Source: Vulcanimicrobiota bacterium (GTDB lineage: Bacteria > Vulcanimicrobiota > Xenobia > Xenobiales > JADMJV01). From it: DNA of 64,000 nucleotides. Position 1 is the stretch's first letter. Every line of letters begins with the position of its first letter. Positions 1 through 64,000 of the stretch are shown here, one piece after another. The notes beneath the pieces are model-generated. The model had not been told where the DNA came from. It saw only the letters and a list, made by a program, of their open reading frames with translations, and did not search any database. A program made the position numbers and the translations under genes. Location: contig JAHBVR010000009.1 in the NCBI GenBank assembly GCA_019637395.1, positions 186,001-250,000 of the forward strand. The letters run 5' to 3'.

Positions 1-1163
<1,163 letters not shown>

Positions 1164-1164
1164 C

Positions 1165-2238
1165 CTAACGTCCTAGTGAAACGTCCCGCAGCGGCGCGCT
1201 GGAAGCGTTTTCCGTGGGCTGATAGGTCTGAATCAGCGCCTCGCTCCCAGGGTAGGCATGCAGGTCGATGTTGATGACCCGACCCCCGTGCGCAATCACC
1301 GGCTTACCGTCGTGAGGCAGCGGAGTATGGCCGACCACCAGGCCTTCCACCGCCATGCCCAGCAGCATCTCGTCAATCTCTTCGGAACTGAAAGGAGCGG
1401 TGCGCGAGCCCGTGCAGTAGTCGAAACCCCAGACCTTGCGGCTCCACAGGAAGGCCTCCTTGGCGCGCCGGTAGCCCGACTCGGGCAGGGCCACGATCTC
1501 TTCGATGGGACGCCAAAACTCGCGGTAGTCGGGGACAGTATGGGCAAACAACCGATTGTTGACGACCACGCCCAGGCGCAAATACTGGCGCAAAAAGGCG
1601 CCCATCTCGCCGTCCATCTCCTCTTTCCATTTGGCCAGACCCTCGTAGCCCTGGATGGTGGCCTGGCCGCCCTGAACGTACCAATTTAGAAATTTCAAAA
1701 CTCTTTCAACTTGACCGGGGCCGAGGCCTAAAGCCTGAATGGCGTGCTTGACCTGAATGCTGTGGCCCATGTTGGTGAGAAACTCGTCGAGGCGCTCGAC
1801 TTCCAGGAAAGAGAAGATTTGATGGGCTTCCAACATCATCTCGTCGTGGTTGCCCAGGATGGTGTAAAGATTGCTCTTGAAGCCGGGAACGGTCAGACGC
1901 AATTGTTCCAACTCGCGATGCAGGGCGTAGAGAAGCTCGAGAATTTTACGGGAGCCGCGCGGCCACTCGTCGTCGGGACCTTCGAGCGGTTCGTTGCGCC
2001 AGTCCACGTAATCGCCGATGAGGATGAGATCCACCTGGTTCTGCTGAGGATTCCAGGCATAGGTGCCCGGCAAAAGCAGATCGGATTCACGCATCAAGCG
2101 AACCAACCGATAATAATCCCCGTGTAAGTCGCCAATGGCGACCAGAGTACGCATCGGAGCTTCGGCTTCGGAAGTCTCCGTAGCCGGTTTCTCGTCGCTG
2201 GGCGGGTCCGCCTTGGTCACCTCAGTTGTGCTATCCAT
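1165..2238 (-). CDS. Calcineurin-like metallophosphatase
   Basis: A 357-residue protein of the calcineurin-like (PPP-type) metallophosphoesterase superfamily. The dinuclear-metal motifs are all visible: GDLHGD at 36-41, GDYVDW at 75-80, GNHDE near 129-133 and VGHTP near residue 305. It most resembles bacterial serine/threonine-phosphatase or diadenosine-polyphosphatase-like enzymes, but the substrate cannot be read from the sequence. Residues 1-28 are acidic and low in complexity. An internal ATG at residue 29, just before the first metal motif, is an alternative start; neither start has a strong ribosome binding site. It heads a probable unit with moxR and gltX. Confidence 0.88.
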   Translation of the reverse strand: MDSTTEVTKADPPSDEKPATETSEAEAPMRTLVAIGDLHGDYYRLVRLMRESDLLLPGTYAWNPQQNQVDLILIGDYVDWRNEPLEGPDDEWPRGSRKILELLYALHRELEQLRLTVPGFKSNLYTILGNHDEMMLEAHQIFSFLEVERLDEFLTNMGHSIQVKHAIQALGLGPGQVERVLKFLNWYVQGGQATIQGYEGLAKWKEEMDGEMGAFLRQYLRLGVVVNNRLFAHTVPDYREFWRPIEEIVALPESGYRRAKEAFLWSRKVWGFDYCTGSRTAPFSSEEIDEMLLGMAVEGLVVGHTPLPHDGKPVIAHGGRVINIDLHAYPGSEALIQTYQPTENASSAPLRDVSLGR

Positions 2239-2320
2239 GCCCTAATCCAAACTCTGTCTTTCCTCAATGGCTCACGGCACATTCTGGCAGAAACTGGACA
2301 ACTCCTTGCTGCTCGAACGG

Positions 2321-3148
2321 CTAATCCTCAAACGGTCGGACGGTTGAGTCAAAGTGAGCGGTTTTCTCCTCCAAGTGGAGCAAAGGCTCGAGTGGAAAGC
2401 CCCAGTTGCTCGACCAGCGGGAGCGGTCAGCGCGCAATTCTTGCGGGGCCGCCACCACCACTGCCAGGCCGGTACCTTGATAGGCGACGATGTGTTTAAA
2501 CTGCCGAGCCAGGCTGACTCGATCTCGGTCGTAGTTTCCGCTGCGGCAATGGAGGTTGGAGACGACCACTCCGCCGGGATTTAAATGTTTTTTAACCAGG
2601 CCGTAAAATTGCACGGTCCGCAACGGAGATGGGATTTCCAAACCATCAAATGCATCGAGTACGATAAGATCATAGGTCGAATCATTTTTCTCCAAATATT
2701 CACGAGCGTCCGAAACGATCGAATGGCAACGTTCACTCTCGTGATATCCAAAAAACTCGTGAGCCAGTTTTACGATTTCGGGGTCCAGTTCAATACTATC
2801 GACCTGCAACTCGGGAAATTGAGCCAGCAGCGCCTTGCTCAAGCTGCCGCCGCCCAGCCCAACCACCAGGCCGCGGCCCAAATTTCGGGGATAGAGACTG
2901 CCCAGCAACTGCAATCGACTGTATTGATGAAGCAAATGGGCGGGGCGGCGCACGTCGCAGCGGGATTCTTCCACATAGACTTTGCCCTGGCGCACCTTAA
3001 GGACGCGTTCGTAACCTTCCTGAACGACCTTCAGATCGTTAAAAGGGCTGTGACGCAGAGCCAAAACTTTCTCGCGCTGCGCCCACGCCACCCCGGCGCC
3101 AATCCACAGGAAAAATATGGCGAACCAGCCCAGCAAAGACTTTCTCAC
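2321..3148 (-). CDS. Exported spermidine-synthase-like methyltransferase-fold protein
   Basis: A spermidine synthase/SAM-methyltransferase-fold protein with an N-terminal hydrophobic segment. The nucleotide-binding loop GLGGGSLSK, the acidic SIELDPE strand and the VLDAFDG motif are those of polyamine aminopropyltransferase-like proteins. A GTG at 3148 is preferred because it has GGAGGGAG just upstream and gives a clean signal or anchor sequence; an ATG at 3169 in the same frame has no ribosome binding site. Orphan spermidine-synthase-like proteins with membrane segments are common and their substrate is often not polyamine. Divergent from the small exported protein at 3240. Fold call firm, reaction uncertain. 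Confidence 0.8.
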   Translation of the reverse strand: MRKSLLGWFAIFFLWIGAGVAWAQREKVLALRHSPFNDLKVVQEGYERVLKVRQGKVYVEESRCDVRRPAHLLHQYSRLQLLGSLYPRNLGRGLVVGLGGGSLSKALLAQFPELQVDSIELDPEIVKLAHEFFGYHESERCHSIVSDAREYLEKNDSTYDLIVLDAFDGLEIPSPLRTVQFYGLVKKHLNPGGVVVSNLHCRSGNYDRDRVSLARQFKHIVAYQGTGLAVVVAAPQELRADRSRWSSNWGFPLEPLLHLEEKTAHFDSTVRPFED

Positions 3149-3239
3149 ACCTCGCTCCCTCCGTGGCATTCAAGATTCATTAACCAGGCGCTCCGGCGAG
3201 CCCTGCCCGGCAGGCCCTTTGCGGAATTCTGCCAATGCT

Positions 3240-3554
3240 ATGCGAGTGAGACTCTGGCTGCTAAGATTTCTATTGATCCTCTGTCTGGCTCCGCTGGCCC
3301 TGGGCACGGACATCAACATCTCCATTTACAACTACACCGGCAGCCGCGTGGTCATGTACAAAAACTATCAGTGGTATGCGGTGCTGGATCCACAGGAATA
3401 TCGGGGCTTGACGGTGCCTTGGGACGAGTGGGTCTACCTGGACTTCTACCGCTACCCCAACGGCTCCATCAACTCGGCTCACCACGTCCAGTTGAGCCTG
3501 GGCAAATACAATCCCACCCAGAACATCTATCTCTATGAGAACATGCTGCCATGA
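3240..3554 (+). CDS. Small exported protein of unknown function
   Basis: A 104-residue protein with a clear signal peptide (MRVRLWLLRF followed by a Leu/Ala-rich core and ALG), leaving a mature part of about 80 residues rich in Tyr, Asn and Trp. The start at 3240 is chosen because upstream in-frame codons would precede the signal peptide and overlap the divergent gene. The stop overlaps the start of the DUF2252 gene by four bases (ATGA), so the two are translationally coupled. I do not recognise the family; the Tyr-rich, beta-prone composition suggests a small periplasmic or surface domain. Confidence 0.6.
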   Translation: MRVRLWLLRFLLILCLAPLALGTDINISIYNYTGSRVVMYKNYQWYAVLDPQEYRGLTVPWDEWVYLDFYRYPNGSINSAHHVQLSLGKYNPTQNIYLYENMLP

Positions 3555-4882
3555 TGATCCAGCCCATGGGGACTCCCGAACCGCGTGCCGCCGTGGTGCG
3601 CAGCCACCGAGCCCCACAATCCGAAGTTTCCGCCAGCCAACCGCAAGAAACGAGTGAAATCTCCTTTCGGCAGCTGGCCTTGCCCGGACCCCAGCGCCCC
3701 TCCCAAGATCTAAGCAACTGGCGCCAGGACTACGAGAATCGGCTGGGACTGAGCGAGCCTGCTCTGGCTTCGCGGAGCAGCGCTCTCAAAGACGGGGGCC
3801 CGGAGATGCTATACCGCATGTACCCGCTACTTTTCCAACAAGATCTGGCGGGAGCCTATCAGGCCCTGGCCCAACTCCTGCCCCAAAAGGGACCGGAGAT
3901 TGCCCTGGCCGGCGACTGCCACCTGAGCAACTTCGGCACCCTGCGTAGCCAGAACCGCGAACTGGTCTGGAGCCTGAATGATTACGACCAGGTTGGCCAG
4001 GGTCGTCCCGAGTCCGACCTGTGCCGGGCCGGCGCCAGTCTGCTCCTGCTCTGCCGCCAGCAGGGCTGGAATCAGAGTGTGGCTGCCGACCTGATCGGAA
4101 CCATGGCCCGGCACTATAGCCAGCAGATCAGCGAATATTGCCAAAATCCGCCCGCTCCCGTGCTGGGCATTCACAAAGACGAGGCGCAAGGCCCCATCCA
4201 CGCGCTGCTCAAGAAGGCCGAACGCCATACACAGGAAGACTTGCTTTCGAAATGGACCGAAGTGAACGCTCAGGGCACTCTCCAGTTTAAGCTGGGGGAC
4301 AACCTGCATAAGCTGGATCCGTCCCAGGATCAGCGGATGGACCAGTTATTGAAGGAAATCCGCCTGCCCGCCAACGTAACGGTCCTGGACCGCTGTTGTC
4401 GCCGGGAGGCCGGGGGCAGCAGCCTGGGCCTGGAGCGATACTACTTGCTGGTCAGGCCGGAGGGCGATTCGCTGCCGACCTTGCTGGAACTCAAGCAGGT
4501 CTTGCCCTGCGCCCTGGCGACTTCCGACCCGGACCCGAAAAAATGCGATGCGCAACTGCTCCAGGACGGCTTCGGCTGGCTGGGGGCGCCCCAAGATAAC
4601 TGGCAAAAGGTAGTTCGTGCCGACAACGGAGTTTACTTACTACGTGAGCGCCAGCGGGCTCGCGACGCCCTGAAAACGGAAAAGCTGAGCAGCCACGAGG
4701 CGCATCAATTGGCCAGCCAGTTGGGCAAGGTGCTGGCCCAGGCCCACGCCCACGGCGCCAATCCCATCAGGGTGCGCGACTGGATCGACGGCCGCGAGAA
4801 GCAGTTGGGCCGAAACCTGCTGAATTTTTCCAGCAGCTACGCCGCCCAGATGGACCAGGACTTTCAAGCCCTGTTTAAATGA
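3551..4882 (+). CDS. DUF2252 family protein
   Basis: A 443-residue protein matching the DUF2252 family, a widespread group distantly related to protein-kinase-like/aminoglycoside phosphotransferase folds with no settled function. The diagnostic motifs are GDCHLSNFG at 121-129 (usually GDxHxxNFG) and LNDYDQ at 142-147 (usually xxDFDE), with a later paired-basic region and HAHGANP near the C-terminus. The first 45 residues are a disordered Pro/Ser/Gln-rich leader. The start overlaps the stop of the small exported gene (ATGATGA). Its 3' end overlaps the convergent cyclase gene by 19 bases. Confidence 0.85.
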   Translation: MMIQPMGTPEPRAAVVRSHRAPQSEVSASQPQETSEISFRQLALPGPQRPSQDLSNWRQDYENRLGLSEPALASRSSALKDGGPEMLYRMYPLLFQQDLAGAYQALAQLLPQKGPEIALAGDCHLSNFGTLRSQNRELVWSLNDYDQVGQGRPESDLCRAGASLLLLCRQQGWNQSVAADLIGTMARHYSQQISEYCQNPPAPVLGIHKDEAQGPIHALLKKAERHTQEDLLSKWTEVNAQGTLQFKLGDNLHKLDPSQDQRMDQLLKEIRLPANVTVLDRCCRREAGGSSLGLERYYLLVRPEGDSLPTLLELKQVLPCALATSDPDPKKCDAQLLQDGFGWLGAPQDNWQKVVRADNGVYLLRERQRARDALKTEKLSSHEAHQLASQLGKVLAQAHAHGANPIRVRDWIDGREKQLGRNLLNFSSSYAAQMDQDFQALFK

Positions 4883-6126
4883 GCCGGCAAAGGCAGGCTA
4901 AGCTGGTAGTCGCCCCGGATCTCGCCGATGTCATAAATACAGACGGGATTGTCCACGCCTTTGACTTTGACGCGCAGATGGCCGTCCACCCGGGCCTGGC
5001 CCTCCAGCTCTTTGAGAGTCTGTTCAGAAATCAGCACCTGCCGACCTAAGGTAAAGGATTGGATGCGGGCCGTCATATTGACGGCGCTGCCCACCACGCC
5101 ATATTTCATGCGCGTAGCCGAACCAATATTACCCACCACGACCTCACCCGTATTGACGGCGATCCCCATTTCCATAGCCGGCACACCGAGGGCCAGGCTC
5201 TCGGTATTGAAATCGTCCATGGCCAACTGCATGTCCAGAGCGCAGGCCACCGCCCGCCGCGCATGGTCGGGACAGGCCAGCGGGGCCCCGAAAATGACCA
5301 GAATCGCGTCTCCGATGAACTCATCAATGGTGCCGCCATATTTTTCGATCACAGGGGTCATGCGGGCCAGGTAACGATTGAGCAAATCGACCACCTGGGC
5401 CGGGGTAGAACGCTCCGACATGGGCGTAAAGCCGCGCAGATCGCTCATGAGAATGCTCACTTCGCGGGACTCGCCCCCCAGGTTCAGCCCTTGCGGGTGT
5501 TCCAACAACTGCTCGGCCACCTGGTCGGTCAGAAAGCGGCCGAGCACGCTGCGGATGAAATGACTGCGCTTTTCCAGTTGCTGATTGAGCTCGTGGAGCC
5601 GGGCTTTACCCTCGAGAAGAGCTTCCTGCAGGCTGATCACGTCGATCAGGTTGAGCTCGTTTTGGGCCCACTGGGCCAGATCCAAAAAGGCACGCACTTT
5701 CTCGTCGCTGAGGGGGTGAGGCTGCGTATCCATCACACAAAAAGTCCCAATATTGTGGCCTTCCGGCGTGCTCAGCGGATGCCCCATGTAGAACCGGATA
5801 CCGGGCGGTCCGGTGACGTTGGGATTATCGGCAAAACGCGGCTCCTCCAGGGTATCGGGACAAAGGATCGGTTCCATCGACAAGATGGTATGCGAACAGA
5901 GAGAAGTGCGCCGCGGCACTTCGGCAATACTGAGGCCACAAACCGACTTGAACCACTGGCGCTCGCCATCTAAAAAGGCCACGTAAGCGATCGGCACTTC
6001 CAGCGAACGGACGGCCAGCCGGCTGACGCGGTCGAAGCGCTCTTCGGGAGGGGTATCCAGCAATTGCCGGGCGTACAGCGCGGCCACGCGTTCCCGTTCG
6101 TTGAGCGGCATTTCCGCGTAGGGCAT
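4864..6126 (-). CDS. GAF-domain class III adenylate/guanylate cyclase
   Basis: A 420-residue soluble signalling enzyme. Residues about 25-160 form a GAF sensor domain of the type seen in phytochrome-like histidine kinases, 165-195 a short coiled linker, and 215-400 a class III nucleotidyl cyclase domain. The two metal-binding aspartates are visible in ILMSDLRGF (D229) and DEFIGDAIL (D273), and the VNTGEVVVGNIG and GVVGSAVN motifs complete the active site, so it should be active. It could make cAMP or cGMP; specificity residues were not resolved by eye. It begins one base after the stop of the REC-kinase-HD-GYP gene, so the two are probably co-translated and co-regulated. Confidence 0.92.
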   Translation of the reverse strand: MPYAEMPLNERERVAALYARQLLDTPPEERFDRVSRLAVRSLEVPIAYVAFLDGERQWFKSVCGLSIAEVPRRTSLCSHTILSMEPILCPDTLEEPRFADNPNVTGPPGIRFYMGHPLSTPEGHNIGTFCVMDTQPHPLSDEKVRAFLDLAQWAQNELNLIDVISLQEALLEGKARLHELNQQLEKRSHFIRSVLGRFLTDQVAEQLLEHPQGLNLGGESREVSILMSDLRGFTPMSERSTPAQVVDLLNRYLARMTPVIEKYGGTIDEFIGDAILVIFGAPLACPDHARRAVACALDMQLAMDDFNTESLALGVPAMEMGIAVNTGEVVVGNIGSATRMKYGVVGSAVNMTARIQSFTLGRQVLISEQTLKELEGQARVDGHLRVKVKGVDNPVCIYDIGEIRGDYQLSLPLPAHLNRA

Positions 6127-6127
6127 A

Positions 6128-8095
6128 CTATTCGGGGGTGGTGGCGCGCACCGCCGTCTCGGTCTTCTGAGCGATATTCATGATGGTCTCCCAGCCTTCC
6201 ACGAAAGCCGTCACAATCTGAGGATCATACTGGCTGCCGGCTTTGCTCTGAATCTCGGCCCGGGCCTCCTCCGGCTCGAGGGCCTTGCGGTAGGGCCGGT
6301 CCTGGGTCATGGCATCGAACGAATCGGCCACCGAAATGATGCGGGCCCACAGGGGGATTTGCGGGCCCGAAAGCCCGTCGGGATAACCCTTGCCGTCCCA
6401 ACGCTCGTGGTGATGGCGCACGCCTTGCAGCGCCGCCTGTAAAAAGTGAATATTGGCCAGCATCTCGCTACCGATCGAGACGTGCGCCTGCATGGCTTTC
6501 TGTTCGTCGGAATCGAGCCGGCCGACTTTCTGTAGCAAGCTCTCGGCCACGCCGATTTTGCCGATATCGTGCAATAAAAGGCTGAGCTGGAAATCGCGGT
6601 TGTCGGGCAGAGTAGGATCAACGCGGCGCGCAATTTCGTTCGCGAAAAGGATGACCCGTTCCACGTGAGACTCTTTGTGAGCGCCACGCATGTCGATCTG
6701 CTGCACCAGCGCCGTGATTGTCTCCAAAAAGGTGCCTTCCATGGTGCGATATTTGTCCTCGAGATGGCGGCGCTTGACCCGCTCAGCCTCGAGAGCGGCG
6801 TAGAGTTCGCGGGAGTAGTCGAACATTCCGGCGCTACCGGCCGGTTGTTTGCGCTGAGCTTCCTCGGGAGAAACCGGGGTGAACTCGGTCAGATGAATCT
6901 CGGGAGGTGAGAACGGGATCCAGACGCGCACCTCGGTGCCCTTGCCCAGCTCCCCGGCCAGCGTGATTTTGCCGTTGTGAGACTCGACGATGTGGCGAGT
7001 AATGGCCAATCCCAGGCCTACCCCCTCGACCCGGCGGGTGAGCACATCATGGGCCTGATAGAAGGGCAAGAAGACATTCTCTTGTTGGCCACCGGATATT
7101 CCCACGCCGGTGTCCGTCACCGTTAACTGGAGGCCATCGTCGGCCTTCTCCAGACCGACTTCCACGCGCCCGCCTTCCACGTTGTAGTGGATGGCGTTGC
7201 GCACCAGGTGATGAATGGCCTCGCGCAGGCGCGGCTGATCCCCCTGGATAAGGGGCAGTCCTTCCGGGATCCGCACAACGATTTCCACGGATTTTTTGGC
7301 GGCAACCGTCTCCACTTCACGGGTGACCGATAGGATCAGGGCTCCCAGGTCGGCCGGGCGCAGCTCGAAGGGCGCCACGCCGTTGCGCACCGCGTGATAG
7401 CTGAGAAGTTCCTGAATAAGAGACTCCATGCGACCGGTGGCGGCGGTCAAACTGGTGGCCACCCCGGCCAGTTTTTCTTCCTTGCTGCCCGGCTGAGCGT
7501 CCCGCAACATGCGGTTAAGCAGGTGTCCACTGGCTTTGATAGCGGTCAGGGGAGTGCGCAGCTCGTGGCTGACCAGGGCCAGAAACATATCTTTCATCTT
7601 CTCGAACTCTTGCAGACGGGCGTGCGCGTCCTTGAGTTGCTGGCTTTTGCGCTCGTCTTCCCGGCGCAGTTGAGCCAGATGCCGAGCGTATTGGAGCAAC
7701 TGCTGGCGCTCCAGGTCGTGGAGCGGCTTGGCCTCCATTTCGGAGCTGGGGCCCAGCAAGGTGGCCACGCAACGCAACAAGTTCATGGGCGTAAGTGGCT
7801 TTTCAAGAATTTCATCCGCTTCCAACCGCGACTTTTCCTCATCGGTCAGATCGGGAAGGACAAGCACCACCCGACGAGTCTGAGGCGAAATGCGCAGGAT
7901 CTCCGTGCACAGGGTGGGACTCAACTTGACCAGGTCCTGATCGATCAGCGCCACGTCGACGGAGTGCTGCTGGATGCGGCGCAGGACCTCTTCGGGAAAG
8001 CTGGCGTCGATCACATCCGTTTCGGGGTTTGAGAGAGCGCCCAGGGCAATTTTACGCGTCAGAGCGTCTTCATCGGCTATCAGTACAACTTTCAC
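6128..8095 (-). CDS. Hybrid REC - histidine kinase - HD-GYP phosphodiesterase
   Basis: A 655-residue fusion of three signalling modules. Residues 1-115 are a receiver domain (acidic DED at 8-10, phospho-acceptor D52, K99). A coiled stretch leads to HisKA with SHELRTPL (H177) and a HATPase_c domain (N300, DTGVGIS, GVGLGLAI). After a short linker, residues about 455-640 form an HD-GYP domain with LLHDIGK (HD 509-510) and HHERWDGKGYPDG (GYP 570-572), the class that hydrolyses cyclic di-GMP. There is no membrane segment. HD-GYP usually sits directly behind REC; here a complete kinase lies between them. It lies in a unit with a cyclase (downstream) and a second HD-GYP protein (upstream). Confidence 0.92.
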   Translation of the reverse strand: MKVVLIADEDALTRKIALGALSNPETDVIDASFPEEVLRRIQQHSVDVALIDQDLVKLSPTLCTEILRISPQTRRVVLVLPDLTDEEKSRLEADEILEKPLTPMNLLRCVATLLGPSSEMEAKPLHDLERQQLLQYARHLAQLRREDERKSQQLKDAHARLQEFEKMKDMFLALVSHELRTPLTAIKASGHLLNRMLRDAQPGSKEEKLAGVATSLTAATGRMESLIQELLSYHAVRNGVAPFELRPADLGALILSVTREVETVAAKKSVEIVVRIPEGLPLIQGDQPRLREAIHHLVRNAIHYNVEGGRVEVGLEKADDGLQLTVTDTGVGISGGQQENVFLPFYQAHDVLTRRVEGVGLGLAITRHIVESHNGKITLAGELGKGTEVRVWIPFSPPEIHLTEFTPVSPEEAQRKQPAGSAGMFDYSRELYAALEAERVKRRHLEDKYRTMEGTFLETITALVQQIDMRGAHKESHVERVILFANEIARRVDPTLPDNRDFQLSLLLHDIGKIGVAESLLQKVGRLDSDEQKAMQAHVSIGSEMLANIHFLQAALQGVRHHHERWDGKGYPDGLSGPQIPLWARIISVADSFDAMTQDRPYRKALEPEEARAEIQSKAGSQYDPQIVTAFVEGWETIMNIAQKTETAVRATTPE

Positions 8096-8128
8096 GGCCT
8101 CTCGATTTCTACTCGCGGGCCGCCGGTC

Positions 8129-8599
8129 CTACTTGGGTTCTTCTTTGGGCTCTTCCGTGGGCTGAGGAGGAGCGTTGGGGTTCTCCCGATCGGCCTGGAA
8201 ATCCACCGAGAAGACATTCTCGGAGTCTCGTTCGTGAAGTTCGACAGCTGATTTTGCACCCGGCTCCAAGAGCACGGTGGCGGTGCGCTGCAGGCGCATT
8301 TTGGGCTCATCGGCAAAGCACTTGACGAAGAAGTTGATCAGGATGCCGTCGGGCGTACTGCCGGCCGAGTAGTGCCACTTGGGCATCACTCCCAGCGACA
8401 GGTTGATGTTTTCCATCTCGATCCGGAGCTCGTTCTTCTCGCCCGGTTCCAGGCGCACATCGAAGTTCTGGTCAAAGACCTGGTCGCGAACCTTTCCGTG
8501 AAACTGGCCGCGCACCACCACCGGGGACTCTTCAGCAAAGAGACTCAGGGTCAACATCAGGGCAAACAATAACCTTAACATGGGCGGAGCAATTCTCAC
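8129..8599 (-). CDS. Exported protein of unknown function
   Basis: A 156-residue protein with an N-terminal signal peptide (LLFALMLTLSLFA) and a mature part predicted as mostly beta, ending in a low-complexity Pro/Glu tail (PTEEPKEEPK). The first in-frame start is a GTG at 8599 with AAGGA close by; an ATG at 8581 would still leave a signal peptide, so the start is uncertain. It sits six bases after the previous exported-protein gene and 33 bases before the REC-kinase-HD-GYP gene. No family recognised; a periplasmic ligand-binding or lipid-binding role is only a guess. Confidence 0.6.
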   Translation of the reverse strand: MRIAPPMLRLLFALMLTLSLFAEESPVVVRGQFHGKVRDQVFDQNFDVRLEPGEKNELRIEMENINLSLGVMPKWHYSAGSTPDGILINFFVKCFADEPKMRLQRTATVLLEPGAKSAVELHERDSENVFSVDFQADRENPNAPPQPTEEPKEEPK

Positions 8600-8605
8600 C
8601 GATCC

Positions 8606-9226
8606 TTAATTTTCCCCCCAGCGGCCCTCGGAAGTGGTAGCCAGGTAGGTTGCCAACACTTCTCGCGCACCGATGGGCAGTTTCACCAGAGAGGCCGTGG
8701 CTTTCTGAAAAGCGACCCCCTCGCGGGCCACCGCTTTCTTCAGTTCGGCCTGGTCCTGCTCGACCTTCAGCCAGTCCGGATGCTGCTGGGCGAACGTGCG
8801 GCCCCTGGGTGTTTTGCCGCCCGGTTGACTCCAGGCGATGGCGGCATCCGCCTCGACGTCGGCCAGACTGGCTACCGAGCGTTTCCCGGCATGACTGTAC
8901 AGGGTGCCACCGCCCTTGTAGAGGTAGAGAGTCTCGTAGTAACAGCTGTTCCAGGCACTCAGATCCTTCATGGCCTGGACCAGGGCCGGTTTGTCCTTGA
9001 GCAAGGGGCGGTTGGCCTCGCGCCGGATGCCGGCATACCATCCGGCCAGTGCATCCGCTTCCGCCTCGTTCATCGCTTGGGAGTGCTCATCGGCCCATCT
9101 GGAGAGGCCCGTGTAACGCATCTTCAAGACCTGAGGGGTGTCCGGCCTGGCCACGTCAAACTTGGGCAAATCTTGCGCCAGAGCCAGCCCTGTCAACACC
9201 AAGCCTGACAGCAGCAACTTCGTCAC
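8606..9226 (-). CDS. Exported protein of unknown function
   Basis: A 206-residue protein with a signal peptide (KLLLSGLVLTGLALAQ) and a helical mature region. It starts at a GTG that overlaps the stop of the fatty-acid-hydroxylase-like gene (GTGA), with GGAGG upstream. Several Trp and Tyr residues and a central stretch with CYYETLYLYKGGG are distinctive, but I do not recognise the family. Four-base coupling to the upstream membrane enzyme suggests they work together, perhaps at the membrane-periplasm interface. Confidence 0.6.
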   Translation of the reverse strand: MTKLLLSGLVLTGLALAQDLPKFDVARPDTPQVLKMRYTGLSRWADEHSQAMNEAEADALAGWYAGIRREANRPLLKDKPALVQAMKDLSAWNSCYYETLYLYKGGGTLYSHAGKRSVASLADVEADAAIAWSQPGGKTPRGRTFAQQHPDWLKVEQDQAELKKAVAREGVAFQKATASLVKLPIGAREVLATYLATTSEGRWGEN

Positions 9227-9759
9227 AACGCCACCCCCTCCAGTTGTTCCGGTTCAGCCGGGACATCACGATAACTCAATGTGCCAAACATCCAGTCGGC
9301 AATGGGAAACACGACATTGTAATTGATATTGGAGCGATTATGGTGGCGCCGGTGATGCTCGATCAGGAAACGAAACCAGCCATGATGGCGGAAGCGAAAC
9401 TCTTCGGGGCAATGAATGTGCCAGTGGAGCGTCTCGTAGGCCAGCACATAAAAGAGCGTTCCGGCCGCCACTCCCAACCCGGCGGCTACCCCCAACACCC
9501 AGTAAACACTGAGAAACAGCGGGGTGTGCAGCAGCCAGAGAATCGGCATGAAGGACGTCTCGAAGAGGTGATAATCCTTCAACTCGTCCTCTTTGGCAAA
9601 GAACTTACCCGGCGCGCGCCGTTCCGAATGGTGCATGACGGCGTGGCGGTCGTGGGGAGTGCGCATGAAGCGCACGCTGTGCATAAAGTGCTTGTGCACC
9701 ACCCACTCGATGACACTGCCCAGCCAGACCGCGAATAAAAAGGCTAGAACGAATACCAC
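9223..9759 (-). CDS. Fatty acid hydroxylase superfamily membrane protein
   Basis: A 178-residue integral membrane protein of the fatty acid hydroxylase/sterol desaturase superfamily, non-haem di-iron enzymes that hydroxylate or desaturate lipids or carotenoids. The His clusters are present in order: HKHFMH near residues 22-27, HHSERR near 43-48, HWHIH near 113-117 and EHHRRHH near 134-140, separated by hydrophobic segments. It starts at a GTG with GGAG six bases upstream. It lies 17 bases after the giant HD-GYP gene. Membrane-lipid modification linked to second-messenger genes is suggested by the layout only. The substrate is unknown. Confidence 0.85.
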   Translation of the reverse strand: MVFVLAFLFAVWLGSVIEWVVHKHFMHSVRFMRTPHDRHAVMHHSERRAPGKFFAKEDELKDYHLFETSFMPILWLLHTPLFLSVYWVLGVAAGLGVAAGTLFYVLAYETLHWHIHCPEEFRFRHHGWFRFLIEHHRRHHNRSNINYNVVFPIADWMFGTLSYRDVPAEPEQLEGVAL

Positions 9760-9776
9760 TGACTACTCCAGGCCGA

Positions 9777-12700
9777 TCAGGCGAAAGGATTGCTCAATTC
9801 CGGATGGCGACGCTGAATCACTCGCTCGAACGCGTCCAGCAGATCGGGGTCGAAGTGACTTCCGCGTCCCTCCCGTAAAATAGCCTGCACTCTCTCCACC
9901 GGCATTCCTGCTTTATATGGGCGCTCGGCATGGAGCGCGTCAAAGACGTCGGCGATGGCCAGGATGCGGGCCGCATAAGGAATGTCCTCGCCTTTCAAGC
10001 CGTCCGGGTAGCCGCTGCCGTCCCACTTCTCGTGGTGGCCGCGGATGACCGGGCAAAGATGCCGTAGAGACTCGATAGGATAGACCATCTGCTCGCCGAT
10101 AATCGGATGCAGTTTCATGATCTCATATTCTTCTTCCGTCAGTTTGCCGGGCTTGTAGAGAATTTCGGGCGGGATGCGGGTCTTACCGATATCGTGAAGC
10201 AAGCCGGCCTGGCGCAAATCCTGGGAACCGAGCCAGTCGCTCATCTTCTCCAGCTGGCCGGGAGGTGCCTGATCCAACATCAAGGCCATTTCACCGGTAT
10301 CTTTAAGAAGTGCGCCAAGTTGCACCTGACTGCGCGTCTTCTTGTCGCTGACCCCCACTTCATCGGCCAGATCCATAGCCAATTCCAGCACGCGGGCGGA
10401 ATGCGCAAAGGTGAACTCGCCGCCCATTTTCAACACCAGCCCCAAAGCATTGACCGCCTCGTCGCGGCTCAATTCGCCCAACGAGTCGAGGCGGTAGGCT
10501 TTCTTGAGCAGCGATTCCATGCTGTGGCCGGCATATCTAGTCATAAGCTCGGAAAGGTGCTTGCCCTCCGGCTGGTTGCTCATGCGCAGACCTAGCTTGA
10601 GGGCCTCGTCCGTCTTGGCGATGCGATAGGCCTCAAGCCTCTGCAGCTCCAGCTTGGTATCCGACTGAGTGCGCCGCTGAGACTGAAGTTGCTGTTGGTC
10701 CTGGACATGCTGGGCGCTCTGCCCGCTTTGCTGGTCTCGTTCGCGCTGCTGACCGCCGCCGCTGCCACCTCCGCGGCCGCGGTTGGACTGATCATTAACA
10801 TCGTCGACCTTTTCCCCGCAGTGCTGCTGGGCGGTGGCCACCTCCTCCCGCTTCTTGGTGTTGTTGCCGGCTTCGGCCTGATGGAAGGCCTGCACCAACG
10901 CGCCGCTCTTCTCCAGGCGTTCCAGCTTGGAGTCTTCTTCTTTGAAGCGACTATGATGCTCCTCGCTCTGATCGAAGAACAACGGTCTGGGCTTCTCGCG
11001 CTCCTGGGCAACCAGAGGCAGAGGCTTACCCTGCTTGAGCCGGACCGCCAGTTCGTCGAGGGCGGGCGAATGAATGGGGCTCTCGGCCGTGACCGTCCGG
11101 CCGTTGGCCAGTTTCGCTTCACTGTCGGGAGGCGGAGAGGCGCCCCAGCCGGCCGCCAGATGGGGCAGCGAAGCTTTGCCGGCGTCAGCTCCGTCGCGCT
11201 TACCCACCGAACCCGAGAGCACCGCCCCGAGGCCGCGGGTTTCGATGATCTCGGATTTGCCGCTGATCCGCCCAGCCCCCGGGGCTCCGCCGCCACCGAC
11301 CGGAGCAATGCCGCCCTTATCGCGTTCCTTCTCATCATCGTAAACAGAGCGTCGCTGTGGTTCACTAGTTTTAGGGGCATCCTGGGCCGGTTTCTGGGAA
11401 GCCATCAGACCCTGCCCGACCACCGACTGGAAGAGTTGCGAGGCTTTGGCGGCCGTAGCCAGAGGAGCGGTCTGAGCCAGGGCTTCCACCACGCGCTGCG
11501 GGCTGGCAACTTCTCGAACCTCATCGGCGCGCCGGAAATCGGTTTTACTGAGAGCGTCCACTGCCTGCTGAGGGACTTTGAGCGGTTGGGTATCCACCGG
11601 CTTGGGACTCCGCTGCAGACCGGGCAACGAGGTCAGGTAGGCCGGAGTAGCGTCTTCGCTGAGCTTGACCTGAAGCCACTCGGGATACTTGGTGCGAGCC
11701 TCCCCGCCTTTTTCCAGAGTTGCGGCCTTGACCGTGGTCAGCGGGGCCAACGTGCGCAGGGCGTTCAGAGGTTTGTTTTCTAGGGGAGGAACCGGCGCTG
11801 GCTCTTCTTTCGGCCGGAGAAAGTCCTCAGGCGGGGCCGGACGAGGGGGCTCTTTTTTGGCTTCGACCGCCTTCTTTTGGACGAGTTCCCCGGTAGACTG
11901 CCGCTCCGCACGCGCTGGCTCGGGGACGGCCTCGATAGGCAGTTTAGGCTCGGGCTGGTGCTCCGGCGGCCTGATTTCGAGCTGGCGAGACTCCGCCACT
12001 GGCGGCTCCGGTTGGCGCGAACCCTCGGCCGACCCGGGTTGGTCCAACTTGCGCAAAGCCGCCGGCCTGGTCTGGGCCGCTTCGGCCTCAGATTTGCGCG
12101 GAGCAAACGCCTGGGGCTGTATCCGACCGCGTTCTGGCTGGCGCACGTCCGCAACCTTGGGCCGGACTGGCCCCGCCTCCGGCATAGGCACCTCTACTGT
12201 CTTAGGCTGGATCAGGACCGGCTCCGGCTGGCGCACATCTACGGCCTTTGGCTGGATCGGCCCCGGCTCCGGCTGGCGCACATCTACCGCCTTGGGCTGG
12301 AGCGGGCCCGGCTCAGGCTTGCGCACCTCTACCGACTTGGGCTGGACCAAGCCCGGTTCCGGTTTGCGCACCTCTACGGACTTAGGCTGAATCGGCCCCG
12401 GCTCCGGCTTGCGCACTTCCACCGCCTTGGGCTGGAGCGGGCCCGGTTCCGGCTTACGCACCTCCACTGCCTTGGATTGGCTCAGCCCTTGCTCCGACTG
12501 GCGCACGTCCGCCACCTTGGGTTGGCTCAGCCCCGGCTCCGGTTTACGCACCTCCACCGCCTTGGGCTGGATCCGTCCCGGCTCCGGTCGGCGCACATCT
12601 ACCGCCTTGGGCTGGCTCGAGCCCGGTTCCGGCTTGCGCACATCTACCGCCTTGGGCTGGAGCGCGCCCGGTTCCGGTTTGCGCACCTCTACCGCCTTGG

Positions 12701-13814
12701 GCTGAATCGGCCCCGGCTCCGGCTTGCGCACCTCTACGGACTTAGGCTGAATCTGCCCCGGTTCCGACTTGCGCACATCCACTGCCCTGGGCTGGACTGG
12801 CCCCGATTCCAGCGACTTGCGCACCTCCGCCGCCTTGGGCTGAATCAGCTCCGGCTTGCGGACAGGTACTTCTGGACCGGGACGGCGGCTGGCATTCTCC
12901 GCCCTTCGCTGTTCCGGCTGCTTGACCAGGGCCGGATCCACCGGCAGATGTGTTTCGGGACGCACTTTCTCGGGCGTTCTTTGGGGAGAATGATCGCGCT
13001 CGGAGGTGCGCATGGGCTGCTTTGGGTCTTGAATCCCTCGTGGGAGGGGACGTTCCGGCGCCGGCTGGGGAGAAACAGGCTGAGGACGGGGCGGTGCCGG
13101 TTCTGTACGCCTCTGGGCTCTGGGCTGGGCCGGGCGCGAGGGAGCAACCAGAGTCTTACGCTCCTCTCTCCCTTCGAAGGGGAGCGTAGTGCGATTCTGC
13201 ACGACCTCGGTAAGACTGCCCTGCACCCGTGAGCCGACGGTGTGGGTCTTGGGTTCCGGGCGCTGAGCCAGCGTCTCCGCGTGGGCTTCAGAATCCCGCT
13301 GGGCCCGTAATTCGCTCTGGACTCCCTGAAAAGTCCCGGTTTTCATCGGCTGCTGAGCGCCGAAAACCTGAACCTCCGCTCGACTCACTTTAGCCGGATT
13401 GGTCGGGTCGCCGCCGTCAGTGCTACGCGCACTGAGAGAACGAATTTTTTTATCCAGATCTTTCAGTGCTTTCTTGGGATCCGCCTCGATTGGCACGCCT
13501 TCCTCGGAGAGAGTGGGACGAGCGCTGCCGGCGGTCATCTGTTGCAGCAGACGTAGTTCGCGGCCTTGAATATGCTCGTGCGGCGCCAGGCGACTCAGGT
13601 AGGTGGCGGATTCCTGGCGGAGCCTGGCGGTCTGTTCCGACTCGAGCAGGGTCGTCCAACGGCCGCGCAACTGGCGCAGCAGGTTGAGGTTCTGCTCGTG
13701 CTGACGCTGAGGTCCAATGGCGGTTTGCGATAGGTCCCGGCGGTTGCGCGCAGGCACCTTGAAATCCGGCAGAAAGGGCTGGGAGGAAGCGCCAAGAGCT
13801 TTAGAGTCGAACAT
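9777..13814 (-). CDS. Giant HD-GYP protein with 15-residue Pro/Lys-rich tandem repeats
   Basis: A 1345-residue protein. Residues 1-330 are basic, Gln/Arg/Pro-rich and probably disordered. Residues 331-571 hold sixteen tandem units of consensus VRKPEPGPIQPKAVE. A further disordered, charged stretch follows, with a Gly/Gln/Arg-rich patch near 1000-1040. The C-terminal 250 residues form an HD-GYP domain with LLHDIGK (HD 1207-1208) and HHEKWDGSGYPDG (GYP 1268-1270), so cyclic di-GMP hydrolysis is expected. About 35 residues before the true HD, LLKDTGEMAL looks like a decayed copy of the HD segment. There is no signal peptide or membrane span. The PxP-rich repeat could serve as a long spacer or protein-binding scaffold. 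It heads the signalling unit that runs to 4864. Confidence 0.88.
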   Translation of the reverse strand: MFDSKALGASSQPFLPDFKVPARNRRDLSQTAIGPQRQHEQNLNLLRQLRGRWTTLLESEQTARLRQESATYLSRLAPHEHIQGRELRLLQQMTAGSARPTLSEEGVPIEADPKKALKDLDKKIRSLSARSTDGGDPTNPAKVSRAEVQVFGAQQPMKTGTFQGVQSELRAQRDSEAHAETLAQRPEPKTHTVGSRVQGSLTEVVQNRTTLPFEGREERKTLVAPSRPAQPRAQRRTEPAPPRPQPVSPQPAPERPLPRGIQDPKQPMRTSERDHSPQRTPEKVRPETHLPVDPALVKQPEQRRAENASRRPGPEVPVRKPELIQPKAAEVRKSLESGPVQPRAVDVRKSEPGQIQPKSVEVRKPEPGPIQPKAVEVRKPEPGALQPKAVDVRKPEPGSSQPKAVDVRRPEPGRIQPKAVEVRKPEPGLSQPKVADVRQSEQGLSQSKAVEVRKPEPGPLQPKAVEVRKPEPGPIQPKSVEVRKPEPGLVQPKSVEVRKPEPGPLQPKAVDVRQPEPGPIQPKAVDVRQPEPVLIQPKTVEVPMPEAGPVRPKVADVRQPERGRIQPQAFAPRKSEAEAAQTRPAALRKLDQPGSAEGSRQPEPPVAESRQLEIRPPEHQPEPKLPIEAVPEPARAERQSTGELVQKKAVEAKKEPPRPAPPEDFLRPKEEPAPVPPLENKPLNALRTLAPLTTVKAATLEKGGEARTKYPEWLQVKLSEDATPAYLTSLPGLQRSPKPVDTQPLKVPQQAVDALSKTDFRRADEVREVASPQRVVEALAQTAPLATAAKASQLFQSVVGQGLMASQKPAQDAPKTSEPQRRSVYDDEKERDKGGIAPVGGGGAPGAGRISGKSEIIETRGLGAVLSGSVGKRDGADAGKASLPHLAAGWGASPPPDSEAKLANGRTVTAESPIHSPALDELAVRLKQGKPLPLVAQEREKPRPLFFDQSEEHHSRFKEEDSKLERLEKSGALVQAFHQAEAGNNTKKREEVATAQQHCGEKVDDVNDQSNRGRGGGSGGGQQRERDQQSGQSAQHVQDQQQLQSQRRTQSDTKLELQRLEAYRIAKTDEALKLGLRMSNQPEGKHLSELMTRYAGHSMESLLKKAYRLDSLGELSRDEAVNALGLVLKMGGEFTFAHSARVLELAMDLADEVGVSDKKTRSQVQLGALLKDTGEMALMLDQAPPGQLEKMSDWLGSQDLRQAGLLHDIGKTRIPPEILYKPGKLTEEEYEIMKLHPIIGEQMVYPIESLRHLCPVIRGHHEKWDGSGYPDGLKGEDIPYAARILAIADVFDALHAERPYKAGMPVERVQAILREGRGSHFDPDLLDAFERVIQRRHPELSNPFA
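12102..12824 (-). repeat. 45-bp coding tandem repeat (16 units)
   Basis: Sixteen head-to-tail units in the giant HD-GYP gene: fifteen of 45 bp and one (the first read, at 12777-12824) of 48 bp. Each encodes V-R-K/Q-P-E-P-G-x-x-Q-P-K-A/S-V-E/D. Positions 8-9 vary most, while the VR, PEPG and QPK cores are kept, apart from a few decayed units near the end such as VPMPEAG. A shortened unit precedes the array and a degenerate one follows it. The unit length is a multiple of three, so copy-number change would keep the frame. Confidence 0.95.
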
Positions 13815-13822
13815 CTCCCATG

Positions 13823-13850
13823 ATTATACCTTAGCGCGACGCCGGGTAAA
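13823..13850 (-). promoter_or_regulatory. Putative sigma70-type promoter of the giant HD-GYP gene
   Basis: On the minus strand a perfect TATAAT (13823-13828) lies 16 bases after TTTACC (13845-13850). The expected transcription start, about 13815-13817, falls only one to three bases before the ATG at 13814, so the mRNA would be almost leaderless. GGGAG abuts the ATG too closely to act as a normal ribosome binding site. Confidence 0.5.
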
Positions 13851-13855
13851 GGACA

Positions 13856-14347
13856 CTACTTGTCTTCTTTGAGAAAATCGCTGGGGCGCAGGCCCTCAAT
13901 GAACTTTTTGAAGTCACCCAGTTCCTTGGTAGTATCCTCGGTCTTATCCTCGACCGTCTCTTCCAAAATAATCCGCTCAGAAACATAGATCGGGCTATTT
14001 GTCCTCAAGGCCAGCGCAATACTATCGCTAGGACGCGCATCTATCTCCAAATTCCCCAGGCTCGATTCGAGCACGACTTTGGCGTAAAAAGTATTCTCTT
14101 GAATATCATGGATAATGATCCGGTCGACCTTGGCTTTGAGGGCTTCGATAACCGATTTCATCAAGTCATGAGACAAAGGCCGAGGGACCTGGGTGCCTTC
14201 CAGGGCCAGCGCGATGGCCGTGGCTTCGAACGGACCGATCAAAATAGGCAGCGAGCGCTTTCCTTCTAGATCTTTCAGAATCACTACCGGGTCGTGGGTA
14301 AGCAGGTCGATGCCTAATTTATCCACTTTCATACGCCGCATACCCAT
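13856..14347 (-). CDS. Bifunctional nuclease domain protein (DUF151)
   Basis: A protein of about 163 residues of the bifunctional nuclease/DNase-RNase family (DUF151), a small domain common in Terrabacteria, Actinobacteria and Thermotogae. Conserved segments are LPILIGPFEATAIALAL, RPLSHDLM, and the DARPSDSIALALR block, followed by an acidic tail (EETVEDKTEDTTKE). The reading frame is open further upstream to 14584, but residues before MGMRRMKV do not resemble the family and would overlap the divergent gene. The ATG at 14347 has AAGGAG 13 bases upstream and is preferred; ATGs at 14341 and 14332 are alternatives. Cellular role is not settled for this family. Confidence 0.88.
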   Translation of the reverse strand: MGMRRMKVDKLGIDLLTHDPVVILKDLEGKRSLPILIGPFEATAIALALEGTQVPRPLSHDLMKSVIEALKAKVDRIIIHDIQENTFYAKVVLESSLGNLEIDARPSDSIALALRTNSPIYVSERIILEETVEDKTEDTTKELGDFKKFIEGLRPSDFLKEDK

Positions 14348-14519
14348 TTCTAGACCGGGGCTCCTTGACACAATAAAATAGTGAGATAGAGAAGGTGTCT
14401 TCTGGCCGAGCCAAGGAAAACCTTTCTTTCTCCTCAAAGGCCCGAGCCGGGCGCAGTCAGAACCTGAAGTGGGGGGTCCCAGGGGGGGCGCGTTAGCTCC
14501 CCCTAGAACACGTCCCCCC

Positions 14520-15239
14520 ATGAGCGAATTTCCCGTGGCCCTGGTCAGCGACTGGAATGGTTTGGCCGGCCAGACCATCGCCATGCAACTGGCTCGAGCC
14601 GGCTACCATCTCTTGATCAACGGTCCCGAAGAAGACATCTTTGCACTGCAGGCCCAGGATATCGAAGGAAAAATCCTGGCTATCCCGTTTGATTCCAGCA
14701 GTGAAGAATCGGTGCAACAAGTCATTCTGGCCGGCCTGGAATATTTCGGGCGACTGGACGTGGTGATCAACAACTTCTATACCTGGCAGGACGCGGCCCT
14801 CCAGGAAATCACCGAAGCCCTCTGGGGTGAGCTGATGCAGAGCAATTTAAAGGCCGCCTTCCATGTCTGCCGGGCAGCCGCTCTGGTGATGACCGAGCAA
14901 GAATTCGGCAAGATCATCAATCTCACCACCACCTCCTGTTTTACCGGTTCTCATTTGCCCTTCGCAGCCACCGCCGCGGCCCTGCATTCCTTGACCAAGT
15001 CCCTGGCCAAGGAACTGGCTCCGCACGTGCGCGTCAACACCGTGGCCTGCGGGATGCTCGATGAGCCCTGGATCGACGAAGGCGGGCCCGAACTGCGCCA
15101 GATGCTGCAGAAGAGCATCCCTCTGGGGCGCCTGTGCCGAGCCGGGGATATAGCGGATGCCATTCTCTATCTGGCCAACGGCGCGGACTTCATGAGCGGC
15201 CAGATGCTCGTGCTCGACGGCGGGGAGACCATGCGTTGA
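14520..15239 (+). CDS. Degenerate short-chain dehydrogenase/reductase-like protein
   Basis: A 239-residue Rossmann-fold protein of the SDR superfamily, closest in style to 3-oxoacyl-ACP or enoyl-ACP reductases. It keeps the NxxxA-type strand (VVINNFYTW), the Ser strand (INLTTTSCF) and a C-terminal LDGGETMR like SDRs that bind substrate there. However, the N-terminal TGxxxGIG loop reads SDWNGLAG and the catalytic YxxxK position reads FAATAAA, so both catalytic Tyr and Lys seem to be missing. It may be a non-catalytic relative. The ATG at 14520 lacks a good ribosome binding site. It is translationally coupled to the next gene and two genes upstream of dapD. Confidence 0.75.
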   Translation: MSEFPVALVSDWNGLAGQTIAMQLARAGYHLLINGPEEDIFALQAQDIEGKILAIPFDSSSEESVQQVILAGLEYFGRLDVVINNFYTWQDAALQEITEALWGELMQSNLKAAFHVCRAAALVMTEQEFGKIINLTTTSCFTGSHLPFAATAAALHSLTKSLAKELAPHVRVNTVACGMLDEPWIDEGGPELRQMLQKSIPLGRLCRAGDIADAILYLANGADFMSGQMLVLDGGETMR

Positions 15240-15817
15240 AGAAGGCGGTGATCTGGCTGTCGCTCTCCACGCCCCTCCTGGCCGCTCCCTGGATTCAGCC
15301 CTTTCCCCTGGGCTCTATCACTACTTCACGACCGGCTATGGGGGCTTATTTTTCTTCGGAAATCGACCCTAACTCGATCGATTTCGTGATCGACGGACGC
15401 TCCTGGAAAGCCGAGGCGGGCAAACAAGCCGGCCGCTGGGCTCTATCCCCGAATTACGATGTCGACCGGGGCCGCCACCTGGCCACCTTCAGCGGACGCA
15501 CCTTCGACGGCAAGCCGATCCGAAAGGATTGGACTTTTACCATTCAGGAAGCAGCCAACCTTGAATTTACAGCTCTCTTTCCGGCTCCCGGGCTATCCGG
15601 CCCCAATCCACCCCGAGTGGGAGCCAGCCTGAATGCTCCCGTCAGCGCGGTGCGCCTGGAAATCGACGGCAAGGAGCGTTCCACCCAGGGAGGGGAGGGC
15701 GCGGTTTTTCATCAACTCAGCCAACCCCTGGCCCCTGGTCTGCATCGCGCTTTTATCCAGGTGATAGGTCTTGACGGTCTGGTCAGCGAGAAATCCTGGA
15801 CCTTCCAAGTTCAGTAA
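15236..15817 (+). CDS. Exported protein with Ig-like beta domains
   Basis: A 193-residue exported protein. The start is a TTG at 15236 that overlaps the stop of the SDR-like gene (TTGA) and has GGGGAG eight bases upstream; it gives the signal peptide KKAVIWLSLSTPLLAA. Two segments, about residues 30-105 and 115-190, each end with a W(T/S)F(T/Q)(I/V)Q strand, which suggests two similar Ig-like or fibronectin-like beta-sandwich domains. No catalytic motif seen. It is followed after 20 bases by dapD, but a link with lysine synthesis is not evident from the protein. Confidence 0.65.
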   Translation: MKKAVIWLSLSTPLLAAPWIQPFPLGSITTSRPAMGAYFSSEIDPNSIDFVIDGRSWKAEAGKQAGRWALSPNYDVDRGRHLATFSGRTFDGKPIRKDWTFTIQEAANLEFTALFPAPGLSGPNPPRVGASLNAPVSAVRLEIDGKERSTQGGEGAVFHQLSQPLAPGLHRAFIQVIGLDGLVSEKSWTFQVQ

Positions 15818-15837
15818 CAAGAAAGGCACTTGATCCC

Positions 15838-16653
15838 ATGCAACAAGCCCGAACTCTCATTGAAGCCGCTTACCGTGAGCGCGCCCTACTCCAGGACGGC
15901 CAGACCCGAGAGGCGGTGGAATGGGTTGTGCGAGAACTCGACCTGGGTCGCTTGCGGGTAGCTGAAAAGGGCGAAGCGGGCTGGACCGTCAACGCCTGGG
16001 TCAAGGAAGCCATTCTACTCTACTTTGGCCTGGCCCAGATGAAGGTCCTGGAAGTTGGACCGTTTGAGTTCTACGACAAAATCCCCCTCAAGAGCAACTG
16101 GACCTCGACCGGAGTTCGTGTCGTTCCCCCTGGAACAGCACGCTATGGTAGCTTTCTGGAAAGCGGCTGCATCCTGATGCCTGGTTACGTTAACATCGGG
16201 GCCCGAGTGGGAGAAAACACCATGGTCGATACCTGGGCCACCGTCGGCAGTTGCGCCCAGGTGGGCAAAGGCGTGCATCTCTCCGGCGGGGTAGGCCTGG
16301 GAGGGGTGCTCGAACCCCCGGGAGCATCGCCGGTGATCGTCGAAGACGGAGCTTTCATCGGTTCCCGCTGTATCGTAGTGGAAGGGGTGCTCGTGGAAGA
16401 AGAGGCCGTCCTGGGCGCCAACGTGGTGCTGACCGCCTCGACCTCGATCGTGGACGTCAGCGGCGCCGAACCGGTCATTCACAAGGGAAGAGTGCCAGCC
16501 CGCTCGGTCGTCATTCCCGGCAGCCTGCCCAAACAATTTCCGGCCGGCACCTTTCATGTCCCTTGCGCCTTGATCATCGGCAAACGGACTGCCTCAACCG
16601 ACAAGAAGACCTCACTGAATCAGGCTCTGCGCGATTTCCAGGTCGATGTCTGA
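15838..16653 (+). CDS. dapD: 2,3,4,5-tetrahydropyridine-2,6-dicarboxylate N-succinyltransferase
   Basis: Transfers succinyl from succinyl-CoA to tetrahydrodipicolinate, a step of the succinylase route to meso-diaminopimelate and lysine. The 271-residue length is that of DapD. After a helical N-terminal domain the left-handed beta-helix hexapeptide region is clear (GYVNIGARVGENTMVDTWA, then VGSCAQVGKGVHLSGGVGLGGVLEP) and the C-terminal SVVIPGSLPK segment is conserved. The start ATG at 15838 has AAAGG upstream. It overlaps dapE by eight bases, and the pair is a complete succinyl-DAP branch module. Confidence 0.96.
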   Translation: MQQARTLIEAAYRERALLQDGQTREAVEWVVRELDLGRLRVAEKGEAGWTVNAWVKEAILLYFGLAQMKVLEVGPFEFYDKIPLKSNWTSTGVRVVPPGTARYGSFLESGCILMPGYVNIGARVGENTMVDTWATVGSCAQVGKGVHLSGGVGLGGVLEPPGASPVIVEDGAFIGSRCIVVEGVLVEEEAVLGANVVLTASTSIVDVSGAEPVIHKGRVPARSVVIPGSLPKQFPAGTFHVPCALIIGKRTASTDKKTSLNQALRDFQVDV

Positions 16654-17695
16654 GCTACTACGCAAGGCCGAGTGGCTGGTTTCCATTCCCAGCCCCACTA
16701 CCTTTGAGCAAGAAATTTGCCGGCAACTACTGGAATGGGTAGCGGAAAAATTCCCCCAGGCCTCGCCGCAACGATTTCGCGAGGGCTTTCGCTTCGAACC
16801 AAGCCCTCCATCCTCACGCCCCCGGGTGGCGCTGGTGGGGCACCTCGACACCGTTCCGCCAGCCAACCGTCAGCATTTGGGGGTGCGTGACGGCCTGCTC
16901 TTCGGTTGTGGAGCCAGCGACATGAAGGCGGGGGTAGCCGTCATGATGGAGGCGCTGGAACAGTGGGAAAGCTTTGACTGCGACTTGGTCGGCCTGTTTT
17001 ACGACCGGGAGGAAGGGCCCTACGCCGACAACGGCCTCGACCCCCTGTTGGACGGCCTGGGCCAGGTCGACTTTGCGGTCGTTTTTGAGCCGACCAACAA
17101 CGAGATTCATGCCGGTTGCGTGGGGAGCCTGCAGGCGCGCGTCCATTTCCAGGGGCAACGGGCCCATAGTGCCCGTCCCTGGCAGGGGCAAAATGCCATT
17201 TATCTGGCGATACCCCTACTCGAGAGACTGCGGGGATTGGAGCGCCGAGCGGTCGTCTCCCAGGGCTTGGAATTTTTTGAGGTCACCAGCGCGACCCAGG
17301 CCAACACCCAGGGTCCAACCAACGCGGTACCGGAGATGTTCAGCCTGAACCTGAACGCCCGTTTTGCCCCGGGCAAATCATCTGAGCAGGCGATCCGCGA
17401 ACTGGAATCTCTGGTGGCTGGCGAGGCTCGCCTGGAAATTTACGATGTGGCACCCTCCGGGGCTGTTCGCCTGGAAAACGGGCGCCTGCAACAGTGGATC
17501 AGCCAACAGCAGTTGCGGGTTATGCCCAAGCAAGCCTGGACCGACGTGGCCCGTCTGGACGCGCGGGGAATCCCGGCCTTTAACTTCGGTCCGGGAGACC
17601 CGGCCCAGGCCCACCAGGCCGAAGAACATGTCAGCCTGCAGGCGCTCGAAGAGAACTTCCGCTTGTTGCAAGCTCTCCTGAACCAGCATCCATAA
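16646..17695 (+). CDS. dapE: Succinyl-diaminopimelate desuccinylase (M20 family)
   Basis: Zinc-dependent M20-family hydrolase that removes the succinyl group from N-succinyl-LL-diaminopimelate. Metal and catalytic motifs are visible in order: GHLDTVPP near residues 70-77, ASDMKAG near 91-97, DREEGPY near 119-125, EPTNNE near 150-155 and AHQAEEHVS near 320. The 349-residue length fits the shorter, actinobacterial-type DapE better than the 375-residue proteobacterial enzyme. Overlap with dapD and the terminator right after its stop show that it ends the unit. Confidence 0.93.
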   Translation: MSELLRKAEWLVSIPSPTTFEQEICRQLLEWVAEKFPQASPQRFREGFRFEPSPPSSRPRVALVGHLDTVPPANRQHLGVRDGLLFGCGASDMKAGVAVMMEALEQWESFDCDLVGLFYDREEGPYADNGLDPLLDGLGQVDFAVVFEPTNNEIHAGCVGSLQARVHFQGQRAHSARPWQGQNAIYLAIPLLERLRGLERRAVVSQGLEFFEVTSATQANTQGPTNAVPEMFSLNLNARFAPGKSSEQAIRELESLVAGEARLEIYDVAPSGAVRLENGRLQQWISQQQLRVMPKQAWTDVARLDARGIPAFNFGPGDPAQAHQAEEHVSLQALEENFRLLQALLNQHP

Positions 17696-17720
17696 AAAAA
17701 GAGCCTTGCGGCTCTTTTTT
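17694..17720 (+). terminator. Intrinsic terminator after dapE
   Basis: A-run, GAGCC, loop TTGC, GGCTC and six Ts. The A-run before the stem makes it symmetric, so it may also stop transcription from the minus-strand gene at 17824-18384. Confidence 0.9.
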
Positions 17721-17823
17721 ATGTGCCAGGGCTAGTCCGCGCAACGGATAGCCGCTCACCGAGTGGAGCGGCCCCCGCAGCGACCGGAGGCCTGGGCTGT
17801 CGGCAATTTTCAGCTAGCGACGA

Positions 17824-18384
17824 TTAGTAACGGTAGCGCTCGTTGGGCCAGGGCTCGGCCATGACCGGGTCGATAGCATCACGAACTTGCATCTTGAAGT
17901 CGTAGTTGTCCTCGCCGTCACACTCGAGCTTACAGATCAAGCGCTCATAGTCGTTTCCATCGCGCGGAATACTGTAGAACTTACGGAAATTGATGTCCGG
18001 GAAGATCCCCAGCACTTTCATGTCCGGAGTATACAGGGTGACCGTAATGGCCTCATAATTCAGGGTCTTGGGATAAGGAATGACCATGCCGAACACGTGG
18101 TCCGGACGATTGCCGCGCTTCATCTCGAACTCGGCGCGCGGATGATCCAGCATAAAGTATTTGCCGTTGACGATGTCAAAGGTCAGGTAGCTCTGAGGGT
18201 ACATGAAGAACGAATTATTCTTCCCAGGATACTGAAACACTTTGTAGCGATTGTTGCCCCAGTCATCATTGACCTGGGCCGGGGTGACTTGTTCTTCAGC
18301 TGCAACGGGGCTTGGCCCGAAACAGAAAAGCCCGAGGGCCATAGTGGCGACCGCAGCGGCTGACATCCAAACACGAAACTTCAT
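17824..18384 (-). CDS. Exported protein of unknown function
   Basis: A 186-residue protein with a typical signal peptide ending in VAAEE near residue 30 and a strong GGAGGAG ribosome binding site before the ATG at 18384. The mature part is rich in aromatic residues and looks beta-rich; two cysteines close together (CKLEC) near residue 152 could pair or bind a ligand. I do not recognise the family. It is read alone, with a shared terminator downstream and about 130 bases without a gene upstream (18385-18518), in which I see no clear promoter. Confidence 0.65.
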   Translation of the reverse strand: MKFRVWMSAAAVATMALGLFCFGPSPVAAEEQVTPAQVNDDWGNNRYKVFQYPGKNNSFFMYPQSYLTFDIVNGKYFMLDHPRAEFEMKRGNRPDHVFGMVIPYPKTLNYEAITVTLYTPDMKVLGIFPDINFRKFYSIPRDGNDYERLICKLECDGEDNYDFKMQVRDAIDPVMAEPWPNERYRY

Positions 18385-18518
18385 TTAGGGCTCCTCCTCG
18401 ATTAACTTGAGACTTTCATCCGAAGTCTCTGTTCCCTATGTTACTCCGGCCGGTTCCACGGCATAAAAGAATCTCCTCCAGTACGAAACTTTCTTCGAAA
18501 ACTTTCTTCTCATGCCCC

Positions 18519-19421
18519 TCACGGGTTCCAACGTCCCAAGAAAGAATGGTCCTCAGCCACGCTGACGATCGAGCAACCACTTCGCTGCAGGTCCTCCAAC
18601 AGCTTCTCGAACGGGCGAAATTGTCCGTCGAAGAGAAAGCGGACCAGATTGTGAGTCACGGTGGAGATGGACAGATGGAACACCCCCTCGGAGCGTTCCA
18701 GCATGCGGATGGCCTGAGAGAAACCTGACAGAAACTGGACCTGCATCATTTTGAGATGGACCAACTTGGGAAGCAAGGCGGACATCTCACCGCAGATAAG
18801 AGGACGATCCGTCACCAACACGCACAGGTGGCTGCACAGGCCCATCAACGGGCCCAAAGAGAGTGCGCTGATCACCAGGGCGGCGCCACTCTGGCGCATG
18901 CGCTGCAGAATTTGGGCAAAGTCTCCCACCAGATCGCTTTCAACCCTGTCCAACAAGCCCTGCACCACCACCACCGCCGGGTGGGAAACCATGGCGCGAG
19001 CCAGACTCAAGCGATAACGATCGGTCTGGTTTAAGTGATTGAGAGTCACGTGCGACCGGGGACTGAGGCCTACCATCTGCAGAGCCTCCCAGATCAAATA
19101 GGGGCGATAGTGAACCCCTACGTCATAGCTCTTGGAGAAAAATTCGAGGAACTCCCAGGGCGTCATTTCCGGAAAAATTCCCGCCAGCGGCGGCACGTAG
19201 GTCACTCTCGAGCGCGCCTCGGGCAGATTTCGTCCTTGTACGGTGACAGTGCAACCTCTTGGTCGCCAGTCTCCGCTGATGCAGGTAAGCAACTGGCTCT
19301 TGCCCGAGGAATGGGGGCCGATGACTCCCATCACCTCGCCTGGATTGAGTTGAAACGAAAGAGCCCCCCCTCGGTGGGGAGGGCGGCGGCGAAAGTCCTG
19401 CACGCTCAAACTGGGATGCAA
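18519..19421 (-). CDS. ABC-transporter ATPase-like protein with degenerate motifs
   Basis: A 300-residue protein with the fold pattern of an ABC ATP-binding subunit. Walker A is intact (GPHSSGKS, residues 35-42), but the signature region reads LNHLNQTDRYRLSLARAM instead of LSGGQ, and the Walker B region reads VVVVQGLLD, so the Asp-Glu pair is replaced by Gln-Gly. It may bind but not hydrolyse ATP, or act as a regulatory subunit. No permease gene is adjacent. The start is a TTG three bases after the stop of the anti-sigma-like gene, without a clear ribosome binding site, so coupling is likely and the exact start is uncertain. Confidence 0.75.
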   Translation of the reverse strand: MHPSLSVQDFRRRPPHRGGALSFQLNPGEVMGVIGPHSSGKSQLLTCISGDWRPRGCTVTVQGRNLPEARSRVTYVPPLAGIFPEMTPWEFLEFFSKSYDVGVHYRPYLIWEALQMVGLSPRSHVTLNHLNQTDRYRLSLARAMVSHPAVVVVQGLLDRVESDLVGDFAQILQRMRQSGAALVISALSLGPLMGLCSHLCVLVTDRPLICGEMSALLPKLVHLKMMQVQFLSGFSQAIRMLERSEGVFHLSISTVTHNLVRFLFDGQFRPFEKLLEDLQRSGCSIVSVAEDHSFLGRWNP

Positions 19422-19424
19422 AAG

Positions 19425-21497
19425 TCAGGGTTGACGGATTACGACCGTATCCTCTTCCTTGAGTTCCAGCTTCTCGCGTACCACTTTGCGAAGCTTGTCG
19501 ACTTCCTGGGGCGAGAGGCTGCGGGTCGGGCGGATAGTAACCAGCAGGTGCCCGTCCTCCTTGCGTTCCATCTGGACCTTGGCTTCCCCAACCAGATCTT
19601 CAACCAGCTTCTTAGCTACCGGCAGCATGGCCACCTCAAAAGGCGCACCGGCCTTGACCTGAAAACTCTCGTCCCGAGCCACGCCGGAGCGCCCGGCCTG
19701 AGCGCTCATACTGGCGCGACTGGCACCGGCGTTGTCGCGGTAGTCTACTTTGGGGCGAGCCTGCTCGTCGCTACGCGTTGGGAGCACGTTGTTGTTAACT
19801 TTGCCTTCCTCAACATCGCCTTTCTTCTTTTGCTCTTGCAAAACCGGGGCGGGAACGGGCGGAGTGTTTTCTTCCTCAGTCACCACCTCGGCATTAGAAT
19901 TGCCCATGGCAATCGGAGCCGGAGGCGGGGGAGGAGTAATAGCCTGCGTCTTGGGCCTGGTCGAGGCAGGCGGCACAGAGCTATTCGCTGGACGGGGCTC
20001 GGCTGGCTTCCGCAAGGCCTCGATGGGCGGAGCGGGAGCCTCCGCAGCCGGTTCCGACCGGTATTCGGCGGCGACCTGGTCAGCCGGCCGATTGTTGGCG
20101 GAGGCGGGTTGCTGGCGGGACGGCTGGAAAACTCGGCCTATCCTGGTCGGGCTGGTGGCCGGAGCTTTGCCGGGTGCCACCGCGCCGGCATCTTTTTCAC
20201 CGGCACCGGAAGCTGGCCCGGTGCGGGCCATCTGAGTGGGAGCCGAGGTTGTGTGGGCGGCGCCAGCGGCCGTGCGCGGCTGGCGAACCGGTACGGGCGC
20301 GGGAGCGGCCTGGCGTGGCACCACCGGCTCGGCCGCCCGAGCGCGCTCCTTCTGATAGTAATGGGGCGCGGCCTCATTACTCGCCGGTCCCGGCGGCGGC
20401 GCATAGCTGCCCTGGCTGGCCTCGGGTGGTGCGGGCAGATCGACCGCTACCGCGGGCTTCGAATCAGGACCTCCCCCTACCATGTTACCGGGCTGAGCGG
20501 CCGGAACCTGGTGGCTGGCCGCCGCCGGAGGGTCCGGTTGTTTAACCTTGACCTCTGCCTTGCGATCGCCGGGCGGCAACTGTCCGATGACGCCGTCGAG
20601 CAAGTTGGTACGCCTGTCATCAATGGCCACCGCGCCCGTCTTGAGCGCCTTACTGCCGGTCGCCTTTTCGTTGTTCATCTGCAGAGCCGCCCAGGCTTTG
20701 TCAAAATCGGCCTGGGCCACGTAAATCTGCCCGTCGCGATAAGAATGAGAGACCTGCTTGGTCCACAAGCGCCGGGACAGACCGGGCAGGTCCTCGGGAA
20801 GCACCTTCTCCTGGAGCAGGGCCACCTGACCGGCCGGGGCCGGTTCCGGACTGGCTTCGGCCGGTCCGGGACTGGCCGAAGCCGCCGCCGGCGCAGTGGT
20901 AGCCACCGCCACGGTAGTTCTGACGGGCTGATGATTCATACGAGTCACCGTAACGGCGCCAACCACCAGCACGCAGCCCGCCACCGCCGCCGAGGCGACC
21001 TTCAAATTCAGGCCGGCTGTCCAGGCCACGATGGCCGCAGCGGCGCGTTTCCAGACCGGATCGGCGGGAGGCTTGCCGTAAGTATCCTGAATCGCCTGAC
21101 GCAAGGCCGCGGGCATTTCCGGAACAGCCGTCGTAGGCTCGACCCTTTGCTGTAAATCCTGCTCCAGCTCGCGGAGAATCTCCAATTCCTCGCTCAAACT
21201 GGCCGATTCCAGCAAGTGGAGCTGAAACTGGCGGCTGGATTGGCGGCTCCACTGATCACCCTGGAGAGCAAAGTCCACCACCTGTTCGGGCGGAGCCTCG
21301 ACCGGGGACTGGTAGGAGAGCCCGCGGGCCGCCTGGCCGCGCAAAGACATAATGGTCTCGCGCAACTGGCGCACCTCCTGATTGAGAGCCGGTTGATTAG
21401 GCAAAGCCTGCAGCACCTCGCGGCGGTCCGCCTCGGCCAACGCTCCCTCCACAAAGGGAACGAGTTTCTCTTCAATGCTGGAATCTTGACTATCCAC
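19425..21497 (-). CDS. Membrane anti-sigma-factor-like protein with long Pro/Ala-rich region
   Basis: A 690-residue single-span protein. The N-terminal 150 residues contain a zf-HC2/anti-sigma-like helical region (KLVPFVEGALAEADRREV), but without the usual zinc-binding His-Cys-Cys set. A membrane span lies near 166-185, followed by about 400 residues of Pro/Ala-rich low-complexity sequence. A folded C-terminal domain of about 100 residues ends in an (R/K)-rich strand motif. The start is a GTG at 21497 with AGGGAG seven bases before it. It lies about 110 bases after the ECF sigma factor gene on the same strand, the usual sigma/anti-sigma order. The regulator role is inferred from position and topology. 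Confidence 0.65.
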   Translation of the reverse strand: MDSQDSSIEEKLVPFVEGALAEADRREVLQALPNQPALNQEVRQLRETIMSLRGQAARGLSYQSPVEAPPEQVVDFALQGDQWSRQSSRQFQLHLLESASLSEELEILRELEQDLQQRVEPTTAVPEMPAALRQAIQDTYGKPPADPVWKRAAAAIVAWTAGLNLKVASAAVAGCVLVVGAVTVTRMNHQPVRTTVAVATTAPAAASASPGPAEASPEPAPAGQVALLQEKVLPEDLPGLSRRLWTKQVSHSYRDGQIYVAQADFDKAWAALQMNNEKATGSKALKTGAVAIDDRRTNLLDGVIGQLPPGDRKAEVKVKQPDPPAAASHQVPAAQPGNMVGGGPDSKPAVAVDLPAPPEASQGSYAPPPGPASNEAAPHYYQKERARAAEPVVPRQAAPAPVPVRQPRTAAGAAHTTSAPTQMARTGPASGAGEKDAGAVAPGKAPATSPTRIGRVFQPSRQQPASANNRPADQVAAEYRSEPAAEAPAPPIEALRKPAEPRPANSSVPPASTRPKTQAITPPPPPAPIAMGNSNAEVVTEEENTPPVPAPVLQEQKKKGDVEEGKVNNNVLPTRSDEQARPKVDYRDNAGASRASMSAQAGRSGVARDESFQVKAGAPFEVAMLPVAKKLVEDLVGEAKVQMERKEDGHLLVTIRPTRSLSPQEVDKLRKVVREKLELKEEDTVVIRQP

Positions 21498-21605
21498 GCT
21501 GACACTCCCTGAAGTCCATCGCAAAGCGCCTGCTCACAACGTTGCGGCAGGTCGCCCTATTTGGAACGAGATAAACAGTAGCGTCGCAAGGAGGCCGGAA
21601 AAATT

Positions 21606-22205
21606 TCATACGGTCACCTGGGCTTTGTCAAGAAGTCCCTTGAGCTTTAAAAGACAACGTTTCAGGCGCGAACAAACCGTACCCAGCGGCAATTCCAGAA
21701 GTCCACAAATCTCATTGTAGGACTGCTGGTGAAAGTAGCGCAGGCGAATGATCTGCTGGCAGTCTCCACCCAGTTGCTCCAGGGCCTCGACCAGCGACTT
21801 GGCGTCTTGAGCGCCCATCAGTGTATCTTCCGGACCCGCACCTTCCTCGATAGCCAGAGCGCGCGGAGAGTCTTCGCCGCCCTTGCCTTCCTCCAACACA
21901 TACCCTAACTCTTCTTTGCCCCGCTTGAGCGCGGTCTTCTTGCGTAAATGCGAAATGCAGCGATTGCGGGCCAGGCGCGCGATGAAGGTGGTCAGATTGG
22001 CTTCGCCGCGAAAACGGGGCAAAGAACGAACTACTTCCAGGAAAACCTCCTGGATGCCGTCCTCGACCTCGTTGCTACTGAATCCCCAGCGGCGAAAACC
22101 GATAATGCGCCGCACACGAGCGTAGTGAGTCCGGTAGAGTTCATCCCAGGCTCCACTATCTCCGTTGAGACAGAGTTCTATGAGTTCCACCTCGGAACGC
22201 GCCAC
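21606..22205 (-). CDS. ECF (RpoE-like) RNA polymerase sigma factor
   Basis: A 199-residue extracytoplasmic-function sigma factor. Region 2 is recognisable from YRTHYARVRRIIGFR through DGIQEVFLEV and FIARLARNRCISHLRKK, and region 4 from QIIRLRYFHQQSYNEIC to LPLGTVCSRLKR. The linker between them is longer than usual and acidic. The start is placed at a GTG (22205) with AAGGGG just upstream rather than at the earlier TTG, which lacks a binding site. The membrane anti-sigma-like gene follows on the same strand. The upstream gap 22206-22389 holds a small CCTGC/GCAGG hairpin at about 22247-22264 but no obvious autoregulated promoter. Confidence 0.9.
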   Translation of the reverse strand: MARSEVELIELCLNGDSGAWDELYRTHYARVRRIIGFRRWGFSSNEVEDGIQEVFLEVVRSLPRFRGEANLTTFIARLARNRCISHLRKKTALKRGKEELGYVLEEGKGGEDSPRALAIEEGAGPEDTLMGAQDAKSLVEALEQLGGDCQQIIRLRYFHQQSYNEICGLLELPLGTVCSRLKRCLLKLKGLLDKAQVTV

Positions 22206-22389
22206 AAATACCCCTTGAGGACCGCCGTGCAAAGTTTTTTCCTTTTGCGGTCCTGCTCCAGCAGGAGCCTTTTAGCTCCACCCCAGCCAAACCCTCTCGA
22301 ACAAGGGTACCCATAGGCTGAGCCGCGCAAAGGAGATCAATCTGGCACGGGAGAAGGGACGCCAGCGATTTTCTTGCGAGGAGTGCTGC

Positions 22390-23151
22390 ATGTTTGATGA
22401 GGCGATAACGTTAGCCTACCAAATGAGCGTGGGAGAGGCTCTCCGTTACAAAACGGAAGTCCTCTCCACCCAGTCGATCAAAGAAGATGGTCAATCGCCT
22501 CAAACGGCTCAATCGCAGCTGGAAATTACCATGCTGCAGTCCGTTAAGGGCGTTTCGCCCGACGGGCAAATGACCGTGGACGTAACCATCGAGAAAGGCA
22601 CCATGCAGCGGGATGGACAGGTAATGACTCTCCCGACCGTGGGCCAGACCATTACCATTGTGATGAAAAAGAGTGGTGAAATCGTACGCACCAGCGTCGA
22701 CTTCCCATTCTCTCAACCGGCCTTCCCCGAGCGGGCCGTGAAGCTGAAGGACAGCTGGACGGGCGATTCCAAGATGGATATCCCCCTCTATGACAACGAC
22801 GGCAATCAAACGGGAAGCAAACAGGTCACTCTGACCTACAATTACACCCTGAACGGCTTCGAGCAGGTTCTAGGTTACGAGACGGCCGCCATTCACGTGA
22901 GCTGCCCGACTGAAACCATCGCCCTGCAGGAAGGCGTCGAGCAGAAAATCACGGCCAAGGGCGTGACCAATTTCGGTCACAAGCAAGGCCGCCTGGTTAA
23001 ATCTCGCGTCGAAACCGAGACGGAAATTACCGCTCCCGGCGCCTCGGTGTCGACGGCTATTCGCGTCACCGTGGAATTAATCGAGGCCAAGGGCCCGGAA
23101 GGCGGCGGAGGCAGCCTGCCCGGCTCCGACGAGATGTTCCTGATCCGCTAA
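22390..23151 (+). CDS. Conserved hypothetical protein, beta-rich
   Basis: A 253-residue protein with no signal peptide or membrane span, made mostly of predicted beta strands with regular alternation. It begins MFDEAITLAYQMSVGEALRY; the pattern of a short lead followed by a GEALRYK strand resembles bacterial proteins annotated as DUF6263-like, but I cannot confirm this. A GAGGAG ribosome binding site precedes the ATG. It stands alone on the plus strand and is followed by its own terminator. Confidence 0.6.
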   Translation: MFDEAITLAYQMSVGEALRYKTEVLSTQSIKEDGQSPQTAQSQLEITMLQSVKGVSPDGQMTVDVTIEKGTMQRDGQVMTLPTVGQTITIVMKKSGEIVRTSVDFPFSQPAFPERAVKLKDSWTGDSKMDIPLYDNDGNQTGSKQVTLTYNYTLNGFEQVLGYETAAIHVSCPTETIALQEGVEQKITAKGVTNFGHKQGRLVKSRVETETEITAPGASVSTAIRVTVELIEAKGPEGGGGSLPGSDEMFLIR

Positions 23152-23172
23152 CTGGCCTGCAAGGCAACAAAG

Positions 23173-23204
23173 AGGCTCCTGGATTCGTCCCGGAGCCTTT
23201 TTTT
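23173..23204 (+). terminator. Intrinsic terminator after the hypothetical gene at 22390
   Basis: Stem AGGCTCC (23173-23179) pairs with GGAGCCT (23192-23198), loop of 12, then a run of Ts. It lies about 20 bases after the stop codon. Confidence 0.85.
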
Positions 23205-23304
23205 GTTTCCAGGTCCGCCTGACCCAGGCTTCAGACCGTTGGGGTGGCAATCCGGGTTGGCGGCGTCCCGGAATTTTTCCGCGGAGAACATCAGCCGGGA
23301 GGAG

Positions 23305-23346
23305 CACAAAAAAAAGAGCCTTCGTGACGAAGGCTCTTTTTTTGTG
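23305..23346 (-). terminator. Terminator of the first SLH-porin gene
   Basis: Nearly perfect palindrome: CACA and A-run, GAGCCTTCG (23316-23324), loop TGA, CGAAGGCTC (23328-23336), T-run and TGTG. It begins 12 bases after the porin stop. The symmetric A/T tails mean it can work in both directions. Confidence 0.9.
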
Positions 23347-23357
23347 CCTGGTGGAAG

Positions 23358-26045
23358 CTAGAACTTGACCAGGAACTGGGTGTTGAGCTGCCAGCCTTTC
23401 CAACTGAAGGGGTGGGCGGTTACCGGTCCCGAGTTGATGTTCAGCGCGGGCAGAGTAGGATTGGCGAAGACGTAGGACGGAATCTGGTCGCGGAACTTAT
23501 AGTAGCGGCCTTCGAAATTCCAGCTTACATTGTCGTCGATCTTCCAATCGAAACCGAAGTCCGGATAAGTCTGGGCAATATTGATGTTATCATACTTGCC
23601 GGTTCCAACCGTGGACGCATAGAGATTGTTTACACCCTGCGGATCAAGGTGCCCGTGAATGTTGACGTGAGTGTAGCCGACTTTGGCGGTGAAATCCTCG
23701 GTTACATCATAATCCACGCCCAGGTGCCAGCCGGTGAAGGCCAGATCCACGTAGTTCTGGTTCTCGGCGGCGGCTCCGTTGGGACCACCCAGAATGGAAG
23801 CCATGTTGCTATCGCGGAAGAACTTCACCGACTTGACACCACCCGACAGGGTCACACCGCGATTGTTGTTCTCCTCTTCCAGCAGCCACTTGTGACCGGC
23901 CGAAACATAGAGGTTTTGAACGTTCCCGCGGTTGTCCTCGAGCGGCACCGCAAAAGCGTTGCCACCGGCAGGGGCAAACGTGAAGCGGTTATACCCAAAG
24001 AAGAGCGGCTCGATAAAACCTGGAGAAAAGCCCAACACCGGCGTATTAGGTGTACCTACACCCAGCGAGTTGGCACTGAAACGCACGTCCTGCAAGGAGG
24101 TCCGAGTCTGATTCAGATTGCCGTATTCCACAATCACACGGCCGGTCGGATTGAACTTCCACAGAATCTTGGCGCGCAGACCCTCACGATTGTGAGGAAG
24201 GGTTTTTACATCGTGAGTGGGCGAAAGGTTGTTGATGAAGTAGAAATCCGGCGTGTGAAACATGGGGTTGAGCAGCCCGCCCACCGTAGGAGTGCTGATG
24301 ATGAAGGGGCTGTAGGTGGGATCCACACGCAGGTAGTGAGCGTCCACCTCGATTTGCTTGTTCCAGAAGAAGGCGCCGCCGCCAACCCGGAAGGCGTTGC
24401 CGCCGACTTCATAGGAAGAGCCGGCATTCGGCTTGTAGATCGAGTGCCCATACTCACCGTAGATACGCGGAGCGAAATCATCCACATCGAAGGTATAAGA
24501 GGCTGAAGCGCCATAGGTGGTCTGATCCTGGGGACCAATGCCACCGACGTTGGGCGCGCCCTGAGGCAGCAGGCCGGCGTTCACCGCGTTGGCCAGCGAG
24601 CCATCGGCACCGACGGGAGTGCCGTTCAAAGTGCCGAAGGTTGGAATAGGCCGGACATCGCCCGTGCTGTTAATGCCTTGCGAATTGAAAAAACCGACCT
24701 GGTTGCGAAAGAAACCGTTCGGATTGACCCAGTTGAGACTCAAGTTGGGAACGACATTCAAACCCACGGTGCGGGGCTGGTCGTTGAGCAGGTTCTCATT
24801 CATACGCCAGTAGTTGAGCTTGACGGCACCGGCCTCGTCATTGAAAGTCAGCTTGACGTTGGCGCCATAACCAGCCCCGTAGTAGGCGTTGCCGACACCG
24901 GCCTGGCCAGGCAAAGAGCCGGTGTTGCCATTTGGCAGCTTGGTGCCGAGAACTTCCCAGTACAGCTTGGTGTGCTCGTCTTCATCGAAGGCATGCTCAC
25001 CAGTCAGTTGAAAGCCATACTGAGGAAGATACTCGGGCCCGAACTCGTTGGGATTGACCTGTCCCTTGTAGACCAGGCCGTCCATGCTGTGGTTCTGATA
25101 GGCGCCCAACAGCAGCTTGGTATTGGTGGGGCGGTGTTTGACCCAGAAATTGTCGAGCACCATGGACGTCTGCGGCGAGTTGCTCAAACCATTCAGGCCC
25201 TGATTGGTGGCGGCATTACGCGTCCAGGTGTTGAGCATATAGGGCGCACTGACACCATAATAAGAGTCGAGTATCTGATTGCCCTGGCTGGTATAGGCTG
25301 AAAACTCGGCACCGGCATCAACATCATCCGCGACGTTGATACGCAGGCCCAGAACCGCGCGACTGGTAAAACCAACGCCGTTGACCAGCGGACGGCCGGT
25401 TCTCCAGTTATAAGTGGTGAGGGCGCTGGTAAGAAACGGATTGAAGGACGGAGGCAAGGTGGTCCCCGTGCCGGCCGGCACGGCGGCGGTGCCCGGAGTG
25501 AGCAGACCGCCGGCACCCACCGAGCTACCGATGGCGGCGTTATAGTTCACCAGGGGGATACCGCTGGGCAGCGCGGTCATCGTCCCCAGACCGCCGTTGT
25601 TGTTCAACGACACCGTGGTCATACGCGTATCCACATAGCCATAGAAGGTGATACGCTCGAGTTCGGTTACCCGTTTGTCGAGACGATCAACGTTCTCCTC
25701 CAGGTTGGTGACACGTACGCCGAGAGCATCCAGTTCATCCTTGAGGGCGGCAGCCAGCTTGCGAACTTCGTCGAGTTCAGCCTTGGTGGCGAAAGTCGCA
25801 TTGGCCTGCTCCATCTTGGCCAACAGGCGGGCCACAATCATGGCGACTTCCCAACGGGTGGCGGCGCGGTCACCCTTGAAAGTGCCGTCCGGATAGCCTT
25901 CCAGGAGGCCCTGTGCAGCCAGCTTGGCTACGGCGTCCTTGGCCCAGTGCTCATCTTTTACATCCGGGAAAAGCGGCGCGCCCCAAGCGGTGGTCGACGC
26001 AAGTAAAATACCACCGAGCGCAAATGCCAATCTACGACGCAACAT
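23358..26045 (-). CDS. SLH-domain outer-membrane porin (copy 1)
   Basis: An 895-residue outer-membrane protein. A signal peptide (residues 1-22) is followed by one SLH domain (FPDVKDEHWAKDAV ... YPDGTFKGDRAATRWEVA), expected to bind cell-wall polymer in the periplasm. Next is a coiled coil near 80-130 with heptads (LDEVRKLAAALKDELDAL, LEENVDRLDKRVTELE), then a long beta-barrel rich in Gly, Asn and aromatic residues that ends in a C-terminal aromatic/Lys strand (QFLVKF). This build matches SLH-porins of diderm Terrabacteria such as cyanobacteria and Deinococcus. The start has GGAGG at a good distance. It is a tandem paralogue of the next gene: the first 140 mature residues are almost the same while the barrels differ. 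Confidence 0.9.
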   Translation of the reverse strand: MLRRRLAFALGGILLASTTAWGAPLFPDVKDEHWAKDAVAKLAAQGLLEGYPDGTFKGDRAATRWEVAMIVARLLAKMEQANATFATKAELDEVRKLAAALKDELDALGVRVTNLEENVDRLDKRVTELERITFYGYVDTRMTTVSLNNNGGLGTMTALPSGIPLVNYNAAIGSSVGAGGLLTPGTAAVPAGTGTTLPPSFNPFLTSALTTYNWRTGRPLVNGVGFTSRAVLGLRINVADDVDAGAEFSAYTSQGNQILDSYYGVSAPYMLNTWTRNAATNQGLNGLSNSPQTSMVLDNFWVKHRPTNTKLLLGAYQNHSMDGLVYKGQVNPNEFGPEYLPQYGFQLTGEHAFDEDEHTKLYWEVLGTKLPNGNTGSLPGQAGVGNAYYGAGYGANVKLTFNDEAGAVKLNYWRMNENLLNDQPRTVGLNVVPNLSLNWVNPNGFFRNQVGFFNSQGINSTGDVRPIPTFGTLNGTPVGADGSLANAVNAGLLPQGAPNVGGIGPQDQTTYGASASYTFDVDDFAPRIYGEYGHSIYKPNAGSSYEVGGNAFRVGGGAFFWNKQIEVDAHYLRVDPTYSPFIISTPTVGGLLNPMFHTPDFYFINNLSPTHDVKTLPHNREGLRAKILWKFNPTGRVIVEYGNLNQTRTSLQDVRFSANSLGVGTPNTPVLGFSPGFIEPLFFGYNRFTFAPAGGNAFAVPLEDNRGNVQNLYVSAGHKWLLEEENNNRGVTLSGGVKSVKFFRDSNMASILGGPNGAAAENQNYVDLAFTGWHLGVDYDVTEDFTAKVGYTHVNIHGHLDPQGVNNLYASTVGTGKYDNINIAQTYPDFGFDWKIDDNVSWNFEGRYYKFRDQIPSYVFANPTLPALNINSGPVTAHPFSWKGWQLNTQFLVKF

Positions 26046-26257
26046 CCCAAAACCTCCACATTTTCAACAGCGCTCATTCTTATTATCTAGACAGAATCAC
26101 CGTCTGGCGCTGGAAGCCGGACGTCGTTCGACCGGATTCCTACATTTCCTCTCGCAAGTATAAGAGAATCAAAACACTTAACCGGGTTAGCCGGTCAAAC
26201 CGGCTTAGAATCGGGAAAAGATTTTTCCATCTAATTCTCAAGTTCGAACACAAAAGA
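26046..26257 (-). promoter_or_regulatory. Upstream region of SLH-porin copy 1
   Basis: About 210 bases between the ATG of copy 1 and the terminator of copy 2. On the minus strand a TATACT box (26157-26162) gives a leader of about 105 bases; no good -35 element is found 17 bases before it. Upstream of the box an inverted repeat AGCCGG-N5-CCGGCT (26189-26205) could be an operator or a small hairpin. No gene is seen. Confidence 0.35.
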
Positions 26258-26290
26258 AAAAAGGGACCCGGACGAACCGGATCCCTTTTT
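26258..26290 (-). terminator. Terminator of the second SLH-porin gene
   Basis: GGGACCCGG (26263-26271) pairs, with one mismatch, with CCGGATCCC (26277-26285) around a five-base loop. A-rich and T-rich flanks complete an intrinsic terminator about 30 bases after the porin stop. Confidence 0.85.
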
Positions 26291-26320
26291 ATTTCCAGCG
26301 ATTAAGCTAAACCGTAAGGC

Positions 26321-29014
26321 TTAGAACTTAACTTTAAACTGGGTGGACACCTGCCAACCATTCCACTCGAACGGATTGTTGGTGAAGCCAACTTGATTGG
26401 AGTTGGTCACCGGGTTCGGATTGGTGGTCGGGATGCTGGTACCACTGGTGGTGGTGTAGTAGCGGAAGTCCATGTTCCACTGGGTGTTGGCCGACACGTC
26501 GTAGTCGAATCCGAGGAACGGGCTCAACTGGGTCGAGTCGAGGTTATTGAAGCCGGTGCTGCCGGTCGCCAGAGCGAAACCGTTGTAGCGACCAGACGGG
26601 TCATAGTGGCCGTCGATGGTGGTGTAATCAGCACCAGCGCGGAGCGTCCACTTGTCACTGGCTTCCCAGTTGATCTGACCGTGCAGGCTTCCGATGTTCA
26701 GGTCAACGTTGTTCTGAGAACCACCGGCGGCGGCAACCAGGCCCGAGGAACGACGGAACTGGTTACGCTCGTAACCGAGTTCGATCTTTACGCGGGGATC
26801 GTCAAACTTGTAGCTGGCGCCGATGCCCCAGTTGGTGTGACGACCACGATTGTCTTCGAGAGGGTTCAGAGCCGCGTCAAACGAGCTCACCGAGTTGCTA
26901 CCGTAGACCTGCGGAGCAGCATAGCCTTGGAACACAGGGTCCATGAAGCCCGGCGCAAAGCCGAGAACCTGGGCATTCGGAACACCGGCGCCGAGGCTGT
27001 TCGTGTTGAAGCGAACATCATACAGCGAGGTGCGAACCTGGTCCAACCGACCGAACTTACCCCAGATCAGACCGCGACGCTCGGCGAACCGATACTGACC
27101 GTTGAAGCGAAGGCCGCGACGGTTGTGCGGGTAAACCGAGGTGTCGTGCAGACTGTAGAGACCCTGATAGTAGTTCAGGTTCGGCAGGTTCAGCGGAGCC
27201 ACGGACGAGCCGAGGCCACCGATCTGCAGGATATAGGGGTCATAGGTAGCGTCGACATTGAGGTATTGAATACCGAGGTCGAGGTCGCCGTCCAACAGGT
27301 TGGCGCCGACTTCGAAGCGGTAAGCATTACCACCGACGTTGTAGCTGCTGTTCACATTGGGTTTATAATCGGAGTGAGCGTAGTTACCCGAGATATAAAT
27401 CTGGGTATCGCCACCGCCGAGGTCCCACTTGTAGGCAGCCGAGAGGCCGTAGCTGTTCATTCCCTGGGGGCCAAAACCGCCCGTGGAACCAACTACGCCG
27501 GCACCGGACAGGCTGCGGGCATCCGCGCCCGGTCCGAGTCCCTGTCCCGCAATCGGACGGGTGTCGCTGGTCGAGCCAGCACCACCGCGCTGATTGAAGG
27601 CATTCGCCTGATTGAAGAACTCACCGGGAGGATTCACCCAGGCGAGGGGAGCGGTCGAACCAGCATTGTTGATTCCGAATACCGCGAAGTTAGCAGGCAC
27701 GCCACCCGACTGGTTCACACCGAGGGCGAAAGCGCCGTTGCCGGCTCCGTTGGTCAGACCCACGGCGCGAGCGCCGACGCCATTCTGAGCGACGTCCTGG
27801 GTCACGCGAGCATAGTTCGCCTTGACCGAGCCGCCGTCGAATTCAAACTCGACGTCGGCGCCCAACAGGAACGTGTCATAACCAGCAGTGCCCGCTCCAG
27901 CGACCACACCTGCGCCCACGGAAGCGTCGCCGAGGCGAGTGCCGAGAGCTTCCCAGCGGAAGACGCCAGTGTCGGAAACGTCAACTTTGCCGTTGATATT
28001 GAAACCGAAGCCGCCCAGGTAACGAGGACCATAGGCGCCGGGGTTCCACTGACCGGCATAGATGGAGTTATCCATGTTGGTCTCCTGGAACGCACCCAGG
28101 ATCAGCTTGGTCTGGCTGGGATTGTGCACCACCCAGAAGCTGTCCAGGGTCATTCTGGAGTAAGGCGAGTTGCCACCACTGTTCAGCGCGCCGCCATTGC
28201 CAAAGACGTTGATGGCGCCGATGTTACCATTGCTGGTGAAGGTGTTGGACTGCCAGGGAGCGGTCACACCCCAGTAGGCATCAATGAACTGATTGCCCTG
28301 GGAGGTGTAAGCGCTGAACTCGGCGCCGGCGTCGATGTCATCCGACACGCGAACGCGCAGGCCGAGAACGGCACGAGCGGTAAAGCCCACACCGTTGAGC
28401 AGCGGACGACCGTTACGGAAGTCAGCCACCGGCAGAACACCGTTGTTGACGGGGTTCAGCGCAGCGCCGCCGACAGAACCGACGGCAGCGTTGTAGTTAA
28501 CGGCGGGCACAGAGCCACCCACCGCGAAGGGGGCGGAGTTGTTGCTGTTGTCGTTAGCACCGGTGTTGTGGAAGCTGCTGATGCTGCCACGGGTATCTAC
28601 ATAACCGTAGAAAGTGATGCGCTCGAGTTCCGAGACGCGCTTGTCGAGGCGGCTGACGTTCTCCTCGAGGTTGGTGACGCGAACGCCGAGGGCGTCGAGT
28701 TCATCCTTGAGGGCGTTCGCCAGTTTGCGAACCTCGTCCAACTCCGCCTTGGTGGCGAAGGTGGCGTTGGCCTGCTCCATTTTAGCGAGCAAGCGAGCGA
28801 CGATCATCGCTACTTCCCAACGAGTGGCGGCGCGGTCACCCTTGAAGGTGCCGTCCGGATAACCTTCGAGCAAACCTTGAGCGGCAAGCTTGGCTACCGC
28901 ATCCTTTGCCCAGTGGTCATCTTTCACGTCGGGGAAGAGCGGAGCGGCCATAGCCGGCATCGTAGCACCCAACACCATGGTTGCGGCTACGAATGATAGA
29001 ACGCGTTTTTTCAT
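26321..29014 (-). CDS. SLH-domain outer-membrane porin (copy 2)
   Basis: An 897-residue paralogue of the gene at 23358-26045 with the same order: signal peptide (MKKRVLSFVAATMVLG ... AMA), SLH domain near residues 25-70, coiled coil near 80-135, and a Gly/Asn/aromatic-rich beta-barrel ending in TQFKVKF. The SLH and coiled-coil parts differ from copy 1 at only a few residues, while most of the barrel has diverged apart from strand-edge motifs such as PFEWNGWQVSTQF against PFSWKGWQLNTQF. AAGGAG lies 13 bases before the ATG. It has its own terminator and a long structured leader. Probably one of the main outer-membrane proteins; ion or solute specificity is unknown. Confidence 0.9.
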   Translation of the reverse strand: MKKRVLSFVAATMVLGATMPAMAAPLFPDVKDDHWAKDAVAKLAAQGLLEGYPDGTFKGDRAATRWEVAMIVARLLAKMEQANATFATKAELDEVRKLANALKDELDALGVRVTNLEENVSRLDKRVSELERITFYGYVDTRGSISSFHNTGANDNSNNSAPFAVGGSVPAVNYNAAVGSVGGAALNPVNNGVLPVADFRNGRPLLNGVGFTARAVLGLRVRVSDDIDAGAEFSAYTSQGNQFIDAYWGVTAPWQSNTFTSNGNIGAINVFGNGGALNSGGNSPYSRMTLDSFWVVHNPSQTKLILGAFQETNMDNSIYAGQWNPGAYGPRYLGGFGFNINGKVDVSDTGVFRWEALGTRLGDASVGAGVVAGAGTAGYDTFLLGADVEFEFDGGSVKANYARVTQDVAQNGVGARAVGLTNGAGNGAFALGVNQSGGVPANFAVFGINNAGSTAPLAWVNPPGEFFNQANAFNQRGGAGSTSDTRPIAGQGLGPGADARSLSGAGVVGSTGGFGPQGMNSYGLSAAYKWDLGGGDTQIYISGNYAHSDYKPNVNSSYNVGGNAYRFEVGANLLDGDLDLGIQYLNVDATYDPYILQIGGLGSSVAPLNLPNLNYYQGLYSLHDTSVYPHNRRGLRFNGQYRFAERRGLIWGKFGRLDQVRTSLYDVRFNTNSLGAGVPNAQVLGFAPGFMDPVFQGYAAPQVYGSNSVSSFDAALNPLEDNRGRHTNWGIGASYKFDDPRVKIELGYERNQFRRSSGLVAAAGGSQNNVDLNIGSLHGQINWEASDKWTLRAGADYTTIDGHYDPSGRYNGFALATGSTGFNNLDSTQLSPFLGFDYDVSANTQWNMDFRYYTTTSGTSIPTTNPNPVTNSNQVGFTNNPFEWNGWQVSTQFKVKF

Positions 29015-29042
29015 TATCGTTCTTTTTCTCCTTATATATCAC

Positions 29043-29113
29043 GTCTGGTTCCACCAGACAGGCATTTGTTTGCCTGGCTAATCGCAGACCTGACTCAGAG
29101 GGGTCCGGCTGAG
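29043..29113 (-). promoter_or_regulatory. Structured 5' leader of SLH-porin copy 2
   Basis: Part of the 452-base stretch without a gene (29015-29466). Three inverted repeats stand in a row upstream of the ribosome binding site: GTCTGGT-TCC-ACCAGAC (29043-29059), CAGGCA-TTTGTT-TGCCTG (29059-29076) and CTCAG-N10-CTGAG (29094-29113). In the minus-strand transcript they would form three hairpins. Whether they control stability, translation or bind a regulator cannot be seen. No small ORF with a good start was found in the rest of the gap. Confidence 0.45.
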
Positions 29114-29197
29114 CCTTCCAAGGTTTCCTCATCTAGAAGACCTCGAAGTCACAACCCGCGATTAGTCAAACCCTTGCTTACCACATGACCCAAAACT

Positions 29198-29224
29198 TGT
29201 AAACCTGTTACCGTGACATTTACA
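29198..29224 (-). promoter_or_regulatory. Nested palindrome upstream of SLH-porin copy 2 (possible operator)
   Basis: Outer arms TGTAAA (29198-29203) and TTTACA (29219-29224) enclose a second, imperfect palindrome TGTTACCGTGACA (29206-29218). Such nested dyads are common for dimeric regulators. It lies about 185 bases before the porin start. No regulator can be named. Confidence 0.35.
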
Positions 29225-29466
29225 CTAAGTTCATGTCTGGTTCGGGACGTTCAACCCCCCGGCTAGCGCTGCGCTACACCGAATCTGAACTCAAGTTATG
29301 GGCGTTATGGCAAAACTTTTTCCAGAGCATCTGAGTCGTATCTTCCGAGGGGAACACCCTCTGAAGAAAATTCATATCTGCCAGGTTGCCATCAGGTTTT
29401 TGGGCTCGAACAAATCTTCCTTCTTACAAGCTAGAGAAAATTATTCCAGTTTTTGCTGGTCGAGCC

Positions 29467-30610
29467 TCAGTCCGAATCCGCTAGAAGGTCGGCGGGCTCG
29501 GGTTCGCGGCCCAACCGGGCGCAAGCTTCCAGGTAGGCTCGTATGAATTTATTTAAATCTCCGTCGAGCACGCTATAGACATCGGTGACGGCCAGACCGG
29601 TGCGCCGGTCCTTCACCTGCGTGTAGGGATGGAGCACATAGCTGCGGATCTGATTGCCCCAGGCAGCCTCGCGGTTTTCGCCGCGAATATGGGCAATCTT
29701 CGCGAGCCTCTCGGCCTGCTGAAGTTCGTATAACCTGGCCTTGAGCATGCGCATGGCGGTCAGTCGGTTGGACTGCTGAGAGCGTTCCGTTTGGCAGCCC
29801 ACCACGATTCCTGTCGGAATATGGGTGATGCGAATGGCCGACTCGGTCTTGTTGACGTGCTGGCCGCCCGCGCCGGAGGAGCGAAAGGTATCGATCTTGA
29901 GGTCTTCGGTGCGAATTTCCACCTCGGCATCCTCGATCTCGGGCAAGACATCGACCTTGGCGAAGGCGGTATGGCGGCGCTTGGCCTGATCGAAGGGCGA
30001 GATGCGCACCAACCGGTGTGTGCCCCGCTCGGAGCGCATCATACCGTATGGCTGGGCCCCGGTCAGGAAAAAGGTGGCCGAATGAATGCCCGCTTCTTCT
30101 CCTTCCGACTTGTCGGCAAGCTCGGCCTGGTAACCGTTATGCTCGGCCCATCTTAGATACATGCGCAGCAGCATCTCGGCCCAATCTTGCGAATCGGTGC
30201 CCCCGGCGCCGGCATGCACCGTCACCATGCATTGCGAACTGTCCATATCCCCAGATAAGAGCGAGGTCGTTTCCAAGCTCTCCAGAGCCTGCTCCAGGCG
30301 CTTGGAGGAAGATTCCAGTTCGGCCACGTCCGAGGGACTGTTGGCGTCAACCATCTCCAGGAACAATTCGAGTTCGTTGATCTTCTCCTCGAGATCTTTC
30401 CAAGCAGCCAGTAAGCCCTGGTGAAAGCTCAGTTCCTGATTGAGCTTGCGCGCCGCAGCCGGGTTATTCCAAACCTCAGGCTGGGAGAGATGAGACTCCA
30501 GTTCCGAGACTTTTTGGGTGGATTTTTCCAGGTCAAAGATAGTCGCGCATGCGGAGCATCCGTGCGCGGCTGTCGTCGATCTGAGCCTGGTAAGGGGCGA
30601 TCGTGAGCAT
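29467..30610 (-). CDS. prfB: Peptide chain release factor 2, with programmed +1 frameshift
   Basis: Ends translation at UGA and UAA. The first 25 codons start at the ATG at 30610 and run to CTT at 30538-30536, followed by an in-frame TGA; reading resumes one base on as GAC and continues to 29467, giving about 380 residues. The resumed frame carries the SPF anticodon-like tripeptide (RISPFDQ) that marks RF2 and the catalytic GGQ in SSGAGGQHVNKT. The sequence just after the shift (PEVWNNPAAARKLNQE) matches the conserved RF2 region after the frameshift. It begins eight bases after secA, an order known from many bacteria. The TGA makes a self-regulating circuit: low RF2 favours the shift. Confidence 0.95.
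30532..30541 (-). promoter_or_regulatory. RF2 programmed +1 frameshift site
   Basis: On the minus strand TAT CTT TGA C: the conserved slippery CUU-UGA-C of prfB. The Shine-Dalgarno-like AGGGGG that usually sits three bases before CTT is not present; the bases there are ATGCGCGAC. Confidence 0.92.
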
Positions 30611-30618
30611 TTTACAGG

Positions 30619-33228
<2,610 letters not shown>

Positions 33229-33303
33229 TCGATGGGCCTGCCTCTAGTTCTCTTGGGACTCTTGAGGCTGCGTATCGGCGGGCCTCAGCTTGGGGCTTTA
33301 CCC

Positions 33304-33816
33304 CTAACCGAAGCGGGAGAAACCGATCTCGCTGGGATTGAGCCCGGTGCCTTCGGGCCCCGGCTCCGCATAAGAATCGAAATCGACCACCTGGCTGCTG
33401 GCCAGGTGGTCATGCAGGCAACGCCGGGACTGGCTGAAGATGAACAGGGAGTCGAAATAAGTGGCCAGTCCCACCAAGGGCACCATGGCCAGAACACAAG
33501 GGGAAATACAACGCCAGAGCAGACCTCCCCCCGACATGCGTTGGCCGGTATTAGAAATCACCAGCACCCCCATGCGCTTCTTGCCCCAACTCTGGCCAGT
33601 GCGCACGAACTGAAGGAGGTTGAGGACAGAAAGGATCAGACTGGCCAGGATGCACAGGCCGGCAACCCAGGAGAAGGCAGCCCCTCCGGAGCTGGAGTCG
33701 ATAGCCGCGGCCAGCGCAAACCACCCCAGGAGGGCCGGAGTCCAGCAATACAGCCAGTCCCACAAGCGCGCTTGCAGTCGCCTGGTTCGAGAAGCAAGTG
33801 TGAATTGGTTTTGCAT
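33304..33816 (-). CDS. RDD family membrane protein
   Basis: A 170-residue integral membrane protein of the RDD family. It shows the family's Arg/Asp pattern (RRLQARLWDWL near residues 12-22), GQSWGKKRMGV near 74-84 and the C-terminal RCLHDHLASSQVV, with three to four hydrophobic segments. RDD proteins are often linked to transport or sodium/proton exchange, but most are uncharacterised. It lies 75 bases before secA and 65 after the beta-propeller gene on the same strand. Confidence 0.85.
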   Translation of the reverse strand: MQNQFTLASRTRRLQARLWDWLYCWTPALLGWFALAAAIDSSSGGAAFSWVAGLCILASLILSVLNLLQFVRTGQSWGKKRMGVLVISNTGQRMSGGGLLWRCISPCVLAMVPLVGLATYFDSLFIFSQSRRCLHDHLASSQVVDFDSYAEPGPEGTGLNPSEIGFSRFG

Positions 33817-33881
33817 GCTGCAAACTTCGCCGGGCCGCCGGGCTGGCCTCCAAAGACGAAGCCCTGAGTGGCCGGGAGTAA

Positions 33882-35318
33882 CTAAGGTCGCACCGCCACT
33901 CCAATCGGAATCGAGTTGGGCATGGGCAGAGTAGTGTGCAATAACTGACCGCTCTTGCCGTCCAGGGTCATGATCACGCGCGAATCGCGGCAGGCCACGT
34001 AAGCCTTATGTCCATCGCGGCCGTAACAGACTCCGATGGGCGCCTTGCCCACGGTGACGTTCTCGATCACGGCGCCGGCCTGGGTATCAATGACCGAGAC
34101 GGTGGCGCTGACTTTGTTGGTTACCAGACAGCGCTTGCCATCTGGACTGATGGCCAATTTCTGTGGTTCGACCTGAACCGGGATGCGGGTAATTTCCGTC
34201 ACGCTGGCGGTATCCACCACCGAAACGCAGGCGTTGCCCGAGCAGGCCACATAAGCTTTGGTGAAGTCAGGCGTGACGGCAACCGAGGTCGGACAGTTGC
34301 CGACTTTGCACTTGCCGACCGTGGTCCCGGTGGCGGCGTCGATGGCCACCACCTCACCGCGGCGTGCGTCGCCGAGACAGGCAAAGACGCGCGGTCCGGC
34401 GATGCAGGCCGACCAGGGCGAGGTGTCGGTGGGCAGAAAGCCGGCCGGTACGTTGGTGCTGGTGTCGATAAGCATCACGCCGGGCTTGCCGCCCATGATG
34501 CAGGCCAACACGTAGCGGCCGTCGGGGCTGAGCTTGAGGTCGGTGACGGCGCCGTTGGTCGGCAGATTGCGCAGTAGCGCGTTGTCGCGCTGAGCGTCGA
34601 AGATCTGCACCACGTTGGCTTCGCCGGCCACATACAAGAATTGTCCGTGGCGATCGAAGGTCAGCCAGTAAGGCTTGGTCTGCATCTGCACGAAGCCCGA
34701 TTTGGAGGGATTGGCGGGCGGGTAGACCATCAAGCAGTTATCGAAACCGGTGATGGGGTTCATCAGGAAAGCTTCGCCGGGACCGCGCGGGGTTTTGGGA
34801 AGGTTTTCATCCTTGTTCCACAACTGGCCGAGATCGGCACCGGCGGCCATGGCCTGCTGCCAGATCATCTTGTTGGGACTGGACTCCATGTTGTTGACGT
34901 TGGCCGGCTTTTTGCTGAAAGCTACGTAAAGATCGCCGGACTTGACGGCCATGTCGCCGACGAAGCCGGCGTTCTGCGGATTCATGAGCACCTGGCAACG
35001 CGAGGACATGCCGACGTAGTTGACGCGCACCCGCTGGGTGACGGTGGGAAAGCCGGCTTTCTTACAGATCAGGCGGTATTCACCGTCGGGCAGATCTTCA
35101 AACGAGAAATAACCGTTGTTGGAAGAGACCGCTTTGAACTCGGTGCCCTCCACTTCAATCTCGACGCCTCCCAGGGGGTCGCCTCGCCCGACTTCATTGC
35201 CGGTCTTGGGATTGATACCGGTGACGACCATTCCAGATAGCGTGATGACTTTGGTACCGGCGATACACAGCCAGCTGCACAGCGCCATCAAGAGGGTGGT
35301 TAGCAATAGTTTCCTCAT
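33882..35318 (-). CDS. Exported carboxypeptidase-regulatory-like and YVTN-type beta-propeller protein
   Basis: A 478-residue exported protein. After a signal peptide (MRKLLLTTLLMALCSWLCIAG) residues about 28-110 look like a carboxypeptidase-regulatory-like beta sandwich (GGVEIEVEGTEFKAVSSNNGYFSFEDLPDGEYRL pattern). The rest is a seven-bladed YVTN-type beta-propeller with repeated LSPDGRYV, TPDFTKAYVA, ISPDGKRCLV and DTQAGAVIE strands. Start chosen at the ATG with AAGGAG six bases upstream (35318); a longer frame exists to 35342. The first four bases overlap the stop of the YqgF-like gene. Such proteins act as periplasmic scaffolds; the partner is unknown. Confidence 0.82.
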   Translation of the reverse strand: MRKLLLTTLLMALCSWLCIAGTKVITLSGMVVTGINPKTGNEVGRGDPLGGVEIEVEGTEFKAVSSNNGYFSFEDLPDGEYRLICKKAGFPTVTQRVRVNYVGMSSRCQVLMNPQNAGFVGDMAVKSGDLYVAFSKKPANVNNMESSPNKMIWQQAMAAGADLGQLWNKDENLPKTPRGPGEAFLMNPITGFDNCLMVYPPANPSKSGFVQMQTKPYWLTFDRHGQFLYVAGEANVVQIFDAQRDNALLRNLPTNGAVTDLKLSPDGRYVLACIMGGKPGVMLIDTSTNVPAGFLPTDTSPWSACIAGPRVFACLGDARRGEVVAIDAATGTTVGKCKVGNCPTSVAVTPDFTKAYVACSGNACVSVVDTASVTEITRIPVQVEPQKLAISPDGKRCLVTNKVSATVSVIDTQAGAVIENVTVGKAPIGVCYGRDGHKAYVACRDSRVIMTLDGKSGQLLHTTLPMPNSIPIGVAVRP

Positions 35319-35716
35319 TCCGTCTCCTTCCCTTTCAGCCAATCCTCCGCCATTACGATAGCGGCATAATCATCAATGGGCACCGCCGGCGCCTGCAGTC
35401 CCAGCGGCACCAGCCGCCACAGGCCGCGCGGCGGATGGTCCTGAAAATATCGGCCCCGGGCCCGTTCGGTGGTGCGAAACTCGTTCACCACTTCGACAGG
35501 AACCGAGAGATGCTGTTTAAGTTCCTGTACCACGGGCTTTGACCCTGTTGCTCCCCCGACCAACACTCGTTCTACCGGGAAGCTCTCCAGGCAGTGACGC
35601 ACTTTGGCCAGTAACTTTTCCCGATCGATGACCACCCGCTCCAGACAGCCACGCTCGCGTTGCACCACGGCCAGGCCGCATTTACCCGTGCCGGGGTCGA
35701 CGGCCAGAACGGTCAC
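35315..35716 (-). CDS. YqgF-like RNase H-fold protein
   Basis: A 133-residue protein of the RNase H-like fold close to YqgF/RuvX, a nuclease family involved in 16S rRNA 5'-end processing. It begins with the conserved MTVLAVDPGTGKCGLAVV, where D6 would be the first catalytic acid. A glycine-rich VLVGGATGS strand and a C-terminal IDDYAAIVMAEDW follow, the latter supplying the last acidic residue. It differs from standard RuvX in the middle (the usual LP-x-(M/L)DGS strand is changed), so it may be a divergent paralogue. It overlaps both neighbours by four bases. Confidence 0.72.
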   Translation of the reverse strand: MTVLAVDPGTGKCGLAVVQRERGCLERVVIDREKLLAKVRHCLESFPVERVLVGGATGSKPVVQELKQHLSVPVEVVNEFRTTERARGRYFQDHPPRGLWRLVPLGLQAPAVPIDDYAAIVMAEDWLKGKETE

Positions 35717-36717
35717 CGCCCTCTCCGGGCTGCCAGATCACGGTGGGCCGTGTGACCCACTCGATCGGGCACCACTTCCACGCGAATGGCCAGGGTATTC
35801 GTCTGGTAAAGGTCGGTGGTGGCCACAGCCACCAGCTTACCAGGTCCCTGTAAACGTTTGATGTCCTCAATTAACCGATCGAAATCCTCGGAAGTCAGAC
35901 CGCCGCCCAGGCTGTCATTGATTTCAATCATACCGCGGCGCAAGGCCGTTTCACGGATCTGGGCTAAAAAATCGTACCATTCTCTGAGCAACTCGGGATT
36001 GTCGGGCTGCAAGCTATGGGCAGCAACCACTTCTCCGGCTTGAAAGACGCGCGTGACCGGCATCAGCTCCAGCTTGACCGGGACCTTGTCCTTGTAGAGA
36101 CAATTGCGGGCGGCCAAAATTCTCACACCCACAACCTTGTCCTCGCTGGCCATCTCCTCCACGATGCGGTCCAGCTCAGCCTCGTCCCACTCCAGCAACT
36201 GAGAATCGGTGGACAGGAAATCCTCGCGTTTTTCTTTGGCGATGTCGTTGTTGCGCTGAATAGACCAGATATTGGCCCGGCGCAACTGGTTCAACACCAG
36301 GGCGCGCTGGGCGTCGGGATTCACATGGGGGTCCAGTGTGCCTGAAAGAATCGGCTGCCCCGTGCCCCAGACAATCCGGCTCTGGTCAACCTGGTGGCGA
36401 AGCTCTTTGACCTTGGCTTCATAGAATTCGATCTGAGCGCGCAACCGGTCGATGCCGGTCAGCAAGTAACGGGCCTCTTGGGAAAAAATCAACACCAGAG
36501 TAAGGGTGACGACGGCGATCAGCGAACCCACCAACGCGGTAATCAGGTTGGACGTGTGTTTGGGCCGCAGACCGAAGAGTGACCGCTTTTTCTTGCCGAT
36601 CTTCTTGCCCAGATCGTTGCCCATGTAGGCGATGCAGCCAGCCACCACGGCCACCAACAAATAAATGGACCCGATCCGGGTCCAGACCCAGGGGTCCCTG
36701 AGGGCTGCGTAATCCAT
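35713..36717 (-). CDS. DUF3084 domain membrane protein
   Basis: A 334-residue protein with two N-terminal membrane spans (about residues 14-32 and 58-80) separated by the basic loop KKIGKKKRSLFGLRPKHTS, then a short coiled coil (LRAQIEFYEAKVKELRHQVDQS) and a soluble domain. This is the build of DUF3084 proteins known from cyanobacteria, Deinococcus and related diderm Terrabacteria. The gene order next to LPS export genes and a YqgF-like gene suggests an envelope role, which is inference. It overlaps the YqgF-like gene by four bases. Confidence 0.82.
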   Translation of the reverse strand: MDYAALRDPWVWTRIGSIYLLVAVVAGCIAYMGNDLGKKIGKKKRSLFGLRPKHTSNLITALVGSLIAVVTLTLVLIFSQEARYLLTGIDRLRAQIEFYEAKVKELRHQVDQSRIVWGTGQPILSGTLDPHVNPDAQRALVLNQLRRANIWSIQRNNDIAKEKREDFLSTDSQLLEWDEAELDRIVEEMASEDKVVGVRILAARNCLYKDKVPVKLELMPVTRVFQAGEVVAAHSLQPDNPELLREWYDFLAQIRETALRRGMIEINDSLGGGLTSEDFDRLIEDIKRLQGPGKLVAVATTDLYQTNTLAIRVEVVPDRVGHTAHRDLAARRGR

Positions 36718-36759
36718 GTCCTTACTAAGTTTCCCGGTCCGCCCGTCGCCAACCTCCAG

Positions 36760-37878
36760 CTATTTGCGAGTTGCGTCCAGAAGTAGCAGGACGCCCATGG
36801 TTCCAAAGACGATGTTGGGAAACCAGGCCGCGTGCATGGCCGTCATGCGGCCCGATTCCCCCAGCACCATGCCAAAGGTCATGAGCACGTAGTAGACCAG
36901 GATGAAGAGCAGCGACAGCCCCAGCCCGATGGAACGGCTGGACCGCTGGGGGCGCACTCCCAGGGGAATAGCGAAGGTTCCGAAGATCAAGGATGTCCAG
37001 GGTAAGGCCATCTTCTGATGAAACATCACCTCGTAACGATTGCGCTTACGGTTGATATCATCCCCATGCTGGCCGGCCGGCAGGCTGGCCAGTTTTTCGG
37101 CCAGTTCGGCCCGAGACAGCTCTTCGGGCAAGTACTCGCGGCGCATCAGTGTGTCCGGATCGCTGGGGCTTTCGTTGGGCTGCATGGGCGTCCAGGTCTC
37201 GCTGGCCACCAGTTCCTGCACCGGATCCATGGACTTGTCAAAAAGCGTCACGCGCATGTTCTTGAGCACCCAGACCTTGCCGTTCCAGACGGCCTCCTCG
37301 GCGAAAATCTCGCGGCGCCGCGACTGACCATAAAAGTAGTGCAGATAGACCCCGTACATGGTCTTGCGATCCACGTCGTAACCGTTGACGTAGAGCATTT
37401 GGGTTTCGCCGTTCTTGAGCCAGCGCGGGGCGGTCAAGAGGGCGTAGCGGAACGGGTCGCGCTTCTGGGCTTCGAAGAGAATATCGTAGGCCCGCTTCAT
37501 CGAGCGCGGCACCAGCGTATCGTTCACCCAAAGGTTTACCCCGCTGATCAAGGTGCACAGAATCAAAGCCGGGGTGGCGATGCGCAGGAAGCTGATACCG
37601 GCCGCCTTCAGGGCGGTCAGTTCGGAATCGCCCGAAAGACGGCCCATGGCCATCAGACTGGCCAACAACACGGCCATGGGACAGGTGAAAATGACCACCT
37701 GAGGCAGTCGATTGACCATATACTCGGCGATCAGGCTGAGGCCGAGCTTGCTCTCCAAGACCATGCGGGCCACGCCGCTCAGGCTTTCCACCGCGAAAAA
37801 GAGAATGGTGAAAGCGCCCAGTCCGAAGAGAAAGGGCCCCAGCAACTCGCGCGCCACCAGCCGGAAAAGCAGATTCAC
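36760..37878 (-). CDS. LptF/LptG-family LPS export permease
   Basis: A 372-residue YjgP/YjgQ-family inner-membrane permease that pairs with LptB to extract lipopolysaccharide. Three N-terminal spans (including FLFGLGAFTILFFAVES and FTCPMAVLLASLMAMGRLSGDSELTALKAAG), a periplasmic beta-jellyroll domain and three C-terminal spans are apparent. Only one such gene is in this unit, whereas gamma-proteobacteria have two (lptF and lptG), so it may act as a homodimer or the second copy is elsewhere. The start overlaps the stop of lptB by four bases. Confidence 0.9.
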   Translation of the reverse strand: MNLLFRLVARELLGPFLFGLGAFTILFFAVESLSGVARMVLESKLGLSLIAEYMVNRLPQVVIFTCPMAVLLASLMAMGRLSGDSELTALKAAGISFLRIATPALILCTLISGVNLWVNDTLVPRSMKRAYDILFEAQKRDPFRYALLTAPRWLKNGETQMLYVNGYDVDRKTMYGVYLHYFYGQSRRREIFAEEAVWNGKVWVLKNMRVTLFDKSMDPVQELVASETWTPMQPNESPSDPDTLMRREYLPEELSRAELAEKLASLPAGQHGDDINRKRNRYEVMFHQKMALPWTSLIFGTFAIPLGVRPQRSSRSIGLGLSLLFILVYYVLMTFGMVLGESGRMTAMHAAWFPNIVFGTMGVLLLLDATRK

Positions 37879-38612
37879 GCGGTGGACTCCTCAAAGCCCG
37901 TCTGATATTTCTCACCCAGGTAATATTTACGGGCGATGGGACTTTTGGCGATGCTGGGGGCATCCCCAGCCACCAGAATCTTGCCGTCGCGGATGATGTA
38001 AGCCCTGTCGGTGATGGCCAGGGTTTCGCGCACGTTGTGGTCGGTGATCAGCACGCCCAGGCCGCGTCCGCGCAGCCGGCGCACAATTTCTTGAATCTCG
38101 GCCACCTGGATGGGGTCGATACCGGTGAACGGCTCGTCGAGCAGCAAAAACCTTGGAGAAAAAGCTAGCGAGCGGGCGATCTCCAGGCGCCGGCGTTCGC
38201 CGCCCGAGAGGGAGATGGCCACGTTCTTGCGCCGTTCGTGCAGGCCGAACTCCTCGAGCAGTTCGTCGATGCGCTGTTTCTGGGCGCGCCCGCCGATACC
38301 GCGCTCCTGCAGCACCAGGCGGATGTTCTGTTCCACCGTCATGGTGCGGAAAGCGGAAGCCTCCTGGGCCAGGTAGCTGATGCCCAGGCGGGCCCTGCGA
38401 TAGAGCGGCAAGTGCCCGATACTCTTGTCGTCCAGGTAGATCTTGCCGGCGCTGGGCTTGACCAGCCCCACAATCATGGTAAAGGTGGTGGTCTTGCCGG
38501 CGCCATTGGAGCCCAGTAGCCCGACCACTTCACCCGGGTTAACCTCCAGCCCGACGCCGTCCACTACCCGGCGGCCGTTGTAACTCTTGGCCAGATCAAC
38601 CGCCCGTATCAA
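37875..38612 (-). CDS. lptB: LPS export ABC transporter ATPase LptB
   Basis: A 245-residue ABC ATPase of the LptB type that powers lipopolysaccharide transport. All motifs are intact: Walker A GSNGAGKTT near residues 34-42, Q-loop in YLAQEAS, signature SLSGGERRR near 133-141, Walker B FLLLDEP and the H-loop ITDHNVRE. It is read between an LptC-like lipoprotein (17-base overlap upstream) and the LptF/G-type permease (four-base overlap downstream), which makes the assignment strong. Confidence 0.95.
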   Translation of the reverse strand: MIRAVDLAKSYNGRRVVDGVGLEVNPGEVVGLLGSNGAGKTTTFTMIVGLVKPSAGKIYLDDKSIGHLPLYRRARLGISYLAQEASAFRTMTVEQNIRLVLQERGIGGRAQKQRIDELLEEFGLHERRKNVAISLSGGERRRLEIARSLAFSPRFLLLDEPFTGIDPIQVAEIQEIVRRLRGRGLGVLITDHNVRETLAITDRAYIIRDGKILVAGDAPSIAKSPIARKYYLGEKYQTGFEESTA

Positions 38613-39195
38613 AGGGATCTCCTTCGAGCACGGTGGTGACTTTGACGTGACCGTCGACCAGAATACGCTCCAATTTGTCGGTGGTGGTGGCCGTATCGCC
38701 CTGGATGTGCGTCTGGCCGCGGTCCCAGCTCACCCCTTCGCTGCCCTGGAGCACACCGGTCTTGCCATTCCAGGTCATCTTGTTGGCTTTGATCAAATCG
38801 CGCGTGTCGTAGCGACGGGCCTGCACCCCTCCGACGAACTCGACCAGTTCTTTTTCGATGCGATAGACGGCTTTGGGCGCCTGAATGCGGATCAGCTTTT
38901 TACCGGTCGAATCCGAAAGGGTCCAATCCACATTGTCCAGTTGAGCCTGCTGCGCAGCATCCTGGTAGTGAACCTTGAAGGCCTCCATCAGCCAGGGACG
39001 GCCCTTTTTAGTGCGGATAATGGTCTTGCCAGCCTCGGTCAGCAGGTTGGAGGGAGTTTTCGGCTTGCTGGGAGCGGCGGTGGACGTGGCGGTAGGCTCC
39101 GGAGCCGGCGGCGGCGCGGAAGTACAGCCCCCGAGGGCCAGAGCCAGAATGAAGAGTAAGGGACGGATCATCGCTTGGAATGCACTCTTGCCCAT
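38596..39195 (-). CDS. lptC: LptC-like LPS export lipoprotein
   Basis: A 199-residue predicted lipoprotein: a hydrophobic N-terminus ends in the lipobox LGGC near residue 24, followed by a Pro/Ala/Thr-rich linker and a LptC/OstA-type beta-jellyroll (repeated strand pattern through VEFVGGVQARRYDT, KANKMTWNGKTGVLQG and TATTTDKLERILVDGHV). In LPS export LptC receives lipid from the LptBFG extractor; here it is a lipoprotein rather than a single-span membrane protein, as in several non-proteobacterial diderms. An ATG at 39171 (MIRPLLF) is an alternative start. The position directly before lptB supports the call. Confidence 0.82.
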   Translation of the reverse strand: MGKSAFQAMIRPLLFILALALGGCTSAPPPAPEPTATSTAAPSKPKTPSNLLTEAGKTIIRTKKGRPWLMEAFKVHYQDAAQQAQLDNVDWTLSDSTGKKLIRIQAPKAVYRIEKELVEFVGGVQARRYDTRDLIKANKMTWNGKTGVLQGSEGVSWDRGQTHIQGDTATTTDKLERILVDGHVKVTTVLEGDPFDTGG

Positions 39196-39307
39196 ACCAA
39201 CACAATTGGAAAACCTTTGATACGCACCAAAGTCTCGTCTGTCCCCTCCGGACAGCAGGAGTCCACACCTTCAGCATGAAAATATTTCAATAAAGGAGAT
39301 CATATCA

Positions 39308-39997
39308 ATGGAAAACGTTCAAGAGATTCCCACCTTTGAAGCCCGCGAGCGGCTGACCTTAAAAGACGCCGTGCGCCTGTCCGGCATGTCTGAAAAAACT
39401 CTGCGCCGCAAATTGGAGGCCGGCCTGCTGACCGGCCAGCGCGAGACGCTCGATTACGGCGGCTTCATGTGGATGATCGACGCGCGCTCGCTGGCCGAAC
39501 TCTACCCCGATTCGGCGGCTGTGCGCGACTATGTGACCTATCTGGAAAATTCGCTGCAAAGCACGGGACGAACCTCGGCGCCCACCCGGCCGGAAGAAGC
39601 GGTGCCGACCCTTTCTTCCCAGACCGAAGAAATCGAAGACGAACCGGCGGCCCCCGCCAAGAACGACTTCGTGCTCTACCTTCTGGAAGAAAACCGTAAC
39701 CTGAAAGAGGACCTGCGCGACCGTGAGCGCCAGTTACGCAGCCTGCAAGAACGAGCCCTGAATCTGGAAAGGGAATGCGGCGAACAGCGCGGCACGGCCA
39801 GCACTCAGGCCCGCGTCCTGGAGTGGTTCCAACGCCAACCCCTGGCCATGCTGCCGGCCGGCGACCAGCCGGAAGCGCCGGCCCCTCCCCAGCCTGTGTC
39901 CAGCCCCACCGGCATAACCATTTCTCGCACGGCCCTGGCGACCGGGGCGACCCTGATGAGTCTGCTGGTACTGCTCCTGGCTTTCCGAGCCTTTTGA
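39308..39997 (+). CDS. HTH protein with coiled coil and C-terminal membrane tail
   Basis: A 229-residue protein with a good ribosome binding site (AAAGGAG). The N-terminal part (about residues 15-65) is a MerR/excisionase-like helix-turn-helix (LTLKDAVRLSGMSEKTLRRKLEAGLL). Residues about 115-160 form a coiled coil (LYLLEENRNLKEDLRDRERQL and on). The last 25 residues are a hydrophobic segment (ALATGATLMSLLVLLLAF) that ends the protein, so it should be tail-anchored in the inner membrane with its DNA-binding part in the cytoplasm. Divergent from lptC across a 112-base gap. Possible role: membrane-bound regulator or DNA-positioning factor. Confidence 0.7.
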   Translation: MENVQEIPTFEARERLTLKDAVRLSGMSEKTLRRKLEAGLLTGQRETLDYGGFMWMIDARSLAELYPDSAAVRDYVTYLENSLQSTGRTSAPTRPEEAVPTLSSQTEEIEDEPAAPAKNDFVLYLLEENRNLKEDLRDRERQLRSLQERALNLERECGEQRGTASTQARVLEWFQRQPLAMLPAGDQPEAPAPPQPVSSPTGITISRTALATGATLMSLLVLLLAFRAF

Positions 39998-40092
39998 CTG
40001 AAACCCTCGGTTTCGCCGGTGGCAGCACCGGCGTTCCACGCCTGGACGGCCGATCCGCATATCCACACAGCCGAAATCCAGACCCAAGCTCA

Positions 40093-40728
40093 TTAGCGGA
40101 ACTCTTGCAAAAAAGGGTTACCGCGCCGCTCAGCGCCGACCGTGGTGGCCGGCCCGTGTCCCGGAAAGAGGCGATAGTCGTCAGGCAAAGTCAGCACTTC
40201 GCGTCCGATGCTGTCGATGAGTTGGCGATGATTGCCGCCGGGCAGGTCGGTGCGTCCGATGGAGCCTTCAAAGACAACGTCGCCCGCAAAAACCGCTTTA
40301 TCCGGGTGACTGATCAGCAGCACGGAGCCGGGCGAGTGCCCGGGCGCGTGGCGAATCTCAAAGGTGAACGGTCCGGCCGCAAACTCTTTCTGCACGGTCA
40401 ACTCCCCATCCATCTGGGGAACCGGACCGGGCGGTAGGCCGAACATGGCCGCCTGACGAGGGGCGTTTTGAGCCATAGCCCAGTCGTCTTTATGCAGCAG
40501 CATGGGCACCTTGAGAGCCTGATGCAGATCCTCAGCGTAGGCCACGTGGTCGATATGTCCGTGGGTCAACAAAATGTGAGACAATTTCAGATCCAGCTTG
40601 CGAATGCGCTCGAGCAGAGCCGGCACCTCATCGCCCGGGTCAAAAATCACGCCGGTTTTACTGGCTTCGTCGTAAGCCAGATAGCAGTTCATTTGAAAGG
40701 GGCCCACCGGAAAAATCTCAATCTTCAT
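40093..40728 (-). CDS. MBL-fold (glyoxalase II-like) hydrolase
   Basis: A 211-residue metallo-beta-lactamase-fold hydrolase. The metal-binding signature LLTHGHIDHVA is near residues 54-64, the second-shell H is in IRHAPGHSPGS, the bridging Asp is in FAGDVVF and the last His in FPGHGP. Size and motifs match the YcbL/glyoxalase II-like group that hydrolyses thioesters, but without the C-terminal substrate domain of true glyoxalase II. It stands alone on the minus strand, upstream of nothing related. Confidence 0.9.
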   Translation of the reverse strand: MKIEIFPVGPFQMNCYLAYDEASKTGVIFDPGDEVPALLERIRKLDLKLSHILLTHGHIDHVAYAEDLHQALKVPMLLHKDDWAMAQNAPRQAAMFGLPPGPVPQMDGELTVQKEFAAGPFTFEIRHAPGHSPGSVLLISHPDKAVFAGDVVFEGSIGRTDLPGGNHRQLIDSIGREVLTLPDDYRLFPGHGPATTVGAERRGNPFLQEFR

Positions 40729-40772
40729 GGGCGCCGCCTTTCCCGTTATAACCCGCTTACCCTGCGACCAGG

Positions 40773-41186
40773 CTACTGCGCGGCCCTGACTTCGCCGAGC
40801 AAGTCTGGATGACGATCCAGCAGCTTCAAGAGCTTGATCAAAGCCAGGGAAGGTTTGGTTTTGCCGTTCTCATACCGAGAAAAGGCATTAACTCCACCCC
40901 CAAAGATTTCAGCAGCTTCGCGTTGATCTAGCCTGAGTTTTTTGCGGATGCTGGTAATAAAGCTTGGATCGACGATAGAGGCGTTCACTTGCTTATTGAA
41001 ATCAAGCATGGCCGCACTAACCCTGGTCGACTCAGCCACATCCAGAACGGCTTCCTCACAGCCTGGGCAGAAGTCACCGGTGACAGTTGGAATCAGCGTC
41101 GTCTCTCCCTTATAAGTGTAAGACAGGTCGCGAGTGTCTCGGACGAGTTCCATTGTTGGTATGCAATTCGGGCATTTCATAGTCAT
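40773..41186 (-). CDS. mqsA: MqsA-family antitoxin
   Basis: A 137-residue antitoxin of the MqsR/MqsA type II system. Residues 1-65 form the YgiT-type zinc domain with two CxxC pairs (CPNC near residue 5, CPGC near 40). Residues about 75-135 are an XRE helix-turn-helix with EIFGGGVNAFSRYE, in which the Asn and Arg match the operator-contacting residues known in E. coli MqsA. The tail LLKLLDRHPDLLGEV is also conserved. The start overlaps the end of the mqsR remnant (ATGA). The reading frame is intact, so it should still fold and bind the operator at 41439-41451, even though its toxin is broken. Confidence 0.9.
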   Translation of the reverse strand: MTMKCPNCIPTMELVRDTRDLSYTYKGETTLIPTVTGDFCPGCEEAVLDVAESTRVSAAMLDFNKQVNASIVDPSFITSIRKKLRLDQREAAEIFGGGVNAFSRYENGKTKPSLALIKLLKLLDRHPDLLGEVRAAQ

Positions 41187-41433
41187 AGTTCCTTGAAAGA
41201 CACGATCAACACTTCAGCGATGACTGTGAGCTTGATAAAAACCTCAGAGTGTGTCGTCATACTTTTATAAAAATCGGCAGAGGTCAGCGACTGATGACTT
41301 CAAGCATTTCACCAAAGTCTAAGCCCATGGCGGCTGCACCAGCCAAAGCCGAGACAGTGGACCGTACCTTGCCATCCCGAATCAGGGTTTTGACGTCCGA
41401 TAATGAATAGTGCGAGGTCCGTTTTTCCACCAC
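41183..41433 (-). pseudogene. mqsR: mqsR toxin gene, disrupted by a frameshift and an internal deletion
   Basis: Translation from the GTG at 41433 gives MVEKRTSHYSLSDVKTLI and on to GLDFGEMLEVIS, which matches the N-terminal half of the MqsR mRNA interferase, then hits TGA at 41286-41284. In another frame the match resumes with LTSADFYKSMTTHSE and ends LTVIAEVLIVSFKEL at 41183. Compared with E. coli MqsR, about 16 residues around IWQDVYRPRL are also missing, including the catalytic Gln, and the later Tyr position reads Phe. A one-base loss near 41290 explains the shift. A sequencing error could explain the frameshift but not the deletion. Confidence 0.85.
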
Positions 41434-41438
41434 AAATC

Positions 41439-41451
41439 AACCTATTTGGTT
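41439..41451 (-). promoter_or_regulatory. MqsA operator palindrome
   Basis: AACCT-ATT-TGGTT, a match at nine of ten half-site bases to the AACCT-N3-AGGTT palindrome bound by MqsA in E. coli. It lies five bases before the mqsR start and overlaps an A/T-rich stretch (minus strand TAAATATAAC) that could be the promoter -10 element, so binding would block transcription. Confidence 0.75.
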
Positions 41452-41529
41452 ATATTTAGCCAGGCATCAATGATACCCTGCCAGCAAAAATGGAGAGGGG
41501 CCACGGGCTTAGAATCGAACGGCAAGCCC

Positions 41530-43593
41530 ATGCCAACCCTGCTCGAGAACGTCAAAGCCCTGCTGACCGGGATGAAGGTCACCATTTCGAATTTCCGCAA
41601 GGAACCGGTCACCATCACCTACCCTTGGGCTTACGACGACATCCCTCCCAACTCACGCGGGATGCTCCGTATGGTGGACTTCCACGACGCCGAGTCGATC
41701 AGCCATAAGAGCGACTGGTACCACGGCACGCGTTGGGCTCCCTGCACTACCGGTTGTCCGGCCCACACCGACGCGCGCGGCTATGTGACGCTGGCCGGCG
41801 AGGGCAACTGGCGCGAGGGCCTGGAGGTGCTGCGCAAGACCTACCCGTTCGTGGCCACTCTGGGCCGCGTTTGCCCGGCCCCCTGTGAAAAATCCTGTAG
41901 CCGGGGCTTCACCGGCCCGGAGCCCATCTCGATTCGCAAGCTCAAGCGAACTTTTTCCGACTGGGAAGACACACTGCCCCCGGAAGAAAAATTCAGCTAC
42001 CAGAATTATTGCTGCAGCCAGCCGCTCAACGGCAAAACGGTGGGCATCATCGGAGGCGGCCCGGCCGGCTATCAGTGCGCCATGCTGCTCCGTTCCTGGG
42101 GTTTTGAGTGCCATATTTATGAGATGAAGGATGTTCCCGGTGGCTTTCTGACCCTGGGCATCCCCCTCTACCGCTTGCCCAGACACACCGTCAACAACGA
42201 GATGGAGCGCATCCATTCGTTAGAAGGCATCAAGTTGCACTGCAATATCGAAATCGGCAGCGACCTGACCTTCGAAGAGTTGGAAAGCCGCCACGACGAA
42301 GTCATCATCGCCGCCGGTGCCTGGAAGCCCTACCGTTTGGAGCTGGCCAACGAAGAGAAGCCCTGGGTCTGGTATGGCGAGGATTTTCTGGAAGAACAGA
42401 TCTCCGGTCGTCTCACCGAAGTGCCCTCGCGGGTGGTGGTGGTGGGCGGAGGCAACACCGGCTTTGACTGCGCCCGCACCTGCCGGCGCCTGGGCGCCGA
42501 AGTCGTCATGATCTATCGGCGCACGCGCGCCGAAATGCCCTCGGAGGCTGAAGAAATCGAAGACGGCGAAGAGGAAGGGGTAGAGCTGCGCTGGCTCACC
42601 TCACCGAACGCGGTGGTGGTGGAGAATGGCCAGCTCAAAGGCATGGAAGTCATTCTCAACCGTCTGGGCAACAAAGATGCCTCCGGCCGCCGTAAACCCG
42701 TGCCCATCAAGGGGTCGGAGAATCTGATCGAGTGCGGCATGATCATTACCGCCCTGGGCCGGGAAGTAGACCTCCCCTGGATCCCTAAGGATGTGACCCG
42801 CAACCGCAACGGCACCGTCAAGGTAGACGCCAGCGGCAAAACCACCCGCGAAAAAGTGTGGGCTTGCGGCGACGTCTGCCAGGTATCCACCATCATCAAC
42901 GCCATCGGCCAGGCGGACCGGGCCTGTATCGGCATCGCCAAGAAACATAATTGCCTGCCCGACCAGTTGCCGTTCCTCTACAACTACGACCACGTCACCC
43001 CCTACGCCGACGGCAGCGATCCCGGCAAAACCGCTCCCATCAAGGAACGAATCGAGGGGTTGGGCATGGTGCCCCAACCGCCGGCCGCCCACTTCGAGGA
43101 CATCGAGCCGTGGCTGCGCCAATCCAAGCAAAAACCATTCCGCCATATGAACCTGCAGGTTCCCATGCCCAAAATCCCCGGTCCGGTGCGCATCCAGACC
43201 TTTGATGAACACGACCTGGGCTTCAGCCTGGAAATGGCCCAACGCGAAGGCAAGCGCTGCTATGGCTGCGCGGCCGAAGTGTGCGTGGGCTGTGGCGTGT
43301 GCGTGGATGCCTGCCCGGATAGCTGCATTCACCTGGAATCCCCCAAAAATGAGCAGGGTTACGACGTCCCCGAGGTTTACTCCATCGATCTGGCTCGTTG
43401 CTGCTATTGTGGACTGTGCACCGAGGCCTGCCCCACCGACTCGCTGGTCTTCACCTCCAACTTCGAAATGGCCATTCAGGAAAAACAGGACTCGTATCTT
43501 ACCAAGCCGCGCATGAATTTGGGACTGGTGCACAAGGAGAAAGCCCAACAGGGCCCGGCCAAGTCCGGCCTGCAACTGCGCGTCATTCCTTAG
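41530..43593 (+). CDS. NuoI-GltD chimera: iron-sulfur and FAD/NAD(P)-dependent oxidoreductase
   Basis: A 687-residue oxidoreductase with an unusual order. Residues 1-55 (ALLTGMKVTISNFRKEPVTITYP ... PPNSRG) resemble the N-terminus of the complex I subunit NuoI. Residues about 65-575 are a glutamate-synthase-small-subunit (GltD)-like module: an iron-sulfur segment with CTTGCPAHTDA and CPAPCEKSC, an FAD site GIIGGGPAGY near 173 and an NAD(P) site VVVGGGNTGFDCA near 304. The C-terminus returns to NuoI: CVGCGVCVDACP and CCYCGLCTEACPTD, then FEMA, as in NuoI's FEM segment. The ATG at 41530 is chosen; a longer frame exists. Probably moves electrons between NAD(P)H and a ferredoxin or quinone partner. 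Confidence 0.82.
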   Translation: MPTLLENVKALLTGMKVTISNFRKEPVTITYPWAYDDIPPNSRGMLRMVDFHDAESISHKSDWYHGTRWAPCTTGCPAHTDARGYVTLAGEGNWREGLEVLRKTYPFVATLGRVCPAPCEKSCSRGFTGPEPISIRKLKRTFSDWEDTLPPEEKFSYQNYCCSQPLNGKTVGIIGGGPAGYQCAMLLRSWGFECHIYEMKDVPGGFLTLGIPLYRLPRHTVNNEMERIHSLEGIKLHCNIEIGSDLTFEELESRHDEVIIAAGAWKPYRLELANEEKPWVWYGEDFLEEQISGRLTEVPSRVVVVGGGNTGFDCARTCRRLGAEVVMIYRRTRAEMPSEAEEIEDGEEEGVELRWLTSPNAVVVENGQLKGMEVILNRLGNKDASGRRKPVPIKGSENLIECGMIITALGREVDLPWIPKDVTRNRNGTVKVDASGKTTREKVWACGDVCQVSTIINAIGQADRACIGIAKKHNCLPDQLPFLYNYDHVTPYADGSDPGKTAPIKERIEGLGMVPQPPAAHFEDIEPWLRQSKQKPFRHMNLQVPMPKIPGPVRIQTFDEHDLGFSLEMAQREGKRCYGCAAEVCVGCGVCVDACPDSCIHLESPKNEQGYDVPEVYSIDLARCCYCGLCTEACPTDSLVFTSNFEMAIQEKQDSYLTKPRMNLGLVHKEKAQQGPAKSGLQLRVIP

Positions 43594-43636
43594 TAGCAGA
43601 TTGAAGTTCCGTTGATAGATATAGTAATATCACTTC

Positions 43637-43949
43637 ATGGGAACGAAGACGCGCCAAAAAAGCCCTGTCGTCATCACCCATGTATTACTGACTTACGAGG
43701 AGTATCAGCGCCTGGCTGGCGGCTCCAAGAGCATTCTCGAAATGCTGGCGATGCCCGGGCTAGCGAATTCTGCCGGTCGATGCCGCAGTCGCCTTGCGGA
43801 GTGCCGCACTGCACGTGCCAGACCCAACCTCCGAACGGGACGCGATGATGGCTGCGACCGCTCTGGTCCACGATTTTACCATGGTCACCCGCAATGTGGG
43901 CGACTTTCAGTCCACCGGAGTGCGGTTGCTCAATCCGTGGGAAGGCTAA
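43637..43949 (+). pseudogene. Deletion-fused remnant of an antitoxin-VapC toxin pair
   Basis: From 43637 one frame reads LLTYEEYQRLAGGSKSILEML, the C-terminal part of a Phd/YefM-type antitoxin (upstream repression domain mostly missing). From 43764 a second frame reads RILPVDAAVALR, then LHVPDPTSERDAMMAATALVH and MVTRNVGDF to the stop at 43949, the last 60 or so residues of a VapC/FitB-type PIN-domain ribonuclease. A deletion joined the two genes near 43760-43766, removing the antitoxin end and about the first two-thirds of the toxin with its first catalytic acids. Not expected to give an active product. Confidence 0.75.
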
Positions 43950-43958
43950 CGGCAAGGG

Positions 43959-44543
43959 TCACTTAGTCAAATGGCGGCGCTTGCGCGGTCGCTCCAGCAG
44001 CAAGTCGCGCATGTAGTCCAGCAGAAAGCGCGCGCTTTCTGCCGGCTCGAGGGGGTGCAACTTGCGTAAAGCGGCCCCGGCCCGTTCATCGAGCAGGGGC
44101 CGTAGTTTCTGCAGGTGTTCGCCGGCCAGTTGAGCCCGGCTCTTCCAGCTCTGATCGCGGGGATCCCAGAAAACCTCCAGCGGATCGTAGTCGTAGGGCG
44201 CTTCCAGGGACTTCAGCTTGTGGACCAGGGCCGGCACCTGGAAGCCCTGGTCCACTACCAGCGAGCGAATAAAGCGCAGTTCGACCAGATCGCGCGGGGT
44301 ATAACGGCGGCTGCGCCCTTCCAGCGGAAGTTCGGGGTGGATCAATCCCTGGCTTTCCCAATACTGAATCATGCGGGCCGTCACCCCCAGCGCCCTGGCG
44401 GCGTCGCTCTGCGAAAGGTACAGAGGGGTCTTTTGAAAAAACTCCAGTTGAGTGTCCTGGGGAATTCGACGCAGCACAACAACCCGAGTTTTCTGGGAGG
44501 GACTGCCGTCTCCCCCCGGGCCCTCTCTCGAAAAATATTCCAT
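43959..44543 (-). CDS. MerR-family transcriptional regulator
   Basis: A 194-residue regulator with a MerR-type winged helix-turn-helix in its middle (LSQSDAARALGVTARMIQYWESQGLI, then RRYTPRDLVELRFIRSLVVDQGF), followed by a C-terminal region without the metal-binding cysteines of classic MerR. The N-terminal 40 residues are poorly conserved, and the start is uncertain: ATGs at 44594 and 44543 both lack a ribosome binding site; the shorter is used here. It is divergent from the promoter at 44582-44610, which it may control. Confidence 0.75.
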   Translation of the reverse strand: MEYFSREGPGGDGSPSQKTRVVVLRRIPQDTQLEFFQKTPLYLSQSDAARALGVTARMIQYWESQGLIHPELPLEGRSRRYTPRDLVELRFIRSLVVDQGFQVPALVHKLKSLEAPYDYDPLEVFWDPRDQSWKSRAQLAGEHLQKLRPLLDERAGAALRKLHPLEPAESARFLLDYMRDLLLERPRKRRHLTK

Positions 44544-44581
44544 TCGGCACAAGAATTGTGGCAAATCGAACAGTGTTTGGA

Positions 44582-44610
44582 TTGACTCGCACATGTCTGA
44601 GTACTATACT
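44582..44610 (+). promoter_or_regulatory. Strong sigma70-type promoter
   Basis: TTGACT (44582-44587), a 17-base spacer and TATACT (44605-44610) match the consensus at ten of twelve positions. Expected start of transcription is about 44617. It points to the terminator at 44683-44713 and to the GH26-like gene beyond. Confidence 0.7.
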
Positions 44611-44616
44611 GTGGCT

Positions 44617-44713
44617 CAAGAGTCTTGCGGACTTCCCCCGGGAAGCTCCACCCAAGTGGGTACTCTGGTTCCTCCATGTTCGAAGGCACCCTGAAAAGGG
44701 TGCCTTTTCTTTT
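44617..44713 (+). ncRNA. Candidate small RNA or attenuated leader (about 97 nt)
   Basis: A short unit between the strong promoter and an intrinsic terminator, with no ORF of note. The transcript can fold: AGAGT near 44621 pairs with ACTCT near 44662, closing a junction with two inner hairpins (CTTCC-CCCG-GGAAG and ACCC-AAGT-GGGT), then the terminator stem. I do not match it to a known riboswitch or RNA family. It could be a stand-alone small RNA or the leader of the gene at 44732. Boundaries are inferred from the promoter and terminator. Confidence 0.4.
44683..44713 (+). terminator. Intrinsic terminator or attenuator before the GH26-like gene
   Basis: Perfect nine-base-pair stem AAGGCACCC (44683-44691) with GGGTGCCTT (44698-44706), a six-base loop and a T-rich tail. 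It stands between the promoter and the gene start 18 bases later, so it must be read through for that promoter to serve the gene. Confidence 0.85.
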
Positions 44714-44731
44714 GTCCCGAAAGCCGGCCAG

Positions 44732-46357
44732 TTGAAAAAAATCGTCTGGCTTACCCTCCTGGGCCTGAGCGGCTGCGGCAGCCCCACCACCACGCCGCCT
44801 CCGGCCACCCGCAGCTACAGTCCTCATCCCGTGCGGGCTACGCCCCGGCCATCGGCCGCCGAGGCCACCCCCCAGCCTTTGTCCAGTCCCACTCCCAAGC
44901 CCAAAGAGACGTCCAAAGCGAGCCTGGTGCTGCCCTCACCCGACCGGATGGACGCGAAAAACCTGGGCGCTCCCGACGACCCCAGCAGCGCCGCCAGCTG
45001 GCGCACCTTTGCGGAAAATTGCGTAAAACAAAAAGCCTTCGCTCAGGCCTCCCGGGCCTTTGCCCGCGAAGCGGCCATCTACCGCCAGAAAGGCGATCCC
45101 CAGGCGGCCATCGTGGAGCAACTCAAATCCGACCGCTATCGCACTCAAATCGAACTCTTCTACTGGCGCCCTTCCGATGATCCGGTGCGACCGCTGGCCC
45201 GGCTGGAACCCTCTCAAGGCTGCATGGTGGGCGCCTTTGTGGACCGAGACGACAGCCTGGAAAAGCATATGTTCGGCCCGCAATTGCACGGCGACATTCC
45301 TCAGTTCAACACTCTGACCGGAAAGCGGCACGCCAGCTTCTTCACTTACCTCAGCCTGCAGCGCGAGTTTCCCCGCCCCTGGGCCGACTACGTGCGCGAG
45401 CAGGGAGCCATTCCTCACCTGGCCTGGGAGCCGTCCAACCTGGCTCAGGTCACGCCTCAATTAATGGAGACTTTCGTGGATGCCCTGGTCGACTACAACG
45501 GACCGGTAATCATCCGTTTCGCCAGCGAAATGAACGGCGAATGGACGCGCTACCACAGTGACCCGGCCCGCTATCGCCAGGTTTTCCGTGAACTCTACCA
45601 GGCCATGCGGCGCGCTCCCAAGGCCGCTCTGCTCTGGTGCCCCAACGCCATGCCGGCGGACAACATCGACGAGTATTATCCCGGCGACGACGGTTGTGAT
45701 TGGGTGGGCGTGAATTTCTACAGCGTGCTCTACCTGGACAACGACCCCAAACGGCCCGGCGACTGGATCCATCCCATTGATTTGCTCAACTCGGTCTACT
45801 CGAAATATTCCCAGCGCAAACCCATCGCCATCGGCGAATACGCGGCCAGCCACCAGTCGGTGCTCAGTCCCACCCCCAAGCTCGACTTCGCGCGTATCAA
45901 AATGGCCCAGCTTTACGAGAGCCTGCCTTTACTTTATCAGGACGTCAAACTGGTAAGCTGGTATGATTGCGACAACATTACCAAAGCTCGTAGCGAACGC
46001 CAGCTCAACAACTTTCGTCTGACCGATCAAGAGGATATCTTGGGCGACTATAAACGGTGGGTCTCCAATCCCTGGTACCTGGGGGCCGGACAAAGTTCCG
46101 CCTCCCGCCAGGCCTGCGCCTTTCCCAAACGGCTGCCGGGTTCGGTGGAAGTGCAGCCCTGGGTGCGCACCTATGAGCCGAATCCTCAGGTATTTCTGCG
46201 TCTGGACGGGCGGCTGATGCATGTCCAACAGCTGCCGGAAGGCGGCAAGTTTCGCCTGCCCTCGCTGAAAAGCGGCCAGCACAAGCTGGAAGTGCTGGTC
46301 TACGAGCCTTCGGGCCGCTTTATCCAGAAACGCGTCTTCCCTTACACCCTCGACTGA
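44732..46357 (+). CDS. GH26-like glycoside hydrolase lipoprotein
   Basis: A 541-residue predicted lipoprotein. A TTG start at 44732 gives the signal KKIVWLTLLGLSGC with lipobox LSGC; the upstream part of the frame is non-conserved. A Pro/Thr-rich linker and a helical segment precede a TIM-barrel domain like family 26 glycoside hydrolases (beta-mannanases and relatives): acid/base Glu in RFASEMNGEW (E266) and nucleophile Glu in IAIGEYA (E369), with GAFVDRDD and DWVGVNFYS nearby. A C-terminal beta domain of about 100 residues follows. The substrate cannot be named. The membrane protein gene at 46403 follows on the same strand. Confidence 0.82.
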   Translation: MKKIVWLTLLGLSGCGSPTTTPPPATRSYSPHPVRATPRPSAAEATPQPLSSPTPKPKETSKASLVLPSPDRMDAKNLGAPDDPSSAASWRTFAENCVKQKAFAQASRAFAREAAIYRQKGDPQAAIVEQLKSDRYRTQIELFYWRPSDDPVRPLARLEPSQGCMVGAFVDRDDSLEKHMFGPQLHGDIPQFNTLTGKRHASFFTYLSLQREFPRPWADYVREQGAIPHLAWEPSNLAQVTPQLMETFVDALVDYNGPVIIRFASEMNGEWTRYHSDPARYRQVFRELYQAMRRAPKAALLWCPNAMPADNIDEYYPGDDGCDWVGVNFYSVLYLDNDPKRPGDWIHPIDLLNSVYSKYSQRKPIAIGEYAASHQSVLSPTPKLDFARIKMAQLYESLPLLYQDVKLVSWYDCDNITKARSERQLNNFRLTDQEDILGDYKRWVSNPWYLGAGQSSASRQACAFPKRLPGSVEVQPWVRTYEPNPQVFLRLDGRLMHVQQLPEGGKFRLPSLKSGQHKLEVLVYEPSGRFIQKRVFPYTLD

Positions 46358-46402
46358 CTGGCGCGAGGAGCCTGGGACGAAAGTCCGAACGGCTGCAGTC
46401 CA

Positions 46403-48526
46403 ATGTTCAAGTCCCGGTGGGCCGCGCGCTTCCTTCTCAGCTTTCTATGCCTGGCCACTTTCTTTTTAGGCTATGAAATCTGGCCCTGGCAGTTGGGCAA
46501 CCCGGTCGACCTGCAGGGAGATGTCCTGCAGTGCACGCGCCTGCTCAAATCGGTGACTGAACCGGGCGGCGAGTACCGCTGCCAATTCCTGGGAGCACCT
46601 TTCATCGCCGAGCATTATGGATTTCCCGACCCCTTTGTCATTCATCATCCTTTGCTCTGGCTGCTTTCCTTAGTGACCAAAAACATCTATCTGGTGCTCA
46701 ACCTGATTTTACTGCTGACCTTTTGGAGCGCGGGCCTGGTAGCCTATGAAGTGCTCCTGAGACTGGGCTGCCGCTCGGCCGTGGCCGTACCCATCGCCTG
46801 GATCTACGCCAGCCTGCCCAACCACCTGGAGCGCTATGATCATTGGAGTCTGGCTTTTTACGCCAGCGCTCCCCTGGCCATTCTCTACGCGGTGCGCTGC
46901 CTGCGCGGCGAGCGACTGAGCCGCCTGGAGTTGCTGCTCGCTCCCTTGTGCGGCCTGTTCGGCGCCTATTTCGCCTTCTTTAGCTATTTTATCGTGCTGG
47001 CCGCCGGCCTGCTAGGAGCCTGGTTCAGACGCAGTCTATATCCGCTGCGCCCAGCCTTTCAGGTTTGCACGCTCATCGGTCTGGCCTTCCTGCTGGCTCT
47101 CTGGCCCGCCCTCAAGGGAAAGAGCGCCGATTCCGCCTTTATGCCCCCACGCCAACCCACCGATCTGACCCGTTGGGCGCTGAACCTCGATCGGCTGGTG
47201 CTACCGGCGCACAGCCGCAAGGGCCACCCCCTCTACAAGATTGCCCGCCGCTACTACGCCAACTTTCCCGCTCCCAGCGAAACGGATGAATCACCCTACC
47301 TGGGCGTGCTGGCCGTGCTGGGCGCACTGGTGTTGTTTCTGGGCCGAGGTAAGAACCAGCCGGACTTCCCTCATCTCAGGGTACTGGCCACCGTCATCTT
47401 CCTGACGGCCACCGTGGGTGGCTTCAGCGAGCTGTTCACGCTGGTGATCGGACCGGCCATCCGTTGCTACAATCGAATCTCCTTCTACCTGGCCTTCGTG
47501 TTGCTGGCCGCACTGGCCTTGCGGCTGCAGCAGGTGCGCTGGACACGCGGCCGCTGGTTGGCCCTGGGCCTGATCAGCCTATTGGGTTTCATCGACCAGT
47601 TGACCAGTGTACCCAGGCGCAGCCCTTCTCGGTGGGCCGAGCAAGTGCGCTCCGACCGCGAATTCGTAGCCGCTCTGGAAGCACGTCTGCCCCGATCGGC
47701 GCGCCTCTGGCAATACCCCTATGTGGCCTATCCCGAGACGCCCCCACTTTTCCAGGAAGGCTACTATGGTCTGGGACGTTGCTATTCCGTATCCAGCAAG
47801 CTCCACTGGAGCTGGGGAGCCTTGCGGGGCAGCAGCCAGGAGCGCTTTCAGTCAGCCTTCACCACTCTGGCTCTGCCACAGCAGCTCGAACTCTTGAGAC
47901 AAACCGGGTTCGCCGGCCTGACCGTGGAACGCCGAGCCTTCCCCGACAATGGCGCCGAACTGGAAGCTCAGTTGCACAGTCTGGGATTAAAGCCGGAGGT
48001 GCAGAGTCCGGACGGATTCCTTGTCTACTACCCCCTGGACAAGGCCGCGACCGTTGACCAGGCCGAGTCGCAACGGATCTTTGAGAACAAATTGATCGAG
48101 CTCAGTTGGAATGATGGCAAGATCGATTTCGGTCGGGGAGGCTGGGGCAACCTCTACCTGCGGGCCGGCTGGAGCGACCCCGAGGACAGTGGCTACTGGA
48201 CGGTGCAGAAAAGCGGCTTTGTCCGGTTGCCGTGCCCCCCCGGACAGCACTCCGCAGTGGGCCTAAAAATTCTCATCTATCCCTATATCGGTCGCCCCAA
48301 GGTGCAGCGGCTGCAGATTTTCCAGGCTGGCGAGCGGCTGGCCTGGTTCGAATTCCGCACCGGCAAGCACCACTGGATTCACTTTAACGCCAAACTGCCC
48401 GCCCTCTTGGAACTACGCGTGGAACGCCCCACCCAGCCATCCTTCGAGTTTGAATCCGATACTCGCAGTCTGGGCGTAAAACTTGAAAGGCTCGAGGTCG
48501 TCGAGCCTTTCAAGAATCCCTATTGA
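46403..48526 (+). CDS. Multi-span GT-C-like membrane protein with C-terminal beta domain
   Basis: A 707-residue protein with about ten to twelve membrane spans in the first 420 residues, of the kind seen in GT-C glycosyltransferases and YfhO-like proteins (large lumenal loop after the first span with DLQGDVLQ, later DESPYLGVLAVLGALVLF). The remaining part is soluble; a segment with WGNLYLRAGWSDPEDSGYWT resembles DUF7024-type beta domains found behind such transporters. Likely role is transfer or processing of envelope glycans, in keeping with the glycoside hydrolase upstream. The nucleotide sequence at the end of the gene forms a perfect hairpin (48482-48514). Confidence 0.7.
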   Translation: MFKSRWAARFLLSFLCLATFFLGYEIWPWQLGNPVDLQGDVLQCTRLLKSVTEPGGEYRCQFLGAPFIAEHYGFPDPFVIHHPLLWLLSLVTKNIYLVLNLILLLTFWSAGLVAYEVLLRLGCRSAVAVPIAWIYASLPNHLERYDHWSLAFYASAPLAILYAVRCLRGERLSRLELLLAPLCGLFGAYFAFFSYFIVLAAGLLGAWFRRSLYPLRPAFQVCTLIGLAFLLALWPALKGKSADSAFMPPRQPTDLTRWALNLDRLVLPAHSRKGHPLYKIARRYYANFPAPSETDESPYLGVLAVLGALVLFLGRGKNQPDFPHLRVLATVIFLTATVGGFSELFTLVIGPAIRCYNRISFYLAFVLLAALALRLQQVRWTRGRWLALGLISLLGFIDQLTSVPRRSPSRWAEQVRSDREFVAALEARLPRSARLWQYPYVAYPETPPLFQEGYYGLGRCYSVSSKLHWSWGALRGSSQERFQSAFTTLALPQQLELLRQTGFAGLTVERRAFPDNGAELEAQLHSLGLKPEVQSPDGFLVYYPLDKAATVDQAESQRIFENKLIELSWNDGKIDFGRGGWGNLYLRAGWSDPEDSGYWTVQKSGFVRLPCPPGQHSAVGLKILIYPYIGRPKVQRLQIFQAGERLAWFEFRTGKHHWIHFNAKLPALLELRVERPTQPSFEFESDTRSLGVKLERLEVVEPFKNPY
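48482..48514 (+). other. Perfect 14-bp hairpin inside the 3' end of the GT-C-like gene
   Basis: CTTGAAAGGCTCGA, loop GGTCG, TCGAGCCTTTCAAG: fourteen uninterrupted base pairs, ending ten bases before the stop codon, without a T-run. It lies between two convergent genes whose stops are six bases apart and may protect or end both mRNAs. Confidence 0.7.
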
Positions 48527-48532
48527 CCGGTT

Positions 48533-49123
48533 TTACCCGAACGGGATGAACTGAGTGGCCGGGAAAAGAGCGATGGCACCGGTTCCCTGGCCGAACAGGG
48601 GCTGGCCCGGAAAGGTGCCCCCGAAGGAGGCAAACGGCGAAGCTCCGGGGGGCACGAAGGTGTTGTTGAAGGACGCAAACGGCGAAGCACCCGAGGGAAC
48701 GAAAACATTGTTGAACGAAGCGAAGGGCGCCGCATTCCCCACAAAGACGTTGTTAAACGAGGCGAAAGGCGAGGCGCCTGAGGGTACAAACACATTGTTA
48801 AACGAGGCAAACGGAGCGGGCTGGCTGGGAAACAGGCTGTTGCCGCCGGATGCGAACGGCGAAGCGCCGGAGGGCACGAACACATTGTTGAACGAGGCGA
48901 AAGGGGCGGGCTGGCTGGGAAACAGACTGTTACCGCCGAGAATATCCAGATAGCTCCCCTGCAATTGGCCCAGGGCGCCGAGAGCGAAACCGGCCGTCTG
49001 CTGAATCTGAAAGGCTCCAAAGTTAGAACCCGTGTAGGGCACATTGTTGGTGGCGAAACTACTCGCAAAAGACGTCTGAAAATTGAACTGAGTGTTAAAA
49101 CCGAAACCCGAGATGCCGGCCAT
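48533..49123 (-). CDS. Repeat protein with SFNNVFVPSGASPFA-type units
   Basis: A 196-residue protein with a strong GGAGG ribosome binding site. Residues 1-40 are Phe/Asn/Ser-rich. Residues 41-64 hold a motif (QQTAGFALGALGQLQGS ... ILGG) shared with the next gene. Residues about 63-172 are six to seven tandem units of 14-15 residues built on PFASFNNVFVPSGAS, two of them with GGNSLFPSQPA instead. There is no Sec signal peptide, membrane span or cysteine. Composition and repeat pattern recall extracellular adhesive or fibre-forming proteins. A shifted overlapping frame (48520-49068) encodes an Arg/Pro/Ser-rich shadow and is rejected. Confidence 0.8.
   Translation of the reverse strand: MAGISGFGFNTQFNFQTSFASSFATNNVPYTGSNFGAFQIQQTAGFALGALGQLQGSYLDILGGNSLFPSQPAPFASFNNVFVPSGASPFASGGNSLFPSQPAPFASFNNVFVPSGASPFASFNNVFVGNAAPFASFNNVFVPSGASPFASFNNTFVPPGASPFASFGGTFPGQPLFGQGTGAIALFPATQFIPFG
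48608..48937 (-). repeat. 45-bp coding repeat array in the SFNNVF protein
   Basis: Six to seven direct units of 45 bp (one of 42) encoding PFAS-FNNVFVPSGAS or PFAS-GGNSLFPSQPA. The pair GGNSLFPSQPA-PFASFNNVFVPSGAS occurs twice in a row with nearly the same bases, which points to a recent 90-bp duplication. Confidence 0.85.
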
Positions 49124-49207
49124 TTAGTCCCTCCTAGTACTCTCTATATCTTACTCTATCATGGTCAGAATCGGTGATCTTGGGAACTATCTAACCATTA
49201 ATATTCG

Positions 49208-52162
49208 TTAGGATTCGTCTTCTTCTTCGCCCGCCTCGGCCTCTTCCTGAGCGGCCTGATTTTGCTGCGATTCAGTCATTTCGCCCGGCTTTTTAGCGGG
49301 CTGGAGAGGGGCTTGGTCGGACTGATCCGGTAGCTGAACCACCGGTCCCACGCGCTGCTCAATGAACCGACGTAATTGCTCGCTGGCGGCCCGCCCCTCC
49401 TGGGTGCTGCCCGCCGAATTGAGCATCATTTGGGCCGCCCCCGCCGTCTTGGGGTCCGAGCCGAGGCGTTGGTAGAGCTTGGTAATGCTGTCGGCGCCCT
49501 TCAAGCTGCCGGCGGCGGCCAGTTGCATCTTTACTTCCGAGGCGGCCGCGGCCGGATTGCTGGAGAGGTTGGCATAGAGGTCACCGAGGGCCTTGCGCCC
49601 GCCCTTGCTCTTGGCGGCGGTTGCCTCCAGAGCCACCGCCGCAGCGGCCGCGCGGGAATTCTTGGCCAGGTTGTTGTTGAGCTTCAGCTTGGCGGCCAGG
49701 CCGGCCGGGTCGCGAGTGGCGGCCGCCTGCATGGCCACGGCCGGACCGGCCGAAGTGGCGAAGCGGGCCTGATTCTCGTTCATCACCGTAATGGCTTCCA
49801 GGCCGTCCTTGGTGTCGCTGGCGGCGGCCTGCAGTTTCATTTCGGAAGCGGCCGCCTTGGGATCAGCGGCCAGGCCCTGATTGTAGCGGGCCAGACCGGC
49901 CCGGCCCTCGCGGGTGGTGGTGGCGGTGGCCCGCATCTGAGCGGCCGCGGCCGCCGCCTCCGGATCCCTGGCCAGGTTGGTATTGAGATTCATAACCGCT
50001 TCCCGACCCTGAGCCGACTCGGCCGCCGTGCCCATAAGCACGGCCTGACTGGCGGCGCCGTCGGCATTCTTGGCCAGATTGCGGTTGAGTTGGGTGAGCG
50101 CCTTGCGGCCGGTATCGGTGCTGCTGGCCGAAGCCTGGAGCTCGACGGCCGCGGCCGCCGATTCAGGGGTCCTGGCCAGATTACGGTTGAGCTGAGCGTA
50201 GGCCGCCATGCCGCCGGGAGTGCTGGTGGCGGTGGCCTGGAACTCAGCCACCGCCGTGGAGGCGCCCGCATCCTTGGCCACATTGTGGTTAAACTCGGTG
50301 GCGGCCTTAAGGCCCTCGGGCGACTGGCTGGCGGCCGCCTGCATGGCCATGGTGGCGCCGGCCGCCGCCTTGTCTTTGGCCAGACCCTTGTAGAACCCCT
50401 CGATGGCCTGGCGACCTTCGCTGGTGCCGCTGGCCGCCGCCTGGACACCCATGGCCGCGCCCGCATCGGCGGAGTCTTTGGCCAGATTGCCGTTGAGCTG
50501 TGTGAGCGCAGCCCGGCCGCCGGCCGACTGGACGGCCGCACTTTGCAGCGCCACCGCCGAGGTGGCGGCCAGCGGGTCTTTGGCCAGGTTCTGGTTGAGC
50601 TTACGGATGGAGGCAGCGCCCTCGGCAGTGCTGCTGGCCATGGACTGAAGGGAAAGCGCGGAAGCCGCGCTGGCGCCTCCTTGAGCCATACGGCGATTGT
50701 GCTGAGTAACTACGGCCAGCCCTTCGCTGCTGTCGCTGGCCGAGGCCATCATGGCCATCTGGCCGGCCGAGGCAGCGGGGCTGTTGGACAGATTTCGCTG
50801 CAACTCTTCGCTACCCGGCCCCTTAACCTGAACTTCCAGGGCAGCGCTGGAAGCCTGAGAATCCTGGGAAAGATTGGAGAACAGCTCGCCCAACGCGATC
50901 ATACCCTTGCCCGTGCGGCTGGCGGAAGCCCAGGAACTGGCCAGTTGTCCACCATTGGCGGCGTCGTCCTTGAAAAGGGAGGTGAGGGCACCGCGACCTT
51001 CGGGAGTTTGCGAGGCGGCGGCGTGCAGCCCAACTCCCGAGCCGGCCGTGGAGGCGTCGCCATCCAGAGCCGACATGACGTTGGCAACCGCCGTTCCGGC
51101 ACCTCCGCGGCTGGCGGCGGCCTGAGCCTGCACGGCCGCTGAGGCGGCTTGAGGATCTTTGGACAGGTTGGAATAGAGCGTAGCGATGGCGGCCTTGCCG
51201 CCCGACGAACCGGAGGCCGATTCTTGGGCTTTAGCATCCGCGGCGGCGGCATTGGAATTGCCGGCCAGGCTGCGGTAGTAGTCGGTCATCGCCCCCCTGC
51301 CCTCTCCGCTAGAGGAAGCTGTGGCCTGCACCATCATGTAACCGGCGGCCAGCTTGGGGTCGCTGGCGATCATATAGAGGTAATCGGTGCCGCCGCCGGA
51401 GAGATTGTCGGCAATCGCCTTCTGGTTGGCGGCGGCCAGAGTAGGACTGCTTTGAATCGAGTCCAGCAGGCGCGCTTCTAACTCGCTGCCTGCACTGATC
51501 AGCGTGCCGCGCGCCTTGACCAACATGGAAGCGGCGCTGGCATCTCCCAGCAGCTGGGAAAGGGCTTGAGCGGGCGAGGGGCCACCCGGAGCGGCGTCCA
51601 TGTCCGAAGAGAGCCAGGAGAGGAACGATTCGGCCTTGCCGGTGTCTCCCATTGCTTCGGACAGGCGCAGCTTGGGATCACGAGCGTTCTCGATATCTCT
51701 GGCTTCCTTGGCCTGGCGGGCCTGCTCGGCTCGGCGATTGAGTTCATCGACCTCAGCCTGGAGAAGCAACGATTGCAGAGAGCGCGGCGCGGGAGGTCGG
51801 GCTTCCGGCTCAGATTTCTCGGCGGCCTTTTCGGCCGGCTTTTCGCCGGACATCTGCTTCATCAAGCCAAAGGCCGACTTATTCGAGGGAGTGAAGCCAC
51901 TGGAAGGGGGAGGGGCAGGAGCTTCTTCTTCGGGAGCGGGAGGCGGCTCGGGTAGCGTCAACTCGCCACCCAGAATGCCCAAAAAGCTCCCCTGCAACTG
52001 ACCTACGGCCGAGAGCGCGATCCGAGCCGTTTGCTGCGTTTGCTGGGTCGACAGGTCCAGCGGCCGGGTTTGAGGACCGACCAGGGGCAGGATTGGCCCC
52101 ACAGGACCCCCTACATTGCCAAGCGGATTATTCGAGCCGACTCCCTGGACGCCGAAGGCCAT
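49208..52162 (-). CDS. Large helical 34-residue-repeat protein
   Basis: A 984-residue protein. Residues 41-66 contain the motif QQTQQTARIALSAVGQLQGS ... ILGG shared with the neighbouring repeat gene. A Pro/Glu-rich linker and a helical, charged region (about 128-170) follow. From residue 256 to 922 about twenty units of 34 residues run in tandem, of the form G-R-x-A-L-x-x-L-N-x-N-L-A-K-D-P-x-A-A-A-x-A-V-x-L-Q-A-x-A-S-S-T-x-E. The tail is acidic (EEEAEAGEEEDES). There is no signal peptide and no cysteine. It is not TPR, HEAT or TALE-like by its key residues. Likely a long alpha-solenoid or coiled fibre. Confidence 0.82.
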   Translation of the reverse strand: MAFGVQGVGSNNPLGNVGGPVGPILPLVGPQTRPLDLSTQQTQQTARIALSAVGQLQGSFLGILGGELTLPEPPPAPEEEAPAPPPSSGFTPSNKSAFGLMKQMSGEKPAEKAAEKSEPEARPPAPRSLQSLLLQAEVDELNRRAEQARQAKEARDIENARDPKLRLSEAMGDTGKAESFLSWLSSDMDAAPGGPSPAQALSQLLGDASAASMLVKARGTLISAGSELEARLLDSIQSSPTLAAANQKAIADNLSGGGTDYLYMIASDPKLAAGYMMVQATASSSGEGRGAMTDYYRSLAGNSNAAAADAKAQESASGSSGGKAAIATLYSNLSKDPQAASAAVQAQAAASRGGAGTAVANVMSALDGDASTAGSGVGLHAAASQTPEGRGALTSLFKDDAANGGQLASSWASASRTGKGMIALGELFSNLSQDSQASSAALEVQVKGPGSEELQRNLSNSPAASAGQMAMMASASDSSEGLAVVTQHNRRMAQGGASAASALSLQSMASSTAEGAASIRKLNQNLAKDPLAATSAVALQSAAVQSAGGRAALTQLNGNLAKDSADAGAAMGVQAAASGTSEGRQAIEGFYKGLAKDKAAAGATMAMQAAASQSPEGLKAATEFNHNVAKDAGASTAVAEFQATATSTPGGMAAYAQLNRNLARTPESAAAAVELQASASSTDTGRKALTQLNRNLAKNADGAASQAVLMGTAAESAQGREAVMNLNTNLARDPEAAAAAAQMRATATTTREGRAGLARYNQGLAADPKAAASEMKLQAAASDTKDGLEAITVMNENQARFATSAGPAVAMQAAATRDPAGLAAKLKLNNNLAKNSRAAAAAVALEATAAKSKGGRKALGDLYANLSSNPAAAASEVKMQLAAAGSLKGADSITKLYQRLGSDPKTAGAAQMMLNSAGSTQEGRAASEQLRRFIEQRVGPVVQLPDQSDQAPLQPAKKPGEMTESQQNQAAQEEAEAGEEEDES
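49397..51397 (-). repeat. 102-bp (34-residue) tandem repeat array
   Basis: About twenty coding units, most exactly 102 bp; the first seven vary from 28 to 34 residues and the later thirteen are all 34. Conserved positions are Gly at 1, Leu/Tyr/Met near 8, Asn near 9-11, Leu-Ala near 12-13, Ala runs at 18-23 and Ala-x-Ala-Ser near 27-30. Base sequence differs between units, so the array is old rather than a recent expansion. Confidence 0.88.
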
Positions 52163-52234
52163 AAAAATAAATTTACCTCTCCCGATGTATCATGATCTTG
52201 ACGGGACCTGAGCCGATTGGGAACAGGTGAACAG

Positions 52235-52789
52235 TTAAGGTTCCACCCCAAAGCAGTAAACGATCAGGTTGTCGCAATGTTCAACATCATAGCCAAGCGC
52301 GTATTCACCTGGAGCCAGCCGGGTGGTTGGCGAAAGTTGAAAGCTGCTGTCACCGAAAAGCCGCACCAGCAGGGGACTCCCCCCCTCGCGGTTGGTGTAA
52401 AGCGCCCCCGACTCGGCCAGCACCACCTCGCGGTGTTCTTCCCTCGCCTGCAGCTTGAACAGCGTAAATTTGGTCGGGTCCTGGATCGGGAAAAAGCTCG
52501 CTCTGGGATCGGTGGTGGAAATGAACACCTTCAGGTAAAACTGGATCGCCTCGGAATTTCGATAGCGGACGCCGGAAGCCGCACCCGGCACCCTGAGAAA
52601 AACGTCGCTGGAGCCAAAAAAGGAATCGCGCGTCTGGCGCAGGGCCCGGTGCATCTCCAGCGGAGCGAAACTGCCATCAGCGGCTCGTTTCATCAGCACC
52701 GAGATGTCCTCCGGCTCGCTCACAGACTGAGCCAGGCCCCAACCACTCAGGGAGACGAGGAGGCAACCGAGAAGCAAAACAGATCGCAT
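52235..52789 (-). CDS. Exported protein, paralogue of the next upstream gene
   Basis: A 184-residue exported protein with signal peptide SVLLLGCLLVSLSGWGLAQ and a strong AAGGAG before its ATG. A beta-rich mature region carries VFLRVPGAASG near residue 63 and ends with a Cys pair in HCDNLIVYCFGV. The upstream gene has the matching VFVRVPGAASP and CDLFCFSV, so the two arose by tandem duplication. Its first 43 bases overlap the end of that gene. No known family recognised. Confidence 0.7.
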   Translation of the reverse strand: MRSVLLLGCLLVSLSGWGLAQSVSEPEDISVLMKRAADGSFAPLEMHRALRQTRDSFFGSSDVFLRVPGAASGVRYRNSEAIQFYLKVFISTTDPRASFFPIQDPTKFTLFKLQAREEHREVVLAESGALYTNREGGSPLLVRLFGDSSFQLSPTTRLAPGEYALGYDVEHCDNLIVYCFGVEP

Positions 52790-53310
52790 GGTTCTTCTCC
52801 TTGGGAGTAGTAAATCGCGTACTGACCGCCGCTCTCCAGCGGCTGAACCGATTCGAGCAACAAACTGTCGGCTGTGCGCGGCGTCACCTTGAGAGGCAAA
52901 CCCCGGTGAACCACCGAGCGTTGCCCATTGGACTCGCGCAGGTGGAGAATCCGGCTGGAACCCTCGACCTTCAGTAAGACCAGGCGGAACCCGTCAGGGT
53001 CCAACTGATTCCACGACCAGGTTTGAGGCCAACGATTGCGCACCACGAAGCGGACCGGCCCCCCGTTGTCGGCAAGGCGCACCGGCGAGGCCGCCCCGGG
53101 CACACGCACAAAAACCTGCTCCAGGCCGGTGGTCAGCGAGAGCGACTCGAGACTGGACCGCTGCATCTCGAGATCGACAAAACGAGCGGGACGTACCGAA
53201 GCAAGATGATATATAACAGCATAGGTCTGGGGGTCCACGGCCTTCGGTTGGGCCCAGCCCAGCAGGCTACCCACCCACAGAATTAGCAGCCAACGTTGCA
53301 CGTGAAACAC
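52747..53310 (-). CDS. Exported protein, paralogue of the next downstream gene
   Basis: A 187-residue exported protein with signal peptide RWLLILWVGSLLGWAQ. Shared features with the downstream paralogue: the VRVPGAAS motif, a pattern of long beta strands in the middle, the closing GQYAIYY strand (GEYALGY in the paralogue) and two C-terminal cysteines likely to form a disulfide. It begins seven bases after the stop of the M14-like gene, so the three are probably one unit. Confidence 0.7.
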   Translation of the reverse strand: MFHVQRWLLILWVGSLLGWAQPKAVDPQTYAVIYHLASVRPARFVDLEMQRSSLESLSLTTGLEQVFVRVPGAASPVRLADNGGPVRFVVRNRWPQTWSWNQLDPDGFRLVLLKVEGSSRILHLRESNGQRSVVHRGLPLKVTPRTADSLLLESVQPLESGGQYAIYYSQGEEPCDLFCFSVASSSP

Positions 53311-53317
53311 GGAACGA

Positions 53318-55696
53318 CTACTTTCCCTTTTCCCGCTTTCTCAACAACAAGGGGGGCAATACCCGCGAGTCCATGGGATCGGGGGGTAGTCCCATGTCAT
53401 CGAAATCAACCGAGGCGGGCGACTCCACCGGCTGAGAGGGAAAAGCCGACTTCATGGGTAGTCCGGGAGAGAAGGGCTCAAAATCCGCGCCCGGTGAGCG
53501 CGCGGGAGGTTCCTGACTGGCCGGCCGCTGCTGGTTGGCCTGAATCAATTCCCGAGCGTGGGCGGCAAAGGCGCTGACCGGGTTCCCAGCTTTTGGCGGG
53601 GGGCTCCCCAGCACACGTCCTCCGCCCGGCGCCGCTGGGGGTGGAGTGGGCGCCGCCAGAGGCACGGGCGGTTGCGTGGGAGCATTGCCTGCCGCCAGCG
53701 CCGCCGCCGTTCCGGGAGGCTGGCCCAAAGGCCCGGATCGGGGAGCAGGCTGAGGCACAGGCCGGGCAGCCGGGGGAGGCTGCGGCGGAGCAGTTGGAGG
53801 AGCCTGCGGCGGTGCTGGAGCGGGCGGACGAGCTATCGCGGCGGGACGACTCGGTAGCTGAGGAACTCCTGGGCGGGCAGGACCGGCCGCCGGGCGGGCA
53901 GGCGCCGCCGGAGGTTGTGGCGGCGCCTGGGGAGGGGCCGCCATGGGTGGGGGGGCGGGACGTGCGGGGGGCCGGCTGGGCGGCGGCGGCGGTGGCGGCA
54001 GGGGAGCGGCGTAGGCGGGCGGCGGCGGGGCCGGCATCGCCTCACTGGATGGCTGCGTAGCCCGGTCGCTGCTCACATGGACGTGACATACTCCGGCTCG
54101 GGGATGGCGCACGTCCAATTGAACGCGACCGCTGCCCTGCACCAACCATTCCACTTCGTAACGAGCCTCGACCAGGTCGCCGGCTGTATAAGGAACCGGC
54201 GTATCCAACTCGTTGAGACCCACGCCCAGCAGTTGCTGACCGTGGATGCGCTCCTTGCCCAGCACCAGCGAAGCCGAGTGATCCAGAATCAACTGCAATT
54301 CGAGCTGCTGGTGAACTTCGCGCTGATTGCCTCGACAGACCCAGGTGGGTAGGAATCCGCGGTTTTCCACCACCGCCCGCAGTTTACGCAGCGGGGGGTA
54401 GTCATCACCATCGTGAGCCTCGGCCCAGCCCAGCGTCTCCTCCACAAATTCGGGAACGCTCAGGCGCGGCAGAGACTGAGCCACACCTAACACCAGCTTG
54501 CAGAAGCGCTCCAGCTCCGACTGCAGCAAACCGCCGGGGGGAGGGTTGAGCCAACTGTAAAGCCACTCCCAACCACCCAGTTCGACCGGGCCTAACTGGG
54601 GATGGTCAAAGGCTGTCCAGGGGTAAAAAGCGCCTGGACAATTTTGATCGAGCCAGCGGATGACCCCCGCTTGCTCCGGTTCGTCCAATGGTCGTTCCGG
54701 ATCGAAACGCTCGACGCCTACTACGCGCGCCAGATTCCAGGGCTCGGCGCGCACCACCAGCAAGCCCTGGTTCTGGTGAGCCCACTGCAAGTAACCTGGA
54801 GCCGAGCTGTGGCTGAGCGTCAAGCCGGTCCACTCCTGCAGTTTACGCCCCAAACGTGTAATCAGAGGGGCGTCGGCGGCGGAGGGTTCCGGCATCGAGA
54901 GACCGGAGCCTAAATTGCCAAAACTCACCACCGCGCCCAGATTGGCGTGGGTGCGGAAGAAATCAGCCACCACTCGGGTTTCCGGTTCCGACAGCGGGTA
55001 GGGCCCGCACACCTGGGGGTCCCATTCTCCCGAGGTAGGAAAGTTTCGTTCCAGGTCCAGTCGGCTGCGCACCCCCCCGTGGGTGGAGCGGCCACCGCCT
55101 TCGCATAAACCTTCCGGCATCAGCCGGTAAAAAGGTCCCTGGCGGTCTTCCGGACTGCGCGGCACCATCAAGCGGGCGTCGCGCCGGGAGACCTTCCACG
55201 GACCGAGCGGGTCGAGCTGGCGCATCTGCAGGCTGCGCCCATCGCCATTGGCATCGCCGGGACGCAGGCCGGCCAGGCCCGGCGCCATCGGCCGAGTCGA
55301 AGACCAGCACCACTCTCCCGTGTGCAGGCTCAAATCGCCGGCATCGGCGGCCAGGCGGGGGCACACGTAAAAGGTGACGTGATCCAGCAAGTCCGTGATG
55401 ACCGGGTCGCGGCTATAAAGGTCGGTCAGTTTCCTGACCAACTCCAGGCAGGCCGAGGACCCCAGCAGTTGTCCACCCCTCCAGCCCCCGTCGATCCACA
55501 GCGCTGGCTTCTCATGCCCCTCGCCGGTGGCGTGGTTGGTAATCTCGACCATGAAGAGAGGTCGGCCTTCGTACGAGGTGCCGATAGTGTAGAGGCGCAG
55601 CAGATGGGGAGCGGCCTCTTCGGCAATGCGCAGATAGTCGCCAATTTCATGATTGACGTAGTAGCGGTCGGTGGCTACGGCGGGGACGACTGGCAA
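53318..55696 (-). CDS. Carboxypeptidase M14-like protein lacking zinc ligands, with Pro-rich tail
   Basis: A 792-residue protein. Residues about 10-390 have the strand order and conserved segments of M14 zinc carboxypeptidases (IGTSYEGRPLFMVEI, then ALWIDGG, LDLERNFP, WTAFDHP). At the usual HxxE zinc site the sequence reads WRGGQ, and at the third His (usually S-x-H-S-Y/G) it reads SFGNLG, so no zinc ligand seems to remain. Residues about 550-700 are a Pro/Ala-rich linker with runs of prolines, and the C-terminal 90 residues are low complexity. There is no signal peptide. The start is a TTG with GAGGA close before it. Confidence 0.75.
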   Translation of the reverse strand: MPVVPAVATDRYYVNHEIGDYLRIAEEAAPHLLRLYTIGTSYEGRPLFMVEITNHATGEGHEKPALWIDGGWRGGQLLGSSACLELVRKLTDLYSRDPVITDLLDHVTFYVCPRLAADAGDLSLHTGEWCWSSTRPMAPGLAGLRPGDANGDGRSLQMRQLDPLGPWKVSRRDARLMVPRSPEDRQGPFYRLMPEGLCEGGGRSTHGGVRSRLDLERNFPTSGEWDPQVCGPYPLSEPETRVVADFFRTHANLGAVVSFGNLGSGLSMPEPSAADAPLITRLGRKLQEWTGLTLSHSSAPGYLQWAHQNQGLLVVRAEPWNLARVVGVERFDPERPLDEPEQAGVIRWLDQNCPGAFYPWTAFDHPQLGPVELGGWEWLYSWLNPPPGGLLQSELERFCKLVLGVAQSLPRLSVPEFVEETLGWAEAHDGDDYPPLRKLRAVVENRGFLPTWVCRGNQREVHQQLELQLILDHSASLVLGKERIHGQQLLGVGLNELDTPVPYTAGDLVEARYEVEWLVQGSGRVQLDVRHPRAGVCHVHVSSDRATQPSSEAMPAPPPPAYAAPLPPPPPPPSRPPARPAPPPMAAPPQAPPQPPAAPARPAAGPARPGVPQLPSRPAAIARPPAPAPPQAPPTAPPQPPPAARPVPQPAPRSGPLGQPPGTAAALAAGNAPTQPPVPLAAPTPPPAAPGGGRVLGSPPPKAGNPVSAFAAHARELIQANQQRPASQEPPARSPGADFEPFSPGLPMKSAFPSQPVESPASVDFDDMGLPPDPMDSRVLPPLLLRKREKGK

Positions 55697-55753
55697 AGGT
55701 TCCTCGTCAAGTGCGGCCTGTATTTGCTCTCAAAGGCATCAACCGCTGGTGGT

Positions 55754-56731
55754 CTATTCGACCTGATAGTCCAGATCTGCTTCCAAGTCCTCCAAAAGGG
55801 TCAACAACTCGTAGCGAAAGTCTTCGCAGGGACGAGCCAGCATGCGCAGCCCGGCCACCAGCAAGAACCAACCCTGGTTCAAGGCCGAGACCTGGCGATT
55901 CTGCGTGTAAGACTGGAGCATTTCCAACGCCTGGCGCAGATTCTGCAACCCTCCGAAAACCTGTTCATAGGCTTCCACCAGCTCGCGCGGCAGCCACTGC
56001 TCCTGCTCTTCCCAGCGCGGGATGTCGCGCAAGCGGCCCTGAATTTCGACCACCTGAGAACGCAATTGGTCGATGCGCACGCTCCAGTCACCCAGGGGCA
56101 TTTCGCCAGCCACCAGCTTCCGTGTGTCGCGGTAAAGCTGCAGCCAGGGTTCGGCCACCTCGTAAAACTCCTGATCGACTTGAAACTCGTCACTCACCTC
56201 ACCCAACGGAGCCTGGCAGCCCGAGCACTCGGCCTGTCCAGGGGGAGTGACAGCACCGCACTGGTTACACACGCGACTGGTCTCGTGGCGCACCACCCGG
56301 CACAACTCGATCCACCAGGCTTCCAGGATGATGATGGCCTGCTTACAGCGCTCGATGCCCTGACCGACGCGAGGCAAATCGCCCTGCGAGAAGCACGAAA
56401 CCATTTCGGAAAGGCCTTCCGAAAACGAAAGCAAGGCCTGGGTGGACAGACTCCCCAGGGCCGCCTGCGGAAAGGTCAACGGCAGGGAGTGAAGCAACTG
56501 CTGATGCAGCGCCAGGTAGACCTGCAGCCGGTTGGCCACATCCTGAATGGAATCCACGAAGCCGTGGTCATCCACCACGCCCGCGGTATAGCGGCGGGCG
56601 ATACGGATGAACTCGCTCATTCCCGGCGAGAGAGTTTCGTCAGGGAAGGGATCGGTTTCAATGTCGGGGAGCGCCGAGTCGTCGCCGCCCCAGGCTTCGA
56701 CCAGACTGGACAGATAGGGATTATCGGCCAT
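55754..56731 (-). CDS. Zinc-ribbon helical protein of unknown function
   Basis: A 325-residue mainly helical, acidic protein with a zinc ribbon near residues 154-174 (CNQCG, then CSGCQ). The helical parts before and after it are rich in Leu and Glu and could form long bundles. There is no signal peptide or membrane span. AGGAG lies before the ATG. It stands between the PAS-GAF protein and the M14-like protein on the same strand and may serve as an adaptor. Family unknown. Confidence 0.65.
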   Translation of the reverse strand: MADNPYLSSLVEAWGGDDSALPDIETDPFPDETLSPGMSEFIRIARRYTAGVVDDHGFVDSIQDVANRLQVYLALHQQLLHSLPLTFPQAALGSLSTQALLSFSEGLSEMVSCFSQGDLPRVGQGIERCKQAIIILEAWWIELCRVVRHETSRVCNQCGAVTPPGQAECSGCQAPLGEVSDEFQVDQEFYEVAEPWLQLYRDTRKLVAGEMPLGDWSVRIDQLRSQVVEIQGRLRDIPRWEEQEQWLPRELVEAYEQVFGGLQNLRQALEMLQSYTQNRQVSALNQGWFLLVAGLRMLARPCEDFRYELLTLLEDLEADLDYQVE

Positions 56732-56827
56732 GCCCAGCGATTCTCCTGGACCCTCGCATTTGCCTCCTCACCCATGTTCTGGGGGGGACTGATGGGCTTC
56801 GCCCAGCGGACTTCGTCCGTCCCCCTC

Positions 56828-58540
56828 TTAGAGGAGTTCGAAGGCGGCGAAGGCTTCCAGCGGGTCGACGACTTTGCGCGTAATCTTGAGCATGACGCTG
56901 GTGCCTCCGGGATGGGTGCACAGGTAGAGCGAGTCGGCCATTTCCAGCAGAATCGAGTATCCCATGCCCAGCGAGGGGGCCGTTGAATAGCCGGCCGTAA
57001 GCACGGCGTTGGGCAGATTGGAAAAACTGATGCCCGGCCCTTTATCTTCGATGAGGATGAAGGCGTCTTCATCGATCACGCGGATTTCCAAACGTCCCGA
57101 CTCGGCGTGCTTGACTACGTTGCCGGCCGCCTCGGTGGCGCACAAGGCCATGTCGTGACAGCGCTCCTCAGTGAAACCCTCGGCGCCCAACGTCTTCTCC
57201 ACAAAATGGCGCAGGTCAGGCACATCGGCATAGCTGCGAATGGGGCGTTCGCCGGCGGAAACCCCGGCCTGCGACCAGACTTCCTCAAACTCGGCGGGCT
57301 CGCACAGGAACAGCTTGCCGCGCGTCACCGCCTGCAAAGCGTCCCGGTAGAACTGGCGGCGCGAAGCCTCTTCCTGGAGTTCCTCGGCCACGTGGCGGAA
57401 GTTGTCGATGGCCACGGCCATCGGGATACTCAGCGAAATTAACAGGGAGACCACTTCTCTGGAAAAATGGCCCGGGTCGGTGGAAACGAACCAGAGGCAG
57501 CCGGTGGGGCGGCCCTGCACCTGCAGCGGCACGATGGCCAGACCGAGCACGCCCGACTCCCGCAGGACCTGCAGCGGGCCTTCGTTCTCTTTATTGAGGT
57601 GGCGGTAGATCAACGACTTGCGATCCTGCATGGTTTTACGACACAGATCCCCGATGATCTCGCGCACGTTCTCTTCCAGATCGAGGCCCGGCGAGTTCCC
57701 ATAGGGCCCTTCGTCCAACCAGGCGCCGGCGGCAGCCAGATCCATCAATTCGATGCTACGCTGCAGCACCGTCTCCAGGGCCTGGTCGACGCTGGCCGCC
57801 TGGCTCAGCAGCGTGGCCACCGTGTAGAGAACAAAGAGCTCACGTCCGCGATCCGATTCCTGAGTGTTGCGAATGCCGCGCAGAACCAGAGAAGAGCCTA
57901 AAACGGAGCCATCTTTGGAGAGCCGCAGGTTGGGATCGAGTTCGACCATCTGGCCGTTCACCAAACTGACGGGCACGGCCGCCACCACCCCGGCGCTATG
58001 CTGGCGGCGCAACATGCGCAACTGAGCCACGTCACTGGGCTTGACGATCTGCTCCAGCGAGAGTCCCACCAGATCATCTACAGCCAGAGACTTCTGCAGG
58101 GAGGTATTGGACCAGCGGATCAAATCCTGGGCATCCAGCTCGAGAATGCCGTCGCTGACTCGGTTCAACAGCTTGCGATAGCGCTCGTGGACCGAAGCTT
58201 CGGCGCCGCGCGTCTCCCAGCTCTCGCCCAGCTTGCGCAGCAGAGCCAGAGGGGGCTTCTGCGCGCCCACGCGGATACGCCAGTGATAGAGGAACTTGGG
58301 TTTATCGTGAGGGCGGAAGATCCCGCTGAGCACGTAGCCGGCTTCGTCGGCCACACTCAAGGCGGCGTCACGCCGCGGATGGCTTTCGGAAATCAAAATA
58401 AGATCCGGTGTCGCCTGTTGAAATTCGCGACCCAACTGAGTCGGGTTGGGAATCAAGGTGAGAGCCGTTCTCTCCGCGCGTAAAACCCCACCGAACCACT
58501 CTCCGGCTTGAGAGCGGTTTTCCATTAACCAGACATTCAT
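56828..58540 (-). CDS. PAS-GAF protein with RsbW-type ATPase domain
   Basis: A 570-residue soluble signalling protein. Residues 1-110 resemble a response-regulator-like fold without clear phospho-acceptor; about 118-225 are a PAS domain (RVSDGILELDAQDLIRWSN); about 240-390 a GAF domain; and about 420-560 a HATPase_c domain of the RsbW/SpoIIAB anti-sigma-kinase kind (ALCATEAAGNVVKHAESG as the N-box, IEDKGPGI as the G1 box, TAGYSTAPSLGMGYSI). Such proteins act in partner-switching control. No STAS antagonist or PP2C gene is next to it. Probably controls the neighbouring genes, by inference from position. Confidence 0.8.
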   Translation of the reverse strand: MNVWLMENRSQAGEWFGGVLRAERTALTLIPNPTQLGREFQQATPDLILISESHPRRDAALSVADEAGYVLSGIFRPHDKPKFLYHWRIRVGAQKPPLALLRKLGESWETRGAEASVHERYRKLLNRVSDGILELDAQDLIRWSNTSLQKSLAVDDLVGLSLEQIVKPSDVAQLRMLRRQHSAGVVAAVPVSLVNGQMVELDPNLRLSKDGSVLGSSLVLRGIRNTQESDRGRELFVLYTVATLLSQAASVDQALETVLQRSIELMDLAAAGAWLDEGPYGNSPGLDLEENVREIIGDLCRKTMQDRKSLIYRHLNKENEGPLQVLRESGVLGLAIVPLQVQGRPTGCLWFVSTDPGHFSREVVSLLISLSIPMAVAIDNFRHVAEELQEEASRRQFYRDALQAVTRGKLFLCEPAEFEEVWSQAGVSAGERPIRSYADVPDLRHFVEKTLGAEGFTEERCHDMALCATEAAGNVVKHAESGRLEIRVIDEDAFILIEDKGPGISFSNLPNAVLTAGYSTAPSLGMGYSILLEMADSLYLCTHPGGTSVMLKITRKVVDPLEAFAAFELL

Positions 58541-58613
58541 GAAATAACCAATACACCCACAGGCCTCGACCCCCCTCGGGCCTCAGGGGGCACTTACCCA
58601 GTCATGGAAAATC

Positions 58614-59180
58614 TCAAGCCCCTAATAAACGGCTGACCTCGAAAACCTGTTCTGGCGCAAAGAGTGGCGCGATGGTCTGGCCGGGGGTCAGCACCAACAG
58701 GTCCTTATAACCAAATCCATCGGCCAGGGCCAGGGGTTGGCGCCGGACCTCCAGCCGCATCTTTTTCGTGTTCAGGATCCAGTATTCCGGCTGGCCGTAC
58801 TTCGCATACAAGGCCCCCTTGGTGCGGCGGTCTTTACTGAGAGTCGAACGCGAAACTTCGATAATCAGGTCAGCTACTTCGGGATGGCGCTCCCCATCCG
58901 GCAGGCCGCGCCGGACCAGAGCCAAATCGGGCTCGGGCTCACTGTAGGCTCCCAGCGTCAGGGGAAGTTGCACCAGAATTCGATGGGTGGACGCGAAGGA
59001 CTGGAACATGAGAGCGCTCAGCTCTTCGATGATACGGGCGTGCTGAGGGTTCTGCGGACTCAACGTTACGATCTCCCCTTCGATCAGTTCGACTCTCTCC
59101 CCATCGTCAAAGACGCCCGCCTCGCCCATGCGGGCGTATTCTTTGACGGTGAACTTTCGAGTCCGCAGTTGAATCGACAT
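58614..59180 (-). CDS. Uma2-family (DUF820) endonuclease-like protein
   Basis: A 188-residue protein of the Uma2/DUF820 family, which has a PD-(D/E)xK restriction-endonuclease-like fold and is expanded in cyanobacteria and related phyla. Conserved parts are the N-terminal VKEYARMGEAGVFDDGERVELIEGEI, EPEPDLALVRR, VADLIIEVSRSTLSKDRRTKGALYAKYGQPEYW and the final strand. It lies between the CPBP protease and the PAS-GAF gene. Cellular role is unknown; some are linked to mobile elements. Confidence 0.88.
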   Translation of the reverse strand: MSIQLRTRKFTVKEYARMGEAGVFDDGERVELIEGEIVTLSPQNPQHARIIEELSALMFQSFASTHRILVQLPLTLGAYSEPEPDLALVRRGLPDGERHPEVADLIIEVSRSTLSKDRRTKGALYAKYGQPEYWILNTKKMRLEVRRQPLALADGFGYKDLLVLTPGQTIAPLFAPEQVFEVSRLLGA

Positions 59181-59205
59181 CGTGGGGTAACTTCGGCGAC
59201 CTCGT

Positions 59206-60039
59206 TCAGGCCCCTAGCAGGTAGACGAAGACGGTCAGGTTCCACAGCGCATGAGTAAGCACGGCCGCCGGCAGCCCGGCTCCCCAGCGGACCCGGGCGA
59301 AAACCAATCCCAACCAGATGAGCTGAGGTAGACCGGCCGGGTCGGCGTGCACGAAGCCGAAGAGGCAGGCCGAGAAACAGAGGCGCCCCGGAGCCGGACC
59401 GCTGAGCAGGCTGCGATACCAGCTCTCCTCGACCAGCGGGGTGAGCAGGCAAATTTGAATCATCCACAAAACCCGTTCGGCCAGGCCGGCATGCAGCAGT
59501 AACTGCACAGCCGGGTTGCTGGAAGGCGGGGGATGGACCAGTCCGGCGTAAGCCACCGCCCCGCCCAGACATAAGCAATAACCGGCCCAGACCCAGCGCA
59601 GCCAACCCTTCGAGAATTTCCAACCCAATTGAGCGCGCCAGGGCCGGAGCCAGGCCAACATCCAGAAACTGTAAAGAAACTGTTGGCCCAGAGGGGATGT
59701 CCAGGCCCAAAAAGACATCCATAAATAAGCCCCCAGATAGACCGCCAGGTAGGCCAGCGCGGCTTTGTCCAGGGGGGCGGCGCGCGGCCGAGGCACGGGC
59801 CAGCGCAGCCGGGCCGCCCAATAGGCGCCGGCTAAAAAGACGAACCCGACCGGGACGAGCCAGGCCGGGTTCATCTGCGAGAGTCGCTCCAACCACTGAG
59901 CGGTCGGATCGAAGCCGCCCTTTTCCAGCAGGCGGTGCTGCCAGCGCAGGTGCAGCATCAATAGCCAGAGAGGCGTCAGAGCCAGCAGCAATACCCGCCG
60001 CGCCACCCAGGGATCGGGGGCATCCCCGATCTCGTCCAC
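59206..60039 (-). CDS. CPBP-family intramembrane protease
   Basis: A 277-residue membrane protein with about seven to eight spans and the CPBP (Abi/CAAX protease) motifs: EExxxR in PLVEESWYRSLL near residues 201-212, FxxxH in FGFVHAD near 228-234, and HALWN near 263-267. These glutamic intramembrane peptidases process prenylated or bacteriocin-type substrates. The start is a GTG one base after the sdhB stop, so it is probably read with the sdh genes, though no functional link is known. Confidence 0.85.
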   Translation of the reverse strand: MDEIGDAPDPWVARRVLLLALTPLWLLMLHLRWQHRLLEKGGFDPTAQWLERLSQMNPAWLVPVGFVFLAGAYWAARLRWPVPRPRAAPLDKAALAYLAVYLGAYLWMSFWAWTSPLGQQFLYSFWMLAWLRPWRAQLGWKFSKGWLRWVWAGYCLCLGGAVAYAGLVHPPPSSNPAVQLLLHAGLAERVLWMIQICLLTPLVEESWYRSLLSGPAPGRLCFSACLFGFVHADPAGLPQLIWLGLVFARVRWGAGLPAAVLTHALWNLTVFVYLLGA

Positions 60040-60040
60040 C

Positions 60041-60823
60041 TCAGGGAGCCAGGGTAGCCATCAGGTAATCGCGGCGCATCTGGGCGATGTGATTGATACC
60101 GATCTCTTTGGGGCAAACGGCTTCGCACTCACCGTGGTTGGAGCAGTCACCGAAGCCGAGCCGATCCATCTCTTCCACCATGGCCACCACGCGCTTTTTG
60201 CGCTCCGGCTGGCCCTGAGGGAGCATGGCCAGTTGGGTGATCTTGGCCGCCGTAAAGAGCGAGGCGGAGGCGTTGGGACAGGCGGCCACACAGGCACCGC
60301 AGCCGATGCAGGCGGCCGCGTCCATAGCTTTATCGGCCGCTTCCTTACCCACCGGGATACAGTTGGCGTCCGGAGCAGCGCCGGTATTCACCGAGACGTA
60401 GCCGCCAGCAGCGATAATCTGGTCAAAGGAGCTGCGGTCGACCACCAGATCTTTGATGACAGGGAAAGCTCTGGCGCGGAAAGGTTCGATCGTGATGGTT
60501 GAGCCGGCGGGGAAGTCGCGCATGCGCACGGAGCAGGTGGTGCAACCGGCGTGCGGCCCGTGGGCGACCCCGTCGATGACCAGACTGCACATGCCGCAGA
60601 TGCCTTCGCGGCAGTCGCTGTCAAAGGCAATGGCCTCCTTGCCCTCCTTGACCAGTTGTTCGTTGAGCACGTCCAGCATTTCCAGGAACGACATATTGGG
60701 GATAATCCCGTTGACGGTATAGGTCTGCAGACCGCCGGCTTTATCTTTGCCCGCCTGGCGCCAGACGCGAAGGGTATAGCGCGATCCTTGGGGTTTCTTG
60801 GCGATGGGTTCTTCCTTGGACAC
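60041..60823 (-). CDS. sdhB: Succinate dehydrogenase iron-sulfur subunit
   Basis: The electron-transfer subunit of succinate dehydrogenase (complex II). The [2Fe-2S] cysteines are in [15 protein letters not shown] and CTTC, the [4Fe-4S] in [12 protein letters not shown], and the [3Fe-4S] in [15 protein letters not shown]. The 260-residue length is normal. The start is a GTG with AGGAGG five bases before it. It follows sdhA after nine bases, with sdhC first, the order C-A-B found in non-proteobacterial complexes with a single cytochrome b anchor. Confidence 0.96.
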
Positions 60824-60832
60824 GGAGGCCTC

Positions 60833-62784
<1,952 letters not shown>

Positions 62785-62788
<4 letters not shown>

Positions 62789-63516
62789 AGGTGCAGTCCT
62801 CCCGCCGGCGTGGCGAAACTTTCATTCATAGCAAAGATGGTGACCGGCAGAAACAGAAAGCCGATGGAGAGCAGCACGGCCAGCACCCAGGCCAACTGGA
62901 CGGCCAGCGGCGTGGTCTTCTTGTTGAGCAGGCCCAACGACTGGAAGGCGCTCCACACGCCGTGCTTGAGATGCATTCCGAAGAGCAGCATGACGACGGT
63001 GTAGATGCCCACATACCAGGCCTGGCTGAAGCGCTCCACCACCACCCCGTAGAGGTCCACGTGTTGCTCGCCGTTGAGCGTATAGTGCTCGACGTGACCA
63101 AATAGATAGGCGAATTTGAACGTGATCAGATGGAAAATCAGGAAGCCCAGGATGGCCAGGCCGGTCCAGATCATTCCCTGGGAAGCGGCGCCCTTCCGGC
63201 TGCGCCCGCCGGCATTACCGGTCACTTCATAGCCGATAGGGCGGGCGGCCGATTTGTCCACCAGGGCCACGCTGATACCGTTCCAGATATGGATTCCGAT
63301 AGCCATCAACAGGAAAGCTTCGGCTACGTAGATGCCGGCCCCATGGCCTAGCGTTTCCAGAAACAAAGCGTAGCCGTTGAAAGCCTCCCGGCCCGCCAAC
63401 AGCAGCAAATTGCCAATCAAATGTCCGATGGCGAACCCAACCCAGATCAACCCGGTGAAGCCCATCAGATACTTCTTACCGAGCGAGGAGCGAAGCGCTC
63501 CTGTAAATGTCGTCAT
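62785..63516 (-). CDS. sdhC: Succinate dehydrogenase cytochrome b558 subunit
   Basis: The membrane anchor: a 243-residue protein with five spans and the histidines that hold two haems in single-subunit (B-type) anchors. These are visible in [45 protein letters not shown] and [16 protein letters not shown]. No separate sdhD gene is present, which fits this class. A good ribosome binding site (GGGAG) precedes the ATG at 63516. Its divergent partner is a DUF1800 gene. Confidence 0.94.
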
Positions 63517-63634
63517 AACCTACTCCCAAACTACAGTGGACAAAAAGCTTCCAGTGGCGGTTCCCAGCCTCCTGGCGGGCTCACCCCCGATAGAAAAAAT
63601 TTCCAAGCACGAGCCTTTTGCCTTCTTCCGTCTC

Positions 63635-63662
63635 CGGGGAATGAACAAACCTCTGTTCCCCG
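63635..63662 (+). other. Hairpin in the leader of the DUF1800 gene
   Basis: CGGGGAA (63635-63641) pairs with TTCCCCG (63656-63662), loop of 14, ending 13 bases before the ATG. It could cover the ribosome binding region. No promoter was fixed in the 159-base divergent gap. Confidence 0.35.
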
Positions 63663-63675
63663 AACCTGAAATAAA

Positions 63676-64000
63676 ATGCGTATCTGGTTGCTACTTTGGA
63701 TTCTCACCAGTTGCTCGTGGGGGCGGCCGCTCAGCTTCCCCTACCGGGAGGCCGGCCTGACATCCGAGGAAGCAGCCGCCCATCTCCTCAACCGTCTCAG
63801 CTACGGGCCACGGCCCGGCCAGCTCCAACAAGTCGTTCAAACCGGCCTGGAAAACTGGTTTGAAAATCAGCTCAAGGCGCCTCCCGAGGAGTTTCCTTTG
63901 CTCTCCAGCGACCCCCGGCCACTGGCTCAGGCCAAGCTGCGGCGAGCTCTGGACTCACCCTGGCAGGTGCGCGAGGTCATGACCGATTTTTGGTTCAACC
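63676..64000 (+). CDS. DUF1800 lipoprotein, 5' part (runs off the window)
   Basis: The first 108 codons of a DUF1800-family protein. The signal MRIWLLLWILTSC ends in a lipobox, so it should be a lipoprotein. The family's first conserved block is visible: AAHLLNRLSYGPRPGQLQQV and LENWFENQL, then WQVREVMTDFWFN at the edge. DUF1800 proteins are often encoded with DUF1501 proteins and occur in Bacteroidetes, Planctomycetes and other diderms; function is unknown. Confidence 0.88.
   Translation, partial: MRIWLLLWILTSCSWGRPLSFPYREAGLTSEEAAAHLLNRLSYGPRPGQLQQVVQTGLENWFENQLKAPPEEFPLLSSDPRPLAQAKLRRALDSPWQVREVMTDFWFN

What the first reader, a model, noticed from the sequence alone, without database searches (positions are those of the whole stretch)
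48533..52162. Two unlike repeat proteins share an N-terminal motif: possible new export or assembly signal
Adjacent proteins with unrelated repeats (15-residue Phe/Asn/Ser type and 34-residue Ala-rich helical type) both have QQTA-x2-AL-x-A-x-GQLQGS-x-L-x-ILGG at residues 41-66. Neither has a Sec signal. A shared leader on different repeat bodies is what one expects of a common secretion, docking or polymerisation tag.
Basis: partly seen in the sequence, partly recalled or inferred. Interest (0 to 1): 0.7.

Follow-up and report, generated by a model that had tools for sequence, protein, structure and literature searches.

The report
Shared N-terminal tag on unlike proteins
Two neighbouring, otherwise unrelated bacterial proteins begin with the same roughly 65-residue uncharged tag, and about 17 scattered proteins of the same uncultured bacterium (Eremiobacterota) carry versions of it on collagen-like, calcium-loop, protease-inhibitor and other bodies, so it is most likely an undescribed sorting (export or assembly) signal rather than a one-off gene duplication.

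Summary
In detail: S (196 aa, 48533-49123, minus) and R (984 aa, 49208-52162, minus) share QQTA-x2-AL-x-A-x-GQLQGS-x-L-x-ILGG (S 41-64, R 43-66). It is not confined to them. Profile searches find the module in 17 proteins of this genome and 14-19 in each of four congeners (5 and 8 in two more distant genomes), with one weak hit in the other 141 genomes of the phylum searched. W-anchored consensus: Q-x2-Q-x-LLxxLLxALxQLxxxW-x-G-phi-phi-G: an uncharged amphipathic helix after a G/F/S/Q/N-rich disordered segment, usually at the true N-terminus. Bodies are unrelated: collagen GNAG, EF-hand/FG-GAP loops, multi-core microviridin precursors, an ARM/HEAT-like solenoid (R), F/N repeats (S). None of 68 members has a Sec signal. 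R's own leader does come from a local event: it is sister to S's leader, while R-type bodies elsewhere lack it. Best reading: a mobile export/assembly tag. The machine is unknown: type VII EssC and C39 transporters do not track it; flagellar/type III gates are in all carriers but also in non-carriers. Export itself is inferred, not shown.

The parts
48533..49123 (-). Gene S: 196-aa protein, shared leader plus 15-residue Phe/Asn/Ser repeats
   Evidence: ORF and translation; orthologs with the same leader in four congeneric genomes; no Pfam or NCBIfam match
48932..49123 (-). Leader module of S, residues 1-64 (uncharged G/F/N/S/Q-rich segment then amphipathic helix)
   Evidence: A1/A2/A3 profiles; hmmsearch E 1e-24 with A2
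48932..49003 (-). Motif QQTA-x2-AL-x-A-x-GQLQGS-x-L-x-ILGG in S, residues 41-64
   Evidence: exact pattern match
48620..48904 (-). 15-residue repeats of S (PFASFNNVFVPSGAS type; limits approximate)
   Evidence: five copies found by pattern
49129..49135 (-). Ribosome-binding site AGGAGGG of S
   Evidence: read directly from the sequence
49208..52162 (-). Gene R: 984-aa protein, shared leader, acidic/Pro-rich linker, Ala-rich alpha-solenoid
   Evidence: ORF; orthologs R in G001, G002, G003
51965..52162 (-). Leader module of R, residues 1-66
   Evidence: A1/A2/A3 profiles; tree sister to S leaders
51965..52036 (-). Motif QQTA-x2-AL-x-A-x-GQLQGS-x-L-x-ILGG in R, residues 43-66
   Evidence: exact pattern match
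51779..51964 (-). Pro/Glu-rich linker of R, residues 67-128, predicted disordered
   Evidence: AlphaFold2 pLDDT mostly under 50
49343..51778 (-). Alpha-solenoid body of R, residues 129-940, two helices per 34-residue repeat
   Evidence: AlphaFold2, pLDDT 90 or more over most of the body; ARM/HEAT-like matches in PDB, Z up to 13.8

Best explanation
The shared segment is a mobile sorting module of one lineage of Eremiobacterota (one genus, its family, and one neighbouring family). It is built of about 35-45 disordered, uncharged G/F/S/Q/N/P-rich residues, then a roughly 20-residue uncharged amphipathic helix (Leu/Ile/Met face, Gln/Ser face) that ends in a W/Y/F-x-G-phi-phi-G turn. It sits in front of a loose linker and an unrelated body. 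Proposed mechanism: the disordered segment and helix together are recognised by a common receptor, exporter or assembly partner, so proteins without a Sec signal are sent to the same place outside the cytoplasm or on the cell surface. Steps shown: the module exists, is dispersed, is amphipathic and uncharged, has no second helix, and sits on varied bodies. Steps inferred: recognition, export, final location. In R the module was gained when a copy of the neighbouring S gene start was joined to an existing leaderless alpha-solenoid gene.
For: Profiles find 17 members in the own genome, 14-19 in four congeners, 5 in G005 and 8 in G006, and one weak hit (E 0.03) in 141 other genomes of the phylum. 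A profile of R/S-type leaders alone already reached outside members at E 3e-8 to 2e-4. W-anchored columns: L at -4 82%, W/Y/F at 0, G at +2 71%, G at +5 77%. Helical moment 0.41 against 0.20 shuffled, 32 of 47 members p<0.05. Charge in helix plus turn 2.5% against 11.8% in bodies. 61 of 68 have the anchor within 100 residues of the ORF start, median 62. 0 of 68 have a Sec-like start, against 29 of 141 background ORFs by the same crude test. Bodies are of kinds usually found outside cells: collagen-like, EF-hand/FG-GAP/dockerin-like, microviridin precursors above the NCBIfam cut-off. Tree: R and S leaders of G000-G003 form a clade (98/94) apart from other leaders.
Against: No experiment shows export. 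In four orthologs (L125, L136, L154, L168) and L159 the motif is at the C-terminus, unlike a strict N-terminal export signal. No dedicated machine tracks the module. A leaderless R paralog exists in the same genome without any other signal. All seven genomes are drafts, several of them metagenome-assembled. The leader region is modelled with very low confidence.
Confidence: 0.58

Rival explanations
1. Assembly or docking helix: the module does not carry proteins across a membrane but binds proteins together, for example to a common scaffold, sheath or matrix, through its uncharged amphipathic helix and aromatic-Gly turn.
For: Helix is amphipathic with a Gln-rich face; N-terminal segments are rich in G, F, Q and N, as in self-associating proteins; many bodies are repeats or collagen-like polymers; C-terminal placement in two groups.
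Against: Microviridin-type precursors and EF-hand proteins are not obvious parts of one polymer; no common partner protein was found.
Confidence: 0.25
2. Degenerate WXG100-type signal for the type VII (EssC) system that the genome carries.
For: WXG100 is the Pfam family hit by most module members (5 of 47, best E 0.013, under cut-off); same W-x-G turn after a helix; EssC in G000 scores 1077 against a cut-off of 778; EssC-like triple FtsK ORFs also in G002, G003, G004.
Against: No EssC-like ORF in G001, G005 or G006, which carry 19, 5 and 8 module proteins. No second helix: longest Pro/Gly-free run after the turn has median 6 residues. True WXG100 proteins beside EssC have the second helix (G004:C141).
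Confidence: 0.09
3. Flagellar or type III-type export signal: disordered, uncharged N-terminus read by an FlhA/SctV export gate.
For: FHIPEP gates in all seven module genomes, two to three in most family f1 genomes; a fli/flh export operon in G000:C34; leader composition fits such signals (general knowledge).
Against: The gates are in all 19 genomes searched, also those without the module, so presence is not specific; C-terminal placement in two groups; no injectisome gene set was seen next to the second gate.
Confidence: 0.15
4. Double-glycine leader cut and exported by a C39 peptidase ABC transporter.
For: Many leaders end in a hydrophobic-x-GG pattern; transporter-length C39 ORFs in G000, G001, G002, G004.
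Against: Second Gly only 42% and replaced by Q, N or P; no transporter-length C39 match in G003 or G006 and only a weak one in G005; cargo up to 900 residues.
Confidence: 0.04
5. Only a local duplication of one gene start, without wider meaning.
For: R and S leaders are sisters; R absent beside S in G004; R-type bodies elsewhere lack the leader.
Against: About 15 more proteins of the same genome carry the module at unlinked sites.
Confidence: 0.03

Closest known systems
WXG100 / LXG / PE-PPE leaders of type VII secretion
   Same: A conserved N-terminal helix with a W-x-G turn on unrelated, often Gly/Asn-rich bodies; no Sec signal
   Different: Here about 65 residues, uncharged, one helix only, no second helix; the EssC machine was not found in three of seven carriers
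N-terminal targeting leader of BclA-type collagen-like exosporium proteins (from general knowledge)
   Same: Short N-terminal leader without Sec signal placing collagen-like proteins on a surface
   Different: Different sequence; bodies here are far more varied; no sign of spores was looked for
Double-glycine leaders (C39 peptidase transporters)
   Same: Hydrophobic helix ending near Gly-Gly
   Different: Second Gly not conserved, transporter does not track, very large cargo
Flagellar/type III N-terminal signals (from general knowledge)
   Same: Disordered, uncharged, N/Q/S/G-rich start
   Different: Conserved helix and aromatic turn; no specific link to an injectisome found
Multi-core microviridin precursors (PMC5934393)
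   Same: Several module proteins carry the PFFxRYLEGQ leader and many TxKFPSD-type cores
   Different: Here about 65 extra residues with the module precede the known leader

Membership tests
WXG100 / type VII substrates | Score over the Pfam PF06013 cut-off | tested here: not met
   Five of 47 module segments match at E up to 10, best E 0.013; the G004 S protein scores 13.4 bits against a cut-off of 27.3
WXG100 / type VII substrates | W-x-G turn after a helix | tested here: met
   W 68% (Y/F in the rest), G at +2 71% over 70 aligned members; R itself has F-L-G and S has Y-L-D
WXG100 / type VII substrates | Second helix making a hairpin | tested here: not met
   Median Pro/Gly-free run after the turn is 6 residues; only 4 of 63 reach 18
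WXG100 / type VII substrates | EssC/EccC ATPase in the same genome | tested here: not met
   Present in G000 (NCBIfam over cut-off) and EssC-like in G002-G004; not found in G001, G005, G006. For the window's own genome alone it is met
Sec-exported proteins | N-terminal signal peptide | tested here: not met
   0 of 68 members by a crude charge-plus-hydrophobic-window test; 29 of 141 background ORFs positive
Double-glycine leader peptides | Gly-Gly (or Gly-Ala/Ser) at the end of the leader | tested here: not met
   Position +6: G 42%, Q 15%, N 11%, P 10%; R and S themselves do have GG
Double-glycine leader peptides | C39 peptidase transporter in the genome | tested here: inconclusive
   Transporter-length ORFs in four of seven carriers
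Flagellar/type III substrates | FlhA/SctV-type export gate in the genome | tested here: met
   In all seven carriers, but also in all 12 other genomes searched
Flagellar/type III substrates | Secretion dependent on the gate | not testable with these tools
   needs a mutant
Microviridin (graspetide) precursors, for four module proteins | NCBIfam NF033738 over cut-off | tested here: met
   L245, L246 and L254 score 178, 96 and 160 bits against 26; L259 by motif only
ARM/HEAT-type alpha-solenoid (R body) | Stack of helix pairs like solved ARM/HEAT proteins | tested here: inconclusive
   Z up to 13.8 to designed and natural ARM proteins, many tied rows, helical-repeat caution applies

The most novel reading that the evidence does not exclude
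The module is the signal of a so far undescribed protein-export or surface-assembly route of this lineage of Eremiobacterota, used by some 15-20 unrelated proteins per genome, including collagen-like fibres, calcium-loop proteins and multi-core protease-inhibitor peptides.
Probability: 0.33. Interest if true: 0.85.

Novelty: new variant of a known kind. Interest (0 to 1): 0.66.

Why it matters
Sorting tags shared by unlike proteins have repeatedly led to whole transport or surface-assembly systems. This one has no Pfam or NCBIfam model, marks a set of probably exported proteins that ordinary signal-peptide prediction would miss, and gives a profile with which the set can be listed in any related genome. 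It also shows a recent capture of the tag by a neighbouring gene, an example of how such tags spread.

Tried and rejected
Search for the S motif stretch alone: finds just R and S with confidence in the own genome; the wider profile was needed. Weak hits on C6 and C1 were rejected: the better gene candidate there is on the other strand. Pfam on R, S and neighbours: no family for R or S. PDB search with the 34-column profile: only chance matches to scaffold fusions. Structure of the C34 protein: mean pLDDT 42, so only the lone helix at 42-66 was noted and no fold search was made. Plasmids, phages and viral contigs: no relatives. Papers on Eremiobacterota with secretion or collagen-like proteins: nothing seen on this module in titles and abstracts. 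Later profiles were built from the members they then find, so their E-values are flattering; the empirical control is the one weak hit in 141 non-carrier genomes.

Full report
What is there. Two genes lie head to tail on the minus strand: R (49208-52162, 984 aa) and then S (48533-49123, 196 aa), 84 bp apart. Both contain QQTA-x2-AL-x-A-x-GQLQGS-x-L-x-ILGG, at R 43-66 and S 41-64. S has a strong ribosome-binding site, and the start is conserved in orthologs. S continues with 15-residue PFASFNNVFVPSGAS repeats. R continues with a Pro/Glu-rich linker and a 34-residue helical repeat. Neither protein has a Pfam or NCBIfam match.

Where it comes from. The genome is a 7.66 Mb draft; congeners are named Candidatus Eremiobacterota or just bacterium in public records, several as metagenome assemblies. 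R and S orthologs occur side by side in G001, G002 (R split into two ORFs) and G003; in G004 S is present and R is not at that place.

The module is genome-wide. The S stretch alone finds only R and S with confidence. A profile of nine R/S-type leaders finds further proteins: C34:54105 at E 3e-6 and C36:20827 at 2e-4 in the own genome, and relatives down to 3e-8 in congeners. Two rounds of widening give 17 members in the own genome, 14-19 in each of four congeners, 5 in G005 (same family) and 8 in G006 (next family), and one weak hit in 141 other genomes of the phylum. The 17 own-genome places are C36:20824, C12:234331, C17:19465, C36:234929 (S), C1:106425, C31:158657, C7:142585, C12:169894, C31:174142, C34:54099, C36:237965 (R), C33:204808, C20:55919, C8:194639, C30:2758, C36:31734 and C33:29745.

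Anatomy. Anchored on the aromatic residue, 70 members give L at -4 (82%), L at -7 (65%), A at -8 (61%), L/I/M at -10 (51/24/15%), Q at -5, -16 and -19 (64-68%), W/Y/F at 0 (68/25/5%), G at +2 (71%) and G at +5 (77%). The segment is strongly amphipathic (moment 0.41 against 0.20 for shuffles) and almost without charge (2.5% against 11.8% in the bodies). What comes before is G/F/S/A/Q/P/N-rich. What follows is Pro/Gly-rich, with no second helix. AlphaFold2 puts a lone helix there in both models, at low confidence. In most members the anchor lies near residue 60. The exceptions are one orthologous group (L125, L136, L154, L168) and L159, with the motif at the C-terminus.

Cargo. Bodies include collagen-like GNAG repeats, EF-hand/FG-GAP/dockerin-like loops, multi-core microviridin precursors and several conserved globular bodies without a name. 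None of 68 members has a Sec-like start by a crude test that flags 29 of 141 background ORFs. From the nature of the bodies I infer that the proteins act outside the cytoplasm; this is not shown.

The R body. AlphaFold2 with five sequences gives an alpha-solenoid over residues 129-940, pLDDT mostly above 90, closest to ARM/HEAT-type proteins (Z up to 13.8, many tied). Leaderless full-length relatives exist at other places: G000:C3 (69% identity over 109-982), G001:C34, G003:C82 and a more distant one at G004:C172. More distant repeats occur in genomes of other families, in which the module was not found. In a tree of leaders, R and S leaders of G000-G003 form one clade (98/94), R being one side and S the other, with the G004 S leader outside (few columns, so only the starred forks count). 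The simplest history is that a leaderless solenoid gene came to lie beside S and took up a copy of S's gene start.

Which machine. EssC of type VII secretion is really present in the own genome (NCBIfam 1077 bits against 778), and the motif resembles the W-x-G turn (Pfam WXG100 is the commonest weak match). But EssC was not found in G001, G005 and G006, which have 19, 5 and 8 module proteins, and the second helix is missing. C39 transporters do not track either, and the double glycine is not conserved across members. Flagellar/type III gates are in all carriers but also in all other genomes searched. No machine is therefore assigned.

Verdict. The module and its spread are shown; its capture by R is well supported. 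That it is a sorting tag is the most likely reading (about 0.58); that it serves a new route is open (about 0.33).

Noticed in passing
G000:C2:299861-301931 (L286:5825-7973), G000:C17:9355, C36:57565, C12:513651 and others: Each genome of this family has ten or so ORFs that match only the C-terminal soluble part of the FlhA/SctV export gate (FHIPEP about 320-655); a tandem pair on C2 begins with Sec-like signals, so an export-gate domain seems itself to be exported.
   Followed up: partly
L240:9384-13580 (G000:C12:493-498 kb): A true type VII EssC (TIGR03928 over cut-off) with FHA, PP2C-like, VWA and coiled-coil neighbours, in a phylum outside Bacillota and Actinomycetota; patchy within the genus.
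   Followed up: partly
L245:2-997, L246:1-624, L254:3350-4237, L259:3581-4321: Microviridin-type precursors with many (up to about twelve) core repeats in Eremiobacterota, each behind the module.
   Followed up: partly
L044:5455-10530 and L045:6203-10426: Large solenoid-repeat proteins (1691 and 1407 aa) related to R's body, without the module, ending in a similar four-cysteine zinc-ribbon-like domain.
   Followed up: no
L288:6769-8328 (G000:C1): A shortened FlhA-like gate ORF (519 aa) not far from a flagellar-rod-like protein with its own Sec-like signal.
   Followed up: no
window 44558-46357: Glycosyl hydrolase family 26-like protein (E 2e-7), next to a large multi-span membrane protein (46403-48526), both conserved beside S in congeners.
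   Followed up: no
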